Assembly: GCF_900141885.1 (NCBI RefSeq)
Contig: NZ_FQYY01000004.1
Span: forward strand, 63,277-127,276
Direction: 5' to 3'
Length of the DNA: 64,000 nt
Origin: Mesonia phycicola
GTDB taxonomy: Bacteria; Bacteroidota; Bacteroidia; Flavobacteriales; Flavobacteriaceae
The translations under genes and the position numbers were made by a program. Of the stretch, positions 1 through 64,000 are shown piece after piece (the first letter of the stretch is position 1; the number at the start of each line of letters is the position of its first letter). Under the pieces are notes generated by a model. That model was not told where the DNA came from. It saw nothing but the letters and a program-made list of their open reading frames with translations, and did no database searches.

Positions 1-79
1 CAAATAAATTCCCAATAAGTAGTAAAAAAAGAACAAAAGCTTTTTTTACTACATTAAATTTAAATTGTTTAACGATCAT
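1..79 (-). CDS. Secreted protein, N-terminal fragment (runs off the left edge)
   Basis: An ATG at 79 on the minus strand opens a frame with no stop up to the window edge (26 codons). The peptide begins MIVKQFKFNVVKKAFVLFLL, a basic N-terminus followed by a hydrophobic run, which is a Sec signal peptide. It starts 48 bases after the stop of the giant RHS-type gene on the same strand, so the two are probably co-transcribed. In Bacteroidetes a large N-terminal RHS-type protein is often followed by a second secreted protein carrying YD repeats and a variable C-terminus. That identity is inference, because only the signal peptide is visible. Confidence 0.5.
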   Translation of the reverse strand, partial: MIVKQFKFNVVKKAFVLFLLLIGNLF

Positions 80-127
80 AATTATTTGGTTAGTTGGTTA
101 ATTGGATATTTTATATGATATAAAACT

Positions 128-3100
128 TTAATACATGACACTTCCGCCGCCTCCACCAGATGATGATGATGAATTACAAGACTCTAACGTACTATTAAAC
201 TCTATTTCATCACCAGCTTCAATCTTTATGCTTTTTTTACCTGAATGAGAACGCTCATTAGAAATAGAATTTGATATGCCAGGTACATTTTGAAAACCAA
301 AATGAGTTTTCTCTAATGATGCTTCGGTATAATCTTCAAACCCATCAAATCCCATTTCTTGATAACTACTATTGGAAGAAACTGCTGTTGGTAATGTATA
401 CTTATAGCCATATTGCGCTGATGAATGACGTCCTAAGGCATCTTTATTTTCTAATTCAGCACCATAAGGGCTATACCTTGTGACTTCACTGGCAAAAGTC
501 CATCGATCTTGACTATTACTATTTATTACCCAGTTTTGGTTATTGTCTAATGTATAAAATGGACTGAACTCATTAAAAAAACCTTGATTTCTTACTCCTA
601 AACCATCACCTTCATTTCTACCCGTTAAATAAGCATAGGATTTTACCGCGCGATAGTCCCCCTTTATATTGTTAACATATGGATTAAGACATATGCTTTC
701 GGGTAAATAAATTTCATTTCCTTTTTCATCTAAAGTATAATGTAATTGAGGAATATTACCTTCGCAAGGAGAGGGCCAAAAATCTTTATACTCTATAGCA
801 GAGGCATTAATAATTCTAGGATTGATAAGCGCTGATAAATTCATTAAAAAATCGCTTTGATCGATTTGATCGTCATTAATAGGGTTTTTCATTAATGTTA
901 TAGATGCCATCGAACTTTTTTGTAAATTTCTATAGCCTGATCTGCTAATTTTAAAAATTATATTAGTTCCTTCATCAATAATCTCACCTTCTCTATCCAT
1001 TAACCTAATTCCAGTACCTTGGTTATTAAAGCCAATAACCCAAGCTTTATTCTCTTTAAGTTTTGGAGGGAAAATATGGCTATAATACTTTAGATTCAAT
1101 TCATCTCCTTCTGTAAAGAATTCACGTAAGTCAGTATTATCAGATAAATGATAATAACCACCTTGATTAATTAATGTGCTACTTATACCTAGGTTTTTTG
1201 TAGCAAAACCCATTTGAGGGTAAGACCAATATGAAGGAAAATTTAAATTATAATATTGATCATTATATTCATTAGATGTTTCTGTCAAGACCACATCCCC
1301 AGTTTTAGAATCCCAAGCTAAATTCTTAGTTGAAACACTTGACCCTAAATCATAAGCAATCTTCTCTTTTAAAATTCCCGTTCTATGTATTACTTTAGTA
1401 GTTGTAGCTGTATGTAAAATTGTTTTGTGTGTGGAAGATTGCGGAACAGATGTTGGTATTACCCATACAAATGGAGGTAATGGAACTGGAATAGCTACTA
1501 CGTTTGTCTGATTACCGGACATATTTGAATAAGTATAATTTTCAAAAAAGTCATTGATTACATCATAATGCATTCCTACTTCTGCAGTAGTGATTATTTC
1601 TCCATTTTCTTTAACAACAGGGACTCGGTTGTTAAGGCTACCATCATCGTTAACGTTATATTTATATTCTACTCCTGAGATGTATTCTCCTAATTCGGAA
1701 TAAACAGATTGTCTTTTCTCTTTACCATTCATATCGTTAGTCTGTACAGAAAAACCTTGCGAAAGTGTTAATTCAGTATTAACTTTTACATTAAGTCCTA
1801 ATATTCCACCTAAACCTTGGTTAAGCATATTATTATCATTTGAATAAAAATTATTAGGACCATCAAGCGTTGTATAATCTACCTTCGTAGGAAAATCTTT
1901 AGAGGTATAAAACTCTTGTACAATTTTTCCTGTTGCGTGTTTATTGACACTTAAGGTTTGATTACCATCTTGTCTTTCGCGAGATAAATTTTTCACTTCA
2001 ACTTTGGAATAGGTTACTTGAGCTGAAGGAAAATAAGATTCTCCAAAAGGCTTCTCTGTATAATTAACTTCTCTGGGTGCAACTAAGTTTTCATCTTTGC
2101 TGTAAAAAGGTTCAACAAAAGGGTTTTCCTTACTAGCATTAGGCTCATAAGTTGCTACACCTGAAGAAGTACCATCATCAAGTTTATAGGAATACTCTTG
2201 ACCGTAGAACTGTTTATAAATATCTTGAGTTGAACCCATCATTGCATCCCAATTATCATGCATTTCAATTTTACGAATTCGACTTCCTCCTCCGAGTTTA
2301 GTTCCTGAGGGGTTTAATAATCTAATCCAAGATTTTTCAGGAATATAACGTCTCGCAATAAGTTTTTGGTTTCTTAGTTTTGCATTAGGCCCTCTAATAA
2401 TTTCATCTATAGCACCAAAATCTGATTTCAATTGATTGATAATATCCTTTATAGATGCTGCACTCGAATACTGAGGGAGACCATAAACTTTTTTAGGTAA
2501 ATACTTTTGACCGAAATACCAACCAGCTTTCGAAATTGGATTCACGTTTTTTTGTCCATTTACTCCACCCTCCATATCTGAAAATTGCATCGGAATTGCT
2601 CCATAAAACTTTCCGTTAGAGCTAAATGTATTTAATGATTCATTCTTGTCAATTTTAAAATATCCTTCAACATAATCATAATCATTAGATTGATTTCCCT
2701 GACCTGTGGATTTTGACATATTTAACAAAAATCGGAAAAAAATAGGCTTATCGTAATGCTCTGCTAAATATTTCTGTTGAAATAATTCTGTTGAAATTAA
2801 ATTATCCTCCTGTAATTCAACAATTAAATATTTTGCATCTTCAGAATAGCTCCCATTTTTATATAAAGTTGTATTTCCTATATCACTTCCACTAGGAATA
2901 TTAGACTCTTTTGTAACACCAGCAATTTTAAACATTTGCATCGCTTTACGATCTTGAACGTATTGATAATCATCTGATTCGTAAGTTAAATCAATTTTAC
3001 CTCCAGAAGGCAAATCGATAGAAGTTAAAGACCAAGCTGTTACATATTGATCTTGCAAATCAGTATCTAATTGCTGTACATAAGGAAATTCTTGAGGAGA

Positions 3101-5752
3101 CAACGGATTATTAAATACATTATAATTGATAGCATTATTTGGTTTATAATTACCCCAAATATCGTAAGCCTTTAAAGAATAATCTGGATTCATATTATCT
3201 TCTGTATAATGAAACTTATAAGGCGTATATGCCCCCATGTGAGAATCTCTATAAGTGAAGTAAAGTTTTTTTAAGGTTAATTTACCTGTGATCGTATCGC
3301 CATTTTCTATTAAACTCGGGTCGATTTGCACACCCAATGTATTGACATTATTTGGTAATTTTCTACATAATGAATAATCATATTCAAAGTGGGCTACTTT
3401 TATTGCATTTTTAATGAGAATATTTTCATCAATATTTTCTGGGTTTTGATTATCGACATCTTCAACTAATTTTTGATACTCTGGTTTGCTAAATAAAAAA
3501 ATCTTATCAATTTTTTTCATATATTTATTACCATCAGCTTCTATAGCATCATTTCTATTTAATAACTTAAAATAAGCAACGTGAGTTTTTGTTTCAATGG
3601 TATGAATATATTTAAGCTCTTTAGTACCAGAAACAATAGAACCTTTTTGATCTTTTGTATTTGAATATAAACCTTGATTAAATGATGCCTTTCCAATTTG
3701 ATAAGGAACTCTCCAGTTATAACTAGATTCATGTATTTCATAATTAAACTTAGTATAACTTCCCAAATCATCATCCGTCATCCCATCTCCTGTTAAATCT
3801 TCATAATCAGAAGATAAAACCCCCGTCAACAAATAGGTATGAGCATAACCTGGAGTAGTAATACTATTAAAATAATTATCAACACCCGATACATTTTTTA
3901 TAGAGTTTTCTTGAGAAATACTATCAACATCAACAGTACCATCTAAATTGGGTTCTCCATCTACTGCAAAAGTATTTTCTTGCTTAATATTATTATATAC
4001 GGTTTCTCCATAAATATATTTAGCTCCATCAGTTTTAAGGATTTCATAACCTGCAATATGATGCGGTTTAGCTTCCTGAGATGTACTCGAATAAACAAAA
4101 GGATTTAATTCTACTTCACTATGATAAACAGGTTTTATTGCTGTATTTCTTATTTCCCGATGCTCTCGCTGAATAGGCGAATTGATCGATTCTTGAGCAT
4201 AACTATGATTTCCTGTACTAGAAATGGTATTTGATTGTTTTACTTCGTATTTATTCTCGGCATATTTCCCGGGCCCATTGGAGTTACCACCAATCCCTAT
4301 TCTGATTGGTTGGTCTCCTCCTAATTTATCTTCCAACATTTCAGAAGCCTCTAAATCAACTGTATATTCTCCGATAGTTTTATAATAGACTGGTTCATAA
4401 TCAATATTATAATTTGTATTTTCCTTAAAATAATTTGACACTGGAGTATTCCATTTTCCAGTTCTTGAAAAACCGTCAGCCAAAGTAAAATCTAGCCCAA
4501 CATGCCAACCCGTTCCTCCTTCACCTTCCCCTCCAAAACTATCATCATTACTTTTATCTTGAACAGATTGACTAAAAACCTCACCTACTTGACTACGAAA
4601 CGGTCTAAACATTCCACCTATTCCTTGTCCTTGTATTTGATAAATGTCATAAGTATAGTTTGTAATAGGCAAATTGAGAGTATTTTTACTAATTACATTT
4701 TCTTTTTCTTTATTAAAATCTAGTATATCGTTTTTGGAAGCTAAATGCGTATTATTAAACCCATAAGAATTTGAAGTATTGGTTTTTGAATCTAATTTCT
4801 GCGTAATTCCAAATCCCGTCACACCAATTTCTGCATCAACTCCCCAAGCATCTAACCCAAGAGATATTGCAAACGAAAGATTTGAATTATTAAACGCTAA
4901 TCTCTTAGAAGGTGTAAAAGTATTATTCAAAAATGAGATAGAGCCACTTGTACCTTCGCTAAAACCTCTACTTCTTTTATAATTTTTATTTCTCATACTA
5001 TAACCCGCAGACATATTGAAAGATGTTAATCCTTGACGAGAATTGTACCCAACTCCAACACTCGATGTAAAACCTCTGTTTACCTCGCTATTTACTTCCT
5101 TACGTTTTGACCTCAAACTCAATGAAGGGCTCGCTGAAGCACCACTAGCCGCTGAAGAACTTAAATTTAGACCAGCACTAACATGTTCATTAAAATCATA
5201 AGAAATACCATAAGATGGTTGAAACCCTAATCCTGTATAATTATTATGCTGAACAGTAATACCAGCATTTACACCCAACCCCATACCTTTATTTACACCG
5301 AGTCCCTCATCCCCTAAGCCCCAAAATTGCGGATTGATATTAAAAGTCAAACCTACCGTACGATTGTCCTTAATATTATTTCGATAAATTAAATCATCCC
5401 CTTTAAAATCATCAGGAATACCTCTAACACTTCTTGTAATTTGCCCTACATTCAAATTCCAGCCCAACCCAACCCAAGACGCTTCTTGATCCATTCCTAC
5501 TCCAGAATTATAGGCCAAATTCAATGGGTACCCCCCTACATCCATGATTGGAATATTATATTTGAAATCACCCGAACTTAAATCAACCATTTCAGAAGTA
5601 CCAATTGGAGTAAAAGAATTAAACTCTGGCTGATCAGGACCTCCGGTTAACGCATATAAATTAGCAGGTTGAATTACAGAAATTAAAATCTGCAGGGCCA
5701 GATAAGATGCTAAAATTTTAGAAAATTTGCTTTTGCGTATTGATTTTATCAT
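128..5752 (-). CDS. Giant secreted RHS/YD-type surface protein
   Basis: The protein has about 1874 residues from the chosen start. That ATG at 5752 lies one base after the stop of the upstream lipoprotein gene and gives a clean signal peptide (MIKSIRKSKFSKI, then a hydrophobic run up to LYA). The mature N-terminus (FTPIGTSEMVDLSSGDFKYN, then GYPLNLAYNSGVGMDQEASWVG and GLGWNLN) is typical of the N-terminal part of Bacteroidetes RHS-like surface proteins. A beta-strand-rich body follows with many Tyr/Asn-rich segments. Near the end a segment with HSGKKSIKI looks like a carbohydrate-binding-type beta-sandwich. The C-terminus is low complexity (Ser run, Gly run). No T9SS C-terminal sorting domain and no RHS core toxin are apparent. 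It may be an export client of the secretion cluster upstream, which is inference from position only. Confidence 0.6.
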   Translation of the reverse strand: MIKSIRKSKFSKILASYLALQILISVIQPANLYALTGGPDQPEFNSFTPIGTSEMVDLSSGDFKYNIPIMDVGGYPLNLAYNSGVGMDQEASWVGLGWNLNVGQITRSVRGIPDDFKGDDLIYRNNIKDNRTVGLTFNINPQFWGLGDEGLGVNKGMGLGVNAGITVQHNNYTGLGFQPSYGISYDFNEHVSAGLNLSSSAASGASASPSLSLRSKRKEVNSEVNRGFTSSVGVGYNSRQGLTSFNMSAGYSMRNKNYKRSRGFSEGTSGSISFLNNTFTPSKRLAFNNSNLSFAISLGLDAWGVDAEIGVTGFGITQKLDSKTNTSNSYGFNNTHLASKNDILDFNKEKENVISKNTLNLPITNYTYDIYQIQGQGIGGMFRPFRSQVGEVFSQSVQDKSNDDSFGGEGEGGTGWHVGLDFTLADGFSRTGKWNTPVSNYFKENTNYNIDYEPVYYKTIGEYTVDLEASEMLEDKLGGDQPIRIGIGGNSNGPGKYAENKYEVKQSNTISSTGNHSYAQESINSPIQREHREIRNTAIKPVYHSEVELNPFVYSSTSQEAKPHHIAGYEILKTDGAKYIYGETVYNNIKQENTFAVDGEPNLDGTVDVDSISQENSIKNVSGVDNYFNSITTPGYAHTYLLTGVLSSDYEDLTGDGMTDDDLGSYTKFNYEIHESSYNWRVPYQIGKASFNQGLYSNTKDQKGSIVSGTKELKYIHTIETKTHVAYFKLLNRNDAIEADGNKYMKKIDKIFLFSKPEYQKLVEDVDNQNPENIDENILIKNAIKVAHFEYDYSLCRKLPNNVNTLGVQIDPSLIENGDTITGKLTLKKLYFTYRDSHMGAYTPYKFHYTEDNMNPDYSLKAYDIWGNYKPNNAINYNVFNNPLSPQEFPYVQQLDTDLQDQYVTAWSLTSIDLPSGGKIDLTYESDDYQYVQDRKAMQMFKIAGVTKESNIPSGSDIGNTTLYKNGSYSEDAKYLIVELQEDNLISTELFQQKYLAEHYDKPIFFRFLLNMSKSTGQGNQSNDYDYVEGYFKIDKNESLNTFSSNGKFYGAIPMQFSDMEGGVNGQKNVNPISKAGWYFGQKYLPKKVYGLPQYSSAASIKDIINQLKSDFGAIDEIIRGPNAKLRNQKLIARRYIPEKSWIRLLNPSGTKLGGGSRIRKIEMHDNWDAMMGSTQDIYKQFYGQEYSYKLDDGTSSGVATYEPNASKENPFVEPFYSKDENLVAPREVNYTEKPFGESYFPSAQVTYSKVEVKNLSRERQDGNQTLSVNKHATGKIVQEFYTSKDFPTKVDYTTLDGPNNFYSNDNNMLNQGLGGILGLNVKVNTELTLSQGFSVQTNDMNGKEKRQSVYSELGEYISGVEYKYNVNDDGSLNNRVPVVKENGEIITTAEVGMHYDVINDFFENYTYSNMSGNQTNVVAIPVPLPPFVWVIPTSVPQSSTHKTILHTATTTKVIHRTGILKEKIAYDLGSSVSTKNLAWDSKTGDVVLTETSNEYNDQYYNLNFPSYWSYPQMGFATKNLGISSTLINQGGYYHLSDNTDLREFFTEGDELNLKYYSHIFPPKLKENKAWVIGFNNQGTGIRLMDREGEIIDEGTNIIFKISRSGYRNLQKSSMASITLMKNPINDDQIDQSDFLMNLSALINPRIINASAIEYKDFWPSPCEGNIPQLHYTLDEKGNEIYLPESICLNPYVNNIKGDYRAVKSYAYLTGRNEGDGLGVRNQGFFNEFSPFYTLDNNQNWVINSNSQDRWTFASEVTRYSPYGAELENKDALGRHSSAQYGYKYTLPTAVSSNSSYQEMGFDGFEDYTEASLEKTHFGFQNVPGISNSISNERSHSGKKSIKIEAGDEIEFNSTLESCNSSSSSGGGGGSVMY

Positions 5753-5753
5753 A

Positions 5754-6332
5754 TTAATACATTTTAACAGGAATTTCTCCGAATTTAAATTTAAACAAAC
5801 CATTTTTATATAACTGATCATCATATAACAGTTGTATATAATCATCATGTACATTATCAAAATATAATAATAATCGTATTTTTGGATCTACCTCAAAATG
5901 TCGTTCGAAATGGACACCTTTACAATTTATAGTATCTCCTTGTGATGTTAAAACTTGAAAATCTTTTTTAATTCCTGAGGATATATATTGAACACCCTCA
6001 GAGCCTTTTAAAAGTTTTTTATTTAAACGATTATACTCCTTTTCTCCTTCAAATGTAATCTCAAATTCAATCACTCTTTCATCTGACATCATAATAAGTA
6101 GAGAATCCATCGTTACAGTATTTATCTCAACTCTATTTTTCAGTAAATAATACTCTATAGGAACTTCTACTGCCTTATAGGCAATTTCGTTAGAGTAATG
6201 TTTAATATTTCGAGACTTCCATCCCCCTCCCCTATGCTTAAAGTATGTATTTAGATCATCCTGCTGACTAGAATTTGATTGACAAGAGAAAATAATAATT
6301 GCGATAAAAAAAAGTAGGTATTTATAATACAT
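5754..6332 (-). CDS. Predicted lipoprotein, unknown function
   Basis: The chosen start (6332) gives MYYKYLLFFIAIIIFSCQ, a lipoprotein signal peptide with lipobox FSCQ. An in-frame ATG 30 bases further upstream is possible but would put extra residues before the signal. The mature part is about 175 residues, without a fold I recognise. It contains GGGWKSRNIKHYSNEIAYKA and a C-terminal region with several aromatic and acidic residues. The gene ends one base before the start of the giant RHS-type gene, so the two are probably translationally coupled. A role as accessory or immunity-like partner of that protein is possible but unproven. Confidence 0.55.
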   Translation of the reverse strand: MYYKYLLFFIAIIIFSCQSNSSQQDDLNTYFKHRGGGWKSRNIKHYSNEIAYKAVEVPIEYYLLKNRVEINTVTMDSLLIMMSDERVIEFEITFEGEKEYNRLNKKLLKGSEGVQYISSGIKKDFQVLTSQGDTINCKGVHFERHFEVDPKIRLLLYFDNVHDDYIQLLYDDQLYKNGLFKFKFGEIPVKMY

Positions 6333-6528
6333 ACATGTTATTTTTATAATACTAAAAATCAAAATAAAAACTCCTTCGTATATAGAATTTATCTAATTAC
6401 CGAAAAGAGATAAAACACTATCGTAATTAAAAAATAAATTTTTGGGGAAAGATTATAAATAATTACGAGACTAATTTAGTTAAATTAACAAAAAAAACAA
6501 ACTTTTAATATAAATTAATATAAGGTAT

Positions 6529-7023
6529 TTATTTCTTTACAAAATTTTTAGACTCAATACCATTAAATAAAACGACTGTATCTTTAAAAATTTTAATAAC
6601 AGATATTCCTAATTTTGAATCTTTATCTTTTATTTTATTTACTGTTCCGTTGATTTTCAATAGTACTAGCGGTTGTAAAGATTTTTCACTTTTCAAGAAT
6701 CCCAAATATTCTATATCGGGCCAAATTTTACTATACTTATTGTGATTTATCTTCTTCTCATAGATGTTTGTATTTTTGTTCGTTACTTTTTTTGAGATTT
6801 TAAATTGTTCATTTTTAACATAATTCAAAAAAGGATCCCTACTAAATATAGGTGCTGAAAAAGTATCTCTATTGATATAATAATGCTCTGAGAAAACTTT
6901 TTTCTTTTCAAAAATTTCATTAGAAAAAGATTTTTGGAACGGAAAAACAAATTTATAGATAACAAAGAACCAAATAATTGCTAAAATAAAAATCAAGATA
7001 AAATTTAATTTCCTTTTATTCAT
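6529..7023 (-). CDS. GspC/PilP-like inner-membrane protein of the secretion cluster
   Basis: The protein has 164 residues with one N-terminal membrane segment (about residues 7-28). A short linker contains SRDPFL, a motif common just before the homology region of GspC and PilP proteins. A small beta domain follows (IEYLGFLKSEKSLQPLVLLK, then a hydrophobic end), as in the domain that contacts the secretin N-terminus. It is the last gene of the cluster and overlaps the lipoprotein gene before it by 8 bases. Family membership rests on layout, RDPF and position, since sequence similarity in this family is weak. I infer that it links the inner-membrane complex to the secretin. Confidence 0.55.
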   Translation of the reverse strand: MNKRKLNFILIFILAIIWFFVIYKFVFPFQKSFSNEIFEKKKVFSEHYYINRDTFSAPIFSRDPFLNYVKNEQFKISKKVTNKNTNIYEKKINHNKYSKIWPDIEYLGFLKSEKSLQPLVLLKINGTVNKIKDKDSKLGISVIKIFKDTVVLFNGIESKNFVKK

Positions 7024-7981
7024 TAATTATAATTTTTCCATCTTGATTGAAGCTACCTATATTGCCTGCTAAATCTTCACCTCGAATTCTCCAATAAAAA
7101 CTTCCTGAATTTTCAAATTCATAGTTTGTATTGTTTGTATTTATTTGATCTGAAAAAATAATATTTTGAAAAATTTCATCATTAGCTATCTCAAATAAAG
7201 TTAATACTGGTGCAATTTGATTATACTCTGTAGGATATGTCCATTGGAATTGTACATCTTCCATTATATCAAATTGATCTTCATATTCAGGAATATTAGT
7301 AACAGGTATTTGTGGATTCTGTGTATCAATAAAAAAATCTCTATAAAAAAAAACAGTTTCACTTTGAGTGTTTAAAGCCTTTACCTTCCAGCGATAATGA
7401 GAATCCTGAGAAATCACTTCATCATCTAGGGTTAATACATTATCTAACATTTGATTTTCTAAGTGAATAGTTATATTCCCTGAAGTTGTAATTGCTTGTA
7501 ATTCAAAATTATAAAAATCACTATTATCCAAATGTTGCCAATTAAATAAAACTTCATTATTATTAAGGTATATTTGGTCTGAAGGACTCATAAGTAAGAC
7601 AGTTTGATTCGTTAAATCATCAGAGGCAACTAAGGTAAATGATTCAGGTAGGCTATAAATACTTGTATAAGCAGAATTCTGCCCTCTAATTCTCCAACGA
7701 TAACTCCCTGGATTTAACACCTCACTATGATTAATAGTCTGAACTACGGTATCTCTAATAATTGACAAATTATTATTTTCAAAAATTTGAATTTTATATT
7801 CGTCTGCTCCTTTAAGTTCACCCCAATTAAACTGAATAGTATTTCCTTGAATAGTATCACCTTCTTTAGGGCTCAATGAAATAACTTGTTCATCTTGAAT
7901 ATCGTCTTCTAGGATATCCTCACAAGATATAAAAACAAATGCTAATATCACAATTAAATGAACATGGTTATTTTTTCTCAT
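7016..7981 (-). CDS. Lipoprotein with three FN3-like repeats, component of the secretion cluster
   Basis: The start at 7981 was chosen because MRKNNHVHLIVILAFVFISC gives a short lipoprotein signal with lipobox FISC. An ATG 21 bases upstream overlaps the previous gene further. Three repeats of roughly 90 residues follow, each with a core F-N/Q-W strand (IQFNWG, VLFNWQ, VQFQWT) and each ending in a matching strand (YRWRIRG, YRWKVKA, FYWRIRG). This is a fibronectin-type or Ig-like layout. The gene overlaps both neighbours, so it is an integral part of the operon. It could be a pilotin-like secretin partner or a surface-exposed tip or adhesin. I know of no standard Gsp or Pil subunit with this layout. 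Confidence 0.6.
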   Translation of the reverse strand: MRKNNHVHLIVILAFVFISCEDILEDDIQDEQVISLSPKEGDTIQGNTIQFNWGELKGADEYKIQIFENNNLSIIRDTVVQTINHSEVLNPGSYRWRIRGQNSAYTSIYSLPESFTLVASDDLTNQTVLLMSPSDQIYLNNNEVLFNWQHLDNSDFYNFELQAITTSGNITIHLENQMLDNVLTLDDEVISQDSHYRWKVKALNTQSETVFFYRDFFIDTQNPQIPVTNIPEYEDQFDIMEDVQFQWTYPTEYNQIAPVLTLFEIANDEIFQNIIFSDQINTNNTNYEFENSGSFYWRIRGEDLAGNIGSFNQDGKIIINE

Positions 7982-8498
7982 AATTCTGGAATATAATTTC
8001 ATTATATAAAATTTTATTTTTTTTCACATAATCTTCTTTGGTATATAATTTAACAGATGCTATCCGAGCTTTATCAAATTTTTTTTCAATATCATAAATC
8101 GTTTTAAAGAGTTCATCAAATTTTCCTTCTAAAGTAATTTGATTTGAATAAATGGCATAGTATCTATTAGTAGCTACGTGTGTACTTTTAATGTTTGATA
8201 AGGTTACATTAGATTTATTATCTGAAATAAATGATAAAATATCATTTTGAACTATATCAGGCTTTTTCAAATTTTTCCCAATAATATTATCTAAATTTCT
8301 AGTTTGAATTTTTAAATGTTCTAATTCAGTTTTTGTATTAGAAGAGTCATTAATCTGTTCTAAATAATTGGCGTATGTTACATAAGACTTAAATGCTTTT
8401 TTTACTGAACGGTTATATATAAAAATACTAAAGCATATTGATAAAATTATCAATGCTATAAATTTTTTTTTATTCGAGTAATTTTCTAAAAAGCTCAT
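7968..8498 (-). CDS. GspM/PilO-like inner-membrane protein
   Basis: The protein has 176 residues with an N-terminal membrane helix (about residues 13-27). A helical, coiled-coil-like stretch follows (about residues 35-85), then a small alpha/beta domain of ferredoxin-like character (YAIYSNQITLEGKFDELFKT). This is the layout of PilO and GspM, which pair with PilN or GspL in the inner-membrane alignment complex. It overlaps the upstream GspL/PilN-like gene by four bases (ATGA) and the downstream lipoprotein gene by 14. The assignment rests on architecture and gene order, since primary sequence is poorly conserved in this family. Confidence 0.55.
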   Translation of the reverse strand: MSFLENYSNKKKFIALIILSICFSIFIYNRSVKKAFKSYVTYANYLEQINDSSNTKTELEHLKIQTRNLDNIIGKNLKKPDIVQNDILSFISDNKSNVTLSNIKSTHVATNRYYAIYSNQITLEGKFDELFKTIYDIEKKFDKARIASVKLYTKEDYVKKNKILYNEIIFQNYEKK

Positions 8499-9673
8499 AA
8501 GTACAATTTTATCGAAAAAATATAATTTTCATTAATATACAGGTACTGCTGTATTTCTGTTTTTTTTAACCAATTTAATCTTGATAATTTTTCAATCCAT
8601 TCATTTACCCCTTGTTTAGAATTTGACGAACCTTCAGCTATAATAAGGTTTGAATCAATTTGAATTATTTCATTATTTTCTATTCTATCTATTATCGGAA
8701 ATACCTCCAATTCATCTAATATTATATTTTCGGGCACTGTTTGAACTATTTCCGATATATAAAAACTAATAAATTTTTCAGAACCTAAGCTAGAATTCTT
8801 TATAATTTCTTCTTTATAAAGAATGTCTGAATTTAAATCATGAATTTGTTTTGAAATATTATTTTTTTGATAAACATAATCTTGATATTCTAGACTTTTG
8901 GAATTGAAATGAGACGTTAATATATAGCTTAACAATAATGTTGTAAATGCAATTACTATTGCAGCAAAACCAACAATTTTAAAAGCTTTATTGTATAAAA
9001 ACTCTAAAAAATACTTGTCAGTAATATCCTTATAATTCACTGTAAAAGCAGGATTGAAATGTTGAATAATTCCAGCAAAGGGTAATATCGAATTCAGGCT
9101 TATTATTTCACCATCTATTTGAAATTTATCATTTGAAGGTGTGTTTTCTTCATAGCTAGTTATTTCAGTAGTATTTAAGTTATAATTGAAATATGGGGTT
9201 TTAATAATACTTTTATTATACAAATATTCATTATAAACACTTAAACTATATGGACCCAATATAATTTCAATAATACTATCTCCAAATTTCCCTAATTTTT
9301 CAATACACTTATTCAATACGTTTTGCCGTACTACCGAAACTAAAAAGTGTTTATCTTGTGACAATTCAAATATGTAAAAATCATCGGGGTTTTTATTAAA
9401 TAAAATTGTTTGTAAATAATTTGGTGAATGTTCAATTTTTTTACTTAAAACTTTGGTTCCCGTCAACATAAAAATTATCGGGTAATTTTTATTTATATTT
9501 TCCTTTAAAGTATTTAAATTGTTATATATGTTCTCATCAATAATAGTTAATTGACTTTGAGATTTTTTGACCGTAATTACACTATAAACTTCAACATCAC
9601 TGTTTATATGAATATGTAAAACATAATAATTTCTTAACAAATATTTACTGAAAATTTTCGTTAGCATATTCAT
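8495..9673 (-). CDS. GspL-like protein (PilM/PilN-type fusion)
   Basis: The protein has 392 residues. The first 220 or so look like a cytoplasmic actin-like PilM/GspL domain in weakened form. One transmembrane helix follows (KIVGFAAIVIAFTTLLLSYI), then a coiled coil and a periplasmic PilN-type ferredoxin-like domain (FYISEIVQTVPENIILDELE, a typical PilN phrase). The cytoplasmic domain should contact the assembly ATPase, and the rest pairs with the GspM/PilO-like product of the next gene. I could not identify a nucleotide-binding motif in the N-terminal half. Confidence is good for the PilN half and lower for the PilM half. Confidence 0.6.
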   Translation of the reverse strand: MNMLTKIFSKYLLRNYYVLHIHINSDVEVYSVITVKKSQSQLTIIDENIYNNLNTLKENINKNYPIIFMLTGTKVLSKKIEHSPNYLQTILFNKNPDDFYIFELSQDKHFLVSVVRQNVLNKCIEKLGKFGDSIIEIILGPYSLSVYNEYLYNKSIIKTPYFNYNLNTTEITSYEENTPSNDKFQIDGEIISLNSILPFAGIIQHFNPAFTVNYKDITDKYFLEFLYNKAFKIVGFAAIVIAFTTLLLSYILTSHFNSKSLEYQDYVYQKNNISKQIHDLNSDILYKEEIIKNSSLGSEKFISFYISEIVQTVPENIILDELEVFPIIDRIENNEIIQIDSNLIIAEGSSNSKQGVNEWIEKLSRLNWLKKTEIQQYLYINENYIFSIKLYL

Positions 9674-9678
9674 TCTAA

Positions 9679-11580
9679 TTAATAAATTATAGTAGGTCTA
9701 ATAAATACGTGGAGTTTTGATTTTGACTTACTCTTACCCCGACTACTAAAGAACCATTTAATAATTGGTATTCGAGCTAAAAAAGGTGTACCTGTACCTG
9801 TATCTTGTTTTTCAAGTTCATCTAATCCGCCCAATAGAATCATCTCGTTATTTCTCACACGAACTAAGGATTGAAATTGTTGTGTAGCTCTATCTGGCGG
9901 TGCATTTTCACCTGACCTACCTGTAAACGCACTTTTTTCAACCCTAATGTTTAATGTTACTTGCTCATCTTTGGAAACATTTGGCTTTATCATCACACTC
10001 AAATTTGCCTCGGTTGGTTTCCATTGTCCAGATTGCAAAATATTATCAGTTATTCCTGTATTTATTAATCTATTGGTTTGTTCGAAATAATAACTTGTTT
10101 GACCTATAGAAACGGTTGCTTCATGACCATTCAATGTGGCTATCTTTGGAGTTGATTGGAGATTGATAATTGAGTTATTTTCCATTGCAGAAAGATTAGC
10201 ATAAAAGTTTTGTGTAACTTTACCTAAATTAAAAATACCAAAACCATTAAAACTATTGATCAAATTATTTATCGAACTTGAATTTAAAGTCACATCTGTG
10301 GTAGGAAAAATATTCCCTTCAGTAGCAATAGTTTGCCCTTGCTCACCAAGAATAGCTCTTAGTCCAGTTTGAACATCATGCGATTTCTCGTATTGAACAA
10401 TTAATACTTCAATTTGAATTAAAGGTACAACCTGATCAATTTCTCTAATATAATTTTTTAACTCTATGATTTTTGGCAAAGATCCTGAAGCGATAAGTCC
10501 ATTTAATTCTATTACCTCCTTAATTTCAACTCCTTCTAAAAGTTTCTGAGGAAGAGTCGATAAAACCGATTCTAAAGTTCTATTTTGTAATTGAATAAGT
10601 TCAGTTTCTCTTAGACCTTCTGTATTATGCTCTCCTATAACATATAATCCATTTATATTTTTATACGTAAAGTTTTTACCTTTGAATAAATGAATTAATA
10701 AATCGTCAAAAGAAATTTGATTTGCGGAAAAAGTAGTTTGTTCTTTTTTAGGCTCATCATACATAAAATAACTCATATTTAATAAGCTTGCAGCTTGCAT
10801 GATAATATTACTCAAATTAGCTTCATAAGCTTTAATATTCAAGTAGCCTTTCTCAGTAAGGGTTACATCAAGTAATCCTGTTTGTTCGTTAATATTATTT
10901 TGATAATTCCCGTTTAAATTTTGAGTGGAAGTTTTTTCATTTATAATATCTCTTTTCTCTAAGTAATAGAAATTATTTTCGTCTTTAGAAACTTTTAAGT
11001 TATTTGATTTCGCCATCATTTCTAATACTTGATCAAATGGTCTATTCAGAATATACGCTGAAACCTCTAAATTTTTAATATTTGGAGATAAAACAATATT
11101 TTTATCCGATACTTCCGTAATTCTTTCGGCGACTAGAGATAAAGAATCTTTTCTAAGTTTTAAAGACAAAAAATCATTACTATCGTTATAATTAACATCT
11201 ATAACAGGAGAAGGTTTTTTAACCTCAATGACTTTATCTTTTTTATTAAAAACGATAATCCCATTAATAAATTTAACTTCTAAGTTGTATTTCTCTATTA
11301 AAAATAAAAAAACATCCTTAACCTGTAAATCATAAAAATTATTATTAATAAGTTGATTCAACTTATTATCAACACTTATATTTAATCGATGTTCATCTGC
11401 GATTGAAGCTATAAAATCATAAAGAGTAAGCCCAGAAATATCGATTCTAACTTTTTCATTTAACCCCTCATTCATGAAAGATAGTTCTTCAAACTTATCT
11501 TCAATTTTTTTTTGATCCTGAGCTAATGTCAGCTTGCAAAAACTAAGTAATAAGATTGTGAAAATTGTAGTTTTAATCAT
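9679..11580 (-). CDS. gspD: Secretin (GspD/PilQ family outer-membrane channel)
   Basis: The protein has 633 residues with a signal peptide (MIKTTIFTILLLSFCKLTLAQ). The N-terminal STN/N0-like domain is at about residues 45-110 (YDFIASIADEHRLNISVDNK). Further ring-forming repeats follow, up to an N3-type stretch (LIQIEVLIVQYEKSHDVQTG). The C-terminal secretin domain contains LQSTPKIATLNGHEATVSIG and the closing pattern NEMILLGGLDELE and GTPFLARIPIIKWFFSSR. The length is usual for the family. It forms the outer-membrane pore of the machine. No S-domain for pilotin binding is evident at the C-terminus, which ends in IRPTIIY. Confidence 0.88.
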   Translation of the reverse strand: MIKTTIFTILLLSFCKLTLAQDQKKIEDKFEELSFMNEGLNEKVRIDISGLTLYDFIASIADEHRLNISVDNKLNQLINNNFYDLQVKDVFLFLIEKYNLEVKFINGIIVFNKKDKVIEVKKPSPVIDVNYNDSNDFLSLKLRKDSLSLVAERITEVSDKNIVLSPNIKNLEVSAYILNRPFDQVLEMMAKSNNLKVSKDENNFYYLEKRDIINEKTSTQNLNGNYQNNINEQTGLLDVTLTEKGYLNIKAYEANLSNIIMQAASLLNMSYFMYDEPKKEQTTFSANQISFDDLLIHLFKGKNFTYKNINGLYVIGEHNTEGLRETELIQLQNRTLESVLSTLPQKLLEGVEIKEVIELNGLIASGSLPKIIELKNYIREIDQVVPLIQIEVLIVQYEKSHDVQTGLRAILGEQGQTIATEGNIFPTTDVTLNSSSINNLINSFNGFGIFNLGKVTQNFYANLSAMENNSIINLQSTPKIATLNGHEATVSIGQTSYYFEQTNRLINTGITDNILQSGQWKPTEANLSVMIKPNVSKDEQVTLNIRVEKSAFTGRSGENAPPDRATQQFQSLVRVRNNEMILLGGLDELEKQDTGTGTPFLARIPIIKWFFSSRGKSKSKSKLHVFIRPTIIY

Positions 11581-11583
11581 TGA

Positions 11584-12975
11584 TTAATTATTATCTTGGA
11601 TTAAAATAGAATAAACCTCATCTATTGAAGTAACTCCCTTAGTTATTAACGAAATGGCTTTAGTTTTTAAGTTTGATTTATTATAATCTGGTAATTTATC
11701 ACCATTATTTATTTTAGATACAACTTCACTATTTACTGAAAATAACTCATATATCGCAACTCTCCCCTTATATCCAGTATGAAAACAAGTATCACAACCT
11801 TTTGAAATATAATGAAATTTTAATTCTTTAAAATCATCTTTAAATTGACCTTCTAAAGGTACACATACTTTACACTTTTCGCAAAGTTTCCTAATCAATC
11901 TCTGCGCTGCTGAGATCAATAAAGTTTCTGCAATTAAAAAGGATGGCACCCCCATATCCATTAATCTCGAAACAGTACCTATTGCTGAATTTGTATGAAT
12001 GGTTGAAAGAACTAAATGACCGGTCAAACTTGCTCTAATAGCCATTTGAGCAGTTTTTTCGTCACGAATTTCTCCCACCATAATAATATCAGGATCTTGC
12101 CTTAAAAAAGTTTTAAGGGCGCTAGAAAAAGTTAAACCAATGTCTTCGTTAAGTTGAACTTGATTTATTCCTTCTAATGTATACTCAATAGGATCTTCAA
12201 TTGTTAAAATATTTGTATTCAACTTATTCAACATCTTTAGTGTAGCATACAAAGTAGTAGTCTTACCAGAACCTGTAGGCCCACTAATCAAAATTATTCC
12301 TCTAGATGAGTTAACTCCCTCTAAATAAGTATCATATTCACGCTTTTCCATTCCTAAATCTTGAATCGATAAATTAGAAGTATCCTTTCCCAATATACGC
12401 ATAACAACCTTTTCGCCATATAACGTGGGTAGAATTGATACTCTCAAATCAAAATCATCATAATGTATACGGCCGTCCTGAGGTAAACGCTTTTCTGTAA
12501 TATTAAGTCTAGATTTTATTTTAATTTTATTTATTAATTCAAGATAATTTTCTTTCTCAACCTTATACCTTTCAATTAACTTACCATCAATTCGAAACCT
12601 AATTCTTGAATTATTTTTAAATGATTCAAAATGAATATCACTACTATCTAATGATTTAGCTTCTAGAATTAAATTTTCTAAGAAATCAGTATTAAGCGAA
12701 AAACTAGTATCTCTTTTCTCATTATTATTTGACCTATAATATTTAGATAAAGTTTTATTAATTATCTCATCGGATACAGGATTAAATTTTACAGAACAGC
12801 CTAAGATTAATTCTAATTCCTCAATATAATGATTATCTTTCTTACTATTAGCAATATATAGAGTTAATATATTGTCAATTTTACTTTCTGGAATTATTTT
12901 ATAATGAAATGCTAGTTTACCCGAAATTAACTGTTGATGTTCTGTAGATAAGTCTATTTCTTTGATTAAATTCAT
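11584..12975 (-). CDS. gspE: Assembly ATPase, GspE/PilB family
   Basis: The protein has 463 residues. A short N-terminal MshEN-like region is followed by the core ATPase. It has Walker A GPTGSGKTTT (about residue 230), an Asp box (LTIEDPIEY), Walker B-type DPDIIMVGEIRD, and a His box (GHLVLSTIHTNSA). The metal-binding cysteines CEKCKVC and CDTC are then followed by GYKGRVAIYEL, diagnostic for GspE/PilB rather than the retraction ATPase PilT. It powers pseudopilus assembly from the cytoplasmic face. The N-terminal domain is shorter than in classical GspE. Spacing to the secretin gene is three bases. No PilT-like gene is present in the window. Confidence 0.92.
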   Translation of the reverse strand: MNLIKEIDLSTEHQQLISGKLAFHYKIIPESKIDNILTLYIANSKKDNHYIEELELILGCSVKFNPVSDEIINKTLSKYYRSNNNEKRDTSFSLNTDFLENLILEAKSLDSSDIHFESFKNNSRIRFRIDGKLIERYKVEKENYLELINKIKIKSRLNITEKRLPQDGRIHYDDFDLRVSILPTLYGEKVVMRILGKDTSNLSIQDLGMEKREYDTYLEGVNSSRGIILISGPTGSGKTTTLYATLKMLNKLNTNILTIEDPIEYTLEGINQVQLNEDIGLTFSSALKTFLRQDPDIIMVGEIRDEKTAQMAIRASLTGHLVLSTIHTNSAIGTVSRLMDMGVPSFLIAETLLISAAQRLIRKLCEKCKVCVPLEGQFKDDFKELKFHYISKGCDTCFHTGYKGRVAIYELFSVNSEVVSKINNGDKLPDYNKSNLKTKAISLITKGVTSIDEVYSILIQDNN

Positions 12976-12977
12976 TA

Positions 12978-13469
12978 TTAATAAAAATTAAATAAATTGT
13001 AAGTAAAAAGGTTTCTCAAAAAAATTAGTATGATTAAAGCTATGGATAACAACCCAGCAAGTGGAATCATTTTTTTTTCAATATAATTTTTAAAAAATAA
13101 AGCAAAAATTATCGAGAATAACAGTCCACTTATAAAATAAATAATATAGTCTTTAAGAGTAAAAAAAGGTGTTATTGAAAAGAAGAACAATATATCTCCT
13201 AAACCTATATGTTTATCCAAAGGGTTTATTATTTTCTTTGACTTAATTATTAAATAAAACCACAGAAAAAATAAGATAACACTTATAAATAATGCGGGTC
13301 TTAAAAAATTAAAAAAACTTATATCATTAAGAATATTTCTCAATAAACCTACAATAAATATAAAAAGTAAGACTAATATATGAATCAATCGATATTTAAA
13401 ATCCTGATATACAATAATTCCTAGAAGGATGATAATAATTAAATCTATGATTAAAATCATTAAGTTCAA
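12978..13469 (-). CDS. Prepilin peptidase, single-domain A24 type
   Basis: The protein has 163 residues of almost pure membrane segments. The two catalytic aspartates of A24 peptidases are visible in YQDFKYRLI (about residue 23) and in the GxGD motif within HIGLGDILFF (about residue 90). The cysteine-rich N-terminal methyltransferase domain of PilD/GspO is absent, so this is the short, TadV/FlaK-like form. It should cleave the leaders of the three prepilin-like proteins of this cluster. It overlaps the GspG-like gene by four bases. Confidence 0.82.
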   Translation of the reverse strand: MNLMILIIDLIIIILLGIIVYQDFKYRLIHILVLLFIFIVGLLRNILNDISFFNFLRPALFISVILFFLWFYLIIKSKKIINPLDKHIGLGDILFFFSITPFFTLKDYIIYFISGLLFSIIFALFFKNYIEKKMIPLAGLLSIALIILIFLRNLFTYNLFNFY

Positions 13470-13894
13470 TCTTTCTCCCTTTCTTTTAATTTTTTATCTT
13501 CATCAATTTCCCATACATTAAAAATACCATCACCATCAAAATCTGAAAGAGATGTAGCTATTGCTTTAAAGGAATTTGTAGAAGCACTTTCAATTTCAAT
13601 TTCATATACAGCTTGTCCACCATCTTCAATTGTAGTTGCCTGAACAAAACCTATATCATCAAAATTATTGCTATATTTTGAGTATTTATAAAAATAACTT
13701 TTTTCTAAAGCATATATTTGATTTAACATACTTTGAGCCTCAATAGATTTTGCTTGTCCGATAACAGAGGTTTGATTAGGTAAGACCATTAATATTAATA
13801 TCCCTATAATGCAAAGGACTATTAGTATTTCGGTCATGGAATACCCCGGCACGTAAAGAGGTTGATTTTTAATTTTGGATTGAACTTTCTTCAT
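13466..13894 (-). CDS. gspG: Major pseudopilin / type IV prepilin (GspG-like)
   Basis: The protein has 142 residues. The leader is longer than usual (17 residues), then comes the processing site PG|YSMTE, with Gly at -1 and Glu at +5, and a hydrophobic helix ILIVLCIIGILILMVLP. The body has the usual GspG start (AKSIEAQSMLNQIYALEKSY). Near the C-terminus, DFDGDGIFNVWEIDEDK has the look of a calcium-binding acidic loop. It is probably the main subunit of the pseudopilus. Together with the neighbouring peptidase, ATPase and platform genes the assignment is firm. Confidence 0.85.
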   Translation of the reverse strand: MKKVQSKIKNQPLYVPGYSMTEILIVLCIIGILILMVLPNQTSVIGQAKSIEAQSMLNQIYALEKSYFYKYSKYSNNFDDIGFVQATTIEDGGQAVYEIEIESASTNSFKAIATSLSDFDGDGIFNVWEIDEDKKLKEREKD

Positions 13895-13915
13895 AATTTT
13901 AAATTTAGTTTTATT

Positions 13916-15037
13916 TTAATTACCAATTACTTTACTCAAGTCAAACATTGGAGCGTACATTGAAATCATAATTAAACCTACAATACAACCTATAAATAAA
14001 ATTAATACTGGCTCAATTATTTTTCCAACCAATGTTGTTTTATGTGTCACCTCCTCATTGAAATTCAAAGCAAGTCTTACAAACATACTATCTAACTGAT
14101 TTACTTCTTCAGCTATTTTAATCATAGAAATAACGTTACTGTCAAAAATTGAAAATTTCTTTATAGCTTCACCAAAAGTATTTCCTTTCTCTATTTGTGA
14201 TTTAACATCTTTCAAAGCTATTTCTAATGGGTAATAATTAATCATTTTTATAACTAATTCAAGTGATTCTATTATTGAAGTCTTTGAAGTTAATAATAAT
14301 GACATTGACTGACAGAACCTCGCCATGTAAATTTCTTTAATAAGTTTACCTAAAAAAGGAATCTTCAGTACAATTTGTGAACTGATTTTTCGAAAAATTA
14401 TATTGTTCTTTATAACAGTATAAAGTAAATATATACTTAAAACACTTGATAGAAAAATAAAAAGTAAAAAATTAAAATTTTCTGATAAGTGAATTATAAA
14501 TTTAGTCAACTCAGGTAATTCTTGATTAAATTGATTAAAAACGGTTTCGAATAATGGTACAACATAAGTAAGCATAAAATATAATGTCCCTAGAGTCAAT
14601 AATAATATAAATGCTGGATAGGCTAACAAAGAAATTATTTGCTTTTTTAACTTAACTCTTTTCTCCACATAAATATGTAATTCATCTAGAATTTTTTCAA
14701 GCATATGCGTTTCTTCTCCAATTTTTATACTATAGATCTCATAATCTGAAAATTCATTTGTATAATTTAATGCTTGATAAAATGGTTTTCCTTTAATTAT
14801 ATTATTTAAAATATTATCGTAAAGGCTTTCATTACTATTTTTTTTTTGCTGATTTTTAATTATTGATAACGATTCCTTCAGGTCTATACCAGCATTTAAT
14901 AAGATTGATAGATCTTTATATAAGGTCATCTTCTTTCTATCATTAATTTTTTTCTTGAAAAAAATTTTCTGTGAATGTGTTTTATTTTTTCTAAAAACAG
15001 ATTCTTTTCTATTGATATGTTTTAAATGAACTCCCAT
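13916..15037 (-). CDS. gspF: Inner-membrane platform protein, GspF/PilC family
   Basis: The protein has 373 residues. A basic N-terminal tail is followed by the duplicated T2SF domain. The first copy (KDLSILLNAGIDLKESLSII) and the second (ARFCQSMSLLLTSKTSIIES) each have the family pattern around L-L-x-A/S-G-x-x. Three membrane segments are visible (about residues 140-160, 190-210 and 345-370). The end, IGCIVGLIMISMYAPMFDLS, is characteristic of the family. It couples ATPase motion to pilin extraction from the membrane. It overlaps the upstream prepilin gene by one base. Confidence 0.9.
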   Translation of the reverse strand: MGVHLKHINRKESVFRKNKTHSQKIFFKKKINDRKKMTLYKDLSILLNAGIDLKESLSIIKNQQKKNSNESLYDNILNNIIKGKPFYQALNYTNEFSDYEIYSIKIGEETHMLEKILDELHIYVEKRVKLKKQIISLLAYPAFILLLTLGTLYFMLTYVVPLFETVFNQFNQELPELTKFIIHLSENFNFLLFIFLSSVLSIYLLYTVIKNNIIFRKISSQIVLKIPFLGKLIKEIYMARFCQSMSLLLTSKTSIIESLELVIKMINYYPLEIALKDVKSQIEKGNTFGEAIKKFSIFDSNVISMIKIAEEVNQLDSMFVRLALNFNEEVTHKTTLVGKIIEPVLILFIGCIVGLIMISMYAPMFDLSKVIGN

Positions 15038-15501
15038 TAAAGATTATTCATTAGTATAGTTGCATAATATTTTTTTTGAAAAAACAACTTCACTTCTTCA
15101 TCCTCAAACTCAGATACAATCTCAATTCGATCAATTATTCTTGTTGTTTTGACAGAATCATTTAAAAATTTCCATTCAACCTGTTTTACATTTAACGAAT
15201 CTATGTGGTTATTACTATTTCTATAAAAATAATCTCCTTTTTGATAATATAAAATGGACTTATTGTCGTAAGAAATTATTTTTACTTGACTACTATTTGC
15301 CTTATAAATATATTGAGATGTCAAAAAATCATCATTAAGTAAATACCTAAAATTATTTACCTGCATACTATATTTCTCAGTTTTCATAAAATTTTCTAAC
15401 GAATAAGACAAATAACCATAGAATAGATATATAAATGAAACTACAATAGTCATTAATACCATCATTATAACCGTTTCCAATATTGTGTAAGCTTTAAGCA
15501 A
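15037..15501 (-). CDS. Minor pseudopilin-like protein
   Basis: The protein has 154 residues. The leader is only four residues (MLKA), then YTILETVIMMVLMTIVV, a prepilin helix with Glu at +5. The residue at -1 is Ala instead of the usual Gly, which prepilin peptidases tolerate less often. The rest is a small beta-rich domain (QVNNFRYLLNDDFLTSQYIY) like the globular heads of GspI/J-type minor pseudopilins. It probably forms part of the pseudopilus tip. I cannot assign it to H, I, J or K. Confidence 0.65.
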   Translation of the reverse strand: MLKAYTILETVIMMVLMTIVVSFIYLFYGYLSYSLENFMKTEKYSMQVNNFRYLLNDDFLTSQYIYKANSSQVKIISYDNKSILYYQKGDYFYRNSNNHIDSLNVKQVEWKFLNDSVKTTRIIDRIEIVSEFEDEEVKLFFQKKYYATILMNNL

Positions 15502-15505
15502 ATTA

Positions 15506-15814
15506 TTATTTTTTAATTAAAATAAAATATGAAACCTTTTGATGACCTTCTTGATATGTAAATTCTATTTTTCTTAATCTAGAAAATTCACAATTCTTCA
15601 ACTCAACTTTATGTACACTAGAAGATGATATTCTATGCCCTTTATATCTATTATTTAAAATATAGTTTTTATATTCGAGTTTCTTCAATTTAGGGCTACG
15701 ATTAGTAATAATAGTAAATAAGATTGTAAAAGAATAAATACAGCAAGCAATAACTACTAATGCTATTGAGGTTTCTATAATGGATGAGCCTTTAAATCTA
15801 AAAGAATAAGCCAT
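15506..15814 (-). CDS. Small minor pseudopilin-like protein
   Basis: The protein has 102 residues. It begins MAYSFRFKG and then SSIIETSIALVVIACCIYSF, with Gly at -1 and Glu at +5 of the predicted cleavage site, followed by the hydrophobic helix. The globular part is very short (about 60 residues), with one predicted beta hairpin near the end (RLRKIEFTYQEGHQKVSYFI). It is likely a tip-priming minor pseudopilin, similar in layout to GspI. It lies four bases upstream of the next prepilin gene in the operon. Confidence 0.62.
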   Translation of the reverse strand: MAYSFRFKGSSIIETSIALVVIACCIYSFTILFTIITNRSPKLKKLEYKNYILNNRYKGHRISSSSVHKVELKNCEFSRLRKIEFTYQEGHQKVSYFILIKK

Positions 15815-15815
15815 T

Positions 15816-17039
15816 TTAAATTTGTTTTAATAAGAGTGCTTGACTAGAATTAAAATTTTCTAAATAATCAAGTTGAAAAAAAAAATTTTTCTTTTCTTGC
15901 GGATTAGAAAATATTTCGCCACCACATATCAAATTCTCATAACCAAATTCATTATTTTTATATTGCAAAGATGAAGTGAAAACACTACCTAATACTTTCC
16001 CTTTTAAAAATAAATTACCTTCACAATAAATATTTCCTTCAATAGTAGCATTTTCTTCTATTATTAGTGTATTTCTATCAACTTGAGATAGCCCTAAGGT
16101 TTGAAAATAAATCAAACCTGAAAAACTTGATTGATTGTTGAATATTAATTCTGATGTTTCATCTGATTTTGATACTATTATCGAAGGATATTTTAACTTA
16201 GTATTATTTTCCAACACAACCCCGTTTTTAGCAAAAACCTGAGCATTACCTCTAAAATTTGAATGAAATACAACTTTAGGAGCATCTAAAATCACATCTT
16301 CAAGATATGTACTACTATCAATATGTAGCGTATCGTTTGATTTAATAATAATATTTCCTTTTATAATATAATTCCTCAAATAACCTTCAACTAATACTAC
16401 TTTAGTTACATTTCTAAAGCTATTTAAAATTTCATTATGTTTGAAATTTTCAATTTTAGAATATATCCAATTTTCAGAATACTCTAAATTAACTTCATTT
16501 ACTCTTGGCAGATTTTTCTTTGAGGTATATATTTTACCATTATGCCTGGATCTTGAAAAATTATTTACCCCACAACTATTAATTTCTATATTTTTAATTC
16601 CTAACTCAGGTATATATATATCACCATTAATAAAAGTATTACCAGATAAATTTAAATTCTCATTATTATTTCTCAAATATAAAGCTGGCATATTAGAAAT
16701 TTGCTTTTTACCAGTTAAAAAACACTGAGATAATGTGTCTTTTTTAAATATTGAATTAATTTCTAATTTCTCAAAATATCCCCATTTTCTTTTAATGAAT
16801 CGAGTTTTAATATTGTAATCTGAAAAGAATATCTTTTCAGATTGATTATCTAAATCTGAATAATATTGCTCTGCATAAGCTACTGCAGATTGGTTATTTA
16901 AAAGCATCCTATCTTGCATGTCATAATAATCATCCATTCTTAAAAAAAAAGTATAAGAATTTAGAATTAAATAACAGAAAACACCTACTATAAGTAGAAA
17001 AAAAACTGAATAGTAAAGCGAAGCAGCTTTTAACATCAA
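15816..17039 (-). CDS. PilX-like membrane-anchored protein with beta-solenoid-like repeats
   Basis: First gene of the cluster, 407 residues. One N-terminal membrane helix (ASLYYSVFFLLIVGVFCYLI) is followed by a soluble body. The body has short repeated strand patterns such as NLSGNTFINGDIYI, YIIKGNIIIKSNDTLHI, LIIEENATIEGNIYC and EGNLFLKGKVLGSVF. These resemble bactofilin or polymer-forming beta-solenoid rungs. PilX/GspK-type proteins in other Bacteroidetes clusters have a similar anchored start. There is no Glu +5 prepilin signature. Its place upstream of the pseudopilins suggests a pilus-tip or scaffold role, but the function is inferred. Confidence 0.5.
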   Translation of the reverse strand: MMLKAASLYYSVFFLLIVGVFCYLILNSYTFFLRMDDYYDMQDRMLLNNQSAVAYAEQYYSDLDNQSEKIFFSDYNIKTRFIKRKWGYFEKLEINSIFKKDTLSQCFLTGKKQISNMPALYLRNNNENLNLSGNTFINGDIYIPELGIKNIEINSCGVNNFSRSRHNGKIYTSKKNLPRVNEVNLEYSENWIYSKIENFKHNEILNSFRNVTKVVLVEGYLRNYIIKGNIIIKSNDTLHIDSSTYLEDVILDAPKVVFHSNFRGNAQVFAKNGVVLENNTKLKYPSIIVSKSDETSELIFNNQSSFSGLIYFQTLGLSQVDRNTLIIEENATIEGNIYCEGNLFLKGKVLGSVFTSSLQYKNNEFGYENLICGGEIFSNPQEKKNFFFQLDYLENFNSSQALLLKQI

Positions 17040-17094
17040 AAAATAAAATTTTTATTCTAATAAGATAGAAATATAAATATTTATCAATAAAAAC

Positions 17095-17102
17095 CAAAAT
17101 TA
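17095..17102 (-). promoter_or_regulatory. Candidate -7 box for the secretion operon
   Basis: The minus strand reads TAATTTTG, fitting the Bacteroidetes -7 consensus TAnnTTTG, 56 bases upstream of the first gene of the secretion cluster. No good TTTG -33 box lies at the expected distance, and such octamers are frequent in AT-rich DNA, so confidence is low. Confidence 0.3.
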
Positions 17103-17111
17103 AAGTTAAAT

Positions 17112-18325
17112 TTAATTTTTAAAAATATTATTTAGATCTTCATAAATACTTCTATAAATAATAGTCTGTCTTTCTAAACTAACCTCGAATTTAGTTCTCC
17201 TATTCTCAATATTGATATTTTCTAAGTTAAACCTTATTTTTCTATCCTTCCCATCGGCAAAAGCGATAAACTCCCCGGCTTTGAGTTTAAAAAACTCGTG
17301 AGCCCTTCGTTTCAAAACCTCTTTCACCCCTTTGGTTACCCTACTTTGTAAAGTTAATCCACTACTCTTGCTCACACTTTGGGAGCTTCTCCCATCAATA
17401 GGAAAGATCCCTCCCGCTGGCGTACACTCATCTGCTTGGTAATGGTATGAATAATGGTGGCAATAATTGGGGAATAAGCAGATTCGTATTGCGGATTGTT
17501 ACTAATGGATATTACCGCGTGATGTTCGACTGCATTGATATCTAAGGGGATCTGATCAGCGGAGAGCATATAAAACATTTTTTGAGAGCTGATTTTTTTA
17601 AACGCATTGGCAAGCATACTTTTAACTCCTGCGGTTTGTTTTTCAGAATCAACCCCATTGATAAATGCCCCTGCCATACTTTTTGCTATGAGGTCACTAC
17701 TTAGAAAAGCCACCAGATTCTTCGTATCTAAATACTGAAACACAGCGATAAGATGGGGTAAACTACAATACTGCGGATACCTTGATTTCAGTTTCCAGAT
17801 AAGTCCTGCCAATAATCCTTCCACTGCATCTGTAAAAAAACGGTTGCTTCCGCTTGAAGACGATAGATTTTGTTCTAACAGATTCTCCATTAAAACTTTC
17901 GCCACTTCATTGACACTCTCTTCATTCGGCAAATATCGAGGAGCGATAGGATTTATTCGGTATTGAACCCGATCAAAAGAAACAGGATAACAGTGCACTC
18001 CTGCCGCTTTAAATAAAGGTAGAGCAATCTCGGTAAGTTCCTGATCTTTATAATCATGAATCACCCCAGAAAATTTATACTTGCTAAAATGCAGTAACAA
18101 ATTATAAACCATACTAAAAGTTTTTCCGCTTCCTGCAGCTCCGATGATCGAAACCCCTTTTCTGATATCCTGAATTTTAAAACGCCCTCCACGAAGCTTA
18201 AGTATTACTTGATATTTTTCAGAGACTTTTGGGGTTCTTCTTTCGGTAAAGAGTCCCCAAAAAATCACTCCCAAGAATACAAGAGGAGCTACATAAACGA
18301 AGAGGTAAGCAATATCTATACTCAT
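17112..18325 (-). pseudogene. mobC: mobC coupling protein (TraG/VirD4 type), internally deleted
   Basis: The 5' part (18325 to 17372) encodes 317 residues. It has a membrane-anchor N-terminus, Walker A GAAGSGKTFS (about residue 63), and a Walker B-like end SFLLMGEAPKV that stops at once. Full coupling proteins of this type have several hundred residues more. The next frame (17375 to 17112) encodes 87 residues that look like the family's C-terminus (SKSSGLTLQSRVTKGVKEV, then FFKLKAGEFIAFADGKDRKI). The two pieces abut in different frames, so the middle of the gene has been lost. The start overlaps the mobB remnant by four bases. Such proteins hand relaxase-bound DNA to a conjugation channel, which this version probably cannot do. 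Confidence 0.75.
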
Positions 18326-19355
18326 AATTCAATAGATCCGGAATGGATGGCTTTGGTAATCCCTTTTTTAAGCTTCGTCATAATTTTTCCAGCGAGCTGT
18401 GAGGAAGTTAAGGGAATAGTTGTTAAGGGTAATTTCACTCCTCTTTCTTTTAGCAGTTGGAAGGCTATTTTCTTCTCTGGTGCAGGAAGCCGAAGAAGTT
18501 GTTTAAAATATTTCTCCGGATGTTTTAAAAAAGTATTTCGAGCTTGGTAGCTTTCCACATAATTTCTTCGGTATTGAAATTTCCGATCAAAAACTTCTTC
18601 TGCCGCTTTAAAAAATTGATCCCGATCGAAACCTCGCTTCACTTCTTTCCCGTGAAGCATAGTCGTTGATGCTTTGTACCTACTCCCGGGAGAAAAACTA
18701 TACCGATTAGATCGATCTTTTCGACTTACCAGCACGTGAATATGGCGTTGATCCCCTTCCTTGATCATTCCCTCCTCGATCATCTTCCCTTGTTGTTGAT
18801 GCGGCGCTTTTTGCTGAAGTTCTCGAATGCTTTGCTGTTTCGTTTGAATACTTCCTTCCATCTCCCCTTTTTTGATGAGTACCAACTCGTGTTGTAAACG
18901 AGCAATTTTTTGAATATAAGGTTGATTTTCCCGAACAGTCCTATCGGTACCTTTATACCTACGCTTTGTTCTAATTTTGCAAAATAGAGAATATCATCTT
19001 TAGTAATTTTACGTCCCTCTATTTCCCGATGAAAAGCCTTGGCATAGTTTTCCATAAGGCTTCGGGTATAAGCTTTTAAGGTGGAAGGGTTATCAGCGAT
19101 ATGTGCCAGTTCCCTCGCGCTGGGATTGATTGTGATCGAATAAAATTTAGGCTCTTTTTTCTTTAGTTTAGCCGTGTTTTCATCAATAGACGCTTTCACC
19201 TCCTCTGCAGAAATTTTATCATCATATGGATCAAAAAAGGCTTCCATATCATCTTGGGTTTTCCCTTGATTTTCTTTTTCCAGATAGTCTACAAAATCAC
19301 CGGCACTTTGCAGGTAATGACTATCGAGTTTCTGTGGTGTGATGGTGATATACAT
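18322..19355 (-). pseudogene. mobB: mobB relaxase (DUF5712-like), broken by a frameshift
   Basis: Two overlapping frames make one gene. The first (start 19355) reads MYITITPQKLDSHYLQSAGD up to DDILYFAKLEQ. It should then switch frame near 18965-18967 to continue KRRYKGTDRTVRENQPYIQK and on through GEMEGSIQ to the relaxase HxH motif (QRHIHVLVSRKD) and the C-terminal end SGSIEL. Adding one base in the short T run (plus strand) restores a single frame of about 344 residues. Without it the first frame runs on to a Lys/Arg-rich nonsense tail. MobB relaxases nick at oriT. This copy looks inactive unless the indel is a sequencing error. Confidence 0.75.
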
Positions 19356-19953
19356 ACTCTATTTTTTGTTGAATTTTCTCCCATTGTTTCGGGGTCATTT
19401 CCAAACGGAAATAATTCTTCCCTAATCCGGGTTTGATATAGCGAACATTTGATGAAATAGCCGAATATAATTCATAAAGCATTTTACTTTTCTCCTGTTC
19501 ACTATGATAGGCTATTTCCCAAGAGGATACTTCCGGAACCTCCCGGCTTGAAGCCTCCTTTTCCACTTTTAGTTCAGGAATTTCTTTAGAGGAAGACGGG
19601 TTGAATAATTCTCTTTCCTGAATATCCGGGGTATTCTCATCGGTAGCCGCTACCTGTTCGAAAAGCAATTGAAGCATAGCCTGAGTAGGTTTGGTTTGCC
19701 TTTTTTCAATATCTTTAATAATAGCGATCATTGCATTCATTCTTTTTTTCAACCTACGCTCCAGGGTACCCATATTATTCCCTAAAGATTCATAAGGAGA
19801 AAGCTGGTGTATGTCAAAAAATCGAAGCATAGCCTTTAAACTATCACTATGAGAAGTCCCTAATATCTTGGAGAAAATCCGGAACTGATCCGCCACCTCT
19901 TTTTTAAAATTAATCGCTGAAAACTTGTACTTTTTAAAAGGTTTAAGTTCCAT
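19321..19953 (-). CDS. mobA: Mobilization protein MobA, BfmA/BtgA type
   Basis: The protein has 210 residues. The N-terminal 75 residues (KYKFSAINFKKEVADQFRIF, then SKILGTSHSDSLKAMLRFF) form a ribbon-helix-helix-like oriT-binding domain as in BfmA/BtgA proteins. A helical stretch (LERRLKKRMNAMIAIIKDIEKRQ) and a Glu-rich linker lead to a C-terminal domain of about 65 residues. The gene overlaps the mobB start by 35 bases, the usual order mobA-mobB-mobC. It appears intact and is visibly richer in G+C than the secretion genes nearby. Confidence 0.75.
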   Translation of the reverse strand: MELKPFKKYKFSAINFKKEVADQFRIFSKILGTSHSDSLKAMLRFFDIHQLSPYESLGNNMGTLERRLKKRMNAMIAIIKDIEKRQTKPTQAMLQLLFEQVAATDENTPDIQERELFNPSSSKEIPELKVEKEASSREVPEVSSWEIAYHSEQEKSKMLYELYSAISSNVRYIKPGLGKNYFRLEMTPKQWEKIQQKIEYVYHHHTTETR

Positions 19954-20078
19954 TTGCTGTAAAAATTACCCGGTATTTAAGGCTCACGAAGGTATTTGCT
20001 GCAAAAACAGGTAAGTACACGATCTGATCAATCACCGTACCCCCTATCCTTAGGCGATTTCAGAAAAAACATATCGCT

Positions 20079-20133
20079 ATAACACCGCTCCGCGTGTTAT
20101 CCTCTTGCTTTTCCTTTTCGTCCCGTGAGGGAC
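20079..20133. other. Candidate oriT: two hairpins upstream of mobA
   Basis: Between mobA (start 19953) and the next gene there is a GC-richer stretch with two inverted repeats. ATAACAC (20079-20085) pairs with GTGTTAT (20094-20100) around an 8-base loop, and GTCCC (20120-20124) pairs with GGGAC (20129-20133). Hairpins directly upstream of a mobA-type accessory gene are where oriT normally lies. The nick site cannot be read from the sequence. The rest of 19954-20280 holds nothing I recognise. Confidence 0.4.
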
Positions 20134-20280
20134 AAAAATTCAAACCTCTGGCAGTCACCGAAAACCACGAATTAAAACTTATTTATTTGGTCGTTCAGGA
20201 AAGTCAAATCAAAAAATAAAAGGACCAAAACTTCTATCTTTCAATGCTTTAAAGATACAAATTTCAGTCTATTAAACATT

Positions 20281-20311
20281 AAAAAAGCCCTAATTAAATA
20301 AGGGCTTTTTT
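20281..20311. terminator. Rho-independent terminator, bidirectional
   Basis: AAAAAAGCCCT (20281-20291) pairs with AGGGCTTTTTT (20301-20311) across a 9-base AT-rich loop. T runs on both strands allow function in either direction. It lies just after the small pseudogene that ends at 20327 on the minus strand. Confidence 0.8.
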
Positions 20312-20326
20312 GTTTTTATTTAGCAA

Positions 20327-20523
20327 TTACATCTCAAATACAAAATGATAAGTATATAGGTTTCGTATTCCTTCCTCTTGTAGGAGTTGCTCATAATTCA
20401 CATGTGTTTCTGAGCATAACTCATCAATTCTTTACCTTAACGTCGATGCACTTCCTTTTTAGAAATTGAAATTAAACGCTCCTGTGTCTCGCTATCAATA
20501 TTCGTATAATTTAAATAGATCAT
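20327..20523 (-). pseudogene. Small mobile-element protein, two lesions
   Basis: An ATG at 20523 (minus) opens MIYLNYTNIDSETQERLISI and then SKKEVHRR, followed by an in-frame TAA. The same frame continues GKELMSYAQKH. A one-base loss then shifts into VNYEQLLQEEGIRNLYTYHF and VFEM with a stop at 20327. Read through, this is a protein of about 65 residues resembling a small conserved protein found next to RadC-like genes in Bacteroidetes mobile elements. One nonsense and one frameshift mutation make it a clear pseudogene. Family recall is from memory and no function is known to me. Confidence 0.6.
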
Positions 20524-20538
20524 AAACGAAATTTTACT

Positions 20539-20988
20539 TTACAAAATCCCCTGATCAGCAAAACTGTAATACTCTTTATTAGGAGTTATAATAAGATGAT
20601 CAAGAACTTTGACATCTAATAATTCTCCCGCTTTGATAATCTTTTGTGTAAGCTGTCGATCAGCTTCACTAGGTTTTAAAGTGCCGCTTGGGTGGTTATG
20701 CAAAAGTATGATCGCTGTAGACAAACTTTTTAAAACAACGGCAAATAAGATTCTAAGATCTACTAAGGTTCCAGTAATCCCACCTTTTGAAACCTCGTAA
20801 ATACCTTTAACAATATTCGAATTATTGAGCAATAGAATTTTAAAATTCTCCTGCATTTCGATATGGTTTTGATCCCAATGTTCAAAAGCCAATTGTGCAG
20901 CATCTTGCGAACATCCAATTTTAAAAGTGGTATTTATCGTTTGATTTCCGTGGTAGCTGATTTGAATTTCATTAACTTTGGTTTTCAT
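20539..20988 (-). CDS. RadC-like JAB/MPN-domain protein
   Basis: The protein has 149 residues and consists of the RadC-type JAMM domain only. The metal-binding pattern is visible in HNHPSGTLKPSEAD followed by KVLDHLIITPNKEYYSFADQ. The N-terminal helix-hairpin-helix part of chromosomal RadC is missing, as usual for copies carried on mobile elements (often misnamed DNA repair proteins). The start at 20988 follows a short untranslated region. It lies between the small pseudogene and ssb in the mobilizable island. The biochemical role is unproven, though a metalloprotease or nuclease-associated function is often suggested. Confidence 0.8.
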   Translation of the reverse strand: MKTKVNEIQISYHGNQTINTTFKIGCSQDAAQLAFEHWDQNHIEMQENFKILLLNNSNIVKGIYEVSKGGITGTLVDLRILFAVVLKSLSTAIILLHNHPSGTLKPSEADRQLTQKIIKAGELLDVKVLDHLIITPNKEYYSFADQGIL

Positions 20989-21018
20989 GAGACTTTTTTT
21001 TTAAAGGTTAACAATGAA

Positions 21019-21054
21019 AAAGAGGGCAAAACTTTGGTGAGGGATGCCCTCTTT
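21019..21054 (-). terminator. Terminator after ssb
   Basis: AAAGAGGGCA (21019-21028) pairs with TGCCCTCTTT (21045-21054), a 10-bp stem that begins 9 bases beyond the ssb stop codon. The minus strand continues into a T-rich run. Confidence 0.75.
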
Positions 21055-21063
21055 ATTTTTTAC

Positions 21064-21405
21064 TTATTCCGCAGCTGGATTTCCAAGAAATAAAATTTCC
21101 TGTACCACCACTTCGGTTACATATCTTTTTTCACCCGTTTGGGTTTCATAAGATCTGGAGGTCAATTTTCCCTGAATGGCTATTTCTTTTCCTTTACCGA
21201 CATATTTTTCGATAAGATCCGCCTGATTTCCCCAGGCGATCAGATTATGCCATTGGGTACCCTGCACTTTCTCACCATCCTTTTGGTAATATTCATTGGT
21301 TGCCATCGATAGACGAACCGCTTTTTTACCACTATCAAAAGTGATGGTTTCCGGGGTGTTCCCCACATTTCCGATTAATTGAACTTGATTTTTGATCGTA
21401 CTCAT
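21064..21405 (-). CDS. ssb: Single-stranded DNA-binding protein
   Basis: The protein has 113 residues and is a complete OB-fold: MSTIKNQVQLIGNVGNTPET, then RLSMATNEYYQKDGE, TQWHNLIAWGNQAD, YVGKGKEIAIQGKLTSRSYE and the end YVTEVVVQEILFLGN. The acidic C-terminal tip (DDDIPF type) that recruits partners in chromosomal SSB is absent, and the protein ends PAAE right after the fold. That short form is typical of SSBs on Bacteroidetes conjugative elements. It probably coats the transferred strand. The gene follows a 40-residue small frame by four bases. Confidence 0.9.
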   Translation of the reverse strand: MSTIKNQVQLIGNVGNTPETITFDSGKKAVRLSMATNEYYQKDGEKVQGTQWHNLIAWGNQADLIEKYVGKGKEIAIQGKLTSRSYETQTGEKRYVTEVVVQEILFLGNPAAE

Positions 21406-21409
21406 AACA

Positions 21410-21532
21410 TTAAAATTTAGATTCTACCATTAGTGTAGAAAGGTTAAACATTGATTTACTTATTATATCTGAAGCGTTTTCCTTTTTGATTTTTACTTCG
21501 CTTCCGATTTTGTTGTTTTGAAATGATTTCAT
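21410..21532 (-). CDS. Small protein upstream of ssb, 40 residues
   Basis: An ATG at 21532 opens MKSFQNNKIGSEVKIKKENA and continues SDIISKSMFNLSTLMVESKF to a stop at 21410, five bases before the ssb start. The spacing suggests co-transcription with ssb. Composition is charged and plausible for a real small protein, but I recognise no family, and a chance frame is possible. Confidence 0.35.
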   Translation of the reverse strand: MKSFQNNKIGSEVKIKKENASDIISKSMFNLSTLMVESKF

Positions 21533-21551
21533 AATGATATTTTTTTGATTT

Positions 21552-21727
21552 ACTTCCCATAGAGCTGTGAGCTGTTCCCTTTTTTGATGCTGATACGTTT
21601 TCAGGAATTGGAAATTAGGAAAGATGTATAAAAAGGAAGAATGACTGGCTTATGTCATCTGGACTAACTTCCAATTCCTGGTATTTTGCATAGTAAAAAA
21701 GGGAGAGACAGTGAGCAGCCGGGAAGT
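21552..21727. repeat. 176-bp imperfect palindrome with three matching blocks
   Basis: The left arm (21552-21613) and the reverse complement of the right arm (21669-21727) share three perfect blocks in the same order: ACTTCCC, CCCTTTTTT and CAGGAATTGGAA. The spacers are nearly equal (18/17 and 16/14 bases). A 55-base centre separates the arms. In single-stranded DNA this would fold into one long interrupted hairpin. It lies upstream of ssb in the island, so a replication or transfer start site, or a MITE-like insertion, are both possible. Confidence 0.6.
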
Positions 21728-22250
21728 CAACAAAAACCATTGAAATTGAAAAACAACCGGAAGTGAAGTAAATGGAAGTATATAACTCTCCTATAAAAGT
21801 ATATCTAATCGAATACTTGACCTCTAGTGATAAATGAATAAGAATTATGCACCGGGGAGAAATAAATAATAATAGGAGTACCAGATTAGAAAAATTATAA
21901 CTTTTTAAAACCAATTCATATACACAGTTTATTAATGGATTGAAAAAATAATCTAACATTTAGTAAATAAATTAAAATATTGAATTGCTAATTATATCTA
22001 AATTGAAAACTAAAATGTAAGTCTACTTTGAACTCCTATTTTTCTATGGATTCTTGTGAGAAACTCATAATTCATCTCAAGACATACCTTCCTGTTAAAT
22101 ATTTATTTAATATGTATTCTTTGAAAATTACTCAAAACTTGATAGGACCGTATCAAATTTTATGAACTACGATTCTTCATTTTTTCTTGTAAAAGAATAA
22201 GAATTTATGCTATCATTGGATAATACTTATTCCACATATATAGACAAATA

Positions 22251-22475
22251 TCAATTCAAATTTCTAAACTCCTTAGGTACAACACCAACCTTTTTGTTCA
22301 AATAGTCGGGTAAAGCGCTGTAGATATTAAGAACCATATGCGGTGAGTGGATATACTGATCTAGTCTTTGTATTGAAGTGAATTTAGTTTGAATAGGTGT
22401 TCCTATTGGTTTGATCCTACCCAATTTTTTCGTTTTTAGTGACTCACAGCTTTTTTTGCAGTGGTACTTTACAAA
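22251..22475 (-). pseudogene. Coding remnant, C-terminal part of an unknown protein
   Basis: On the minus strand a frame without a start codon, bounded upstream by a TAA at 22476-22478, reads protein-like for about 74 residues. It includes LGRIKPIGTPIQTKFTSIQR, then LDQYIHSPHMVLNIYSALPD and YLNKKVGVVPKEFRNLN, then stop. The residue composition is that of a folded protein, not of random AT-rich DNA. I do not recognise the family. It is probably the tail of a gene lost from the island. The rest of 21728-22988 apart from this and the next entry shows nothing I can name. Confidence 0.35.
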
Positions 22476-22600
22476 TTATTCATTTATTTCATTCGATATT
22501 TTGAGACTTATACAAAATTAAACATCGCCCCTAACAAAGGTATTTTGCTTTCTAGTCCTGTAAATTTTGACAAAACCAGTTTAATAAAACTGTTAGGTAA

Positions 22601-22867
22601 ATCGTACTAAACCAAAGGTTTTATGAACTAATTCTAGCAAGAAACATTATATTTGTTTTCACTAATATTTGGTACAAAACCATCCAAGAATATGATAACT
22701 GTAATTTCTATTATTTTGATAATTTAAGTGTAAAAAGCACTGGAAGAAATTTCGGTGAAAAATGCAATGCTATTAACGAAATACTTTTAAGTACCTGCTA
22801 CTCCGAGTGCACTCAAGGAGTCAAAATTCATGCCCCAACAAACTTTAACGCATATGAATTAGAATAA
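22601..22867 (+). pseudogene. Coding remnant without a start codon, unknown protein
   Basis: An open plus-strand stretch of 88 codons begins right after a TAA at 22598-22600 and ends at 22865-22867. It has no ATG. It reads FTNIWYKTIQEYDNCNFYYF, then STGRNFGEKCNAINEILLS and ECTQGVKIHAPTNFNAYELE. The mix of Cys, Trp and charged residues looks coding. No family is recognised. It ends 122 bases before the AlbA_2-domain gene on the same strand. Confidence 0.3.
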
Positions 22868-22988
22868 CGCCATGGTAACCTTTACAGGCCATAATACGTC
22901 AACTCTTTAATTTGGTTGTTTTTGATAAGGAAAGTAAGGACAAAAGAATTTAAAAGAAACTTGAAAATGATTTCATAGATTTGTTGTT

Positions 22989-24323
22989 ATGTTAAACGAA
23001 AAAAATATTAAATCATTTATTGCCTCCGGAGAGGGTTATAATATTGAATTTAAGGTTAGTATACCAAGTAAAATTAAAGATGTTACTGAAGAAATTTGTG
23101 CTTTTGCTAATGCAGCTGGAGGAACACTTCTTTTAGGGGTAAACGACAACAATATTGTTCAAGGAGTTACTTTTAATAATGCTAAACGTTCTGCGCTTCA
23201 AAATTCAATTAATGAAATTTCACCCGCTTTACATTGTAAGATTTATACTGTAATTGTAGACTCCAAAGATGTTGTAGTTATTGAAGTGCCTTCTGGAGAA
23301 AATAAGCCATATGTTTTATCCGGTGCAATTTATGTTCGTCAAGGTCCAAATTCGCAAAAATTGACTACCGTTGAAGAAATGAGAGATTTTTTTCAGCAAG
23401 CAGATAAAATTTATTTTGATGAAGCACCTTGTAAGGCAATTGATATAAATCAAGATGTTCCTGATAATAATATTAATCAGTTTAGAGTTTTAGCTGGATT
23501 AGGTGCTACAGTTTCAAACGAACAAGTTTTCAATAACCTTAAACTAATTACTAAAGAAGGTTTCTTAAAAAATGGAGCCACATTATTCTTTGCCGAAAAC
23601 CCTGAACATTTTTTCGAAAAAGCCGTAATACGTTGTATCGCTTTTGATGGTATTGATAAACGGTTTATTGAAGACTATAAAATAATGACAGGCTCTTTAT
23701 ACAATCAATACTTGCAAGCAATGTCTTGGTTGAAGAAGAAATTAGATGTACGTTATGATATTGAGGGAGAAGGTTCCCAACCAAGAAAAGAAATTTGGGA
23801 AATTCCGGAAACCGTTTTCAAAGAAGCTATAATTAATGCCCTGGCGCATAGAGATTATTACGATAAAGGAGCTCGTATTACTATTGAGGTATTTAATGAT
23901 AGAGTTGAGATTTCTAATCCTGGAGGTTTAATCAGTGGTATTCCTAAAAATGAATTTGGTAAAAGAAGCTTAAGTAGAAATCCTTTAATATTTGGTCTAT
24001 TTGAGAGAATTAGAATGGTTAAAGCTGATTTAACTGAACCTGAATTTAATACTGAAGGAATGTTTACTGTAACAGTTAGAAGACCTTTTGATTTTAATAA
24101 GTGGGTAGATAAGTGGGTTGATAATCTTACTGATAATAGAGTTAATATCATTAAAGCTATTCACGAAAATAGTAAAGTTTCTAAAAGAGAACTTGAAGAT
24201 AAAGTTGGCTTAAGTGCTACTGCTATTGATAAAAACCTTGATGCCCTAAAAGATTTAGGTCTTATAGAAAGAGTTGGTAGCGCAAAAGGAGGTCATTGGC
24301 AAATTAATTATATACTTCCCTAA
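22989..24323 (+). CDS. AlbA_2-domain ATPase-like regulator (Schlafen-type DNA-binding domain)
   Basis: The protein has 444 residues. The N-terminal AlbA_2 (Schlafen-like) domain spans about residues 10-130 (GEGYNIEFKVSIPSKIKDVT, ICAFANAAGGTLLLGVNDN). The middle carries a GHKL-type ATP-binding signature (VFKEAIINALAHRDYYDKGA, then VEISNPGGLISG). A C-terminal winged helix follows (VSKRELEDKVGLSATAIDKN). Proteins of this type are annotated as predicted transcriptional regulators and occur in variable islands. The gene ends 12 bases before the start of the frame-shifted KAP gene, so the two look like one transcription unit and island cargo. Confidence 0.75.
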   Translation: MLNEKNIKSFIASGEGYNIEFKVSIPSKIKDVTEEICAFANAAGGTLLLGVNDNNIVQGVTFNNAKRSALQNSINEISPALHCKIYTVIVDSKDVVVIEVPSGENKPYVLSGAIYVRQGPNSQKLTTVEEMRDFFQQADKIYFDEAPCKAIDINQDVPDNNINQFRVLAGLGATVSNEQVFNNLKLITKEGFLKNGATLFFAENPEHFFEKAVIRCIAFDGIDKRFIEDYKIMTGSLYNQYLQAMSWLKKKLDVRYDIEGEGSQPRKEIWEIPETVFKEAIINALAHRDYYDKGARITIEVFNDRVEISNPGGLISGIPKNEFGKRSLSRNPLIFGLFERIRMVKADLTEPEFNTEGMFTVTVRRPFDFNKWVDKWVDNLTDNRVNIIKAIHENSKVSKRELEDKVGLSATAIDKNLDALKDLGLIERVGSAKGGHWQINYILP

Positions 24324-24335
24324 GTGGGTAGAAAA

Positions 24336-24491
24336 ATGACAATAAAGATAAAACGTTTCTTCGATAAGATTTTTGAAAATAGGATGTTTAAGATTTCATC
24401 TGTTTATGTATTAGGAATCTTAATGTTCTATTTAGCATCATCTACAGTTAATAGAAAAATTTTAAATATTTTACTATCGATGAAAAGCTAA
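24336..24491 (+). pseudogene. Frame-shifted 5' end of the KAP NTPase gene
   Basis: The ATG at 24336 opens MTIKIKRFFDKIFENRMFKI, then SSVYVLGILMFYLASS and NRKILNI, a natural first membrane helix, but stops at 24489. In the next frame the coding sense continues FTIDEKLILQIPKFIFVVLF straight into the methionine at 24542. One extra T in the run at 24469-24472 would join the two. This is either a true frameshift or an indel error in the sequence. Confidence 0.55.
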
Positions 24492-24541
24492 TATTACAAA
24501 TTCCTAAATTTATTTTTGTTGTTTTATTTGCTGTAGCTGTA

Positions 24542-27325
24542 ATGTATATTTTATACAAAATAGCTTTAAAAAAATATCAGCCTTCAATCTTTTTGATTCA
24601 TTCATTAGTTGTGTCTAGCTTGATTTATGTAGTATTGAAGTGGGGAATTGATAAAGATGGATGGTACTTCATATTATTTTCTTCAAAATTATTCTACGTT
24701 GACTTTTTAGGAGTATTGTTAGTTCTTTCGATTATACTGACTGTTATAAATTTATTAAGTAAAAAAGAGCTTGAAAGAAAGCCAAATCCGTTTATCTCTG
24801 ATGACCCTGTTTTATTAAAAGGCGATGACAAGTTAAACTACCACAAAAGAGCGGCAAAAATTGTCGAATATTTAGAAAGATCAAACTTTAAAAATTCATT
24901 TACAATTGGAATTGTTGGTCCTTGGGGTAATGGTAAATCAAGTTTGATTAGCCTAATTGAAGAGAAGTTAGAAGAGAAAAGTAATGAACATACAATTCAT
25001 TTAAAGTTTTTACCATATCTAAATCACAGCGAAACTGATATTATTTCAGAGTTTTTCAAACAGTTAAGTACTGAAATAAATAAGTATAGTGGGAGATTGT
25101 CAAATCAATTTTTGAGTTATTCTGATAAGCTTTTAAAACTGTACAAGAATAAAAGTATTTCTGAATTCTTTAAGCCAAATTCGAGTTTATTTTCCGATTC
25201 GTCTTCTTACGATACATATAAAAAGATTAATGATACCTTAAACCAATTAGACAAGAAATATATAGTATTTATAGACGATCTTGACAGACTTTCTAATAAT
25301 GAAGTTTTGCAAGTCTTAAAGTTAGTTCGAAATACTGCAAATTTTAAAAACTTTATTTTTCTAATTGCTTTGGATAAAGATTATGTACTTGAATCTTTAT
25401 TGGTAAAAAATGATATTGCTGACCATACATTTGTAGATAAATTTTTTCAATTAGAAGTTTACTTGCCAGAAATTGAAAAATCCCAACTAAAAACTGATTT
25501 CATAGGTCTATTGAAACAAACAGATTTAGGTTTTGAGAGAGAATTTTTTAGAAATGTTGAAGCTTGTATCTTTAAAGAGGATAATCTATTTGATGATTAT
25601 ATTTCAAACTATAGAGGTGTAAAACGCTTGGTAAATCAATTGGTTTTTGATTTTAAATCCTTACCAGATGAGCTTGACACTAATGATTTTTTAAATTTTA
25701 CTTATTTAAAAATGACCTTTCCTTATGCAATAAAATTTTTAAATAATAATTGGTCAACCATAATTCCTTATAATCCAGAAACAAACCTTTGTGAATTAGT
25801 AGAAACCGAAAATGATTCTGATAAAAGTGATGCTTTTAAAGAAATGAGAAGATATAGAGTTTTTCATTTAAATCAAAAGCTTAATATAGATTTTAGCAAG
25901 TATGAAATCTCTAAAGACATTGATAAAGAAACAAAGATTAACGAAACAAATAATTTAACTAAACAGCAAAATATTTTATTAATAAAAACATTAATTGTGC
26001 TTTTTGGTAAAGAAAATATTACTGACAGTCATACCTCAATAAAGTTTGAGAATAATCTTCGAAAACTACTTCAACAGAAAATACAAGAAAAAGATTTAAG
26101 CGAAGTCAAATTTAAAAGCATATTTAATTTTCATAATGACTTTGAGAACTTAAATAAGTTATTGAATGAAGGTCATACGAATAGTATTTTAAATAGACTA
26201 GCATATTTTAATACAATTGATAAAGATGAAGCTTTAAAAGCAATAATAATATTGCTATATATTTTTAACGATGCAGAATTTTATTCTTTTAATTCAACTT
26301 CTGTATGGAATATGTTATCTGAATATATTGTACGTCAATTAAAGCTTAAAATAGGAAATAACGATTTTTGGACAGATAATAATAAACCAAATATTTGGAA
26401 ATATATAGTTAGTGAGTTTATCGATAAGGATAATTTTAAACTTAAAAGTAAAATCCAATTTTTAGCACTCATAAGTGAGTCTAGAATTAGACTTGATTTT
26501 TCTGATTGGGGAACCACAGAAGATGATCTTAAAGATCTGTCACTTTCTTTATATAAAAAGTTATTAGACGATAAGCAAAATAATTTATGGGACATCCATG
26601 ACTATTCTTTTTATCATGCCTATCATGATGTTCGAAAATTTCATACAGCTGATAAGATTAATCCAATTACAATAGACTTTTGGTCAAAAAATGATATTAC
26701 TTTATTGTGTGCGCAAATGACACAAAATGATGCTTGGACTACCAAAATGCTTAAAACATCGGACTATGCAGCACAATTGTTTGAATCCAAGTATAAATAC
26801 AAGCAATTTATAAATAAAAAATTAACAAATCCTATAACATCAGAACTGAAAGAATATGTTCAATTTTTAGAGTTAGAAAGCTATACCGATTTTAGTAGAT
26901 ATATTAGATTTGAATTCTTAAGTTTTAATTTAATTAAACAAAAGCTTCAAAGAGTAATAGATTTTAATAACCTTGCCCAAGATGAAGCAGAAACCATTAT
27001 CGAAATAGTATTAAAATCAGATAATAAAGATCTTTGGAACATAACATATACAGATATGAATACTGATGTTATTTCTGGGTTTATAGAATTAAGAAGATAC
27101 AATATAGGTGGTACACTTTTTACTTTTATTAGATTACAATCAGGTAATTATCACAAATCTATACCTGAGATGTTTCAACATTATAAAGAAATGCTTTCTA
27201 ATAATAACATTAATTCTAAAATAGATTCAGAACAAAAGTCTATAACAGTTGATGATAGTGATGAATCCATAAAAATTATTTCAGTACAACCAACTAGTTA
27301 TGATTCGAAAATTAAATTAAGATGA
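24542..27325 (+). CDS. KAP family P-loop NTPase, membrane-associated
   Basis: The protein has 927 residues from this start, and the true start is probably at 24336 in another frame. After membrane helices (about residues 1-75) comes the KAP NTPase. It has Walker A GIVGPWGNGKSSLISLI (about residue 126) and Walker B YIVFIDDLDRLSNNEVLQVL (about residue 242), the family hallmark, followed by the KAP lid region (FKNFIFLIALDKDYVLESLL). The C-terminal 500 residues are helical and unassigned. The family includes the F-plasmid phage-exclusion protein PifA and eukaryotic Kidins220. Together with the AlbA_2 gene just upstream it could form a phage-defence module, which is inference only. Confidence 0.78.
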   Translation: MYILYKIALKKYQPSIFLIHSLVVSSLIYVVLKWGIDKDGWYFILFSSKLFYVDFLGVLLVLSIILTVINLLSKKELERKPNPFISDDPVLLKGDDKLNYHKRAAKIVEYLERSNFKNSFTIGIVGPWGNGKSSLISLIEEKLEEKSNEHTIHLKFLPYLNHSETDIISEFFKQLSTEINKYSGRLSNQFLSYSDKLLKLYKNKSISEFFKPNSSLFSDSSSYDTYKKINDTLNQLDKKYIVFIDDLDRLSNNEVLQVLKLVRNTANFKNFIFLIALDKDYVLESLLVKNDIADHTFVDKFFQLEVYLPEIEKSQLKTDFIGLLKQTDLGFEREFFRNVEACIFKEDNLFDDYISNYRGVKRLVNQLVFDFKSLPDELDTNDFLNFTYLKMTFPYAIKFLNNNWSTIIPYNPETNLCELVETENDSDKSDAFKEMRRYRVFHLNQKLNIDFSKYEISKDIDKETKINETNNLTKQQNILLIKTLIVLFGKENITDSHTSIKFENNLRKLLQQKIQEKDLSEVKFKSIFNFHNDFENLNKLLNEGHTNSILNRLAYFNTIDKDEALKAIIILLYIFNDAEFYSFNSTSVWNMLSEYIVRQLKLKIGNNDFWTDNNKPNIWKYIVSEFIDKDNFKLKSKIQFLALISESRIRLDFSDWGTTEDDLKDLSLSLYKKLLDDKQNNLWDIHDYSFYHAYHDVRKFHTADKINPITIDFWSKNDITLLCAQMTQNDAWTTKMLKTSDYAAQLFESKYKYKQFINKKLTNPITSELKEYVQFLELESYTDFSRYIRFEFLSFNLIKQKLQRVIDFNNLAQDEAETIIEIVLKSDNKDLWNITYTDMNTDVISGFIELRRYNIGGTLFTFIRLQSGNYHKSIPEMFQHYKEMLSNNNINSKIDSEQKSITVDDSDESIKIISVQPTSYDSKIKLR

Positions 27326-27338
27326 AATAGCGAAAATT

Positions 27339-27482
27339 ATGGCAAGAAGGAAAGATGTTAAATATACAATTTACAAAATTTTTAGAAAACATAGCGTTTT
27401 AATGAGTTATCATTATTTCGATAATCATCAAAAACCTATTACCACCATTGAGATTACAACTGCAATGTATACAGATGAATAG
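27339..27482 (+). CDS. Small protein, 47 residues, unknown
   Basis: The frame reads MARRKDVKYTIYKIFRKHSV, then LMSYHYFDNHQKPITTIEIT and TAMYTDE, starting 13 bases after the KAP gene. The content is protein-like (basic start, beta-strand patterns). It may be a real small gene of the cargo operon or the remnant of a longer one. No family is recognised. Confidence 0.35.
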   Translation: MARRKDVKYTIYKIFRKHSVLMSYHYFDNHQKPITTIEITTAMYTDE

Positions 27483-27526
27483 GGTCTACTCCCTTATACC
27501 TTTAAATAACTAATATTACTCCTCCA

Positions 27527-28060
27527 ATGAACGATAAAAGTTTTAAGGAACTGAAGTTAGAAGTACAAGAAGCTTCAAAAAAAGGAATTGATTTTTTGTG
27601 CGCTGGTAGCTTACTTTGGTTGTTCATTACATTAATCTGGTATTTCACCAACTCTCCATATTATAAAAGTATTTTTACTTTTATGATTGCCGGACTAATG
27701 TTACCCTTGGCTTATCTGGGATCTAAAATTTTCAATACGCAATGGAAGCTTCCATCTAATCACCTACAACCTTTAGGCGTATGGTTAAATTTTGCCCAGC
27801 TTGTTTACTTTCCTATTCTTATTTTTATATTTTTAATATCTCCAGACTATTTTTTAATGGTCTACTCTATCATTACCGGAGCCCATTTATTTCCTTATGC
27901 GTGGTTATATGATGAGATAGCTTATGCCATTATTGCCATATTGATTTCTGTAGGGTCGCTTTTCTTACAATTATACCTTCCTTTCGAAATGATTTGGATC
28001 ATCGCTTTATTTACTTCCATCTCACTATTGATGTTATTTTTCAAAATAAGAAAAGGGTAA
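27527..28060 (+). CDS. Multi-pass membrane protein (resembles DUF7010)
   Basis: The protein has 177 residues with a charged N-terminus (MNDKSFKELKLEVQEASKKG). Six hydrophobic segments follow (for example FLCAGSLLWLFITLIWYF, FTFMIAGLMLPLAYLG, FPILIFIFLISPDYFLMVYS) and the end is basic. The layout resembles small membrane proteins annotated as DUF7010, recalled from memory. The function is unknown. It lies between the KAP-type cargo and the integrase remnant. The 167 bases after it up to the integrase hold no recognisable feature. Confidence 0.55.
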   Translation: MNDKSFKELKLEVQEASKKGIDFLCAGSLLWLFITLIWYFTNSPYYKSIFTFMIAGLMLPLAYLGSKIFNTQWKLPSNHLQPLGVWLNFAQLVYFPILIFIFLISPDYFLMVYSIITGAHLFPYAWLYDEIAYAIIAILISVGSLFLQLYLPFEMIWIIALFTSISLLMLFFKIRKG

Positions 28061-28227
28061 AATATTATTTTAGTTAAGATTATTTATTTATTTTCAAATT
28101 AAATAAATAAGATGTTAATCATCTTGTTTAGTTCATTTACAAGTTGTCAACGAATTGGTTATCAGTTTTTAACTAAAAGTTTTTTGTCTTTTGATTTGAA
28201 TTAGAAATCGTAATATCTTAATTTTTT

Positions 28228-29461
28228 CTATTCAAAATTATTATTAAGTTTATTATTTAAGATTGACATATCATCCTTTACTTTATTATCAATCACACGC
28301 GCATAAATTTGTGTGGTCGCTAACTTGGTATGACCTAATAATTTCGAAACTGTTTCTATAGGAACCCCATTAGTTAGCGTAACGGTTGTTGCAAAAGTAT
28401 GCCTAGCTACATGAAAGGTCAGATTTTTTTTAATTCCACAAAAATCAGATATCTCCTTTAAATAACTATTCAGTTTTTGATTCGAGTAATGAGGTAATAG
28501 AGTTTTTGAATGAGCAGTTTTTGGATGATTTTGATAAGATTTTAAAATATTTCTGGCTTGATTAAGCAAAGGAATTTTAAGCGCTGTTTTGGTTTTTTGA
28601 CGTTCCGTTTCAATCCATTGATTCCCATCAAAACCCATACCTATATTATCTATTGAAAGTTTAGTTATATCAATATAAGAAAGTCCTGTATAGCAGCTAA
28701 AAAGAAAAATGTCCTTAAACTATATTAAGTCTATCTATAGAAGATTTGAAATTCTCGATAGAACCCAATTCCTCTTTTGTCAAAAATTCCCTCCTTTTCT
28801 TTATAAATGATGATTTAAATCTCACAAACGGATCCTTTGGTATCCATTCATGATGATAAGCCATAGTCACCATTTTACGCAATCTCTGAAGATGTTTCAC
28901 GGCAGTATTATGACTCATTTTGCGTTGATGATCTTGAGGTTGATAGGATTTTATAAAAAATTCAAAATCTTTGATAAAGGTGTAATCTTAATCTATTAAC
29001 CTATAATCGTTTAAACTGAATTTAGCGGACAAGAACTTATATAAATATCTCTGGGTCACTTTATAATGCTTTAAAGTACGAGAGGAAAGCGATTGTTTAG
29101 AAATCTCATTATGATATTCAAATAAATCCTTTAATGAGCGGTAAAATATATCTTTTCCTAAATATCGATTTTTGATTGCCTGAGCAGTTATCATTTTATG
29201 TTCGGACAACAAGTCTTCATAAGCTGAATAAATATTTGATCTTACTTGATCTAAATACTTATTTACAAGTTTAGACTCTTGACGTGTTCCCTTCATCATA
29301 CCTCGGGAAGCTTCCCAATTCTCAGCGGGAATTCTCCTTTTTAGACTAAAATTTGCTCTATTTCCGTCTACAGTAATTCTAGCATAAATTGGCACCTTGT
29401 TATTTTTGGAGCGAGAAGAATAAATCCAAAAAATTAGGCTGAATGTTGATCGATTTTTCAT
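28228..29461 (-). pseudogene. Tyrosine recombinase (integrase), inactivated
   Basis: Three consecutive pieces form one integrase of about 410 residues. The N-terminal arm and core-binding part (MKNRSTFSLIFWIYSSRSKN) ends in an in-frame TAA at 28988-28990 after YRLID, and the same frame continues DYTFIKDFEFFIKS into the second piece. That piece ends at 28715, after an extra T in the run before AAGGAC. Removing it restores KDIFLFSCYTGLSYIDITKL and the C-terminal catalytic domain with HVARHTFATT (HxxR) and LGHTKLATTQIYARV (LGH and the Tyr nucleophile). It starts 232 bases from a tRNA-Arg 3' end, the normal integration target. One nonsense and one frameshift mutation mean the element can no longer move itself. 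Confidence 0.85.
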
Positions 29462-29634
29462 TTTTATCGTCTTTAATTATACATTTTTATAAAGACGAAA
29501 GTCAAATACAGGTATCTAATATTAAAATAGTTACACTTAAATTGGTTCACAATTTTATAAGATTCCAATTGTGAACCGAATTGCGAACATTTTTAGCGGT
29601 TTTTATTAATTATAAATATAGCTAATAAAAACAT

Positions 29635-29668
29635 AAAACCCTGAAAATCATACGATTTACAGGGTTTT
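29635..29668. terminator. Terminator between the integrase and tRNA-Arg
   Basis: AAAACCCTG (29635-29643) pairs with CAGGGTTTT (29660-29668), and inside it AAATC pairs with GATTT, giving an almost perfect long hairpin. It stands about 25 bases past the tRNA 3' end on the minus strand and would end tRNA transcription. Nothing else is recognised in 29462-29634. Confidence 0.75.
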
Positions 29669-29692
29669 AGTTTAAATTGAATACTTATAAAG

Positions 29693-29766
<74 letters not shown>

Positions 29767-29786
29767 TTTTGCTTTGTAAGCGGTTG

Positions 29787-29816
29787 CAAATATACTAATA
29801 CTTCTTAATTAAACAA
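29787..29816 (-). promoter_or_regulatory. Promoter of tRNA-Arg
   Basis: The minus strand has TTG (29814-29816), a 19-base spacer and TATATTTG (29787-29794). This matches the Bacteroidetes -33/-7 pattern with the consensus -7 TAnnTTTG. The -7 box ends 20 bases before the tRNA 5' end. Confidence 0.65.
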
Positions 29817-29887
29817 GCATAAAATAAATGAAATTTTCAACTAAATTATAACCTACTCATATTCAGAATAAAAGTTTTAAAAAAAAT

Positions 29888-31246
29888 TTAAAATTTATTT
29901 ATATATACAGTCTTTCTGTTTAAAAACTCTTTAATTCCGTCGGAAGATAGCTCTCTTCCGTAGCCAGAATCTTTAGTACCTCCAAACGGTAATCTTGGGT
30001 CGCTTTTTACCATAGAGTTAATAAATACGGCACCATCATCAAATTGAGAAATTAAAGCTTTAGCTCTTTCAAAATCTTCAGTAAAAACAGAAACTCCTAA
30101 TCCAAAATCAGATTTATTCACTAAATCTATTGCTTCCATATCTGTTTTAAAACTGGTTACAGAAATTAGTGGTCCAAAGGTTTCTTCTAAAAAAATAGGA
30201 GATTTTTTACTTACATTAATTACAATTGTAGGTTCAAAATAAGTTTTATTTCTTTTACCTCCTAAAACTACTTTTGCTCCTCCCTGTATGGCTCTATTTA
30301 ATTGATCTTCTAAATCTTTTGCCAAATCTTCTCTTGCCATTACTCCAATAAACGTATCTTCTTCTAATGGATCTCCACTTTTTAATTCTCTTGTTTCTGT
30401 AATTAGCGCTTCTACTACTTCATTATAAATAGATTCGTGTACAAGTAGTCTTTTACCTGCTATGCAACTTTGCCCCGTATTTTGAAAACGTGCTTGTACA
30501 CAAGTTTTTACAGACTCTTCTATATTTGCATCTTCAAAAACTACCAATGCGTTACTCCCACCTAGCTCTAACAAAGATTTTTTAATTTCTTCTCCTGCTA
30601 TACTAGCCACTGCACTACCTGCTGGTTTGCTACCGGTAAGCGTAACTGCTTTTATTCTTTTATCTCTAATTATATTTTCTACTTTTTTACTACTAATAAT
30701 TAGATTTTGAAAACATCCATCAGGGAAACCTGCATTTTGTATTGCTTTTTCTATATTTTCTGCACAGCGCATTACATTGCTTGCATGTTTAAGGACTCCT
30801 ACGTTTCCTGCCATTAAAGCGGGAGCTATAAACCTGAATACTTGCCAAAAAGGATAATTCCAAGGCATAACTGCCAAAATAACCCCTAAAGGGTCAAAGC
30901 GCACATAAGATTCTTGTGCATCTGTTTCTATAATTTCTTTTTTAAGCTGATTTTCTGCGTGCTCTGCATAATAATTACATACCCAAGCACATTTTTCTAT
31001 CTCTGCAATTGCTTGGGCAATAGGTTTACCCATCTCTTTGGTTATGGCAGTTGCGTAATCTTTTTTATTATTTATTAACTCTTCAGCTAAATTGTGCATT
31101 AGCTCAGATTTTCTAGCAAAAGTGGTATGCTTCCAATCTTTAAAAGTTTTATCTGCTTTTTTTATTTTTTTTGAAACGTCAGATTTTGAATGCTCTTTAA
31201 ATTTTTCGAGCGTTTCTCCTGTATATGGATTTATGGATTTAAGCAT
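29888..31246 (-). CDS. NAD(P)-dependent aldehyde dehydrogenase, succinate-semialdehyde type
   Basis: The protein has 452 residues and is a complete ALDH fold. It shows VMPWNYPFWQVFR (nucleotide-binding and catalytic Asn), TGSKPAGSAVA, the catalytic Glu in LLELGGSNALVV (about residue 225), the catalytic Cys in NTGQSCIAGKR (about residue 260) and EETFGPL. The short length (about 450) and the sequence around GQSCIAGKR fit the GabD/Sad-like succinate-semialdehyde group, oxidising short aldehydes in the cytoplasm. Exact substrate cannot be set from sequence. It is a single gene with an inverted repeat in its leader. Confidence 0.85.
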   Translation of the reverse strand: MLKSINPYTGETLEKFKEHSKSDVSKKIKKADKTFKDWKHTTFARKSELMHNLAEELINNKKDYATAITKEMGKPIAQAIAEIEKCAWVCNYYAEHAENQLKKEIIETDAQESYVRFDPLGVILAVMPWNYPFWQVFRFIAPALMAGNVGVLKHASNVMRCAENIEKAIQNAGFPDGCFQNLIISSKKVENIIRDKRIKAVTLTGSKPAGSAVASIAGEEIKKSLLELGGSNALVVFEDANIEESVKTCVQARFQNTGQSCIAGKRLLVHESIYNEVVEALITETRELKSGDPLEEDTFIGVMAREDLAKDLEDQLNRAIQGGAKVVLGGKRNKTYFEPTIVINVSKKSPIFLEETFGPLISVTSFKTDMEAIDLVNKSDFGLGVSVFTEDFERAKALISQFDDGAVFINSMVKSDPRLPFGGTKDSGYGRELSSDGIKEFLNRKTVYINKF

Positions 31247-31260
31247 GATATCTTTAATTT

Positions 31261-31287
31261 AACGCTAAATTTAAAAATCTTAGCGTT
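31261..31287. promoter_or_regulatory. Inverted repeat in the aldehyde dehydrogenase leader
   Basis: AACGCTAA (31261-31268) and TTAGCGTT (31280-31287) form a perfect 8-bp inverted repeat with an 11-base AT-rich centre, starting 15 bases upstream of the start codon. It could be an operator for a dimeric repressor or an mRNA hairpin. No T run follows it in the direction of the gene. Confidence 0.35.
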
Positions 31288-31410
31288 CTCTTAATTTTGA
31301 ATTATGATGAATTTAACTTTGTTATTTTGTTGAAAAGTTAGTTCAAAAGTCTTTAAAAAACCGAGATGTTTATTTAATCTATTCTTTAAATTTATAAAAA
31401 CCAATTATTT

Positions 31411-31821
31411 ATGGATACTAGAGATGTAAAATTACTTGAGTTAAGACCAGAGATACCTTCTGCTAAAGTTTCAGCAAATATGTCTTCTGAAGAACAGTTT
31501 CAAAATAAAACTTTAAGACCCGTAATTAAATTGCAACACTACTTGTTAATTGAAGCTTTTAAAAATTACATCAAAAAGCATAAAAATATTTTTTATGAAA
31601 TGTCTTTAGAAAAAAGATTTCTTTACGTAGAAAATACAATTCAAAAAGACATAAAATTTAGAAACAGCTTAAAAGGTATGATTATAGGTCAATTTACTAT
31701 TGATGAATATACTACCTACATAGAAAACTCTTCTAAACTTAATAAAAGAATGATGAATATTGTAAAAGAACGTATACAAGACAGTATTCAACTGTTAGAA
31801 AATGTACCTTCTTTTTCATAA
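31411..31821 (+). CDS. Conserved flavobacterial protein of unknown function
   Basis: The protein has 136 residues (MDTRDVKLLELRPEIPSAKV, then LRPVIKLQHYLLIEAFKNY) and is mostly helical, without membrane segment or signal peptide. Similar short proteins in flavobacteria are, from memory, sometimes labelled glyoxalase without any glyoxalase motif being present. I see no metal-binding or catalytic pattern here either. It lies 45 bases upstream of corA on the same strand, so the two may share a transcript. Confidence 0.6.
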   Translation: MDTRDVKLLELRPEIPSAKVSANMSSEEQFQNKTLRPVIKLQHYLLIEAFKNYIKKHKNIFYEMSLEKRFLYVENTIQKDIKFRNSLKGMIIGQFTIDEYTTYIENSSKLNKRMMNIVKERIQDSIQLLENVPSFS

Positions 31822-31866
31822 TTAAAGTTTAATAATTATTACTACTTTGGTTCTTTTAAATAGTTT

Positions 31867-32949
31867 ATGAGTAGAAAAAAACGACAAAAAAAAGATAAGA
31901 GAGTTAAATATACTTCTGTTAACCAAGTACCTGGTCAAGTTACTTATGTTGGTAGTAAAGAAAGTGTAGCTCCCAGCGTAGAAATAATTAATTACAATAA
32001 AGAAAAAGTTACTAGAGAAGATAGTAACGATGTACAAAATGCTTTCAATTTTAACGGCACAGATGATATTACATGGATAAATATTAATGGTTTAAACCAT
32101 ACCAAAGAAATTGAAAAATTAGGGAAACACTACAAACTACATCAGCTTATAATTGAAGATATTGTAAACACTCAACAAAGACCTAAAATAGATGATTATG
32201 AAGGTTATATTTTTGTTGTTTTAAAAATGCTTTATCACGATGCTCAAAATGAATTTATAAATGAACATTTAAGCATTGTTATTGGTGAAGACTACGTTTT
32301 GACTTTTCAAGAGGCAGATGGTGATGTTTTTAACGGATTAAGAGAAAGAATTGAAAATGCTAATGGCAGAATAAGAAATTCTGGTACAGATTATTTATTA
32401 TATGCACTTATTGATGCTGTAGTAGATAATTATTTTATCATTATAGATACTATGAGTGATAAAATTGAAGCCTTAGAAGATAGTTTATTTCTAGAAAATC
32501 CCGAAGAAGACTTATCTCACGATATTCAAGATTTAAAGAGAGAGGTTTTAAAAATTAGAAAAGCTATTTACCCTCTTAGAGAAGTAATTAATAGATTAGA
32601 AAAAAGCGAACATCAGTTAATAGATGAAAAAACACATAGCTATTTAAGAGATTTACAGGACCACATAACCCAAATTTCTGAAAATATAGAAGTATATCGT
32701 GAAATGATATGGGGATTAATGGATATGTATATGACCACTATTAGCAACAAAATGAATGAAGTAATGAAAGTACTTACCATAATGGCTAGTATTTTTATAC
32801 CTCTAACATTTATGGCAGGTATTTACGGGATGAATTTTGAGTATATACCAGAGCTTCAATTTAAATACGGATATTTTTATTTGTGGGGAGCTATGATTGT
32901 GGTTTTCTTTTTAATGATTTGGTATTTTAAAAGAAAAAAATGGCTTTAA
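31867..32949 (+). CDS. corA: CorA-type magnesium/cobalt channel
   Basis: The protein has 360 residues. The cytoplasmic N-terminal domain contains DITWININGLNHTKEIEKLG and HQLIIEDIVNTQQRPKIDDY. A long helix follows, and two C-terminal transmembrane helices flank the selectivity motif in FMAGIYGMNFEYIPEL (GMN, about residue 326). The tail is basic (KRKKWL), as required for gating. It imports Mg2+ across the inner membrane as a pentamer. The length and motif order are normal for the family. Confidence 0.92.
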   Translation: MSRKKRQKKDKRVKYTSVNQVPGQVTYVGSKESVAPSVEIINYNKEKVTREDSNDVQNAFNFNGTDDITWININGLNHTKEIEKLGKHYKLHQLIIEDIVNTQQRPKIDDYEGYIFVVLKMLYHDAQNEFINEHLSIVIGEDYVLTFQEADGDVFNGLRERIENANGRIRNSGTDYLLYALIDAVVDNYFIIIDTMSDKIEALEDSLFLENPEEDLSHDIQDLKREVLKIRKAIYPLREVINRLEKSEHQLIDEKTHSYLRDLQDHITQISENIEVYREMIWGLMDMYMTTISNKMNEVMKVLTIMASIFIPLTFMAGIYGMNFEYIPELQFKYGYFYLWGAMIVVFFLMIWYFKRKKWL

Positions 32950-32957
32950 CAGAAATG

Positions 32958-33653
32958 TTATTCATTCTTTTTTCTCTTTTTATGATCTAAATAAACAAAA
33001 ACAGCATAAACAACAATACCGCCCCCTCCTATCCAATATAAACCAGTTTTCAAAGTTTCTATATCTTTTGCAAAAAAAGAAATTGCGGTTGCTAGTGGAA
33101 TAATACCAAGCATAGTTGCTGAGATAAATTTAAGATATCGCATCTTTAAACCTCCAGCAATAATGCTAATTGCATCATTAGATAAAAATGGAGATATTCT
33201 AAACAAAACTATACTCCAAAACCCGTAATTAGATACCCAATATTTAAGTTTATTAAAGGTTTTATCACTTATTAATTTATGTAGGGCATTCTCATTAATA
33301 CCAATCCCTAAAGAATAACCAATTGTAGATGCTAAAAAAACACCTGCAGAAGACATTAAAATAGAAGGTACAGTACCATAAACTAAAGCAGCAGCAACCA
33401 TTGGTAACCAAGACGGAAATATTACCAAAAACATCTGCAACACAATAATTAAAATTATTGCTACCACTCCCCAAGCACCAAAGCCCTTTATTGTAGAAGA
33501 AATTTGTTGTTGATTTCCAGATTTTAAAGCATTCCATAAATTAATGATAGCTTCATGAAAGTTTGGAGAAACAAAAAATAAAATTACTAGTACTACAATT
33601 AATGCTAATGTAAAATATAAAGAACTGTATTTGGCTATTTTTTCTGCTTTCAA
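32958..33653 (-). CDS. TVP38/TMEM64 (DedA-like) membrane protein
   Basis: The protein has 231 residues with about five or six membrane segments. The family core is visible in FLASTIGYSLGIGINENALH followed by VLFRISPFLSNDAISIIAGG, with the conserved R-x-x-P-x-x-x-N/D pattern in the re-entrant region. These proteins are thought to act in membrane lipid or undecaprenyl-phosphate handling, and the substrate is unknown here. It is convergent with corA, eight bases apart. Confidence 0.8.
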   Translation of the reverse strand: MKAEKIAKYSSLYFTLALIVVLVILFFVSPNFHEAIINLWNALKSGNQQQISSTIKGFGAWGVVAIILIIVLQMFLVIFPSWLPMVAAALVYGTVPSILMSSAGVFLASTIGYSLGIGINENALHKLISDKTFNKLKYWVSNYGFWSIVLFRISPFLSNDAISIIAGGLKMRYLKFISATMLGIIPLATAISFFAKDIETLKTGLYWIGGGGIVVYAVFVYLDHKKRKKNE

Positions 33654-33719
33654 AATTTAAGATTTTACTCAAATTTATAAAAGGCAAGCTCAAATTTCCT
33701 TAAATAAAAATCAAAATTC

Positions 33720-34502
33720 TCAATCTAATTTTACTTCATTCAATATTAAACCAGAGGGCTGCGCTATGTGCTCTAATTTTATTTTATGCTCTGCTTGTAA
33801 GGTTTTTTTTATAAAATCAAGATCTATTAATCCTTTACCTAAATCAAACAAAGTTCCCATCATTAATCTAATTTGGTAACGTTTAAAACCTTTTCCTTTT
33901 ATTCTTAAAACATAGCTTTTTTCAGGAAAAAAATTGGCAGTATAAATATCATTATCGGCAAGCTCACAAAAATCTATAGTACCTTGAGTAATAGTTTCTG
34001 GTTTTGGTTTAAAAGCATAAGACCAAAAATCGTGCGTACCTTCAAAGAGTTTAGCTCCTTTTTTCATCAATTCAATATCCAAATCGTCTCGCATATACAC
34101 CATAAACGGAGCACAAAAAGGGTGAAATTTTTCTTTGTAAGCAAAAAAGTACAAATATTCTTTTTGCTTAGGGTGGTTTATAATATTAAAATCTTTGGTA
34201 GTTTCTGTGACTTCTAGCGCCCTAATATCTGGAGGTAAATTTTTATTTAAAAGAGGAAAAAACTCCTCTAAACTTAATGGTTCATTATCTACAAATAACT
34301 CTACATAGGTTTGGTTTACAGATACTTTTGCATCTGTTCTTCCCGCTGCTATAAGTTTAAATTTTTTACGATCTAATACATAAGAAATTGTTCTTTCTAC
34401 CATTCTCTCTACTGTATTCACATCTGGTTGCTTTTGCCAACCGTGATAACGAAACCCTAAATATTGAAGCTTAATAAGGTAATAAAACCTAACTCTTTGC
34501 AT
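33720..34502 (-). CDS. truA: tRNA pseudouridine synthase TruA
   Basis: The protein has 260 residues. The catalytic Asp lies in AAGRTDAKVSVNQ (about residue 56), corresponding to the family's GRTDAGVHA, with Ala-Gly-Val-His changed to Ala-Lys-Val-Ser. Other family blocks are FHPFCAPFMVYM, GTHDFWSYAF and FKRYQIRLMMGTLFDLGKG. TruA makes pseudouridine at positions 38-40 of the tRNA anticodon arm. The altered active-site surrounding (K-V-S in place of G-V-H) is more like the divergent TruA forms seen in Bacteroidetes. Confidence 0.8.
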   Translation of the reverse strand: MQRVRFYYLIKLQYLGFRYHGWQKQPDVNTVERMVERTISYVLDRKKFKLIAAGRTDAKVSVNQTYVELFVDNEPLSLEEFFPLLNKNLPPDIRALEVTETTKDFNIINHPKQKEYLYFFAYKEKFHPFCAPFMVYMRDDLDIELMKKGAKLFEGTHDFWSYAFKPKPETITQGTIDFCELADNDIYTANFFPEKSYVLRIKGKGFKRYQIRLMMGTLFDLGKGLIDLDFIKKTLQAEHKIKLEHIAQPSGLILNEVKLD

Positions 34503-34625
34503 GTTTTTTATTTCTGAGGTAAATATTAATAAGAAAATACCAAGAATAGATTCTAGTTTGGTATAAATTAATCTTTAAAAACTTTTAATTTTCTTAAAAA
34601 TCAAAGATAAGAAAATCAATATTCT

Positions 34626-34633
34626 TAATTTTG
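34626..34633 (+). promoter_or_regulatory. Candidate -7 box for cysE-cysM
   Basis: TAATTTTG fits TAnnTTTG and lies 22 bases upstream of the cysE start. A convincing -33 box is not visible. Confidence 0.35.
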
Positions 34634-34654
34634 AAATTACAGAATTGCTAATCA

Positions 34655-35443
34655 ATGAATAAAAAAGAAGTCATTAAACAAATAGAGGATCAGAAAAAAA
34701 TTCCGCATTTAAAATTTAGACTTAAATCTTCTACAGAAAATTTTACCAAAAAATTATTTCACACCCTTTTTGATGCTGAAATTCCAGTAGAAAAAAACTT
34801 AGAAGAGTTAGAAAAAGATTTTGAAATTCTGGTTGCCCTAGCCTGTTGGGATTTAGAAAAACCTTGCGCTAAGCTTTGGGAAAATTATGTTGCTAAGTTA
34901 CCAGAGCTATTGTGTAAACTAAATAAAGATGCCGAGGCTATACATACCAACGATCCTGCTTCTAATTCTATTGAAGAAGTATACTTAAGCTATCCTGGTT
35001 TTTTTGCCGTGGCTATTTATCGTTTTGCTCATGAGTTTCATAAAGCAGGTTTTCCTTTAGTACCTAGAATGATGACGGAGTATGCGCACCGTTTAACAGG
35101 AGTAGATATTCACCCCGGAGCCATTATTGGTACTTCCTTTTTTATAGATCACGCAACAGGTATTGTAATTGGAGAAACTGCAGAAATAAAAAATAACGTA
35201 AAAATTTATCAGGGAGTTACGTTGGGCGCTTTATATGTAGAAAAAAATCTCAAAAATATAAAAAGACACCCTACAGTAGAAAATAATGTAACTATTTATG
35301 CCAATGCCACAATTCTAGGAGGTGATACTGTTGTAGGTAAAAATAGCGTTATTGGTGGTAATGTATGGCTTACCTCTTCTATACCAGAAAATTCTTTAGT
35401 AACGCACAGTCCAGAAATTAAAATTAGACAAAATTATGAGTAG
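34655..35443 (+). CDS. cysE: Serine O-acetyltransferase
   Basis: The protein has 262 residues. A helical N-terminal domain (about 1-140) is followed by left-handed beta-helix hexapeptide repeats (DIHPGAIIGTSFFIDHATGI, VIGETAEIKNNVKIYQGVTL, TIYANATILGGDTVVG). The catalytic His-Asp pair fits DIHPG and FIDHATG. The end, HSPEIKIRQNYE, fits the tail that docks into cysteine synthase. It makes O-acetylserine from serine and acetyl-CoA. It overlaps cysM by eight bases, and the pair forms a cysteine-synthesis operon. Confidence 0.9.
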   Translation: MNKKEVIKQIEDQKKIPHLKFRLKSSTENFTKKLFHTLFDAEIPVEKNLEELEKDFEILVALACWDLEKPCAKLWENYVAKLPELLCKLNKDAEAIHTNDPASNSIEEVYLSYPGFFAVAIYRFAHEFHKAGFPLVPRMMTEYAHRLTGVDIHPGAIIGTSFFIDHATGIVIGETAEIKNNVKIYQGVTLGALYVEKNLKNIKRHPTVENNVTIYANATILGGDTVVGKNSVIGGNVWLTSSIPENSLVTHSPEIKIRQNYE

Positions 35444-36320
35444 TATATTAGATTTAATAGGAAATACACCTTTAGTAGAAGCACAAACTTTAGTAAAAAA
35501 TAAAAATGTGAAATTATTTTTTAAACTAGAAGGAAACAATCCCGGCGGAAGTGTAAAAGATCGTCCTGCTTATAATATGATTAAAAGTGCTGTAGAGCGT
35601 GGAGATATTAACGAAAACACAAAATTAATTGAAGCAACTAGTGGTAATACTGGTATTGCTTTGGCATTAATTGCTAATCTATACAATTTAAATATAGAAC
35701 TAGTTATGCCAGAAAACTCTACTAAAGAGCGTATACAAACTATGCTCGCTTATGGTGCAAAAGTGACTTTAACTTCTAGTGAAACAGGTATTATCGGGTC
35801 TCGTGATTATGCTGAAAATAAAGTAAAAAATGAAGGTTATGTAGGCTTAAATCAATTTGCTAATAACGATAATTGGAAAGCGCATTACAAAACCACCGGA
35901 CCAGAAATTTGGAGAGATACCCACCAAAAAATTACTCATTTTGTCTCTTCTATGGGTACAACAGGAACTATTATGGGTACTTCTACTTATTTAAAAGAAC
36001 AAAACGAAGCTATTCAAATTATTGGCGTACAACCTACAGATAATTCTAAAATTCCTGGAATTAGAAAATGGCCACAAGAATATTTACCTAAAATTTTCAA
36101 TCCGAAAAAAGTAGATCAAGTAATAGAAATTAGTGAAGAAGAAGCTAGAGCAATGACAAAGCGCTTAGCGAAAGAAGAAGGTATTTTTGCAGGAATGAGT
36201 AGCGGTGGTGCAGCTGCAGCAGCTTTGAAACTTATAGATACTATGGAAGAAGGTGTAGTTGTATCTATAGTTTGTGATCGTGGAGATCGTTACCTCTCTT
36301 CTAATTTATTTGAAGAATAA
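35436..36320 (+). CDS. cysM: Cysteine synthase, CysM/OASS-B type
   Basis: The protein has 294 residues. The PLP lysine is in NPGGSVKDRPAYNM (about residue 42), the substrate loop is EATSGNTGIALALIA, and the phosphate-binding loop is SSMGTTGTIMGTS. The short length and the NKNVKLFFKLEGNNPGGSVK start fit CysM better than CysK. It replaces the acetate of O-acetylserine with sulfide (or thiosulfate) to form cysteine. It is translationally coupled to cysE. Confidence 0.9.
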   Translation: MSSILDLIGNTPLVEAQTLVKNKNVKLFFKLEGNNPGGSVKDRPAYNMIKSAVERGDINENTKLIEATSGNTGIALALIANLYNLNIELVMPENSTKERIQTMLAYGAKVTLTSSETGIIGSRDYAENKVKNEGYVGLNQFANNDNWKAHYKTTGPEIWRDTHQKITHFVSSMGTTGTIMGTSTYLKEQNEAIQIIGVQPTDNSKIPGIRKWPQEYLPKIFNPKKVDQVIEISEEEARAMTKRLAKEEGIFAGMSSGGAAAAALKLIDTMEEGVVVSIVCDRGDRYLSSNLFEE

Positions 36321-36341
36321 TTTTTTTATTTGGCAAGATTT

Positions 36342-36382
36342 ATAATCCGTTATTCTGAATTTATTTCAGAATGACGGATTAT
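36342..36382. terminator. Bidirectional terminator between cysM and the DUF2461 gene
   Basis: ATAATCCGTTATTCTG (36342-36357) pairs with CAGAATGACGGATTAT (36367-36382) over 16 positions with one G-T pair. It lies between two convergent genes. Confidence 0.65.
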
Positions 36383-36431
36383 TATTATAAATAGATGAAG
36401 CTCTTTACTTAAATCTGCTCAACAAAATAAG

Positions 36432-37109
36432 TTAATCAATTAAAGAAACTCCATTTAAATCTGTAGTTAAAACGCTGCTCATATAATTAAAAAATGGTTT
36501 TATAGCTTCAAAATGATTGTCAACGGTATTAGCAAAATTAGGGTTTACCACATCTTCATCTGTGAAATACTTTGTAAAAACCCATTGTTTTAAATTTAAT
36601 AAATCAATATCTGGATGCGTTTTATCAAAACCTTTAGGTGCGGTTTTTAAACGTTCCCCATCTACTCTACCCCAAAAATTTTTTAATTCTTTTTGCTGAA
36701 GAATTTCTTTTATCTCTTCTGCATCCATTTCTATCTCTTTTCTAATTCGGTATAAATCCTCTTTATTCGGATTCCAAAAACCTACAGCAATAAAAGACTT
36801 ATTATCTGGCTGCACATGAACATAATAACCACCTCTTAATTCTGGTTTTTTACGAGTAAAACTAGCACCAAAATTAGTTTTATAAGGAGTTTTATCTTTA
36901 GAAAAACGAACATCTCTATAAATTCTAAAAGCTTTTGTTTTTTCAATTTGATCATGCTGATTTAGCTGAAATTCAATTTCTTTATAGAATTCTTTCATTT
37001 CTGCTTCTATAGATTTGAATTTAGGTTTGTGCTCTTCAAACCAATCTCTGTCATTATTATTTTGCAGCTGAACTAAAAATGGGAGTGCTTCTTGGGGTAT
37101 AGATTTCAT
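36432..37109 (-). CDS. DUF2461 family protein
   Basis: The protein has 225 residues. Family hallmarks are LQNNNDRDWFEEHKPKFK near the start and FRIYRDVRFSKDKTPYKTNF (about residue 62-81), then GGYYVHVQPDNKSFIAVGFW. Members are widespread cytoplasmic proteins of unknown biochemical role, usually annotated as TIGR02453 or DUF2461. The gene is intact and lies just outside the repeat-rich stretch. Confidence 0.85.
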   Translation of the reverse strand: MKSIPQEALPFLVQLQNNNDRDWFEEHKPKFKSIEAEMKEFYKEIEFQLNQHDQIEKTKAFRIYRDVRFSKDKTPYKTNFGASFTRKKPELRGGYYVHVQPDNKSFIAVGFWNPNKEDLYRIRKEIEMDAEEIKEILQQKELKNFWGRVDGERLKTAPKGFDKTHPDIDLLNLKQWVFTKYFTDEDVVNPNFANTVDNHFEAIKPFFNYMSSVLTTDLNGVSLID

Positions 37110-37169
37110 TACAGGTCTTTTTCTTCAAAGTTAAAAAACTTATTCTTCTTTTAAATGATGTTTTTAGGT

Positions 37170-37447
37170 AACGTCATCCCAAACTTGATTTGGGATCTCA
37201 TCCACATTTTCACACAACCACTTTTAATCTTTTGATGCGATGCTGAATCAACTACCCCATGACGATAAACATTCACTTTACCTTCCTAAAAACGTCATCC
37301 CAAACTTGATTTGAGATCACACATATATTTTCAAGTAATAGGTTTTATTCTTTTGATGTGATGCTGAATCAAGTTCAGCATGACGAAGAGAATTCTCTTT
37401 ATTTTCAAAGTAACGTCATCCCAAACTTGATTTGGGATCTCATCTAA
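37170..37447. repeat. Palindromic repeat array downstream of the GIY-YIG gene
   Basis: Three copies of a short palindrome lie at 37171, 37292 and 37412. Each reads CGTC, then ATCCCAAA-CTTGA-TTTGGGAT (the copy at 37292 has one change), spaced about 120 bases apart. Between them lie copies of a second motif, GATGCGATGCTGAATC, ending in CATGACG. The last palindrome touches the stop codon of the nuclease gene. The units between the first and second palindromes match those on the other side of the gene almost base for base. Confidence 0.85.
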
Positions 37448-37729
37448 TTAAATTAGTTCTATTGTTTTTAATTCAGGATTTTTCTTTTTAACTAGATCAA
37501 TTTTCCAATCTTTCTTCCAACTCTTTAATTGTTTTTCTCTTTTAATTGCTTGTTGAATATCTAAGAATTCTTCATAATAAATTAAATATTTCAAATTGTA
37601 TTTTGCAGTAAATAAAGAACCTTTCCCTAGTTGATGTTCCGCAATTCGCTTAGTTAATTCACTTGTAATTCCAATATAAAATGTAGTTCTATATTTATTG
37701 GTTAAAATATAAACATATGAAGTTTTCAT
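37448..37729 (-). CDS. GIY-YIG nuclease, repeat-associated
   Basis: The protein has 93 residues from the ATG at 37729. A longer frame begins at 37795 but its first 22 codons are repeat sequence, so I prefer the internal start. The single-domain GIY-YIG nuclease is complete: YVYILTNKYRTTFYIGITSE, then LTKRIAEHQLGKGSLFTAKY, LIYYEEFLDIQQAIKREKQL and KSWKKDWKIDLVKKKNPEL. The catalytic Tyr, Arg (LTKRIAEH) and Glu (AIKREKQLK) are present. Such small proteins are widespread and often annotated as excinuclease-like. The gene is packed between palindromic repeats on both sides, as if gene and repeats form one mobile unit. Confidence 0.85.
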   Translation of the reverse strand: MKTSYVYILTNKYRTTFYIGITSELTKRIAEHQLGKGSLFTAKYNLKYLIYYEEFLDIQQAIKREKQLKSWKKDWKIDLVKKKNPELKTIELI

Positions 37730-37735
37730 TCTAAA

Positions 37736-38046
37736 TTGTTTTATATATATATGATGCGATGCTGAATCGAGTACCCCATGACGATAAACATTCACTTTAC
37801 CATCCTAAAAACGTCATCCCAAACTTGATTTGGGATCTCATTCACATTTTCACACAACCACTTTTAATCTTTTGATGCGATGCTGAATCAAGTACCCCAT
37901 GACGGTAAACATTCATTTTACCTTCCTAAAAACGTCATCCCAAACTTGATTTGGGATCTCATCCACATTTTCACACAACCACTTTTAATCTTTTGATGCG
38001 ATGCTGAAATCATAGATTCAACTTAGTTAATCAAGTACCCCATGAC
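37736..38046. repeat. Palindromic repeat array upstream of the GIY-YIG gene
   Basis: Two palindromes CGTCATCCCAAACTTGATTT (37811 and 37932 onward) alternate with three copies of GATGCGATGCTGAA (37752, 37875, 37997) that end in CCCCATGACG. The repeat period is about 120 bases. The copy next to the gene reads into the nuclease frame. The third copy of the second motif has a 21-base insertion before its CCCCATGACG end. Confidence 0.85.
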
Positions 38047-38074
38047 GAATAGAAAGTGACTATTATCTGGAAAT

Positions 38075-38719
38075 CTACTTCAATAGATCTTGTATAAATA
38101 CTAATAAATTACCTTCTTGAAACCTTACACTAGCCTTATCTTCAATGATTGTATTTCTGGTACCTATTCGGGAAATAATATTTAGATTTTCGTTTTGTAG
38201 AGTATATTTAACTCCGCTAGAAGTAATATTTTTCGCTTCTGGAAAAGGGTACAAAGAGAAAACTTCATGTTGAAATCCTATAATTTCGGTTTCATTTTCA
38301 GCAAAAAAATAAAAGCCAAAATCGTCAAAACATCTAATATCTATCTCTTCTTTGTGTTTTAGCATTGAAGTTAAATTTCCTAAAAAATGGTCTTGTTCTA
38401 AACCACTACAACCAAATACAGAAACACTTTTAAAGCCTTCTTCTATAATTATACGAAGTGCTTTTTCAAAATCTGTAGCATTTTGATCTGGAGTTTCTAT
38501 AATTTTAATTGAAGAAGAAATCTCTGATACAGAAATTGAATCAAAATCACCAGACACAACATCTGGTGTAATATTTATTTTTTGTAAACTTTTATAAGCT
38601 CCGTCTGTGCAATAAATTTTTTGAAAGTGAGCTAATTGGGGTATTTGCTTGGGAAATTGCCCGTTAATAAATAAAACTACCTCACTTTCAAACCTATAGT
38701 TGTCACGATAAATATGCAT
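38075..38719 (-). CDS. Thiamine pyrophosphokinase
   Basis: The protein has 214 residues. Family motifs are CTDGAYKSLQ (about residue 37), PDVVSGDFDSIS (about residue 52) and PDQNATDFEKAL (about residue 77), the Asp-rich set that binds Mg-ATP in thiamine diphosphokinases, then GLEQDHFLGNL. It makes thiamine diphosphate from thiamine and ATP. Its start overlaps the hisIE stop by one base, so it rides on the histidine operon as the last gene. No functional link to histidine is apparent beyond the shared transcript. Confidence 0.85.
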   Translation of the reverse strand: MHIYRDNYRFESEVVLFINGQFPKQIPQLAHFQKIYCTDGAYKSLQKINITPDVVSGDFDSISVSEISSSIKIIETPDQNATDFEKALRIIIEEGFKSVSVFGCSGLEQDHFLGNLTSMLKHKEEIDIRCFDDFGFYFFAENETEIIGFQHEVFSLYPFPEAKNITSSGVKYTLQNENLNIISRIGTRNTIIEDKASVRFQEGNLLVFIQDLLK

Positions 38720-39315
38720 TAATTTCTATTTTCTAAAACCTTTGCAATATCGTTTAATTTATAGCCTTTTGCAGATAAAAGAATTAAATAATGGAATAAT
38801 AAATCTGCCGATTCATTCAAAAATAAATCTTCATTATCATCTTTAGCTTCTATAACTACTTCTACAGCTTCTTCTCCTACTTTTTGTGCTATTTTATTTA
38901 TTCCTTTTGCAAAAAGTGAAGCTACATAACTATCGTCTGGCGTAGATTGATTTTTACGATTTTCAATAATTTGTTCTAATTCAGAAATAAACCCATAATC
39001 TTGTTTATTTTCTTCTTCCCAACAAGTATCATCTCCTTTATGACAAACAGGGCCTACTGGATTTACATGTATTAAAAGGGTATCGTTATCACAATCTAAT
39101 TTAATATCTACTAATTGTAAAAAATTACCACTCTCCTCGCCTTTTGTCCATAAACGCTTTTTAGTTCTACTATAAAAAGTAACTTTTTTAGTTTCGTTGG
39201 TTTTTAAAAATGCTTCTTCATTCATATATCCCAACATCAAAACTTTTAAGGTTTTAGCATCTTGAATCACCGCAGGTACAAGTCCGTCATTATTTTTATT
39301 AAAATCTATATTCAT
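38719..39315 (-). CDS. hisIE: Bifunctional phosphoribosyl-AMP cyclohydrolase / phosphoribosyl-ATP pyrophosphatase
   Basis: The protein has 198 residues. The HisI half (1-105) has MLGYMNEEAFLKT, WTKGEESGNFLQL and the metal site DCDNDTLLIHVNPVGPVCHK with CW a few residues on. The HisE half (about 110-198) has SYVASLFAKGINKIAQKVGE, EEAVEVVIEA and NESADLLFHYLILL. It carries out histidine steps 2 and 3. It follows hisF after a 248-base gap filled by repeats, and is coupled to the thiamine pyrophosphokinase gene. Confidence 0.95.
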   Translation of the reverse strand: MNIDFNKNNDGLVPAVIQDAKTLKVLMLGYMNEEAFLKTNETKKVTFYSRTKKRLWTKGEESGNFLQLVDIKLDCDNDTLLIHVNPVGPVCHKGDDTCWEEENKQDYGFISELEQIIENRKNQSTPDDSYVASLFAKGINKIAQKVGEEAVEVVIEAKDDNEDLFLNESADLLFHYLILLSAKGYKLNDIAKVLENRN

Positions 39316-39396
39316 GGTTTTGTAATTTATTTTTTGTTATCTCAAAATTGATCTGAGATAAAATTGTATTTCTTTATTTACTTCAACGTTTATCAA

Positions 39397-39545
39397 TATG
39401 ATGCGATGCTGAATCAAGTTCAGCATGACGAGTATTTATTCTCCGTCATCCCGGACCTGATCCGGGATCTCATCCGATTAGTTCTATTGTCTTTAATCTT
39501 TTGATATAATGTTGAAATTAAAACTTCGAATAGCTCAGTGTGACA
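39397..39545. repeat. Repeat unit with a GIY-YIG gene remnant, hisF-hisIE gap
   Basis: The order is GATGCGATGCTGAATC ending CAGCATGACG (39401-39430), the palindrome CGTCATCCCGGACCTGATCC (39444 onward), then a stretch whose minus strand reads LKTIELIG and a stop (39468-39494). This matches the LKTIELI end of the nuclease at 37448. A further motif, CTCAGTGTGACA, ends the block. The nuclease tail keeps the same position relative to the palindrome as in the intact copy. Confidence 0.75.
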
Positions 39546-39563
39546 ATTCAGCATAACTAAACA

Positions 39564-40319
39564 TTACCTTCTCACTAAAATATCTTTATCGCTTAAAAAT
39601 TCTTTTAGCTCCGGAATTTCTATTTCTTTAAAATGAAAAACACTTGCTGCCAATGCTGCATCAGCTTTACCTTCTATAAATGTATCTGCAAAATGCTGCA
39701 TATTTCCTGCGCCGCCAGAAGCAATTATTGGGATATTTAACTCTTCAGATAATTTTGCTAAAGCCTCATTAGCAAAACCATTTTTAGTACCATCGTTATT
39801 CATAGAAGTAAATAAAATTTCTCCTGCTCCGCGTTTCTCTACTTCTTTAGCCCAAGCAAATAAATTAAGCTCTGTAGGTACTTTACCTCCTACTAAATGT
39901 ACAATCCACTCTCCATCAATTTGTTTTGCATCTATAGCTACAACCACACATTGACTACCAAATTTAGCAGAAAGCTCATTAATTAATTCTGGTCTTTTCA
40001 CTGCAGACGAATTGATAGAAACTTTATCTGCGCCACATTGCAAGAGAATATCTACATCTTCTACGGAAGAAATACCACCACCAACGGTAAACGGAATATT
40101 CACTTTTTCTGCAACTTTAAGTACTAAATTAGCTAGTGTTTTTCTTTTTTCTTCTGTAGCAGATATATCTAGAAAAACCAACTCATCTGCTCCATTTTCT
40201 GCATAGATTTTTGCTAATTCTACAGGATCTCCTGCATCACGTAAATCTAAAAAATTTACGCCTTTTACGGTTCGTCCGTTTTTGATATCTAAACAAGGTA
40301 TAATTCTTTTGGTAAGCAT
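39564..40319 (-). CDS. hisF: Imidazole glycerol phosphate synthase, cyclase subunit
   Basis: The protein has 251 residues and is a complete (beta/alpha)8 barrel. It begins [20 protein letters not shown] (catalytic Asp in CLDIK). Also present are [11 protein letters not shown], the second catalytic Asp in [13 protein letters not shown], and the phosphate sites [10 protein letters not shown] and [10 protein letters not shown]. With HisH it forms imidazole glycerol phosphate and AICAR. Gaps on both sides carry repeat units, while the coding sequence is intact. Confidence 0.96.
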
Positions 40320-40367
40320 TGTTTATATTGTTTTACTGAAATGCATTCAATGTTCTATTTTTTCTGT

Positions 40368-40553
40368 TGATGCGATGCTGTCCCTCGACTCCGCTCGGGA
40401 TGATCAAGAAGTTCAGTATGACGTACTCTAGTTAACTTTTAAAATTCGTCATCCCGGACTTGATCCGGGATCTCATCCTGTTATATTTTAAGTGAATAAA
40501 TATCTAGATGAAGTTCAAATAATACTTCGACAAGCTCAGTGTGACAATTTCAC
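40368..40553. repeat. Repeat units in the hisA-hisF gap
   Basis: Motif GATGCGATGCTG, followed by a CCTCGACTCCGCTCGGGATG hairpin-like variant and CAGTATGACG (40369-40421), precedes the palindrome ATCCCGGA-CTTGA-TCCGGGAT (40452-40472). A third motif, ACTTCGACAAGCTCAGTGTG, closes the block (40529-40548). Confidence 0.8.
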
Positions 40554-40567
40554 TTTTTTACTTCTAA

Positions 40568-41296
40568 TTAATAACTTTCTAAAATATAGCTTTCTAATTG
40601 TTTTAAACTAATTCTGTTTTCATAAATCGCCTTGCCAATGATAGTTCCTTCACAACCCATTTTTGCAAGTTTCGGAAGTTCATCAAACGTTGAAATTCCT
40701 CCGGAAGCGATCAATTTAACTTGCGAACATTCTTCAAGAATTTTTTTATATAATTCAAAAGAAGGCCCTTCTAACATTCCGTCTTTACTAATATCAGTGC
40801 AAATCACGTATTGAATTCCTTTTTCTTGGTATTTCTGAATAAAAGGAATTAACTCTTCTTCTGAATCTTCTTGCCAACCTGAAACTGCAATCTTTTCATC
40901 TTTTGCATCTGCGCCTAAAATTATTTTTTCAGCTCCATATTTTTCAATCCAACTTTCAAAAATTACTTTATCTTTTACTGCAATACTTCCTCCGGTAATT
41001 TGTTTAGCACCACTTTCAAAAGCAATTTTAAGATCTTCGTCAGATTTTAGTCCACCACCAAAATCGATATTCAATTTTGTTTTCAATGCAATTTCTTCTA
41101 GTATTTTATAATTTACAATGTGCTTACTTTTAGCGCCATCTAAATCTACTAAATGTAAATGCTGGATTCCGTGTGCTTGAAATTGCTTGGCAACCTCTAA
41201 CGGACTTTCATTATATATTTTTTTGGTGTTATAGTCTCCTTTTGACAGTCTTACACATTTACCGTCAATAATGTCTATTGCAGGAATTATTCTCAT
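40568..41296 (-). CDS. hisA: ProFAR isomerase
   Basis: The protein has 242 residues. The barrel starts [20 protein letters not shown] (catalytic Asp in AIDI). [12 protein letters not shown], the second Asp in [13 protein letters not shown], and the phosphate site [13 protein letters not shown] follow. It performs the Amadori rearrangement of step 4 in the histidine pathway. The gene is intact, and both flanking gaps hold repeat units. Confidence 0.96.
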
Positions 41297-41318
41297 TTAA
41301 AGTAGGATTTTATATTTT

Positions 41319-41432
41319 TCGTCATTCCAGACTTGATCTGGGATCGCATTGAATATTTATTTAATTAAAATATAATCATGATGTGATGCTGTCTCTCGAC
41401 TCCGCTCGGGATGACTAAGAAGTTCTGAATCA
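41319..41432. repeat. Degenerate repeat unit in the hisH-hisA gap
   Basis: A decayed palindrome CGTCATTCCAGACTTGATCT (41321 onward) is followed by GATGTGATGCTG with the CTCGACTCCGCTCGGGATGA variant (41381-41415). The order palindrome then second motif is the reverse of that in the hisA-hisF gap. Confidence 0.7.
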
Positions 41433-41444
41433 TGAAATTTATTT

Positions 41445-42026
41445 TTAGCATTTCAAGAAGTTTTCTAATATCTTTTCTCCAGCATTGCTACTCTTTTCTG
41501 GATGAAATTGTACTCCGTAAAAATTATCTTTTTGTAATGCAGAAGCGTATGCTAAATCATAATTGGTTTCAGCAATCATTTCAGAACATTTTTCAGCATA
41601 AAAACTATGTACTAAATACATAAATTCTTCTTCTTTGATACCTTTAAAAAGTTCTGATTTTAAATTAGTGATTTGATTCCACCCAATTTGCGGAACTTTT
41701 ACTTGGTTGGAGAAACGTTTTACTTCTACATTAAAAATACCGAGACCTTTGGTATCGCCTTCCTCAGAATGTTTACACATTAACTGCATGCCTAAACAAA
41801 TACCCAAAACTGGTTGTTTTAACTGCGGAATGATTTGATCTAAGCCTGTAGATTTTAGCATTTTCATTGCGCTACTTGCCTCACCTACTCCAGGAAAAAT
41901 CACTTTATCTGCTTGCAGAATTTCTTCTACGTTATTAGACAAAACTGCTTCAAAACCTAAGCGTTGAATAGCAAATTTTATACTTTGTATGTTTCCTGCT
42001 CCGTAATTAATAATGACTATTTTCAT
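41445..42026 (-). CDS. hisH: Imidazole glycerol phosphate synthase, glutaminase subunit
   Basis: The protein has 193 residues and is a class I glutamine amidotransferase. It has VIINYGAGNIQSIKFAIQRL at the start, the nucleophile in PVLGICLGMQLM (about residue 77), and the His-Glu pair in GVQFHPEKSS near the end. It delivers ammonia to HisF. Its C-terminus falls directly against a repeat unit but is complete (ILENFLKC). Confidence 0.96.
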   Translation of the reverse strand: MKIVIINYGAGNIQSIKFAIQRLGFEAVLSNNVEEILQADKVIFPGVGEASSAMKMLKSTGLDQIIPQLKQPVLGICLGMQLMCKHSEEGDTKGLGIFNVEVKRFSNQVKVPQIGWNQITNLKSELFKGIKEEEFMYLVHSFYAEKCSEMIAETNYDLAYASALQKDNFYGVQFHPEKSSNAGEKILENFLKC

Positions 42027-42069
42027 TTTCTATTGGTAATTAGAATTGAGTTAGTTTAAAACTCACTTT

Positions 42070-42245
42070 GATGAGATGCTGATTTAAATTAAGTATGACT
42101 TACTTTATTTCCCTTTTGAATCGCGTCATTCCAGACTTGATCTAGAAATCTAATTCTGTTTTTTATTCAACTTAACTTTTATCAACCTGATGTGATACTG
42201 CCCCTCGACTCCGTTCGGGATGACTATTAAATTAAGTATGACGAA
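42070..42245. repeat. Degenerate repeat units in the hisB-hisH gap
   Basis: Two decayed copies of the second motif lie at 42070 (GATGAGATGCTG) and 42189 (GATGTGATACTG, followed by the CCTCGACTCCGTTCGGGATG variant). Between them is a palindrome remnant, CGTCATTCCAGACTTGATCT, at 42124. All carry several changes relative to the copies around the GIY-YIG gene. Confidence 0.7.
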
Positions 42246-42276
42246 TTTTCTCATCTCTAGAATCCTCAATTCTATT

Positions 42277-43419
42277 TTATAACATTCCTTTAGTGCTTGG
42301 TAAAATCATTTTTGCTGAATCTCTTTTTACGGCAACTTTAATAGCTTTAGCAAAGGCTTTAAAAATAGCTTCAATTTTATGATGCTCATTGGTGCCTTCT
42401 GCTTTTACATTTAGGTTAGCTTTAGCTCCATCTGTAAACGATTTAAAAAAGTGATAAAACATTTCTGTTGGCATTTTACCTACCATTTCTCGTTTAAAAT
42501 CTGCTTCCCACACTAGCCAATTTCTTCCGCCAAAATCGATGGCTACTTGTGCTAAACAGTCATCCATTGGCAGACAAAAACCGTAACGCTCAATACCCAA
42601 TTTATTACCCAAAGCTTTACTAAAAACTTCACCTAGCGCAATTGCGGTATCTTCTATAGTGTGGTGCTCATCTACTTCTAAATCTCCTTTTACCTGAATA
42701 GTTAAATCCATCTGACCATGACGAGAAATTTGATCTAACATATGATCAAAAAAAGCAATACCAGTATCTATGTTGCTTTTTCCTGTTCCATCTAGATTTA
42801 AATCGATAAAAATATCTGTTTCGTTGGTTTTTCTTGAAATTTGAGCAGATCTATCCGTCAGTTTCAAAAACTCGTAAATCTCTTTCCAAGAATTAGTTTC
42901 TAATGCTATGGCATTTTCTACTTTACTTTTATCATTTTTAATTTCATCGGCACCTAGTTCTATGTGAGTGTTAATAAAAATTCCTTTTCCTCCAAAATTG
43001 TAAGCAAATTCAACATCTGTTAAACGGTCACCTACCATAAAAGAGTTTTCTAAATCATATTTCCCTTCTTCTAAATACCCTTTTTGTTTTAACAAACCGA
43101 TATTTGGTTTTCTGGTATCTGCATTGTCTTTTGCAAAAGTTTTATCTATTAAACTCTCTTTAAAGACTGCTCCTTCATTAGCAAATACGTTTTCTATAAA
43201 ATTTTGAATTGGCCAAAATTCTTTTTCAGGAAAACTATCGGTTCCTAAACCATCTTGGTTAGTGACCATCACTAATTCAAAATCTAATTCTTTTGCAATT
43301 TTAGAAACATAGTAGATTGCTTCAGGATAAAATTCTAATTTTTCTAAACTATCTACCTGGTAATCTTCTGGTTCTTGTATTAAAGTACCATCACGATCTA
43401 TAAAAAGTATTTTTTTCAT
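42277..43419 (-). CDS. hisB: Bifunctional histidinol-phosphatase / imidazoleglycerol-phosphate dehydratase
   Basis: The protein has 380 residues. The N-terminal HAD-type phosphatase (about 1-165) has the catalytic FIDRDGTL and [10 protein letters not shown], then [12 protein letters not shown]. The C-terminal dehydratase (about 190-380) has [31 protein letters not shown] and the matching metal site [17 protein letters not shown]. It covers steps 6 and 8 of histidine synthesis. Fusion in this order is usual in Bacteroidetes and enterobacteria. Confidence 0.95.
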
Positions 43420-43437
43420 ATTTATATTTTATTTCTC

Positions 43438-43535
43438 TGGATGAGATGCTGTCTCTCGAGTCCGCTCGGGATGACCAAGAAGTTCAACATGACAAATATT
43501 TGATAATTGTCATTATTGACTTCACCTAGAATCTC
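43438..43535. repeat. Degenerate repeat unit in the hisC-hisB gap
   Basis: GATGAGATGCTG with the CTCGAGTCCGCTCGGGATGA variant and CAACATGACA (43440-43492) is followed by a strongly decayed palindrome region ending in ATCTCATT (43530s). It is the outermost repeat of this family that I find on the right side. Confidence 0.65.
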
Positions 43536-43544
43536 ATTATATAT

Positions 43545-44594
43545 TTAATTATCAATTTCTTGTAAAACTTCTATCAACTTTTTATTTTCTTCTGAAGTAC
43601 CGATAGTAAAACGCAAGGTATTTTCACATAAGGGTTGATTGGTTCTGTTTCTAATTACAATTCCCATTTCTAATAATTGATTATACCTTTTAGTAGCGTT
43701 ATCTACTTTTACTAAAATAAAATTAGCTTCTGTTTCAAAAATTGTATCAATAAAGTTTACTTCTTGTAAAACTTCTATTAATTTTTCTCGCTCTATAATA
43801 ATCGATTCAACTTCATTAAAAACTTCATCTACTTTTAAGATGCGTTGTAATGCTTTTTGCTGAGTTAATTCGTTTACATTATAAGGAGGTTTAATTTTAT
43901 TTAATACAGAAATAATTTCTGCAGAAGCATAACAAACACCCAACCTTACTCCTGCCATACCGTAGGCTTTAGATAGCGTTTGGGTGACTATTATGTTTGG
44001 ATATATATCTAAAAAGTTAATCCAACTTTCGTAAGAAGAGAAATCTATATATGCTTCATCTATTACTACAATTCCATTAAAATTTTCAATTAAAGTTTTA
44101 ATAGAACGAGCATCAAAAGCATTACCCGTTGGGTTGTTTGGGTTACAAATAAAAATAAGCTTTGTAGTTTCTGTAACTTCATTTAGAATTGACTTTACAT
44201 CTAATTGAAACTCTTCTGTAAGTAAAACTTCTTTATTTTCTATATTATTGATTTCTGCCAATACTTTGTACATTCCGTAGGTTGGAGGTAAAGTAATAAT
44301 ATTGTCTTTTTGAGGTACACAGAATGCACGAAAGATTAAATCTAAAACTTCATCGCTACCATTACCTAGCAATATTTGGTCTGAATTTACATTTTTAAGC
44401 TTTGCTAATTCTGATTTTAAATCACGCTGCTGCGGATCTGGATAACGATTCACTCCATTTTCAAACGGATTTTCGTTAGCATCAAGAAAAATCATCTCAT
44501 TTCCGTTTGCTTTATATTCATCACGCGCTGATGAATATGGTTGTAATTTTTGAACGTTGGCTCGTACTAAGTTTTGTAAATTAAATTCGCTCAT
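43545..44594 (-). CDS. hisC: Histidinol-phosphate aminotransferase
   Basis: The protein has 349 residues and is a fold-type I aminotransferase. It has NPFENGVNRYPDPQQ, LLGNGSDEVLDLIFRAF, FICNPNNPTGNAFDA, VIDEAYIDFSSYES and the PLP lysine in TQTLSKAYGMAGVRLG (about residue 211). It converts imidazole acetol phosphate to histidinol phosphate. It lies one base from hisD, the tightest spacing of the operon. Confidence 0.95.
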   Translation of the reverse strand: MSEFNLQNLVRANVQKLQPYSSARDEYKANGNEMIFLDANENPFENGVNRYPDPQQRDLKSELAKLKNVNSDQILLGNGSDEVLDLIFRAFCVPQKDNIITLPPTYGMYKVLAEINNIENKEVLLTEEFQLDVKSILNEVTETTKLIFICNPNNPTGNAFDARSIKTLIENFNGIVVIDEAYIDFSSYESWINFLDIYPNIIVTQTLSKAYGMAGVRLGVCYASAEIISVLNKIKPPYNVNELTQQKALQRILKVDEVFNEVESIIIEREKLIEVLQEVNFIDTIFETEANFILVKVDNATKRYNQLLEMGIVIRNRTNQPLCENTLRFTIGTSEENKKLIEVLQEIDN

Positions 44595-44595
44595 A

Positions 44596-45882
44596 TTATT
44601 CTTCTAAACTTTTTAATCTTAAGGTTACAGCATTTTTATGTGCTTGTAAACCTTCTGCCTCTGCCATTAATTCTATAGCTTTTCCTATAGTTTTAATTCC
44701 TTTTTCATCTATTTTTTGAAAAGTCATACTCTTTTGAAAACTGTCTAAATTTACTCCGCTATATTGTTTTGCATAAGCATTTGTAGGCAACGTATGGTTG
44801 GTACCTGAAGCGTAATCTCCTGCACTTTCTGGCGTGTAATTACCAATAAAAACCGAACCCGCATTTTCAATACCGTCTACAAAAAATTTTTCATTTTCTG
44901 CAATTACAATAAAATGTTCTGGAGCATACTGGTTGATTAAATTTAAAGCTACTTCCTCATCTTTAACCAAAATAAGTTTAGAATTTTCAATAGCTTTAGT
45001 AGCAATATCTTTTCTTGGTAATTTTTCTAATTGACTTTCCACTTCTTTTTCTACACTCTCTAAAATCTCTTCAGAAGTAGTGACTAAAATTACCTGACTA
45101 TCTGCGCCGTGTTCTGCTTGCGAAAGTAAATCTGAAGCTACAAAACTCGGCTTGGCAGTTTCATCTGCAAATACCAATAATTCTGAAGGTCCCGCTGGCA
45201 TATCTATAGCGACATTAAATCTTGTTGCTAGTTGTTTGGCTACCGTTACAAATTGATTACCCGGACCAAAAATTTTATAGACTTGCGGAATAGTTTCTGT
45301 ACCAAATGTCATCCCTGCAATTGCTTGAATACCACCAACTTTAAATATTTTGGTTACTCCGCATAAATTTGCAGTGTATAAAATAGCTGGATTAATTTTT
45401 CCTTCTTTATTAGGTGGTGTACAAAGAATAATCTCTTTACAACCTGCCAAATTAGCTGGTATTGCTAGCATTAAAATAGTTGAAAATAAAGGTGCAGAAC
45501 CTCCTGGAATGTATAAACCTACTTTTTGGATAGGTCTTTTTTCTTGCCAGCATTTTACACCACTTTGTGTCTCAACTTCTACTCTATCTGTTTTTTGAGC
45601 AGCGTGAAATTTAGTAATATTTTCTTTAGCAAGCTGAATAGCACTTTTTAGCTCTGTTGAAATTTCTTTTTCTGCAGAAACAATTTCTTCCATAGAAACT
45701 TGAAAATTATTTAAAGAAATTCCGTCAAATAAGCTTGTGTATTTTGTGATGGCTTGATCTCCTTTTGTTTTTACTTCTGCAAAAATTTCATTTACCGTTG
45801 CTTCAATATCATCAATAGTTTGTGTTGGTCTTTTCAAGATATCTGACCAATTTTTTTGAAGTGGATTTTTTATAATTTTCAT
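44596..45882 (-). CDS. hisD: Histidinol dehydrogenase
   Basis: The protein has 428 residues. Blocks are GLYIPGGSAPLFSTILMLAI, KEIILCTPP, the NAD-binding FGPGNQFVTVAKQL, MPAGPSELLVFADE, the zinc-site QAEHGADSQVIL, and the catalytic YAPEHFIVIAE and SAGDYASGTNHTLPT. It catalyses the last two oxidations to histidine. Length and motif order are standard. Confidence 0.96.
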   Translation of the reverse strand: MKIIKNPLQKNWSDILKRPTQTIDDIEATVNEIFAEVKTKGDQAITKYTSLFDGISLNNFQVSMEEIVSAEKEISTELKSAIQLAKENITKFHAAQKTDRVEVETQSGVKCWQEKRPIQKVGLYIPGGSAPLFSTILMLAIPANLAGCKEIILCTPPNKEGKINPAILYTANLCGVTKIFKVGGIQAIAGMTFGTETIPQVYKIFGPGNQFVTVAKQLATRFNVAIDMPAGPSELLVFADETAKPSFVASDLLSQAEHGADSQVILVTTSEEILESVEKEVESQLEKLPRKDIATKAIENSKLILVKDEEVALNLINQYAPEHFIVIAENEKFFVDGIENAGSVFIGNYTPESAGDYASGTNHTLPTNAYAKQYSGVNLDSFQKSMTFQKIDEKGIKTIGKAIELMAEAEGLQAHKNAVTLRLKSLEE

Positions 45883-45926
45883 AATTATATTTTTTTACCT
45901 TTTTAGTCCGATTGAGGTGACAGATT

Positions 45927-46784
45927 CTACAATACCATTTTTTCTATTGGGCAAATAAGAATACCTTCTGCTCCGTTATTTTTTAGCTCGTCGATCACTT
46001 CCCAAAAAGCTTCTTCATTAATAACAGAGTGTAAAGAACTCCATCCTTCTCTTGCTAACGGAAGTAAAGTTGGGCTCTTCATTCCTGGTAAAATTTCTAC
46101 TATTTTGTCTATATTTTTATTTGGAGCATTTAGTAGAATATATTTAGATGTTCTTGCTTTTAAAACTGATTGAATTCTGAATTGTAATTTCTTTAAAATT
46201 TCATTTGCTTCTGCAGAAATTTTAGGAGATACAGCTAAAACCGCTTCACTAGTTAAAATTTGCTCAACTTCTTTTAAATTGTTTTTAAATAAAGTGCTAC
46301 CGCTAGAAACAATATCTACAATTGCATCTGCCAAACCTATGTTGGGTGCTATTTCTACAGAGCCTGATATTTGGTGTAAATCTGCGGTGATATTTTGTTT
46401 AGCTAAATAGTTTTTTACAGTATTAGGGTAAGAAGTGGCTATTTTTTTGCCTTGTAAATCTTGTATACCGTTATAGGTTTTTCCTTTAGGGATGGCTATA
46501 GAAACTTTACATTTAGAGAACCCTAATTTCTCTACTATTTGTAAATCTTCTCCTTTTTCTATCAGTAAATTTTCTCCTACAATAGCTAAATCTACTACTC
46601 CATCTCTTAAATATTGAGGTATATCTCCGTTTCTTAAATACAATACTTCTAACGGAAAGTTTCTTGCACTAGTTTTTAATTGATCTCTACCATTATCAAT
46701 ATAAATACCTGCTTCTTTAAGAATTTTAATAGAGTCTTCATTAAGACGACCTGATTTTTGAATAGCAATTTTTAATTTTTTCAT
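45927..46784 (-). CDS. hisG: ATP phosphoribosyltransferase, long form
   Basis: The protein has 285 residues, first enzyme of histidine synthesis. It begins KLKIAIQKSGRLNEDSIKIL. The phosphoribosyl-diphosphate site is in LADAIVDIVSSGSTLFKN (about residue 158). The C-terminal regulatory ACT-like domain is present (about 210-285: LLPLAREGWSSLHSVINEEA), so it should be feedback-inhibited by histidine and not need HisZ. It is the first structural gene behind the attenuator. Confidence 0.96.
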   Translation of the reverse strand: MKKLKIAIQKSGRLNEDSIKILKEAGIYIDNGRDQLKTSARNFPLEVLYLRNGDIPQYLRDGVVDLAIVGENLLIEKGEDLQIVEKLGFSKCKVSIAIPKGKTYNGIQDLQGKKIATSYPNTVKNYLAKQNITADLHQISGSVEIAPNIGLADAIVDIVSSGSTLFKNNLKEVEQILTSEAVLAVSPKISAEANEILKKLQFRIQSVLKARTSKYILLNAPNKNIDKIVEILPGMKSPTLLPLAREGWSSLHSVINEEAFWEVIDELKNNGAEGILICPIEKMVL

Positions 46785-46823
46785 TTTTTAAATTTCAGGT
46801 TTGAATAATTACAGACAGGCAAC

Positions 46824-46856
46824 AAAAAACCCGTTTGAAATTACTCAAACGGGTTT
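46824..46856 (-). terminator. Attenuator terminator of the his operon
   Basis: AAACCCGTTTGA (46827-46838) pairs perfectly with TCAAACGGGTTT (46845-46856), a 12-bp stem with a 6-base loop. In the direction of transcription it is followed by six T. It lies between the leader peptide and hisG. Its 5' arm on the minus strand (ACCCGTTTGAG) can alternatively pair with CTCAAGCGAGGT at the end of the leader peptide (46892-46903). Confidence 0.88.
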
Positions 46857-46889
46857 GTAAATTATTTTTGAATTACATCAAATACAAAA

Positions 46890-46946
46890 TCACCTCGCTT
46901 GAGCGTGGATATGAAAATGATGATGATGTAAGTTTAAATCTCTCAT
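46890..46946 (-). CDS. hisL: His operon leader peptide
   Basis: An 18-codon frame reads MRDLNLHHHHFHIHAQAR. Six of eight consecutive codons are His (four in a row, then F-H-I-H). It precedes the terminator at 46824-46856 and hisG. This is the classical arrangement for ribosome-mediated attenuation: when charged His-tRNA is scarce the ribosome stalls on the CAT run. The last codons of the frame form the candidate antiterminator strand. It was identified by reading the sequence directly, and the frame is too short to appear in normal gene calls. Confidence 0.88.
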   Translation of the reverse strand: MRDLNLHHHHFHIHAQAR

Positions 46947-46954
46947 TGTGGTTA

Positions 46955-46962
46955 CAAACTTA
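46955..46962 (-). promoter_or_regulatory. Candidate -7 box of the his promoter
   Basis: The minus strand has TAAGTTTG, matching TAnnTTTG, eight bases upstream of the leader-peptide ATG. If used, the leader would be nearly leaderless (5' end only a few bases before the ATG). The -33 region is weak. Confidence 0.45.
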
Positions 46963-47010
46963 TAAATAAATTACTTAAAAAAACTAATTTTAGATAAATT
47001 TAATTTTTGT

Positions 47011-47829
47011 TTAATTATTTCCAAGAATAATTGGCATTCCTTCCTCTCCGCTTCCTATTACAATTACTTTAGCATTAGATGATTTTGAAAGTTCTACCGT
47101 AGCTTGTATTCCCTTCTCTTTCAACACCTTATCTGTTAAAGATTGACTTAAAATAGTATTAGCTCTAGCTTTACCCTCTGCTTCAATTTTTTGTCTTTCT
47201 GCTTCTTTAGTTGCTTTAGTTAATCTAAACTCATACTCTAAAGATTCTTGCTCTTGACGTAATTTACGCTCAATTGCATCTTTAATTGTAGTTGGTAAAG
47301 ACACATCTCTCACTAAAATTTCGTTTACTTGTACATATTGATTTTTAAGCAACACTTGTGTTTCTTCTAAAATTTCTTTTTGTATTGCCTCTCTTTTACT
47401 GGCATATAATTGTTCTGGACTATATCTACCAACCACTGCTCTAGCAGCAGACCTTACTGCTGGTTTTAATAACCTCTCGATGTACTCTTCTCCTTTTTCT
47501 TTATGAAGTTTACCTAAATCGGCATATTTAGGCTGAAACCAAGTAGAAGCATCTAATTTAATTTCTAAACCATTAGAGCTTAGTACTTGCATTTTTTCTT
47601 CTAAAGATTGTTGTCTTACCTCATATACAAAAACACTGTTCCAAGGAGCTACAAAATGAAAACCTTCTCCCATTGGAGGTTCGTTAGTTACTACACCACC
47701 ACCTAAAGTTTTATACAAAACTCCAGCTTCTCCAGAACCAATAGTCACGGTAGATTTAAATAGTATCACTAAAAAAACTATTCCTATAACAACTAATGGT
47801 AGTGTTACTTTGGGTATTTTATTATTCAT
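47011..47829 (-). CDS. Prohibitin-type SPFH (band 7) protein
   Basis: The protein has 272 residues from the ATG at 47829, chosen because an earlier ATG would overlap the preceding gene. One N-terminal membrane segment (VTLPLVVIGIVFLVILF) is followed by the SPFH domain (TVTIGSGEAGVLYKTLGGGV, then EGFHFVAPWNSVFVYEVRQQ). A long coiled coil (about 185-235: RLTKATKEAERQKIEAEGKA) leads to a prohibitin-type end. Such proteins form large membrane rings that scaffold or regulate membrane proteases such as FtsH. The partner here is not known. Confidence 0.85.
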   Translation of the reverse strand: MNNKIPKVTLPLVVIGIVFLVILFKSTVTIGSGEAGVLYKTLGGGVVTNEPPMGEGFHFVAPWNSVFVYEVRQQSLEEKMQVLSSNGLEIKLDASTWFQPKYADLGKLHKEKGEEYIERLLKPAVRSAARAVVGRYSPEQLYASKREAIQKEILEETQVLLKNQYVQVNEILVRDVSLPTTIKDAIERKLRQEQESLEYEFRLTKATKEAERQKIEAEGKARANTILSQSLTDKVLKEKGIQATVELSKSSNAKVIVIGSGEEGMPIILGNN

Positions 47830-47839
47830 TTTAAATTGA

Positions 47840-49861
47840 TTATATGAGTCCATAATATTTTCTTAAAAACCATTCTGAAGACAAACAAAATATTATTATC
47901 ACTAATAAATAGAACCAATCTATTAATGGTGAAATTTCTGTTTTACTTTTTTGAATAGGTTTAAATTGTTTGTTATTTAATAATTGACTTTTTATTTTAC
48001 TAAAATCTTCTAAAAAATAAACTTCAGAATTTAGTTGTAGAAGTCCGTTAAGATTAGCATTTAAATATTGCTTTTCTACATCGTAATCTACAATAGTAAA
48101 ATTACCAGATTTTGAAATTTGCTCGTTTTCTACTTTTGTTGTAAAACTATAATCTCCAGCAGATAAATTACTTAAATCTACTTCATAATGATTATTTTTA
48201 AGTAGAAAAGGAAAAATTTGTGAAGCATTAGTCGCTTTATTTTTCACGGTAAGATTCAATTTACCACGCGCATCAAATTCATAGTTCTTATCAAAATATT
48301 GAGCCTGAAAAACAATATTTTCTCCAGAATTATAAAAAGAGTTATAGTCTAATTGAAGACGTTCTCTACGTTTGTTTGATGCTAAATATTGAATAAGTTT
48401 CCCAAAAAACTCATCATATACAGTAAAATCTTCTTCCTGTAAAAAACTTTGAGCTCTCCACCTCCAAATATTTTCTCCAAATATAAACCCTAATCGCTGA
48501 TTGCCATTTTCTACCGTAGCCAATAGTGGAGATTCTGTTACATATCCATTTATAGATTGATTTAAAAATGTGTTTACTGTTGTAGAGAAAGAAATATCTC
48601 CAAATTTATCTTGTAACGGCGGAAACTTATTAAAACCAATATCTTCTAACTGAAATGATGTGTAATTAGCATTATAATTAGCCAAATAATCTTCTTCTTG
48701 ATTAGAAGTTTGTTTTGTAAAAATTGTTTGGTTTCTATTTAAAAATTGATAATCTGTTTTTGTACCTGTTACCGTTAATGAGTTTAAGCCTAAGCGATTA
48801 ATTTGCTCGTAAGCGGTACTAAATTTTGAGTTAGGTTGGTATAAAATTATTAATTGATAGTTACCCCAATCAATATCATCATCAATATCTTTAATAGTAG
48901 CCTGTCTTTGTTGGTTGTGTTCTATTGATTTTTTAAAACTCCCTAAATCAGGATGAATAATATCTGATACTAAAAGAACATTTGTTTTTTCATCAATAAC
49001 TTCTACAGCAAAATTCTTCGTGTTATTTTCTGTATTTTTTTCATTTTCTAATGCTTGAATAGAAACTGAATATGTTTTTACACCTACACTATTAGCAGGT
49101 AGTGTGGCATTTACCACAGAAGAAGTTTTTTGTTTACCAAACGTAATATTCTCTGTATAAACAATTTGTTTACCTTGTTTAATAGTAAAACGTTGTGTAA
49201 TATTTTTATCTCCTGTATAATTTACAAATATTTCTACTGGAAACTTGTTATTAATAAATGCGTAACGATTGGCATTTAATTGTGCTATTTTTAAATCTAC
49301 ATATTGTGTAGTATCACCTACTACTACTGGAAATATAGTTTGGTTAAATTGTTTGGCCGAAAACGTATAATCTTGACCGTAGGTTTGATTTCCGTCAGAA
49401 ATAAATACAACTGGAGCTGTTTGGTTTTTGTAAAGTTTATCTAAATTAGTTATTGCTTGATTTAAATTACTTTGTTTTTCTGAAAAGGATAACGAATCAT
49501 TTTTTTCAAAATTCTCTCCAAAAGTATATTCTTCCACAGAAAAACTTTTATTAATTTCTTCATCTTGTAGTAATTGTGTTACTAAAGAAGATACATTTTT
49601 ACTTTTACCTAAATTTTGAATAGATGAAGAGTTATCTACCGCAACAACTAAAGAAGGTTTTTCTATAGTATAAGTAGTATTTTCAAATTTAGGATTAATT
49701 AGTAATAGAAATACCGAGAAGTAGGTAATAAAACGCAAAGCACTGAATAGTTTCCAGTGCTTTGGACGTTTATTTTTCTCTTTATAATAATATTGTACCA
49801 ATGCCAATACCAAAGCTGCAAGAACAGCTAAGATGATATAAATTATAGTTGGTACACTCAT
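47840..49861 (-). CDS. VWA-domain membrane protein
   Basis: The protein has 673 residues. Two membrane helices at the N-terminus (IIYIILAVLAALVLALVQYY and LRFITYFSVFLLLINP) and one at the C-terminus (DWFYLLVIIIFCLSSEWFLR) flank a large soluble part. A von Willebrand A domain follows residue 60, with a MIDAS-like DNSSSI (about residue 70). A second alpha/beta region (TNVLLVSDIIHPDLGSFKKS) resembles glutamine-amidotransferase-like domains found in Bacteroidetes BatA-like proteins. A role in envelope stress or aerotolerance is suggested by analogy only. Confidence 0.7.
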   Translation of the reverse strand: MSVPTIIYIILAVLAALVLALVQYYYKEKNKRPKHWKLFSALRFITYFSVFLLLINPKFENTTYTIEKPSLVVAVDNSSSIQNLGKSKNVSSLVTQLLQDEEINKSFSVEEYTFGENFEKNDSLSFSEKQSNLNQAITNLDKLYKNQTAPVVFISDGNQTYGQDYTFSAKQFNQTIFPVVVGDTTQYVDLKIAQLNANRYAFINNKFPVEIFVNYTGDKNITQRFTIKQGKQIVYTENITFGKQKTSSVVNATLPANSVGVKTYSVSIQALENEKNTENNTKNFAVEVIDEKTNVLLVSDIIHPDLGSFKKSIEHNQQRQATIKDIDDDIDWGNYQLIILYQPNSKFSTAYEQINRLGLNSLTVTGTKTDYQFLNRNQTIFTKQTSNQEEDYLANYNANYTSFQLEDIGFNKFPPLQDKFGDISFSTTVNTFLNQSINGYVTESPLLATVENGNQRLGFIFGENIWRWRAQSFLQEEDFTVYDEFFGKLIQYLASNKRRERLQLDYNSFYNSGENIVFQAQYFDKNYEFDARGKLNLTVKNKATNASQIFPFLLKNNHYEVDLSNLSAGDYSFTTKVENEQISKSGNFTIVDYDVEKQYLNANLNGLLQLNSEVYFLEDFSKIKSQLLNNKQFKPIQKSKTEISPLIDWFYLLVIIIFCLSSEWFLRKYYGLI

Positions 49862-49932
49862 TAAATAAATTTGAATTTTTATAGTTATTTTATAGTAACT
49901 AAATAACTATGATTTAGTTTTTTAGAAAAAAA

Positions 49933-50679
49933 TTAAGTTAGCATACCGCCATCTACATTAATAACTTGACCTGTAATATAACCACTTAAATCACTTCCTA
50001 AGAAAACACAAGCATTTGCAATATCTTCTGGAGAACCACCACGTTTTAATGGAATATTTTCTCTCCACCCTTGTACAGTTTTCTCGTCTAATTTTGCTGT
50101 CATTTCTGTTTCTATAAATCCTGGTGCAATTACATTTGTTCTAATATTTCTAGAACCTAACTCTAAAGCCATAGATTTTGAAAAACCAATAATTCCTGCC
50201 TTAGAAGCTGCGTAGTTAGATTGCCCTGCATTACCTTTAACACCAACTACAGAACTCATATTAATAATACTACCGTAGCGTTGTTTTAACATGGTACGCT
50301 GTACAGCTTTTGTCATGTTAAAGATAGATTTAAGGTTTACTTCTATAACCTTATCAAAATCTTCTTCGCTCATACGCATTAACAAATTGTCTTTGGTAAT
50401 ACCTGCGTTGTTAATTAAAATATCTATGCTACTAAAATCTTCTGTTACTTTACTTATTAAGTCTTGAGCTTCTTCAAAACTAGCTGCATTACTTTTATAA
50501 GCTTTCGCTTTTACTCCTAATTTGGTAAGTTCTTGTTCTAATTCTTCTGCAGCTTCTACAGAAGAGCTATAGGTAAATGCCACGTTTGCTCCATTTTCTG
50601 CAAAAACTTTAGCTATTCCTCTACCAATACCTCTACTAGCACCGGTAATGATGGCATTTTTTCCTTCTAGTAATTTCAT
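49933..50679 (-). CDS. fabG: 3-oxoacyl-ACP reductase
   Basis: The protein has 248 residues and is a classical short-chain dehydrogenase. The cofactor loop is AIITGASRGIGRGIAKVFAE. INNAGITKDNLLMRMSEEDF contains the NNAG motif and the FabG-type phrase. The catalytic Ser-Tyr-Lys is in MSSVVGVKGNAGQSNYAASK. The end ITGQVINVDGGML is standard. It reduces 3-oxoacyl-ACP in fatty acid elongation. Confidence 0.95.
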   Translation of the reverse strand: MKLLEGKNAIITGASRGIGRGIAKVFAENGANVAFTYSSSVEAAEELEQELTKLGVKAKAYKSNAASFEEAQDLISKVTEDFSSIDILINNAGITKDNLLMRMSEEDFDKVIEVNLKSIFNMTKAVQRTMLKQRYGSIINMSSVVGVKGNAGQSNYAASKAGIIGFSKSMALELGSRNIRTNVIAPGFIETEMTAKLDEKTVQGWRENIPLKRGGSPEDIANACVFLGSDLSGYITGQVINVDGGMLT

Positions 50680-50740
50680 AATTAAAATTATTTATTTATC
50701 GCAAAGCCAAATATAACTATATGTACAATGAAGACATAAA

Positions 50741-50768
50741 AAAACCTCTTGAAATCTCAAGAGGTTTT
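50741..50768 (-). terminator. Terminator after the M16 peptidase gene
   Basis: AAAACCTCTTGA (50741-50752) pairs with TCAAGAGGTTTT (50757-50768), a perfect 12-bp stem with a 4-base loop. A/T runs on both flanks support termination on the minus strand. Confidence 0.85.
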
Positions 50769-50821
50769 AAAAATTATTAAATAATAATATTAACTCGTAT
50801 TTAAAATAATGCTTTTTTTGC

Positions 50822-53803
50822 TTATAATTTTAAATCGTTTGTTGTTTTTTCATAATTAAATAAATAATCTACATCTAATTCTTCTACTTTCCCTAATTTA
50901 GAAAGAGCATCCATATTTGCATCTTTTTTATTACCTATAACTAATACATTATAATCTTGCCCTTTGATGTTGTTGTTAAAAAATTCTTTTAAATCTTCCA
51001 TAGTCATTGATGCAATAGTATCATACATTTCTTTTCTGTTATCGTGATCTATACCACGTTTCTTTAAGCTCTCATAATTCCAGAAAATTGATGTTTTAGT
51101 AATTCTATCTGCTGCAATTTGTTTTAAAGTTGCTTCTTTTGCAGATTGAAATTGCTCTTCTGCCTCTGGCATATTTGTCATTAACTCCATCATTGCATCT
51201 ACGGCTTGCGGCATTTTATTAGCTTGTGTACCAATGTATGCCATTACATAATTAGGCTTATCTTTTTCTCTAGAAGTTTGGTAAGCTGAATACGCTGAAT
51301 ATGCTAAAGATTTAGATTCTCTAATTTCTTGAAAAACTATTGAAGAAAGACCACTACCAAAATAAGTATTAAATAACTCTGTAGCTGCCATTTTTTCTGG
51401 GCTAAAATCTTCTCCTTTAGATAAAAATACCATTTCACTTTGTACCATATCATAATCTACAAAATACACTTTTCCGCCAGTTTCTATTTCTGTGTATTTT
51501 TTGGCTTCTGGGTAGTCTTTTAATGTTTCTGGTAATTGGTGCTTTTCATCTAAGGCACTAATAGCGTTTTCTACATCTTTACCATAATAAAAAATACGTT
51601 GTTTGTAATTTCTTAAATCTTTTACTTTTTGAACAAGTTCTTCTGGGTTTTTAGATTTTAATTCAGCTTCAGAATAAATATTTCTCAATCTTGAATTTTC
51701 TCCATATTTACCGTAATTCATTAAACCATTAAAAAGAATATTACTTTTTTGAGTTTTACCATCTTCACGGCCTTTAATAATCTGTTCTACATATTTGTTA
51801 TACGTATCTTGATCTGCAGTTGCATTTTGCCAAACATCTTCTAAAAGAGTTAAACCTGCTGGCAGATTTTCTTTTAAACCAGAAATACCAACGTATGTTT
51901 TATCTGTACCAGAGCTTACAAAATAGTTAATACCTAATTTATAAAACTCTTGTTTAACTTGGTCTGCTGTATATTTATCTGTCCCTAAATAATCTAAATA
52001 GCCTGCTGCAAGTGATAATTCTTTATCATTATCTTGCCCCATATCAAAAATGATATATAAATTAAATAAGTCATTATTTTTATTTTCTATAAAAGCTACT
52101 GGCAAACCATTTTTTGTACTTAAGCTATCTATAGCCTCATTATAGTCTACAAATTGAGGTGTTAAAGCTGGAGATTCTTTCTTATTAAATTCTTTAATAA
52201 ATTCTGATTGCTTATCTCTGTTTAATTTAACTGGAGTAATCCCTGGGTTTTCTACTTTAGCAATACTAGGGTCTTCACCTTTACGCTTATATACCGCTAC
52301 ATAATTTTCTTGGTAATGTTTATTGGCATAATTAACAATATCTTCTTTTGTGATAGATTTTAAGTTTTCTGTAAAATCTACTTGTGATTGCCAGTCTTGA
52401 AAGTGAATAAAAGCGTCCATAAACGCATAAGCCGTAGAAGATGCATCTTCATATTGACGAATTTCTGAAAGTTTTAAATCGTTAATAACAGCGTCTACCA
52501 ACCAATCATCAAATTCACCTTTCTTAATTTTTTCAACCTCTGCTAGTAATAAAGATTTTACTTCTTCTAAAGATTGATTAGCCTTTGGCATTCCGTACAA
52601 TATGTGAAAACCATAATCATTATTAAAATTAGTAAATGAAGAAGCTCTTTGTACTTTTTGTTGTTGATTAAGATCTAAATCTATTAAACCAGCTTGAGAG
52701 TTTGCTAAAATATAGTCTATTAAAGTTACTATTTGCTGATCTTTACTACCAACGCCTTCTGTTCTAAAAGCTACATATACAGACTCTGATGTTGGCCCTA
52801 AAACTTCTTTCTCTACAGGAGCAGTAATAGGTTGCTCTTTAGGAAATTTTGGATGCGTTACTTCTTTTTCTTCATAATCACCAAAAGCTTCATTTACTTT
52901 TTGAATAGTTTTATCAAAATCTAAATCACCTACAAGAACTACTGCCATATTATTTGGTACATAATAGGTATCAAAATAATTATGAATAGCTTCCATTGAA
53001 GGATTTTTTAAATGTTCTGATTTACCAATGGTACTTTGTGTACCGTACGGGTGGGTTGGGAATAAACCTTCTAAAGTTGCTTGGTACTGTTTACGGCCAT
53101 CACTATCTTGACCTCTATTAAACTCTTCATAAACTGCTTCTAATTCTGTATGAAATAAACGTAAAACTAACGTACTAAAACGCTCACTCTCTACACTTAA
53201 CCATTTATCAAGCTCGTTAGATGGAATTTTATTTACATATACAGTTTGCTCGTTAGAAGTAAAAGCATTGGTACCCTCTGCCCCTAAAGATGCTACCATT
53301 TTATCATATTCATTCGCTATAGAATATTCTGAAGCTTTTTGAGAAACAGAGTCTATTTGCACGTAAAGAGCCTTTTTCTTTTCTGGATCTTGCTCTGCTT
53401 TATGCATTTCGTATAAATTAGAAATACTATCTAACAATACTTTTTCTTTCTCCCAATCTTGAGTACCTATTTTATGGGTTCCTTTAAAAACCATGTGCTC
53501 TAAATAATGGGCTAAACCTGTATTATCTGCAGGGTCGTAAGTAGAACCAGCTCTAACCGCTATAAGGGTTTGTATTTTTGGTTCTTCTTCATTTTTACCT
53601 AAGTAAACTTTAAGCCCGTTATCTAAGGTATAAAGACGTAATCCTGCTGGATCGTCTTTAAAAGTTTCATAAGTAAAGCCAGCTTCATCTGTATGCTGGT
53701 ACTTATCTTCTTCTGTTGTTTCGGTGTTTTCATTCTTTTCACCACAACTGATAATGGTTAAAGTAGATAAGAATAAAAAAAATGGTAAATAGAATTTTTT
53801 CAT
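50822..53803 (-). CDS. M16 family zinc metallopeptidase, lipoprotein
   Basis: The protein has 993 residues and carries two M16 repeats in one chain. A lipoprotein signal (MKKFYLPFFLFLSTLTIISC) is followed by an acidic linker. The first repeat has the inverted zinc motif HYLEHMVFKGT (HxxEH, about residue 83), and the third ligand Glu probably lies in LEAVYEEFNRG. The second half (about 540-950) lacks the motif and is the usual inactive partner domain. It resembles pitrilysin/PqqL-type peptidases of the cell envelope. Substrate unknown. Confidence 0.87.
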   Translation of the reverse strand: MKKFYLPFFLFLSTLTIISCGEKNENTETTEEDKYQHTDEAGFTYETFKDDPAGLRLYTLDNGLKVYLGKNEEEPKIQTLIAVRAGSTYDPADNTGLAHYLEHMVFKGTHKIGTQDWEKEKVLLDSISNLYEMHKAEQDPEKKKALYVQIDSVSQKASEYSIANEYDKMVASLGAEGTNAFTSNEQTVYVNKIPSNELDKWLSVESERFSTLVLRLFHTELEAVYEEFNRGQDSDGRKQYQATLEGLFPTHPYGTQSTIGKSEHLKNPSMEAIHNYFDTYYVPNNMAVVLVGDLDFDKTIQKVNEAFGDYEEKEVTHPKFPKEQPITAPVEKEVLGPTSESVYVAFRTEGVGSKDQQIVTLIDYILANSQAGLIDLDLNQQQKVQRASSFTNFNNDYGFHILYGMPKANQSLEEVKSLLLAEVEKIKKGEFDDWLVDAVINDLKLSEIRQYEDASSTAYAFMDAFIHFQDWQSQVDFTENLKSITKEDIVNYANKHYQENYVAVYKRKGEDPSIAKVENPGITPVKLNRDKQSEFIKEFNKKESPALTPQFVDYNEAIDSLSTKNGLPVAFIENKNNDLFNLYIIFDMGQDNDKELSLAAGYLDYLGTDKYTADQVKQEFYKLGINYFVSSGTDKTYVGISGLKENLPAGLTLLEDVWQNATADQDTYNKYVEQIIKGREDGKTQKSNILFNGLMNYGKYGENSRLRNIYSEAELKSKNPEELVQKVKDLRNYKQRIFYYGKDVENAISALDEKHQLPETLKDYPEAKKYTEIETGGKVYFVDYDMVQSEMVFLSKGEDFSPEKMAATELFNTYFGSGLSSIVFQEIRESKSLAYSAYSAYQTSREKDKPNYVMAYIGTQANKMPQAVDAMMELMTNMPEAEEQFQSAKEATLKQIAADRITKTSIFWNYESLKKRGIDHDNRKEMYDTIASMTMEDLKEFFNNNIKGQDYNVLVIGNKKDANMDALSKLGKVEELDVDYLFNYEKTTNDLKL

Positions 53804-53841
53804 TAATATAATTAATTAGTTAAGAGATGGTTAAAAATAAA

Positions 53842-53877
53842 AAAAGTTCGTTAGTAAATACATACTAACGAACTTTT
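53842..53877 (-). terminator. Terminator after sucD
   Basis: AAAAGTTCGTTAGTA (53842-53856) pairs with TACTAACGAACTTTT (53863-53877), a perfect 15-bp stem with a 6-base loop, about 40 bases past the sucD stop and before the M16 gene. Confidence 0.85.
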
Positions 53878-53915
53878 ATATGAAGTAATTCTGTTAAAAT
53901 TTAACAGATTATATA

Positions 53916-54788
53916 TTACCCTAATACTTCAGCAACTTTTTTACCAATTTCTGCTGGAGAATCTACTACGTGAATACCACATTCACTCATAATTTTCTTT
54001 TTAGCTTGAGCAGTATCTTCACTACCACCAACAATAGCTCCTGCGTGACCCATTGTTCTTCCTGCTGGAGCAGTTTCACCAGCAATAAAACCTACGATAG
54101 GTTTTTTAGATCCGCTTTCTTGGTACCATTTAGCTGCATCTGCTTCTAATTGACCACCTATTTCACCAATCATTACTACACAGTCTGTATCTTCGTCGTT
54201 AATTAATAACTCTACAGCCTCTTTGGTAGTTGTTCCAATAATTGGATCTCCACCAATACCAATTGCAGTAGTAATACCTAAACCTTGTTTTACAACTTGG
54301 TCTGCGGCTTCATAAGTTAATGTACCAGATTTAGATACAATACCTACTTTACCTTGCTTAAATACAAAACCTGGCATAATACCAACTTTAGCTTCACCTG
54401 GAGTAATAATACCTGGACAGTTAGGACCTACTAAACGACAGTCTTTATTTTTAATATAGTTTGACGCTTTAATCATATCTGCCACTGGAATACCTTCTGT
54501 AATTGTAATAATTACTTTAATCCCTGCATCTGCAGCTTCCATAATTGCATCTGCAGCAAATGCTGGCGGTACAAAAATAATTGTAGTGTCTGCACCAGCT
54601 TCTTTTACAGCTTCTGCTACTGTATTAAATACAGGTTTATCTAAATGAGTTTGACCTCCTTTACCTGGGGTTACACCACCAACTACGTTAGTACCGTAAT
54701 CAATCATTTGACCTGCGTGAAAAGTACCTTCACTACCAGTAAAACCTTGTACAATTATCTTTGAATCTTTATTAACTAGAACGCTCAT
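53916..54788 (-). CDS. sucD: Succinyl-CoA synthetase, alpha subunit
   Basis: The protein has 290 residues. It begins SVLVNKDSKIIVQGFTGSEG. The CoA/nucleotide loop GYGTNVVGGVTPGKGGQTH-like segment lies at about residue 30-50. RLVGPNCPGIITPGEAKVGI follows, and the phosphorylated His is in GRTMGHAGAIVGG (about residue 247). With SucC, not seen in this window, it interconverts succinyl-CoA and succinate in the TCA cycle. A terminator hairpin follows. Confidence 0.95.
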   Translation of the reverse strand: MSVLVNKDSKIIVQGFTGSEGTFHAGQMIDYGTNVVGGVTPGKGGQTHLDKPVFNTVAEAVKEAGADTTIIFVPPAFAADAIMEAADAGIKVIITITEGIPVADMIKASNYIKNKDCRLVGPNCPGIITPGEAKVGIMPGFVFKQGKVGIVSKSGTLTYEAADQVVKQGLGITTAIGIGGDPIIGTTTKEAVELLINDEDTDCVVMIGEIGGQLEADAAKWYQESGSKKPIVGFIAGETAPAGRTMGHAGAIVGGSEDTAQAKKKIMSECGIHVVDSPAEIGKKVAEVLG

Positions 54789-54852
54789 AATTTTTTTCTT
54801 GTTTTATTGCCTTGCAAATTTAATTTTTTAAAAACAACTCTAAAAGTTTTTA

Positions 54853-55263
54853 TTATTTTTTTGGTATAAAAGATGAGATATTTTCAAAAGAATCGTCTCC
54901 TGGTTGACTAATTATGTAACCTTCGTACAATTTTTCGTCTTTTATCTCCCATATACATATAAAATGTGCTAATGCTCTATCATCTTCTGGATGCTCAATA
55001 GTATTAGCATGATAAGTAAATCTAATGGTAATTTTATTATTATCTTGTAATAGGTGTGTAATTTCACAAGTTAATGCTTCGTAAGATTTTTTCATTTCTG
55101 AAGCCAACTTTATAAAATCACTTTGGTTTAATTTTAAGAAACCAAAACTACTATTCCAATACATAGTTACATCTGGGTGCAAGTATTTTGAAATTACAGT
55201 TTCATCTTTATAAAAAGCTGACTCAAAAAAATCTTGCACTAATTGTTTTTCTTGACTTTGCAT
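54853..55263 (-). CDS. SnoaL/NTF2-like small protein
   Basis: The protein has 136 residues from the ATG at 55263. An earlier ATG (55287) would overlap the lpxD-like gene, so I chose the later one. The layout QLVQDFFESAFYKDETVISK, YLHPDVTMYWNSSFGFLKL, and beta strands ending in FICIWEIKDEKLYEGYIISQ is that of the cone-like NTF2 fold. Such proteins are isomerases, hydrolases or ligand binders, and the ligand cannot be told. It sits directly after the lpxD-like gene. Confidence 0.65.
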   Translation of the reverse strand: MQSQEKQLVQDFFESAFYKDETVISKYLHPDVTMYWNSSFGFLKLNQSDFIKLASEMKKSYEALTCEITHLLQDNNKITIRFTYHANTIEHPEDDRALAHFICIWEIKDEKLYEGYIISQPGDDSFENISSFIPKK

Positions 55264-55264
55264 A

Positions 55265-56200
55265 TTACAATTTATCAATTTTTTCAATTAAACTAGGTAT
55301 TAATCGTATAGAAGCTATTTCTTTATATTTTTTTCTGAAAGAGTCTGCAGGAGTACCAAAGTAAGATGTATTGCCTGTTAATGACTTACTTACTCCACTT
55401 TGTGCAGAGATAATTGCTTTTTTACCAATTGTAATTCCGCTAGTAATCCCTACTTGCCCCCATATAGTTACTTCATCTTCTATTACCACGCAACCTGCAA
55501 TACCTACTTGTGATGCTATTAGGCATTTTTCACCTATTACAGTATCGTGACCAATATGTACTTGGTTATCTATTTTTGTACCTTCTTTAATTGTGGTATC
55601 TCCGCTTACACCTCTATCTATAGTACAGGCAGCACCTATATCTACGTTATCTTCTATCACTACTCTACCTCCAGATTTTAATTGATCAAAACCTTCTGGT
55701 CTATTTTTATAATAAAATGCAGAGGCTCCCAAAACAGTACCAGAATGTATAGTGACATTATTACCAATAACCGCATAATCATAAATACTTACATTGGAAT
55801 GAATTATGCAATTTTCACCAATTTTTACATGGTTTCCTACAAATGTATTAGGTTGAATTGTGGTATTTTTCCCTATTTCTGCTGTTGAAGAAATAGTGTT
55901 TTCTGATTTTTGAAAGGGTTTAAAGTATTCTGTTAATTTATTAAAATCACGGAAAGGATCATCTGAAATTAATAAAGCTTTACCCTCAGGGCACTCTACT
56001 TCTTTATTAATAAGAATAATAGTTGCTGCCGATTGTAAAGCTTTATCGTAATATTTTGGATGATCTACAAAAACAATATCACCTGGAGTTACTACATGAA
56101 TCTCATTCATCCCTAATACAGAAAAATTAGGGTTACCTATAAATTCAGAATTGATAATTGTTGCAATTTGCTGAAGTGTATGTGCTTGAGGAAATTTCAT
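55265..56200 (-). CDS. Second LpxD-like acyltransferase
   Basis: The protein has 311 residues. The N-terminal LpxD domain (about 1-105: GNPNFSVLGMNEIHVVTPGD, KALLISDDPFRDFNKL) is followed by left-handed beta-helix repeats (TVLGASAFYYKNRP, CTIDRGVSGDTTIKEGTKID, VHIGHDTVIGEKCLIASQVG). The catalytic His is in VHIGHDTVIG. It differs from the lpxD at 58975 by about 30 fewer residues and a different insert (YYKNRPEGFDQLKSGG). Many Bacteroidetes keep two such genes. The second may use a different acyl chain or nucleotide sugar. Confidence 0.75.
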   Translation of the reverse strand: MKFPQAHTLQQIATIINSEFIGNPNFSVLGMNEIHVVTPGDIVFVDHPKYYDKALQSAATIILINKEVECPEGKALLISDDPFRDFNKLTEYFKPFQKSENTISSTAEIGKNTTIQPNTFVGNHVKIGENCIIHSNVSIYDYAVIGNNVTIHSGTVLGASAFYYKNRPEGFDQLKSGGRVVIEDNVDIGAACTIDRGVSGDTTIKEGTKIDNQVHIGHDTVIGEKCLIASQVGIAGCVVIEDEVTIWGQVGITSGITIGKKAIISAQSGVSKSLTGNTSYFGTPADSFRKKYKEIASIRLIPSLIEKIDKL

Positions 56201-56214
56201 ATAGTTTTTAAAAA

Positions 56215-56781
56215 TTACTCTTTAATACGTTCTTTGTAAGTCCCTTTTTCTGTTTCTATTTTTATTTTATCGCCTTCATTAATAAATAAAGGGACGTTAA
56301 CTTCTGCACCAGTTTCTACCGTTGCTGGTTTTGTTGCATTGGTTGCTGTGTTACCTTTAACACCAGGCTCTGTATGAGTAACTTCTAAAATTACACTTGG
56401 TGGCATCTCTACAGAAAGAGGTGCGTTATCTTCAGAATTAATAATTACTGTAACTACTTCTCCTTCTTTCATTAAACCTGGAGCATCTAATGCAGTTTCT
56501 AATAATCTAATTTGTGTATAATCATCTGTGTTCATGAAATGATAAAACTCTCCATCATTATATAAAAACTGAAATTTATGAGTCTCTACACGAACATCTT
56601 CAATTTTATGTCCTGCTGAAAAAGTATTTTCTATTACTTTTCCTGTGGTTACACTTTTTAATTTGGTTCTTACAAATGCTGGTCCTTTACCAGGTTTTAC
56701 GTGTAAAAATTCAATAATTTTAAAAATATCGTGATTATACTTTATACATAATCCATTTCTAATATCACTAGTACTTGCCAT
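56215..56781 (-). CDS. efp: Translation elongation factor P
   Basis: The protein has 188 residues in three beta-barrel domains. The modified-residue loop is FLHVKPGKGPAFVRTKLKSV, with the Lys at the tip (about residue 32). The end GDKIKIETEKGTYKERIKE is standard. EF-P rescues ribosomes stalled at proline runs. It lies between lpxA and the second lpxD-like gene, an arrangement common in Bacteroidetes. Confidence 0.96.
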   Translation of the reverse strand: MASTSDIRNGLCIKYNHDIFKIIEFLHVKPGKGPAFVRTKLKSVTTGKVIENTFSAGHKIEDVRVETHKFQFLYNDGEFYHFMNTDDYTQIRLLETALDAPGLMKEGEVVTVIINSEDNAPLSVEMPPSVILEVTHTEPGVKGNTATNATKPATVETGAEVNVPLFINEGDKIKIETEKGTYKERIKE

Positions 56782-56792
56782 AATTTGTTTAA

Positions 56793-57575
56793 TTAATTTG
56801 AAAAATAACCCTTCATAATTCCACGCTTAGAATTTTTAATAAATTCTAAAATATCATCTCTTTCTGGAGTTGCTTCCATTTCTGCTTCAATGATAGTTAC
56901 TGCTTGTGAGTTATTATAATTTTTTTGATATAAAATTCTATAAATATCTTGAACTTCTCTTATTTTTTCTGTAGAAAAACCTCTTCTACGTAAACCTATA
57001 GAGTTAATCCCCACGTATGATAAAGGTTCTCTTGCTGCTTTTACAAAAGGTGGTACATCTTTTCTTACTAAAGATCCTCCTGTAATAAATGCGTGGCTAC
57101 CAATCATACAAAATTGTTGTATGGCCGTCATCCCTGCTAAAACTACAAAATCACCAACTGTAACGTGCCCCGCTAAGGTACTATTATTAGAAAATATGCA
57201 GTTATCGCCTACTAAACAATCGTGAGCTACGTGGCAATAAGCCATGATCCAACAATTGTTACCGATAACCGTTTTCATTCTATCTGAAGTACCTCTATTT
57301 ACTGTAACACACTCTCTTATGGTTGTATTATCACCAATTATAGTAACGGTTTCTTCATCGTTAAATTTTTTATCTTGAGGAACTGCAGAAATTACACTAC
57401 CAGGAAAAATACTTACATTTTTACCTATACGTGCTCCTTCCATGATAGTTACGTTAGAGCCTATCCAGCTACCCTCACCAATAACTACATTGTTATGAAT
57501 GGTTGTAAAAGGCTCAATAACCACATTTTTTGCAATTTTTGCACCTGGGTGTACATATGCCAATGGTTGATTCAT
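56793..57575 (-). CDS. lpxA: UDP-N-acetylglucosamine acyltransferase
   Basis: The protein has 260 residues. Hexapeptide repeats begin at once (AYVHPGAKIAKNVVIEPFTT). The catalytic His is in CHVAHDCLVGDNC (about residue 122). The specificity region is TAIQQFCMIGSHAFITGGSL, followed by the C-terminal helical domain (SYVGINSIGLRRRGFSTEKI). It performs the first step of lipid A synthesis. It starts three bases after lpxC-fabZ. Confidence 0.96.
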   Translation of the reverse strand: MNQPLAYVHPGAKIAKNVVIEPFTTIHNNVVIGEGSWIGSNVTIMEGARIGKNVSIFPGSVISAVPQDKKFNDEETVTIIGDNTTIRECVTVNRGTSDRMKTVIGNNCWIMAYCHVAHDCLVGDNCIFSNNSTLAGHVTVGDFVVLAGMTAIQQFCMIGSHAFITGGSLVRKDVPPFVKAAREPLSYVGINSIGLRRRGFSTEKIREVQDIYRILYQKNYNNSQAVTIIEAEMEATPERDDILEFIKNSKRGIMKGYFSN

Positions 57576-57578
57576 AAA

Positions 57579-58982
57579 CTATTTGTCTTTAGATTTTACA
57601 ATTTGTGCCATTAACTCTGCTTCTGCACAAAGTTTTCCGTTAGCAAATGCGTACCCTTGCATATGGCAAATACCTCTTCTTATTGGGGTTATTAAGTTAC
57701 ATTTAAATACTAAAGTATCTCCAGGAACAACTTTTTGTTTAAACTTAACTTTGTCTATTTTCATAAAATAAGTTAAGTAGTTTTCTGGATCTGGCACTGT
57801 ACTTAAAATTAAAATACCTCCTGTTTGAGCCATAGCTTCTACAATTAAAACTCCAGGCATTACTGGTGCTCCAGGAAAATGACCTTTAAAGAAATCTTCA
57901 TTCATAGTTACATTTTTGCAACCAATTACTGAAGAATCTGTTAACTCAAATATTTTATCTATTAATAAAAAAGGCGGACGGTGAGGTAACATATTCATGA
58001 TTTGATTTACGTCCATTAATGGAGCTTGATTCAAATCTACCTCAGGCATCATATTTCTTTTTTCTGCCTTTATTTTTTTTGCTAGTTTTTTTGCAAATTC
58101 TGTATTTACAAAGTGTCCTGGTTTAGTAGCAATTACTTTACCTCTAATTCTTGTACCTATTAAAGCTAAATCACCAATTACATCTAGTAATTTATGTCTT
58201 GCTGCTTCGTTAGGGTAATGTAGAGTTAGGTTATCTAGAATACCATTTGGCTTAACTGATATTTCATCTTTACCAAAAGCTGTTCTAAGTTTTTCCATAG
58301 TTTCTGCAGAAAGTTCTTTATCTACATAAACAATAGCATTATTCAAATCACCGCCTCTAATTAAACCGTGTTCTAATAAAGTTTCTAGCTCGTGAAGAAA
58401 ACTAAAAGTTCTTGAGTCTGCTATTTCATCTTTAAACTGAGATAAGTTTTTAATTGATGCATTTTGCGTTCCTAAAACTTTGGTTTCAAAATCTACCATA
58501 GTGGTAATTTCGTAAGTAGAAGATGGCATAATTACCAGCTCACTACCTGTTTTTTCATCCACGTATGAAATTACTTCTTTTACAACATATTCTTCTCTTT
58601 CTGCATCTAGTTCTACCTTACCTACTTGTTCTAAAGCTTCTACAAAGAATTTAGAAGAACCATCCATAATAGGTGGTTCACTTTGGTTCATTTCAATTAA
58701 TACATTATCTATTTCTAAACCTACACAAGCAGCCAATACATGCTCTGAAGTTTGAATAGACACTCCTCCTTTTTCTAGAGAAGTTCCTCTTTGTGTATCT
58801 ACTACATAAGTAACATCTGCAGGAACTTCTGGAGCTCCATCTAAATCTACCCTTTTAAAAACATAGCCTGTATTAGCTTCTGCCGGTTTAAAAGTTAAGG
58901 TTACTTTTTGCCCTGTATGAAGACCTACTCCCTCAAGAGTAACTTCTTCTTTAATAGTAGTTTGGTTAATTTTTTCAGCCAT
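57579..58982 (-). CDS. lpxC-fabZ: Fused LpxC deacetylase / FabZ dehydratase
   Basis: The protein has 467 residues. The LpxC half (1-305) has [20 protein letters not shown], the zinc ligands in [17 protein letters not shown] and [16 protein letters not shown], and [15 protein letters not shown]. The FabZ half (about 320-465) has [20 protein letters not shown], the catalytic His/Glu in [20 protein letters not shown]. It commits UDP-acyl-GlcNAc to lipid A and dehydrates 3-hydroxyacyl-ACP. The fusion is a known trait of Bacteroidetes and some Chlorobi. Confidence 0.96.
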
Positions 58983-60003
58983 TATTGTTTAGCTTTTTTT
59001 CTAGATTATGAAGTGTTTTTATTGATTTTGGTAAATTTTTAAAATGTACATAGGCTTTATTATAATCGTTATAACCTAATGCAGGAGACCCTTGTAAAGC
59101 TTCTCCATCTTTTACATTTCTTCCTATCCCAGATTGTGCTTGTATTCTTACACGATCTCCGATAGTAATGTGACCAACAATACCAACTTGACCACCAATA
59201 ATGCAGTTTTTACCTATTTTTGTTGAACCTGCTACACCTGTTTGCGCAGCAATTACAGTATTTTCTCCTATTTCAACATTGTGAGCTATTTGTATTTGGT
59301 TATCTAGCTTCACTCCTTTTTTAATCACTGTAGAACCTAGTGTTGCTCGATCTATACTTGTACCAGCCCCTACATCTACATTATCTTCTATTATTACATT
59401 ACCAATTTGAGGTACTTTATCGTATTCTCCTTTTTCATTAGGTGCAAAACCAAAACCATCTGCTCCAACAATAGCACCACCGTGTATTACACAATTATTA
59501 CCGATAACAGTTTCTGAATAAATTTTAGCTCCTGCAAAAACCATTACATTATCTCCTATTTTGGTATTATCACCTATATATGCATTTGGATAGATTTTTA
59601 CATTATCACCTATCACTACATTTTCTCCAATATATGCAAAAGCTCCTATATAGATATTTTCTCCATACTTAGCAGAAGATGCTATATAAGATGGATTTTC
59701 TATACCTGTTTTACTGTGTTTTACTTGATTGTAATATTGCAACAACTTAGTAAATGCTTGATAAGCATCTTTTACCTTTATTAAAGTTGATGTAATTTCT
59801 TTCTCTGGCTCAAAGTCTTCATTTACAATGCATATTGCTGCATTTGTTGTGTAAATGTACTGAGTATATTTTGGGTTTGATAAGAAAGTTAATGAAGAAG
59901 AATGTCCCTCTTCTATTTTAGAAAGTTCTGAGACTTCTGCTTCAGGATTCCCTACAACTTTACCTTCTAAAACCTCTGCAATTTGTTCTGCTGTAAATTT
60001 CAT
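58975..60003 (-). CDS. lpxD: UDP-3-O-(3-hydroxyacyl)glucosamine N-acyltransferase
   Basis: The protein has 342 residues, full length. The N-terminal uridine-binding domain ([20 protein letters not shown]) is followed by about ten hexapeptide coils ([40 protein letters not shown]). The catalytic His is in [18 protein letters not shown]. The C-terminal helix ends [17 protein letters not shown]. It makes the third committed lipid A intermediate. It overlaps lpxC-fabZ by eight bases and heads the lipid A operon behind the HD gene. Confidence 0.95.
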
Positions 60004-60026
60004 TCTGACAAAAATAGAAAAATTTG

Positions 60027-61256
60027 TTAATCTTTTGGTTTAGGATAGCAGATATAATATTTAACTACTGGTTTTGTTAGCGCTCCCAGGTTAAGTTGAT
60101 CTGATGCTTTTATGACATCACTCACTTTTCCGTTTTTATAAAGAATATTAATATTCTCTACATCATCTCTATAAGCTAAGTTAGATACGCTACCTTTAAA
60201 TACAAAGTAGTTTGCTTCTTCTCTACTAATATTATGTTTTTGTTGAAGCTCTTGTAGATGTTTTTCTACTTTATCTACTTCAATAGGTGTTTTTTTTAAT
60301 TTTACTTTTAATAAATCTCTATTTATAATAGAAGTACAAAGATTTTTTAAGACAAAATCATCACAAGAAACCCATTCTTTCATAGCAGAGACTATATCAA
60401 AATCATCTAATTTACTAAAAGTGTGTAGTGTATCGTTGGTAAAGTTTTCAAAATTAATTTCATTTTTCAAGAAAAAAGACAAGGCCTTACTTGCTGGTAA
60501 ATCTACTCCTTTACTCACTAATTCTTTTGCACGTTTTAAAACTCTGATAAGAAGCTGCTCTGCACCCAAGCTTGTTTTATGTAAATAAACCTGCCAATAC
60601 ATTAAACGGCGTGCTACTAGAAATTTTTCTACAGAATAAATTCCTTTTTGCTCTACTACTAATTCATCATTACTTACGTTTAACATGGTTATTAAACGCT
60701 CACTATTTATATTACCTTCTGCTACACCTGTATAAAAACTATCTCTTTTTAAATAATCTAAACGATCTACGTCAAGTTGACTTGCTATTAACTGTTTAAA
60801 AAACTTTCTGTGATATTCGCCTTTAAAAATCTGAATTGCCAAAGTTAAACTTTGGTTAAAGTCTGCATTCATTTTTTCCATAAACTGGAGTGAAATCCAC
60901 TCATGACTTACTCCGCTTACTATACTATGTTCCATTGCGTGAGAGAATGGTCCGTGGCCAATATCATGTAATAAAATAGCTATAAGAAGAGCTTCTTCTT
61001 CTTTTTTAGAAATCTCAACTCCCTTAAAACGAAGTACATCTAAAGCTTTTCTCATTAAATGCATGCACCCCAATGCATGATGAAACCTTGTATGGTGAGC
61101 TCCAGGATAAACCAAATAAGACATTCCCATTTGAGAAATTCGGCGTAATCTTTGAAAGTATTTATGCTCAATGATATCAAAAATACGTTCGTTTGGAATG
61201 GTAATAAATCCGTAAATTGGATCGTTTAATATTTTGAGTTTGTTTCTTTGATTCAA
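60027..61256 (-). CDS. HD-domain phosphohydrolase (dNTPase-like)
   Basis: The protein has 409 residues. The HD domain has [20 protein letters not shown] followed by FHHALGC (first His ligands), [20 protein letters not shown] (His-Asp) and a later [14 protein letters not shown] (Asp). It is the family of SamHD1/YdhJ-like proteins, commonly annotated HD domain-containing, with possible dNTP triphosphohydrolase activity. The start at 61256 is divergent from porX with a 34-base gap shared by both promoters. Confidence 0.85.
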
Positions 61257-61290
61257 AATGATAGTTTAATAAAAAAACAAATATACATAT

Positions 61291-62844
61291 ATGAATAAGA
61301 TTAAAGTACTTTGGGTAGATGATGAAATAGATTTATTAAAACCACATATTATATTTTTAGAAAAAAAGAACTACGAAGTAACTACTTGCCAAAGTGGTAC
61401 AGAAGCTATTGAAGTAGTTGATAATCAAAATTTTGATATCGTTTTTTTAGATGAAAATATGCCAGGACTTACTGGCTTAGAAACCTTATCTGAAATTAAA
61501 GAAAAAAGAAATAATCTTCCGGTGGTAATGATTACCAAGAGTGAAGAAGAATATATTATGGAAGAAGCTATTGGTTCTAAAATAGCAGATTACTTAATTA
61601 AACCTGTAAACCCCAATCAAATTCTTTTAAGTCTTAAAAAGAATTTAGACCATTCGCGTTTAGTTTCAGAAAAAACAACCTCTAATTACCAACAAGAGTT
61701 TAGAAAAATAGCGATGGACATGTCTATGATTAACTCTTGGGAAGGCTGGTCTGAGCTATACCAAAAGCTTATTTATTGGGAATTAGAGTTAGAAAATATT
61801 GAAGACAACGGTATGTTTGAGATATTAGAATCTCAAAAATCTGAAGCAAACACACAGTTCTGTAAATTTGTAGAGAAAAATTACGTCTCTTGGTTTGCTG
61901 GAAATAATGAAGAAGCCCCTATTCTATCTCACCAATTATTTAAAAACAAAATTGTACCAGAACTAAGTGACAAACAACCTACATTACTTTTAGTTATAGA
62001 TAATTTGAGATATGACCAATGGAAAGCTTTTGAACCTATTATAAATAATTACTATAAAAAAGATAAAGAAAGTGCCTTCTCTAGTATTTTGCCTACAGCA
62101 ACACAGTACGCTAGAAATGCTATTTTTTCTGGTTTAATGCCATCTGATATGGAAAAACAATACCCTAATTGGTGGTTAAATGACACCGATGAAGGAGGAA
62201 AAAATATGCACGAAGAAGATTTTTTAATGGCGCAAATGAAGCGTTTAGGTCTTACTTACAAAACAGAATATTATAAAATAACAAGTTTAAAAAGCGGTAA
62301 AAGTTTAGTGCAAAATTTTAAACAACTTAAAGAAAATGATCTTACAGCAGTTGTTTACAACTTTGTAGATATGCTTTCTCACTCTAAAACTGAAATGGAA
62401 GTAATTAAAGAGTTAGCCTCTACAGATAAATCTTATAGATCTTTAACAGAGAGCTGGTTTAAAAACTCGCCTTTATTAGAAATGATACAAAAAGCGCAAC
62501 AATTAGGGTTTAAATTAATTATCACTACAGATCACGGGACAATTAATGTACAAAACCCTTCTAAAGTTATTGGAGACAAAAACACTAGTCTAAACTTACG
62601 TTATAAGACAGGCAAAAGCTTAACTTATGAAGATAAAGACGTTGTTGCATCTAAAAACCCTAAAGAATTTCATTTACCTAGTATAAATATGAGTAGCTCT
62701 TTTATCTTTGCTAAAGGAGACTTATTTTTTGCTTATCCTAATAATTATAACCATTACGTAAGTTATTACAGAAACACATATCAACACGGTGGAGTATCTT
62801 TAGAAGAAATGGTAATTCCTTTTGCTGTGCTTTCACCACGATAA
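61291..62844 (+). CDS. porX: PorX, response regulator with PglZ domain (T9SS regulator)
   Basis: The protein has 517 residues. The receiver domain (1-120) has VLWVDDEIDLL, the phosphorylated Asp in DIVFLDENMPGLTGL (about residue 54) and the Lys in YLIKPVNP. A helical linker leads to a PglZ/alkaline-phosphatase-like domain with metal ligands in LLLVIDNLRYDQWKAF, SILPTATQYARNAIFSG and LIITTDHGTINVQ. PorX works with the sensor PorY to control type IX secretion genes and phosphodiester hydrolysis in Bacteroidetes. It has no DNA-binding domain, as in the known PorX. It is transcribed with tsaE. Confidence 0.94.
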   Translation: MNKIKVLWVDDEIDLLKPHIIFLEKKNYEVTTCQSGTEAIEVVDNQNFDIVFLDENMPGLTGLETLSEIKEKRNNLPVVMITKSEEEYIMEEAIGSKIADYLIKPVNPNQILLSLKKNLDHSRLVSEKTTSNYQQEFRKIAMDMSMINSWEGWSELYQKLIYWELELENIEDNGMFEILESQKSEANTQFCKFVEKNYVSWFAGNNEEAPILSHQLFKNKIVPELSDKQPTLLLVIDNLRYDQWKAFEPIINNYYKKDKESAFSSILPTATQYARNAIFSGLMPSDMEKQYPNWWLNDTDEGGKNMHEEDFLMAQMKRLGLTYKTEYYKITSLKSGKSLVQNFKQLKENDLTAVVYNFVDMLSHSKTEMEVIKELASTDKSYRSLTESWFKNSPLLEMIQKAQQLGFKLIITTDHGTINVQNPSKVIGDKNTSLNLRYKTGKSLTYEDKDVVASKNPKEFHLPSINMSSSFIFAKGDLFFAYPNNYNHYVSYYRNTYQHGGVSLEEMVIPFAVLSPR

Positions 62845-62854
62845 AATTACTATT

Positions 62855-63262
62855 ATGGAAATCACTTATAGTTTAAATGAAATACCAAGCATAGCAGCAC
62901 AAATTATAAAAGTGTCTTCTTCACATAAGACACTTTTATTTTATGGTGAAATGGGTGCAGGAAAAACAACCTTAATAAAACAAATAACTAAACAACTAGG
63001 CTCTACAGATAGAGTTACAAGCCCCACCTTCTCTTTAGTGAATGAATATTTAGCAGATAAAGCTAAAGTTTACCATTTTGATTTTCATAGAATTGAAGAC
63101 GAAGAAGAAGCCTATGACATAGGTTTTGAAGATTATTTAAATAGCAAACAATGGGTACTTATAGAATGGCCAAGTAAAATTGAAAATTTACTCCCAGCAG
63201 AAAGCATAACTATAAGCATAGAAAAAATATCTAATGAAACAAGAAAAATAACAATTAGCTAG
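62855..63262 (+). CDS. tsaE: tRNA threonylcarbamoyladenosine ATPase TsaE
   Basis: The protein has 135 residues from the ATG at 62855. An earlier ATG at 62822 lies inside porX and adds only 11 residues. Walker A is FYGEMGAGKTTLIKQI. The family motifs VTSPTFSLVNEYLADKAKVYH, HFDFHRIEDEEEAYDIGF and VLIEWPSKI are all present. With TsaB and TsaD it makes t6A at tRNA position 37. It starts 10 bases after the porX stop. Confidence 0.93.
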   Translation: MEITYSLNEIPSIAAQIIKVSSSHKTLLFYGEMGAGKTTLIKQITKQLGSTDRVTSPTFSLVNEYLADKAKVYHFDFHRIEDEEEAYDIGFEDYLNSKQWVLIEWPSKIENLLPAESITISIEKISNETRKITIS

Positions 63263-63395
63263 CAAAAATCACATGTTAAATAGTGATTTTCAATAAACAA
63301 AATACTACACAATTAATTGATTTACAGTTTTTTAAGTTTACTTTAAAATGCAAAGGTACGGCAAACAAAATTCAAAATTTTAACAAATTTGATTC

Positions 63396-63403
63396 TACAT
63401 TTG
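63396..63403 (+). promoter_or_regulatory. Candidate -7 box before the small lipoprotein
   Basis: TACATTTG fits TAnnTTTG, 51 bases upstream of the ATG at 63455. No clear -33 box is found at the expected distance. Confidence 0.45.
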
Positions 63404-63454
63404 TACCAGAACAAAACGAAAAAACAACTATAACAAACTCTAAAATCAATTATT

Positions 63455-63613
63455 ATGAAATTAAAAAACGCTATCTTCGCAATTGCAACATTAGGATTTT
63501 TAGTAACATCTTGTACCCCACAATCAATCGATGAGCACACAACGCAAGACAACATCCAAAACGATGATTTCATCATCGACAAAGGTAAAATCAAAATCCC
63601 TACTAACGGGTAG
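63455..63613 (+). CDS. Small lipoprotein, 52 residues
   Basis: The frame MKLKNAIFAIATLGFLVTSC (lipobox VTSC), then TPQSIDEHTTQDNIQNDDFI and IDKGKIKIPTNG, is a complete small lipoprotein. It was read from sequence and is shorter than usual gene-calling cutoffs. The signal peptide and conserved-looking polar tail support it. The tail overlaps the next frame by 50 bases. Such small lipoproteins are common in flavobacteria and no function is known. Confidence 0.7.
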   Translation: MKLKNAIFAIATLGFLVTSCTPQSIDEHTTQDNIQNDDFIIDKGKIKIPTNG

Positions 63614-64000
63614 TATTATAGCGTTGCTGATAATTATATCACCATATTTATTTTATTCATATAGAAGTTTCCCAGATACAAAAATCTGGGAAACTGCTAT
63701 ATTTACCTATAAAAGTGGTTTTTATGATGGTGTAAATGTAAGTATGTGGACACTGTTAACTAAATTTGTGCCTCTCTACTTACTTACCGTTTGGTTTTTA
63801 ACTTGCAAACATTGGTGGTATCATGTTATTTTAATACCAATTGGAATGTATTTATTCCAATTAATCAGTGCACTGAATGATGATATTATATTTTTTGATG
63901 AAGTAGAAATCTGGTATCTTATTCCTGTTATGTCTGTTATTGTACCTTTAGTATATTTAATAAGAGCCAAAATTTTTGCTAGTATGCACAACCCTTCTTT
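63564..64000 (+). CDS. Membrane protein, unknown function (3' end beyond the window)
   Basis: An ATG at 63564, overlapping the end of the small lipoprotein in another frame, opens MISSSTKVKSKSLLTGSIIA and continues with no stop to the edge (145 codons). It has hydrophobic segments LLTGSIIALLIIISPYLFYS, FVPLYLLTVWFL, WYHVILIPIGMYLFQLI and IWYLIPVMSVIVPLVYLI, so at least four membrane helices. No family is recognised. Overlap with the lipoprotein gene suggests co-expression. Confidence 0.6.
   Translation, partial: MISSSTKVKSKSLLTGSIIALLIIISPYLFYSYRSFPDTKIWETAIFTYKSGFYDGVNVSMWTLLTKFVPLYLLTVWFLTCKHWWYHVILIPIGMYLFQLISALNDDIIFFDEVEIWYLIPVMSVIVPLVYLIRAKIFASMHNPS

Follow-up and report, generated by a model that had tools for sequence, protein, structure and literature searches.

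Short palindromic repeats are found, too, in genomes with no detectable RAYT and raise the question of how they spread there; Mesonia phycicola offers such a case, with a locus at which a gene for a small GIY-YIG nuclease is embedded in such repeats. The locus lies in the window, the whole 64,000-nt stretch of DNA that was analysed. A sequence-only reading had proposed a mobile nuclease–repeat unit here, parallel to REP sequences and their RAYT transposases and with a different class of enzyme. We propose that nuclease gene and hairpins belong together as a cognate pair in which the GIY-YIG enzyme would cut the hairpin as single-stranded DNA and which would work like REP and RAYT, a reading to which we give a probability of about 0.58. 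A nuclease–hairpin pair of this kind would supply the enzyme that the repeats otherwise lack.

The nuclease gene and its protein

Only one small GIY-YIG gene was found in the Mesonia genome that holds the window (G000; 3.28 Mb, contig 21), two further PF01541 matches in this genome lying in frames that are 598 and 455 codons long. Its open reading frame spans 37448–37795 on the minus strand and the start is most likely the ATG at 37729, giving a protein of 93 amino acids (37448–37729, minus strand); an alternative GTG start could possibly extend it to 37795. The assignment as a GIY-YIG nuclease made from the sequence was correct, as the protein matched Pfam PF01541 with an E of 1.7e-13 (51.1 bits, cut-off 22.6) as its one Pfam domain. 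The GIY-YIG domain is marked by conserved Tyr, Gly, Arg and Glu residues. Y7, Y18, G20, R28, H32 and E65 were invariant across 49 nuclease sequences, and these conserved residues together with the Pfam match place the protein in the GIY-YIG superfamily. An AlphaFold2 model (pLDDT 94.4) best matched the UPF0213 protein 1zg2, the sole PDB structure at E ≤ 0.001, followed by Slx1 and then by the N-terminal domain of UvrC, and a sequence search of the PDB gave 1zg2 and 1ywl as top matches. The names used here for neighbouring genes (TPK, DUF2461, the his genes, epimerase, four-helix bundle) are a reading of their translations and not database-derived.

The hairpin repeat in the window

The repeats around the gene share one plan, GTC-[8-bp stem]-5-nt loop-[stem], with orientation alternating within the cluster at the nuclease. 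Hairpins A and B are opposite in orientation but of one kind: both follow CGTC-[8-bp stem]-CTTGA-[stem]-C, and their stems are ATCCCAAA (A) and ATGCTGAA (B). The pattern CGTCATN6CTTGAN6ATC, with at most two mismatches, was matched 16 times in the window, and 14 of these matches fall between 37172 and 41345. Chance alone would give 0.22, and the largest count in 100 shuffles was 1, which bears out the earlier observation of repeats at this place. The palindrome and the 'second motif' then described are both present, the second being the same hairpin in the opposite orientation (CGTCATGCTGAACTTGATTCAGCATC); its hairpin nature was hidden because four of its five copies (37239, 37758, 37879 and 38022) have GGGGTA for the GCTGAA arm.

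All but one of the hairpins that follow are pattern matches. The cluster opens with a hairpin A at 37172–37197 (plus strand; CGTCAT-CCCAAA-CTTGA-TTTGGG-ATC; fold -6.6 kcal/mol, z -3.9), a hairpin B with a damaged 5' arm (GGGGTA) at 37239–37264 (minus), a hairpin A with a single arm mismatch at 37293–37318 (plus) and an intact hairpin B at 37360–37385 (minus; CGTCAT-GCTGAA-CTTGA-TTCAGC-ATC; fold -7.0 kcal/mol, z -4.6). The nuclease gene lies between inverted palindromes, a hairpin A at 37414–37439 (plus) forming its downstream flank and an arm-damaged hairpin B at 37758–37783 (minus) its upstream flank. The stop codon, which had been said to abut the palindrome, is 8 nt from the 26-nt core and 3 nt from the conserved CTCATC tail. 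Beyond the gene stand hairpins A at 37812–37837 and 37933–37958 (both plus), a hairpin B with a damaged arm at 37879–37904 (minus) and, read from the sequence, a hairpin B with an insert of about 22 nt in its loop and a damaged arm at 37995–38047 (minus). The repeats had been placed within 37170–38046; hairpins in fact continue to about 41.3 kb, with weak matches to 43.5 kb. A hairpin B at 39405–39430 (minus) and a hairpin of A type (CCCGGA) at 39444–39469 (plus) lie between hisIE and hisF, another of A type at 40447–40472 (plus) between hisF and hisA, and a third with an imperfect stem at 41320–41345 (plus; fold -3.8 kcal/mol, z -1.9) between hisA and hisH. When folded as DNA, four of five tested hairpins (two of them identical in sequence) formed the 8-bp stem with energies between -6.6 and -8.4 kcal/mol.

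A longer repeat of 199 nt occurs at 37170, 37291, 37689 and 37810 (spacing 121, 398 and 121 nt), with identities to the first copy of 100, 69, 66 and 90%. The description as near-identical that was first given thus suits the first copy and the last and no others. The unit of 121 bp forms a tandem at the nuclease locus, where alone it has near-complete matches; away from the nuclease/his stretch mostly about 30–40 nt of it match, and it was rejected as the mobile unit for this reason. Some matches of 73–76% over 70–100 nt were found in other genomes.

Association of hairpin and nuclease across loci

A contig scan confirmed 568 homologous nuclease loci, the best 80 of which, by their titles mostly Bacteroidota, were compared; because many share neighbours, these were collapsed to 43 synteny groups. 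A hairpin lay within 300 bp of the gene in 68 of these best 80 of 568 loci and in 37 of the 43 synteny groups, as against a mean of 2.5% and a maximum of 10% of control windows more than 1.5 kb away (79 usable loci). Around the same best 80 of 568 loci hairpins numbered 4.8 per kb in the first 250 bp from the gene, 0.34 per kb at 250–500 bp and no more than 0.16 per kb in any bin farther out, and the 1.39 Mb covered held 274 hairpins compared with 7 in one mononucleotide shuffle. Both flanks shared a repeat (score ≥ 18) for 37 of the 55 scorable nucleases among the best 80 of 568, compared with 17 of 400 scorable neighbouring genes, the 55 being what was left after six loci at which one side had no called gene, and 19 with a gap below 40 nt, had been dropped; control genes with gaps below 40 nt were likewise dropped.

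One explanation for hairpins of this sort is that they are terminators or mRNA stabilisers whose clustering is a coincidence of intergenic space. They do fold into hairpins, and the window copies are all outside long open reading frames, but several stand between co-directional genes of an apparent his operon, only 2.5% of control windows have one and, as set out below, the hairpins are copied as discrete units. Transcription termination is disfavoured as a main role by the position between co-directional genes, and we regard the explanation as a whole as highly improbable.

The stems co-vary. In 89 distinct sequences from the best 80 of 568 loci, 77.7% of stem positions pair Watson–Crick, against 55% (maximum 59%) with reshuffled 3' arms; the test was anchored on GTCA and the loop only, so that pairing was unselected, and the sequences are related, a kinship that the control leaves in. 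At 37 of the 48 two-sided loci (best 80 of 568) the nearest hairpins on the two sides are inverted, 31 of these loci having the arrangement of the window and 6 its reverse; the remaining 11 loci are parallel. Compared with even odds this gives p 2e-4, although the loci are not all independent. The window's flank orientation is the majority pattern in 18 of 28 synteny groups drawn from these best 80 of 568 loci.

That the gene always sits between these motifs holds for most loci and not for all, as 12 of the best 80 of 568 have no strict hairpin within 300 bp, so that nucleases without the repeat, which the sequence-only reading had named as telling against it, do exist in part. The flanks of 8 of these 12 share some other repeat at a score of at least 16, in a comparison run without a control and in which two loci had too-short flanks. 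One of the 12, L116, has a second gene copy 1.6 kb away, and gene copying without a strict hairpin therefore occurs. Among the best 80 of 568 loci (43 synteny groups) the nuclease gene often occupies one and the same position in several genera, and its inheritance is therefore largely vertical. The idea of gene and repeats hopping freely as one unit is not supported, since synteny groups keep the gene at the same place and the 121-bp unit is not dispersed.

Co-occurrence across genomes

Co-occurrence was assessed in 199 Flavobacteriaceae genomes from 198 genera. The nuclease (E ≤ 1e-20) was present in 63, the repeat in 72 and both in 48 (Fisher p 2e-15); with the nuclease at E ≤ 1e-25 the repeat was found in 32 of 33 genomes compared with 40 of the 166 others (Fisher p 7e-16), though these p values overstate independence because the genomes are related. 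The odds ratio for one or more repeats rose from 15 at E ≤ 1e-20 to 101 at 1e-25 and to infinity at 1e-30. Five of the 199 genomes have at least five repeats and no nuclease. In one genome of the family with no nuclease match at E ≤ 1e-20 (G178:C14:272910-277136) a run of hairpins was seen, four of them with a period of about 139 bases.

The strict repeat occurs in 8 of 16 Mesonia genomes, with 32 matches in G000 (0 for the reversed pattern), 9 in G001, 9 in G002, 7 in G003, 36 in G013, 14 in G006 and 29 in G012, the highest count in the genus being 47; all are lower bounds, as the pattern has one fixed loop. Ten of the 32 in G000 fall within 4.2 kb at the nuclease. A close nuclease (64–100% identity) is present in five of the eight repeat-bearing genomes. 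G001, G006 and G012 have strict repeats but only distant nucleases of 49% identity or less, and these genomes, with the 40 of 166 above, are in part the repeats without a nuclease that had been put forward as a refutation of the pairing.

Another possibility is that a RAYT (Y1) transposase moves the hairpins, which would then be REPs, and that the nuclease is incidental. The anatomy is REP-like with alternating orientation, and Y1 family matches were found in 8 of 16 Mesonia genomes, including the repeat-bearing G005, G006 and G012. However, no Y1 transposase (PF01797) match was found in G000, G001, G002, G003 or G013 despite their 32, 9, 9, 7 and 36 repeats, and no hairpin occurred in the 2.0–3.4 kb fetched for each of the 15 Y1 loci known from the genus genomes. 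A RAYT was therefore rejected as the source of the repeats in G000, for which this explanation is largely refuted, and we give it hardly any weight in general.

Discrete copying of the hairpin

In a comparison of the window with five Mesonia regions, most hairpins stayed close to one shared position, not more than about 10 kb away, and a few weak matches fell outside; the regions of G012 and G001 have no nuclease there. In the six regions examined hairpin B carries discrete loop inserts. The 29 rows with a normal loop represent 22 distinct hairpins and 7 seen again on the other strand, and a further 2 hairpins had a 22-nt insert and 4 a 24-nt insert, with one overlapping row, compared with none in five shuffles. 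The 22-nt-insert hairpin was found at 17 places (at most three mismatches in 39 nt) in 8 Mesonia genomes, the same 8 that carry the strict repeat, with up to 5 per genome; the window copy at 37995–38047 is too damaged to count among them. When these copies were aligned, likeness ran about 8 nt to the left and about 6 nt to the right of the core and then dropped to 0.24–0.36, pairwise identity being 0.76 at -5 to -1, 0.54 at -10 to -6 and 0.81 at +40 to +44. The 39-nt core is alike by selection. Because similarity stops just outside those ends, the copied unit is GATGNGAT-hairpin-ATGACG. Flanks were similar in two pairs only among the 17 places, one being a duplication in G002 and the other shared by G005 and G013. 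The hairpin is thus copied as a defined short unit, a result that does not in itself indicate the enzyme responsible.

The 24-nt insert resembles another repeat family (CTCGACTCCGCTCGGGATGA), seen in the window at about 40374 and 43445 and at two places in the G005 region. At these four places a second repeat thus sits inside the hairpin loop, though the only small GIY-YIG gene of G000 is of another clade.

Empty and filled sites can be compared at hisF–hisA, where, between species that are 87–93% identical in aligned parts, the hairpin is present in G005 and absent in G012 and G013. As G000 and G002 also have one, loss of this hairpin is as likely as gain, and presence or absence between close species fits insertion and deletion alike; the comparison proposed by the sequence-only reading did reveal such differences, but it does not tell insertion from deletion.

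The gene itself is caught up in the rearrangements

In the interval between the TPK-like and DUF2461-like genes, hairpins and nuclease are present in G000, G013, G005 and G002 (676–965 nt). At the same interval in G012 one palindrome replaces palindrome–nuclease–palindrome (257 nt), a nuclease-less allele bounded by the repeat that is compatible with gain or loss, and in G001 the gene is absent and the hairpins have decayed. Elsewhere the gene has been multiplied: G011:C8 has the order palindrome–gene–palindrome–gene–palindrome with a period of 423, and neighbouring copies also occur at L042 and L060, the L060 copy having an in-frame stop. A mini-element at L059 has the outer ends of the full unit that lies 0.5 kb away and keeps the first 34 nt of the open reading frame (32 identical), the remainder being missing.

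Fragments of the 3' end of the gene are also found beside hairpins. At L048 an identical copy of the gene's final 21 nt, together with a palindrome, stands upstream of the gene, and in the window 20 of these 21 nt lie at 39477–39497 (minus strand) beside the hairpin at 39444–39469, where 0.08 matches would be expected at three or fewer mismatches. A diverged form of this fragment is present at the same place in G012. Four cases of rayt gene 3' ends caught beside palindromes are given in the portion of Nunvar et al. (2010; PMC2817692) drawn on here.

Other small GIY-YIG clades

Small GIY-YIG matches in Mesonia number 53, in 15 of 16 genomes. A distant clade lies close beside tRNA genes, at L028, L133, L134 and L140 (tRNA-Asp), L029 and L137 (tRNA-Arg), L139 (tRNA-Asn) and L129 (tRNA-Leu), and on its opposite flank the gene often has what by eye is a copy of part of a tRNA. 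Three small GIY-YIG matches stand in tandem in G014:C1 (293823, 294308 and 294791), and both flanks of the third, L133, have a tRNA-Asp-like 3' part and a GTCATCCCCAAG hairpin, a further gene start following. Another clade is found inside a four-helix-bundle-like open reading frame (L017 and L138) or at the 5' end of an epimerase-like gene (L132, L135 and L136), with ends that resemble CCYGTGAAAT and ATTTCACAGG; at L132 the nuclease has on either side a 64-nt stretch with which the epimerase-like gene begins. Further Mesonia clades are flanked by other repeat families, for example CTCGACTCCGCTCGA, CTTCGACAAGCTCAG, GCGGCTGAGTG and TTCCTGCGCAGGCAGGAA, the loci with such families being L015, L016 and L123; L026, L125 and L128; L024 and L121; L027, L031, L122, L126 and L127; L011 and L012; and L022, L023 and L030. 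At L114, whose record bears the title of a Helicobacter cetorum MAG, many GTCATTGCGGGCTTGACC-type repeats make up the flanks of the nuclease frame as well as its 3' part.

Across 45 Mesonia matches the similarity of flank repeats follows that of the nucleases (Mantel rho 0.27, 0 of 999 permutations), a result inflated because close Mesonia homologues owe some of their likeness in the flanks to synteny; L018, L019, L130, L131, L137 and three matches without a fetched locus of their own were left out. This bears on the view that the nuclease is a homing-type passenger using older, independent hairpins as target sites. The single palindrome at the site of the nuclease-less G012 allele would fit that view, as would the existence of repeats without a nuclease and the other small GIY-YIG clades beside tRNA genes or inside protein genes, but repeat and nuclease co-occur and nuclease type pairs with repeat type in the Mantel test, and we consider a passenger of this kind improbable.

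A model for nuclease-driven spread of the hairpin

The parallel with REP and RAYT under another class of enzyme has gained support beyond the window, from flanking hairpins in 68 of the best 80 of 568 loci in many genera, from co-occurrence, stem covariation, discrete copying and the lack of a Y1 match in G000, and from the existence of a nuclease-less allele, tandem units and an internally deleted unit. We propose that the hairpin is a short mobile repeat and that the nuclease encoded between two hairpins would recognise its own hairpin and cut it while single-stranded, for example during replication or on incoming transforming DNA. The cut would be repaired or re-replicated against other copies, through which hairpins would spread, amplify or vanish, often near the gene, and its repair would sometimes drag gene ends along. 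Because repair against other copies would spread hairpins, the system would work like REP and its RAYT transposase. Recognition and cutting of the hairpin, a single-stranded substrate and copying driven by the nuclease are what we infer as most likely. Perhaps, and here we are more tentative, this is an instance of a transposase-free REP system in which a GIY-YIG nuclease spreads hairpins as discrete units, with full units, mini-elements without the gene interior and lineage-specific pairs, and with sister clades in the same genus on other repeats, tRNA genes and protein genes.

Comparison with known systems

The Mesonia protein resembles UPF0213/YhbQ-like small GIY-YIG proteins, 1zg2 and 1ywl being nearest by sequence and 1zg2 by fold, and we know of no repeat assigned to these two solved UPF0213 proteins. 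How well such a unit is described had been left uncertain. A literature text search, which covered the largest result lists in part, found no paper on the pairing of a GIY-YIG nuclease with palindromic repeats; pairs of nuclease and repeat have, however, reportedly been described already as Ssn/NTS. The Ssn family of site-specific ssDNA GIY-YIG nucleases, with Neisseria SsnA and its NTS repeats, is said to have been set out by Chenal et al. in Nat Commun in 2025. These are reportedly small single-domain enzymes, with the repeat round the gene and elsewhere and with homologues that each have their own repeat, and they are said to cut single-stranded DNA only, site-specifically, and to modulate natural transformation. 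The Mesonia pair appears to fit this kind in its small single-domain protein (93 amino acids, one Pfam domain, a confident model) and in its gene-linked repeat, which surrounds the gene and is dispersed in the genome and would here be the putative substrate. The preference of the nuclease for single-stranded DNA in our model is taken over from what is reported for Ssn and is presumed by analogy.

One alternative that follows from this likeness is that an Ssn-type nuclease cuts the hairpin as single-stranded DNA and tunes transformation or recombination, while the copying of the hairpins would have a different cause, for instance gene conversion or an enzyme since lost. The reported Ssn/NTS precedent would favour it, as would repeats that persist in genomes without a close nuclease and a gene held at conserved places; a ComEC-type competence domain is present in G000 and lends weak support, being present likewise in 10 of 14 control genomes. 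Repeat presence tracks the nuclease across genera, however, and the gene itself is caught up in RAYT-like traces (3'-end fragments and the mini-element), and we hold this alternative to be rather unlikely. Sharp-ended hairpin copying, the mini-element, captured gene ends and compensatory stems are seen here and are not known to have been reported for Ssn.

The likenesses to REP/BIME and RAYT, as far as the portion of Nunvar et al. (2010; PMC2817692) drawn on here describes them, are inverted flanking palindromes, alternating arrays, a correlation of gene and repeat, accumulation near the gene and a gene 3' end between palindromes. The enzyme differs, being GIY-YIG and not a Y1 (HUH) transposase, and the pair falls outside the defining enzyme criterion of REP/RAYT. 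The presence of the gene correlates with the repeat across 199 genomes, as it does for RAYT and REP. RAYT genes 'always' have inverted flanks, whereas those of the Mesonia-type nuclease are inverted at 37 of 48 two-sided loci (best 80 of 568) and so not universally, and REPs usually exceed 100 copies per genome, compared with 32 strict matches, a lower bound, in G000. In Neisseria the dRS3/NIME elements, inverted repeats of the form ATTCCC-N8-GGGAAT, likewise form intergenic arrays; stem and loop differ, and in the portion of PMC3898611 used here the enzyme to which they are linked is a phage integrase and not a nuclease. Set beside these systems, the mobile-element anatomy and the direct evidence of hairpin copying in genomes with no RAYT match may be new. 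If our reading is true, it would extend the logic of mobile elements to a class of nuclease not usually seen as a mobility enzyme, and would offer many natural nuclease–site pairs from which specificity could be read out.
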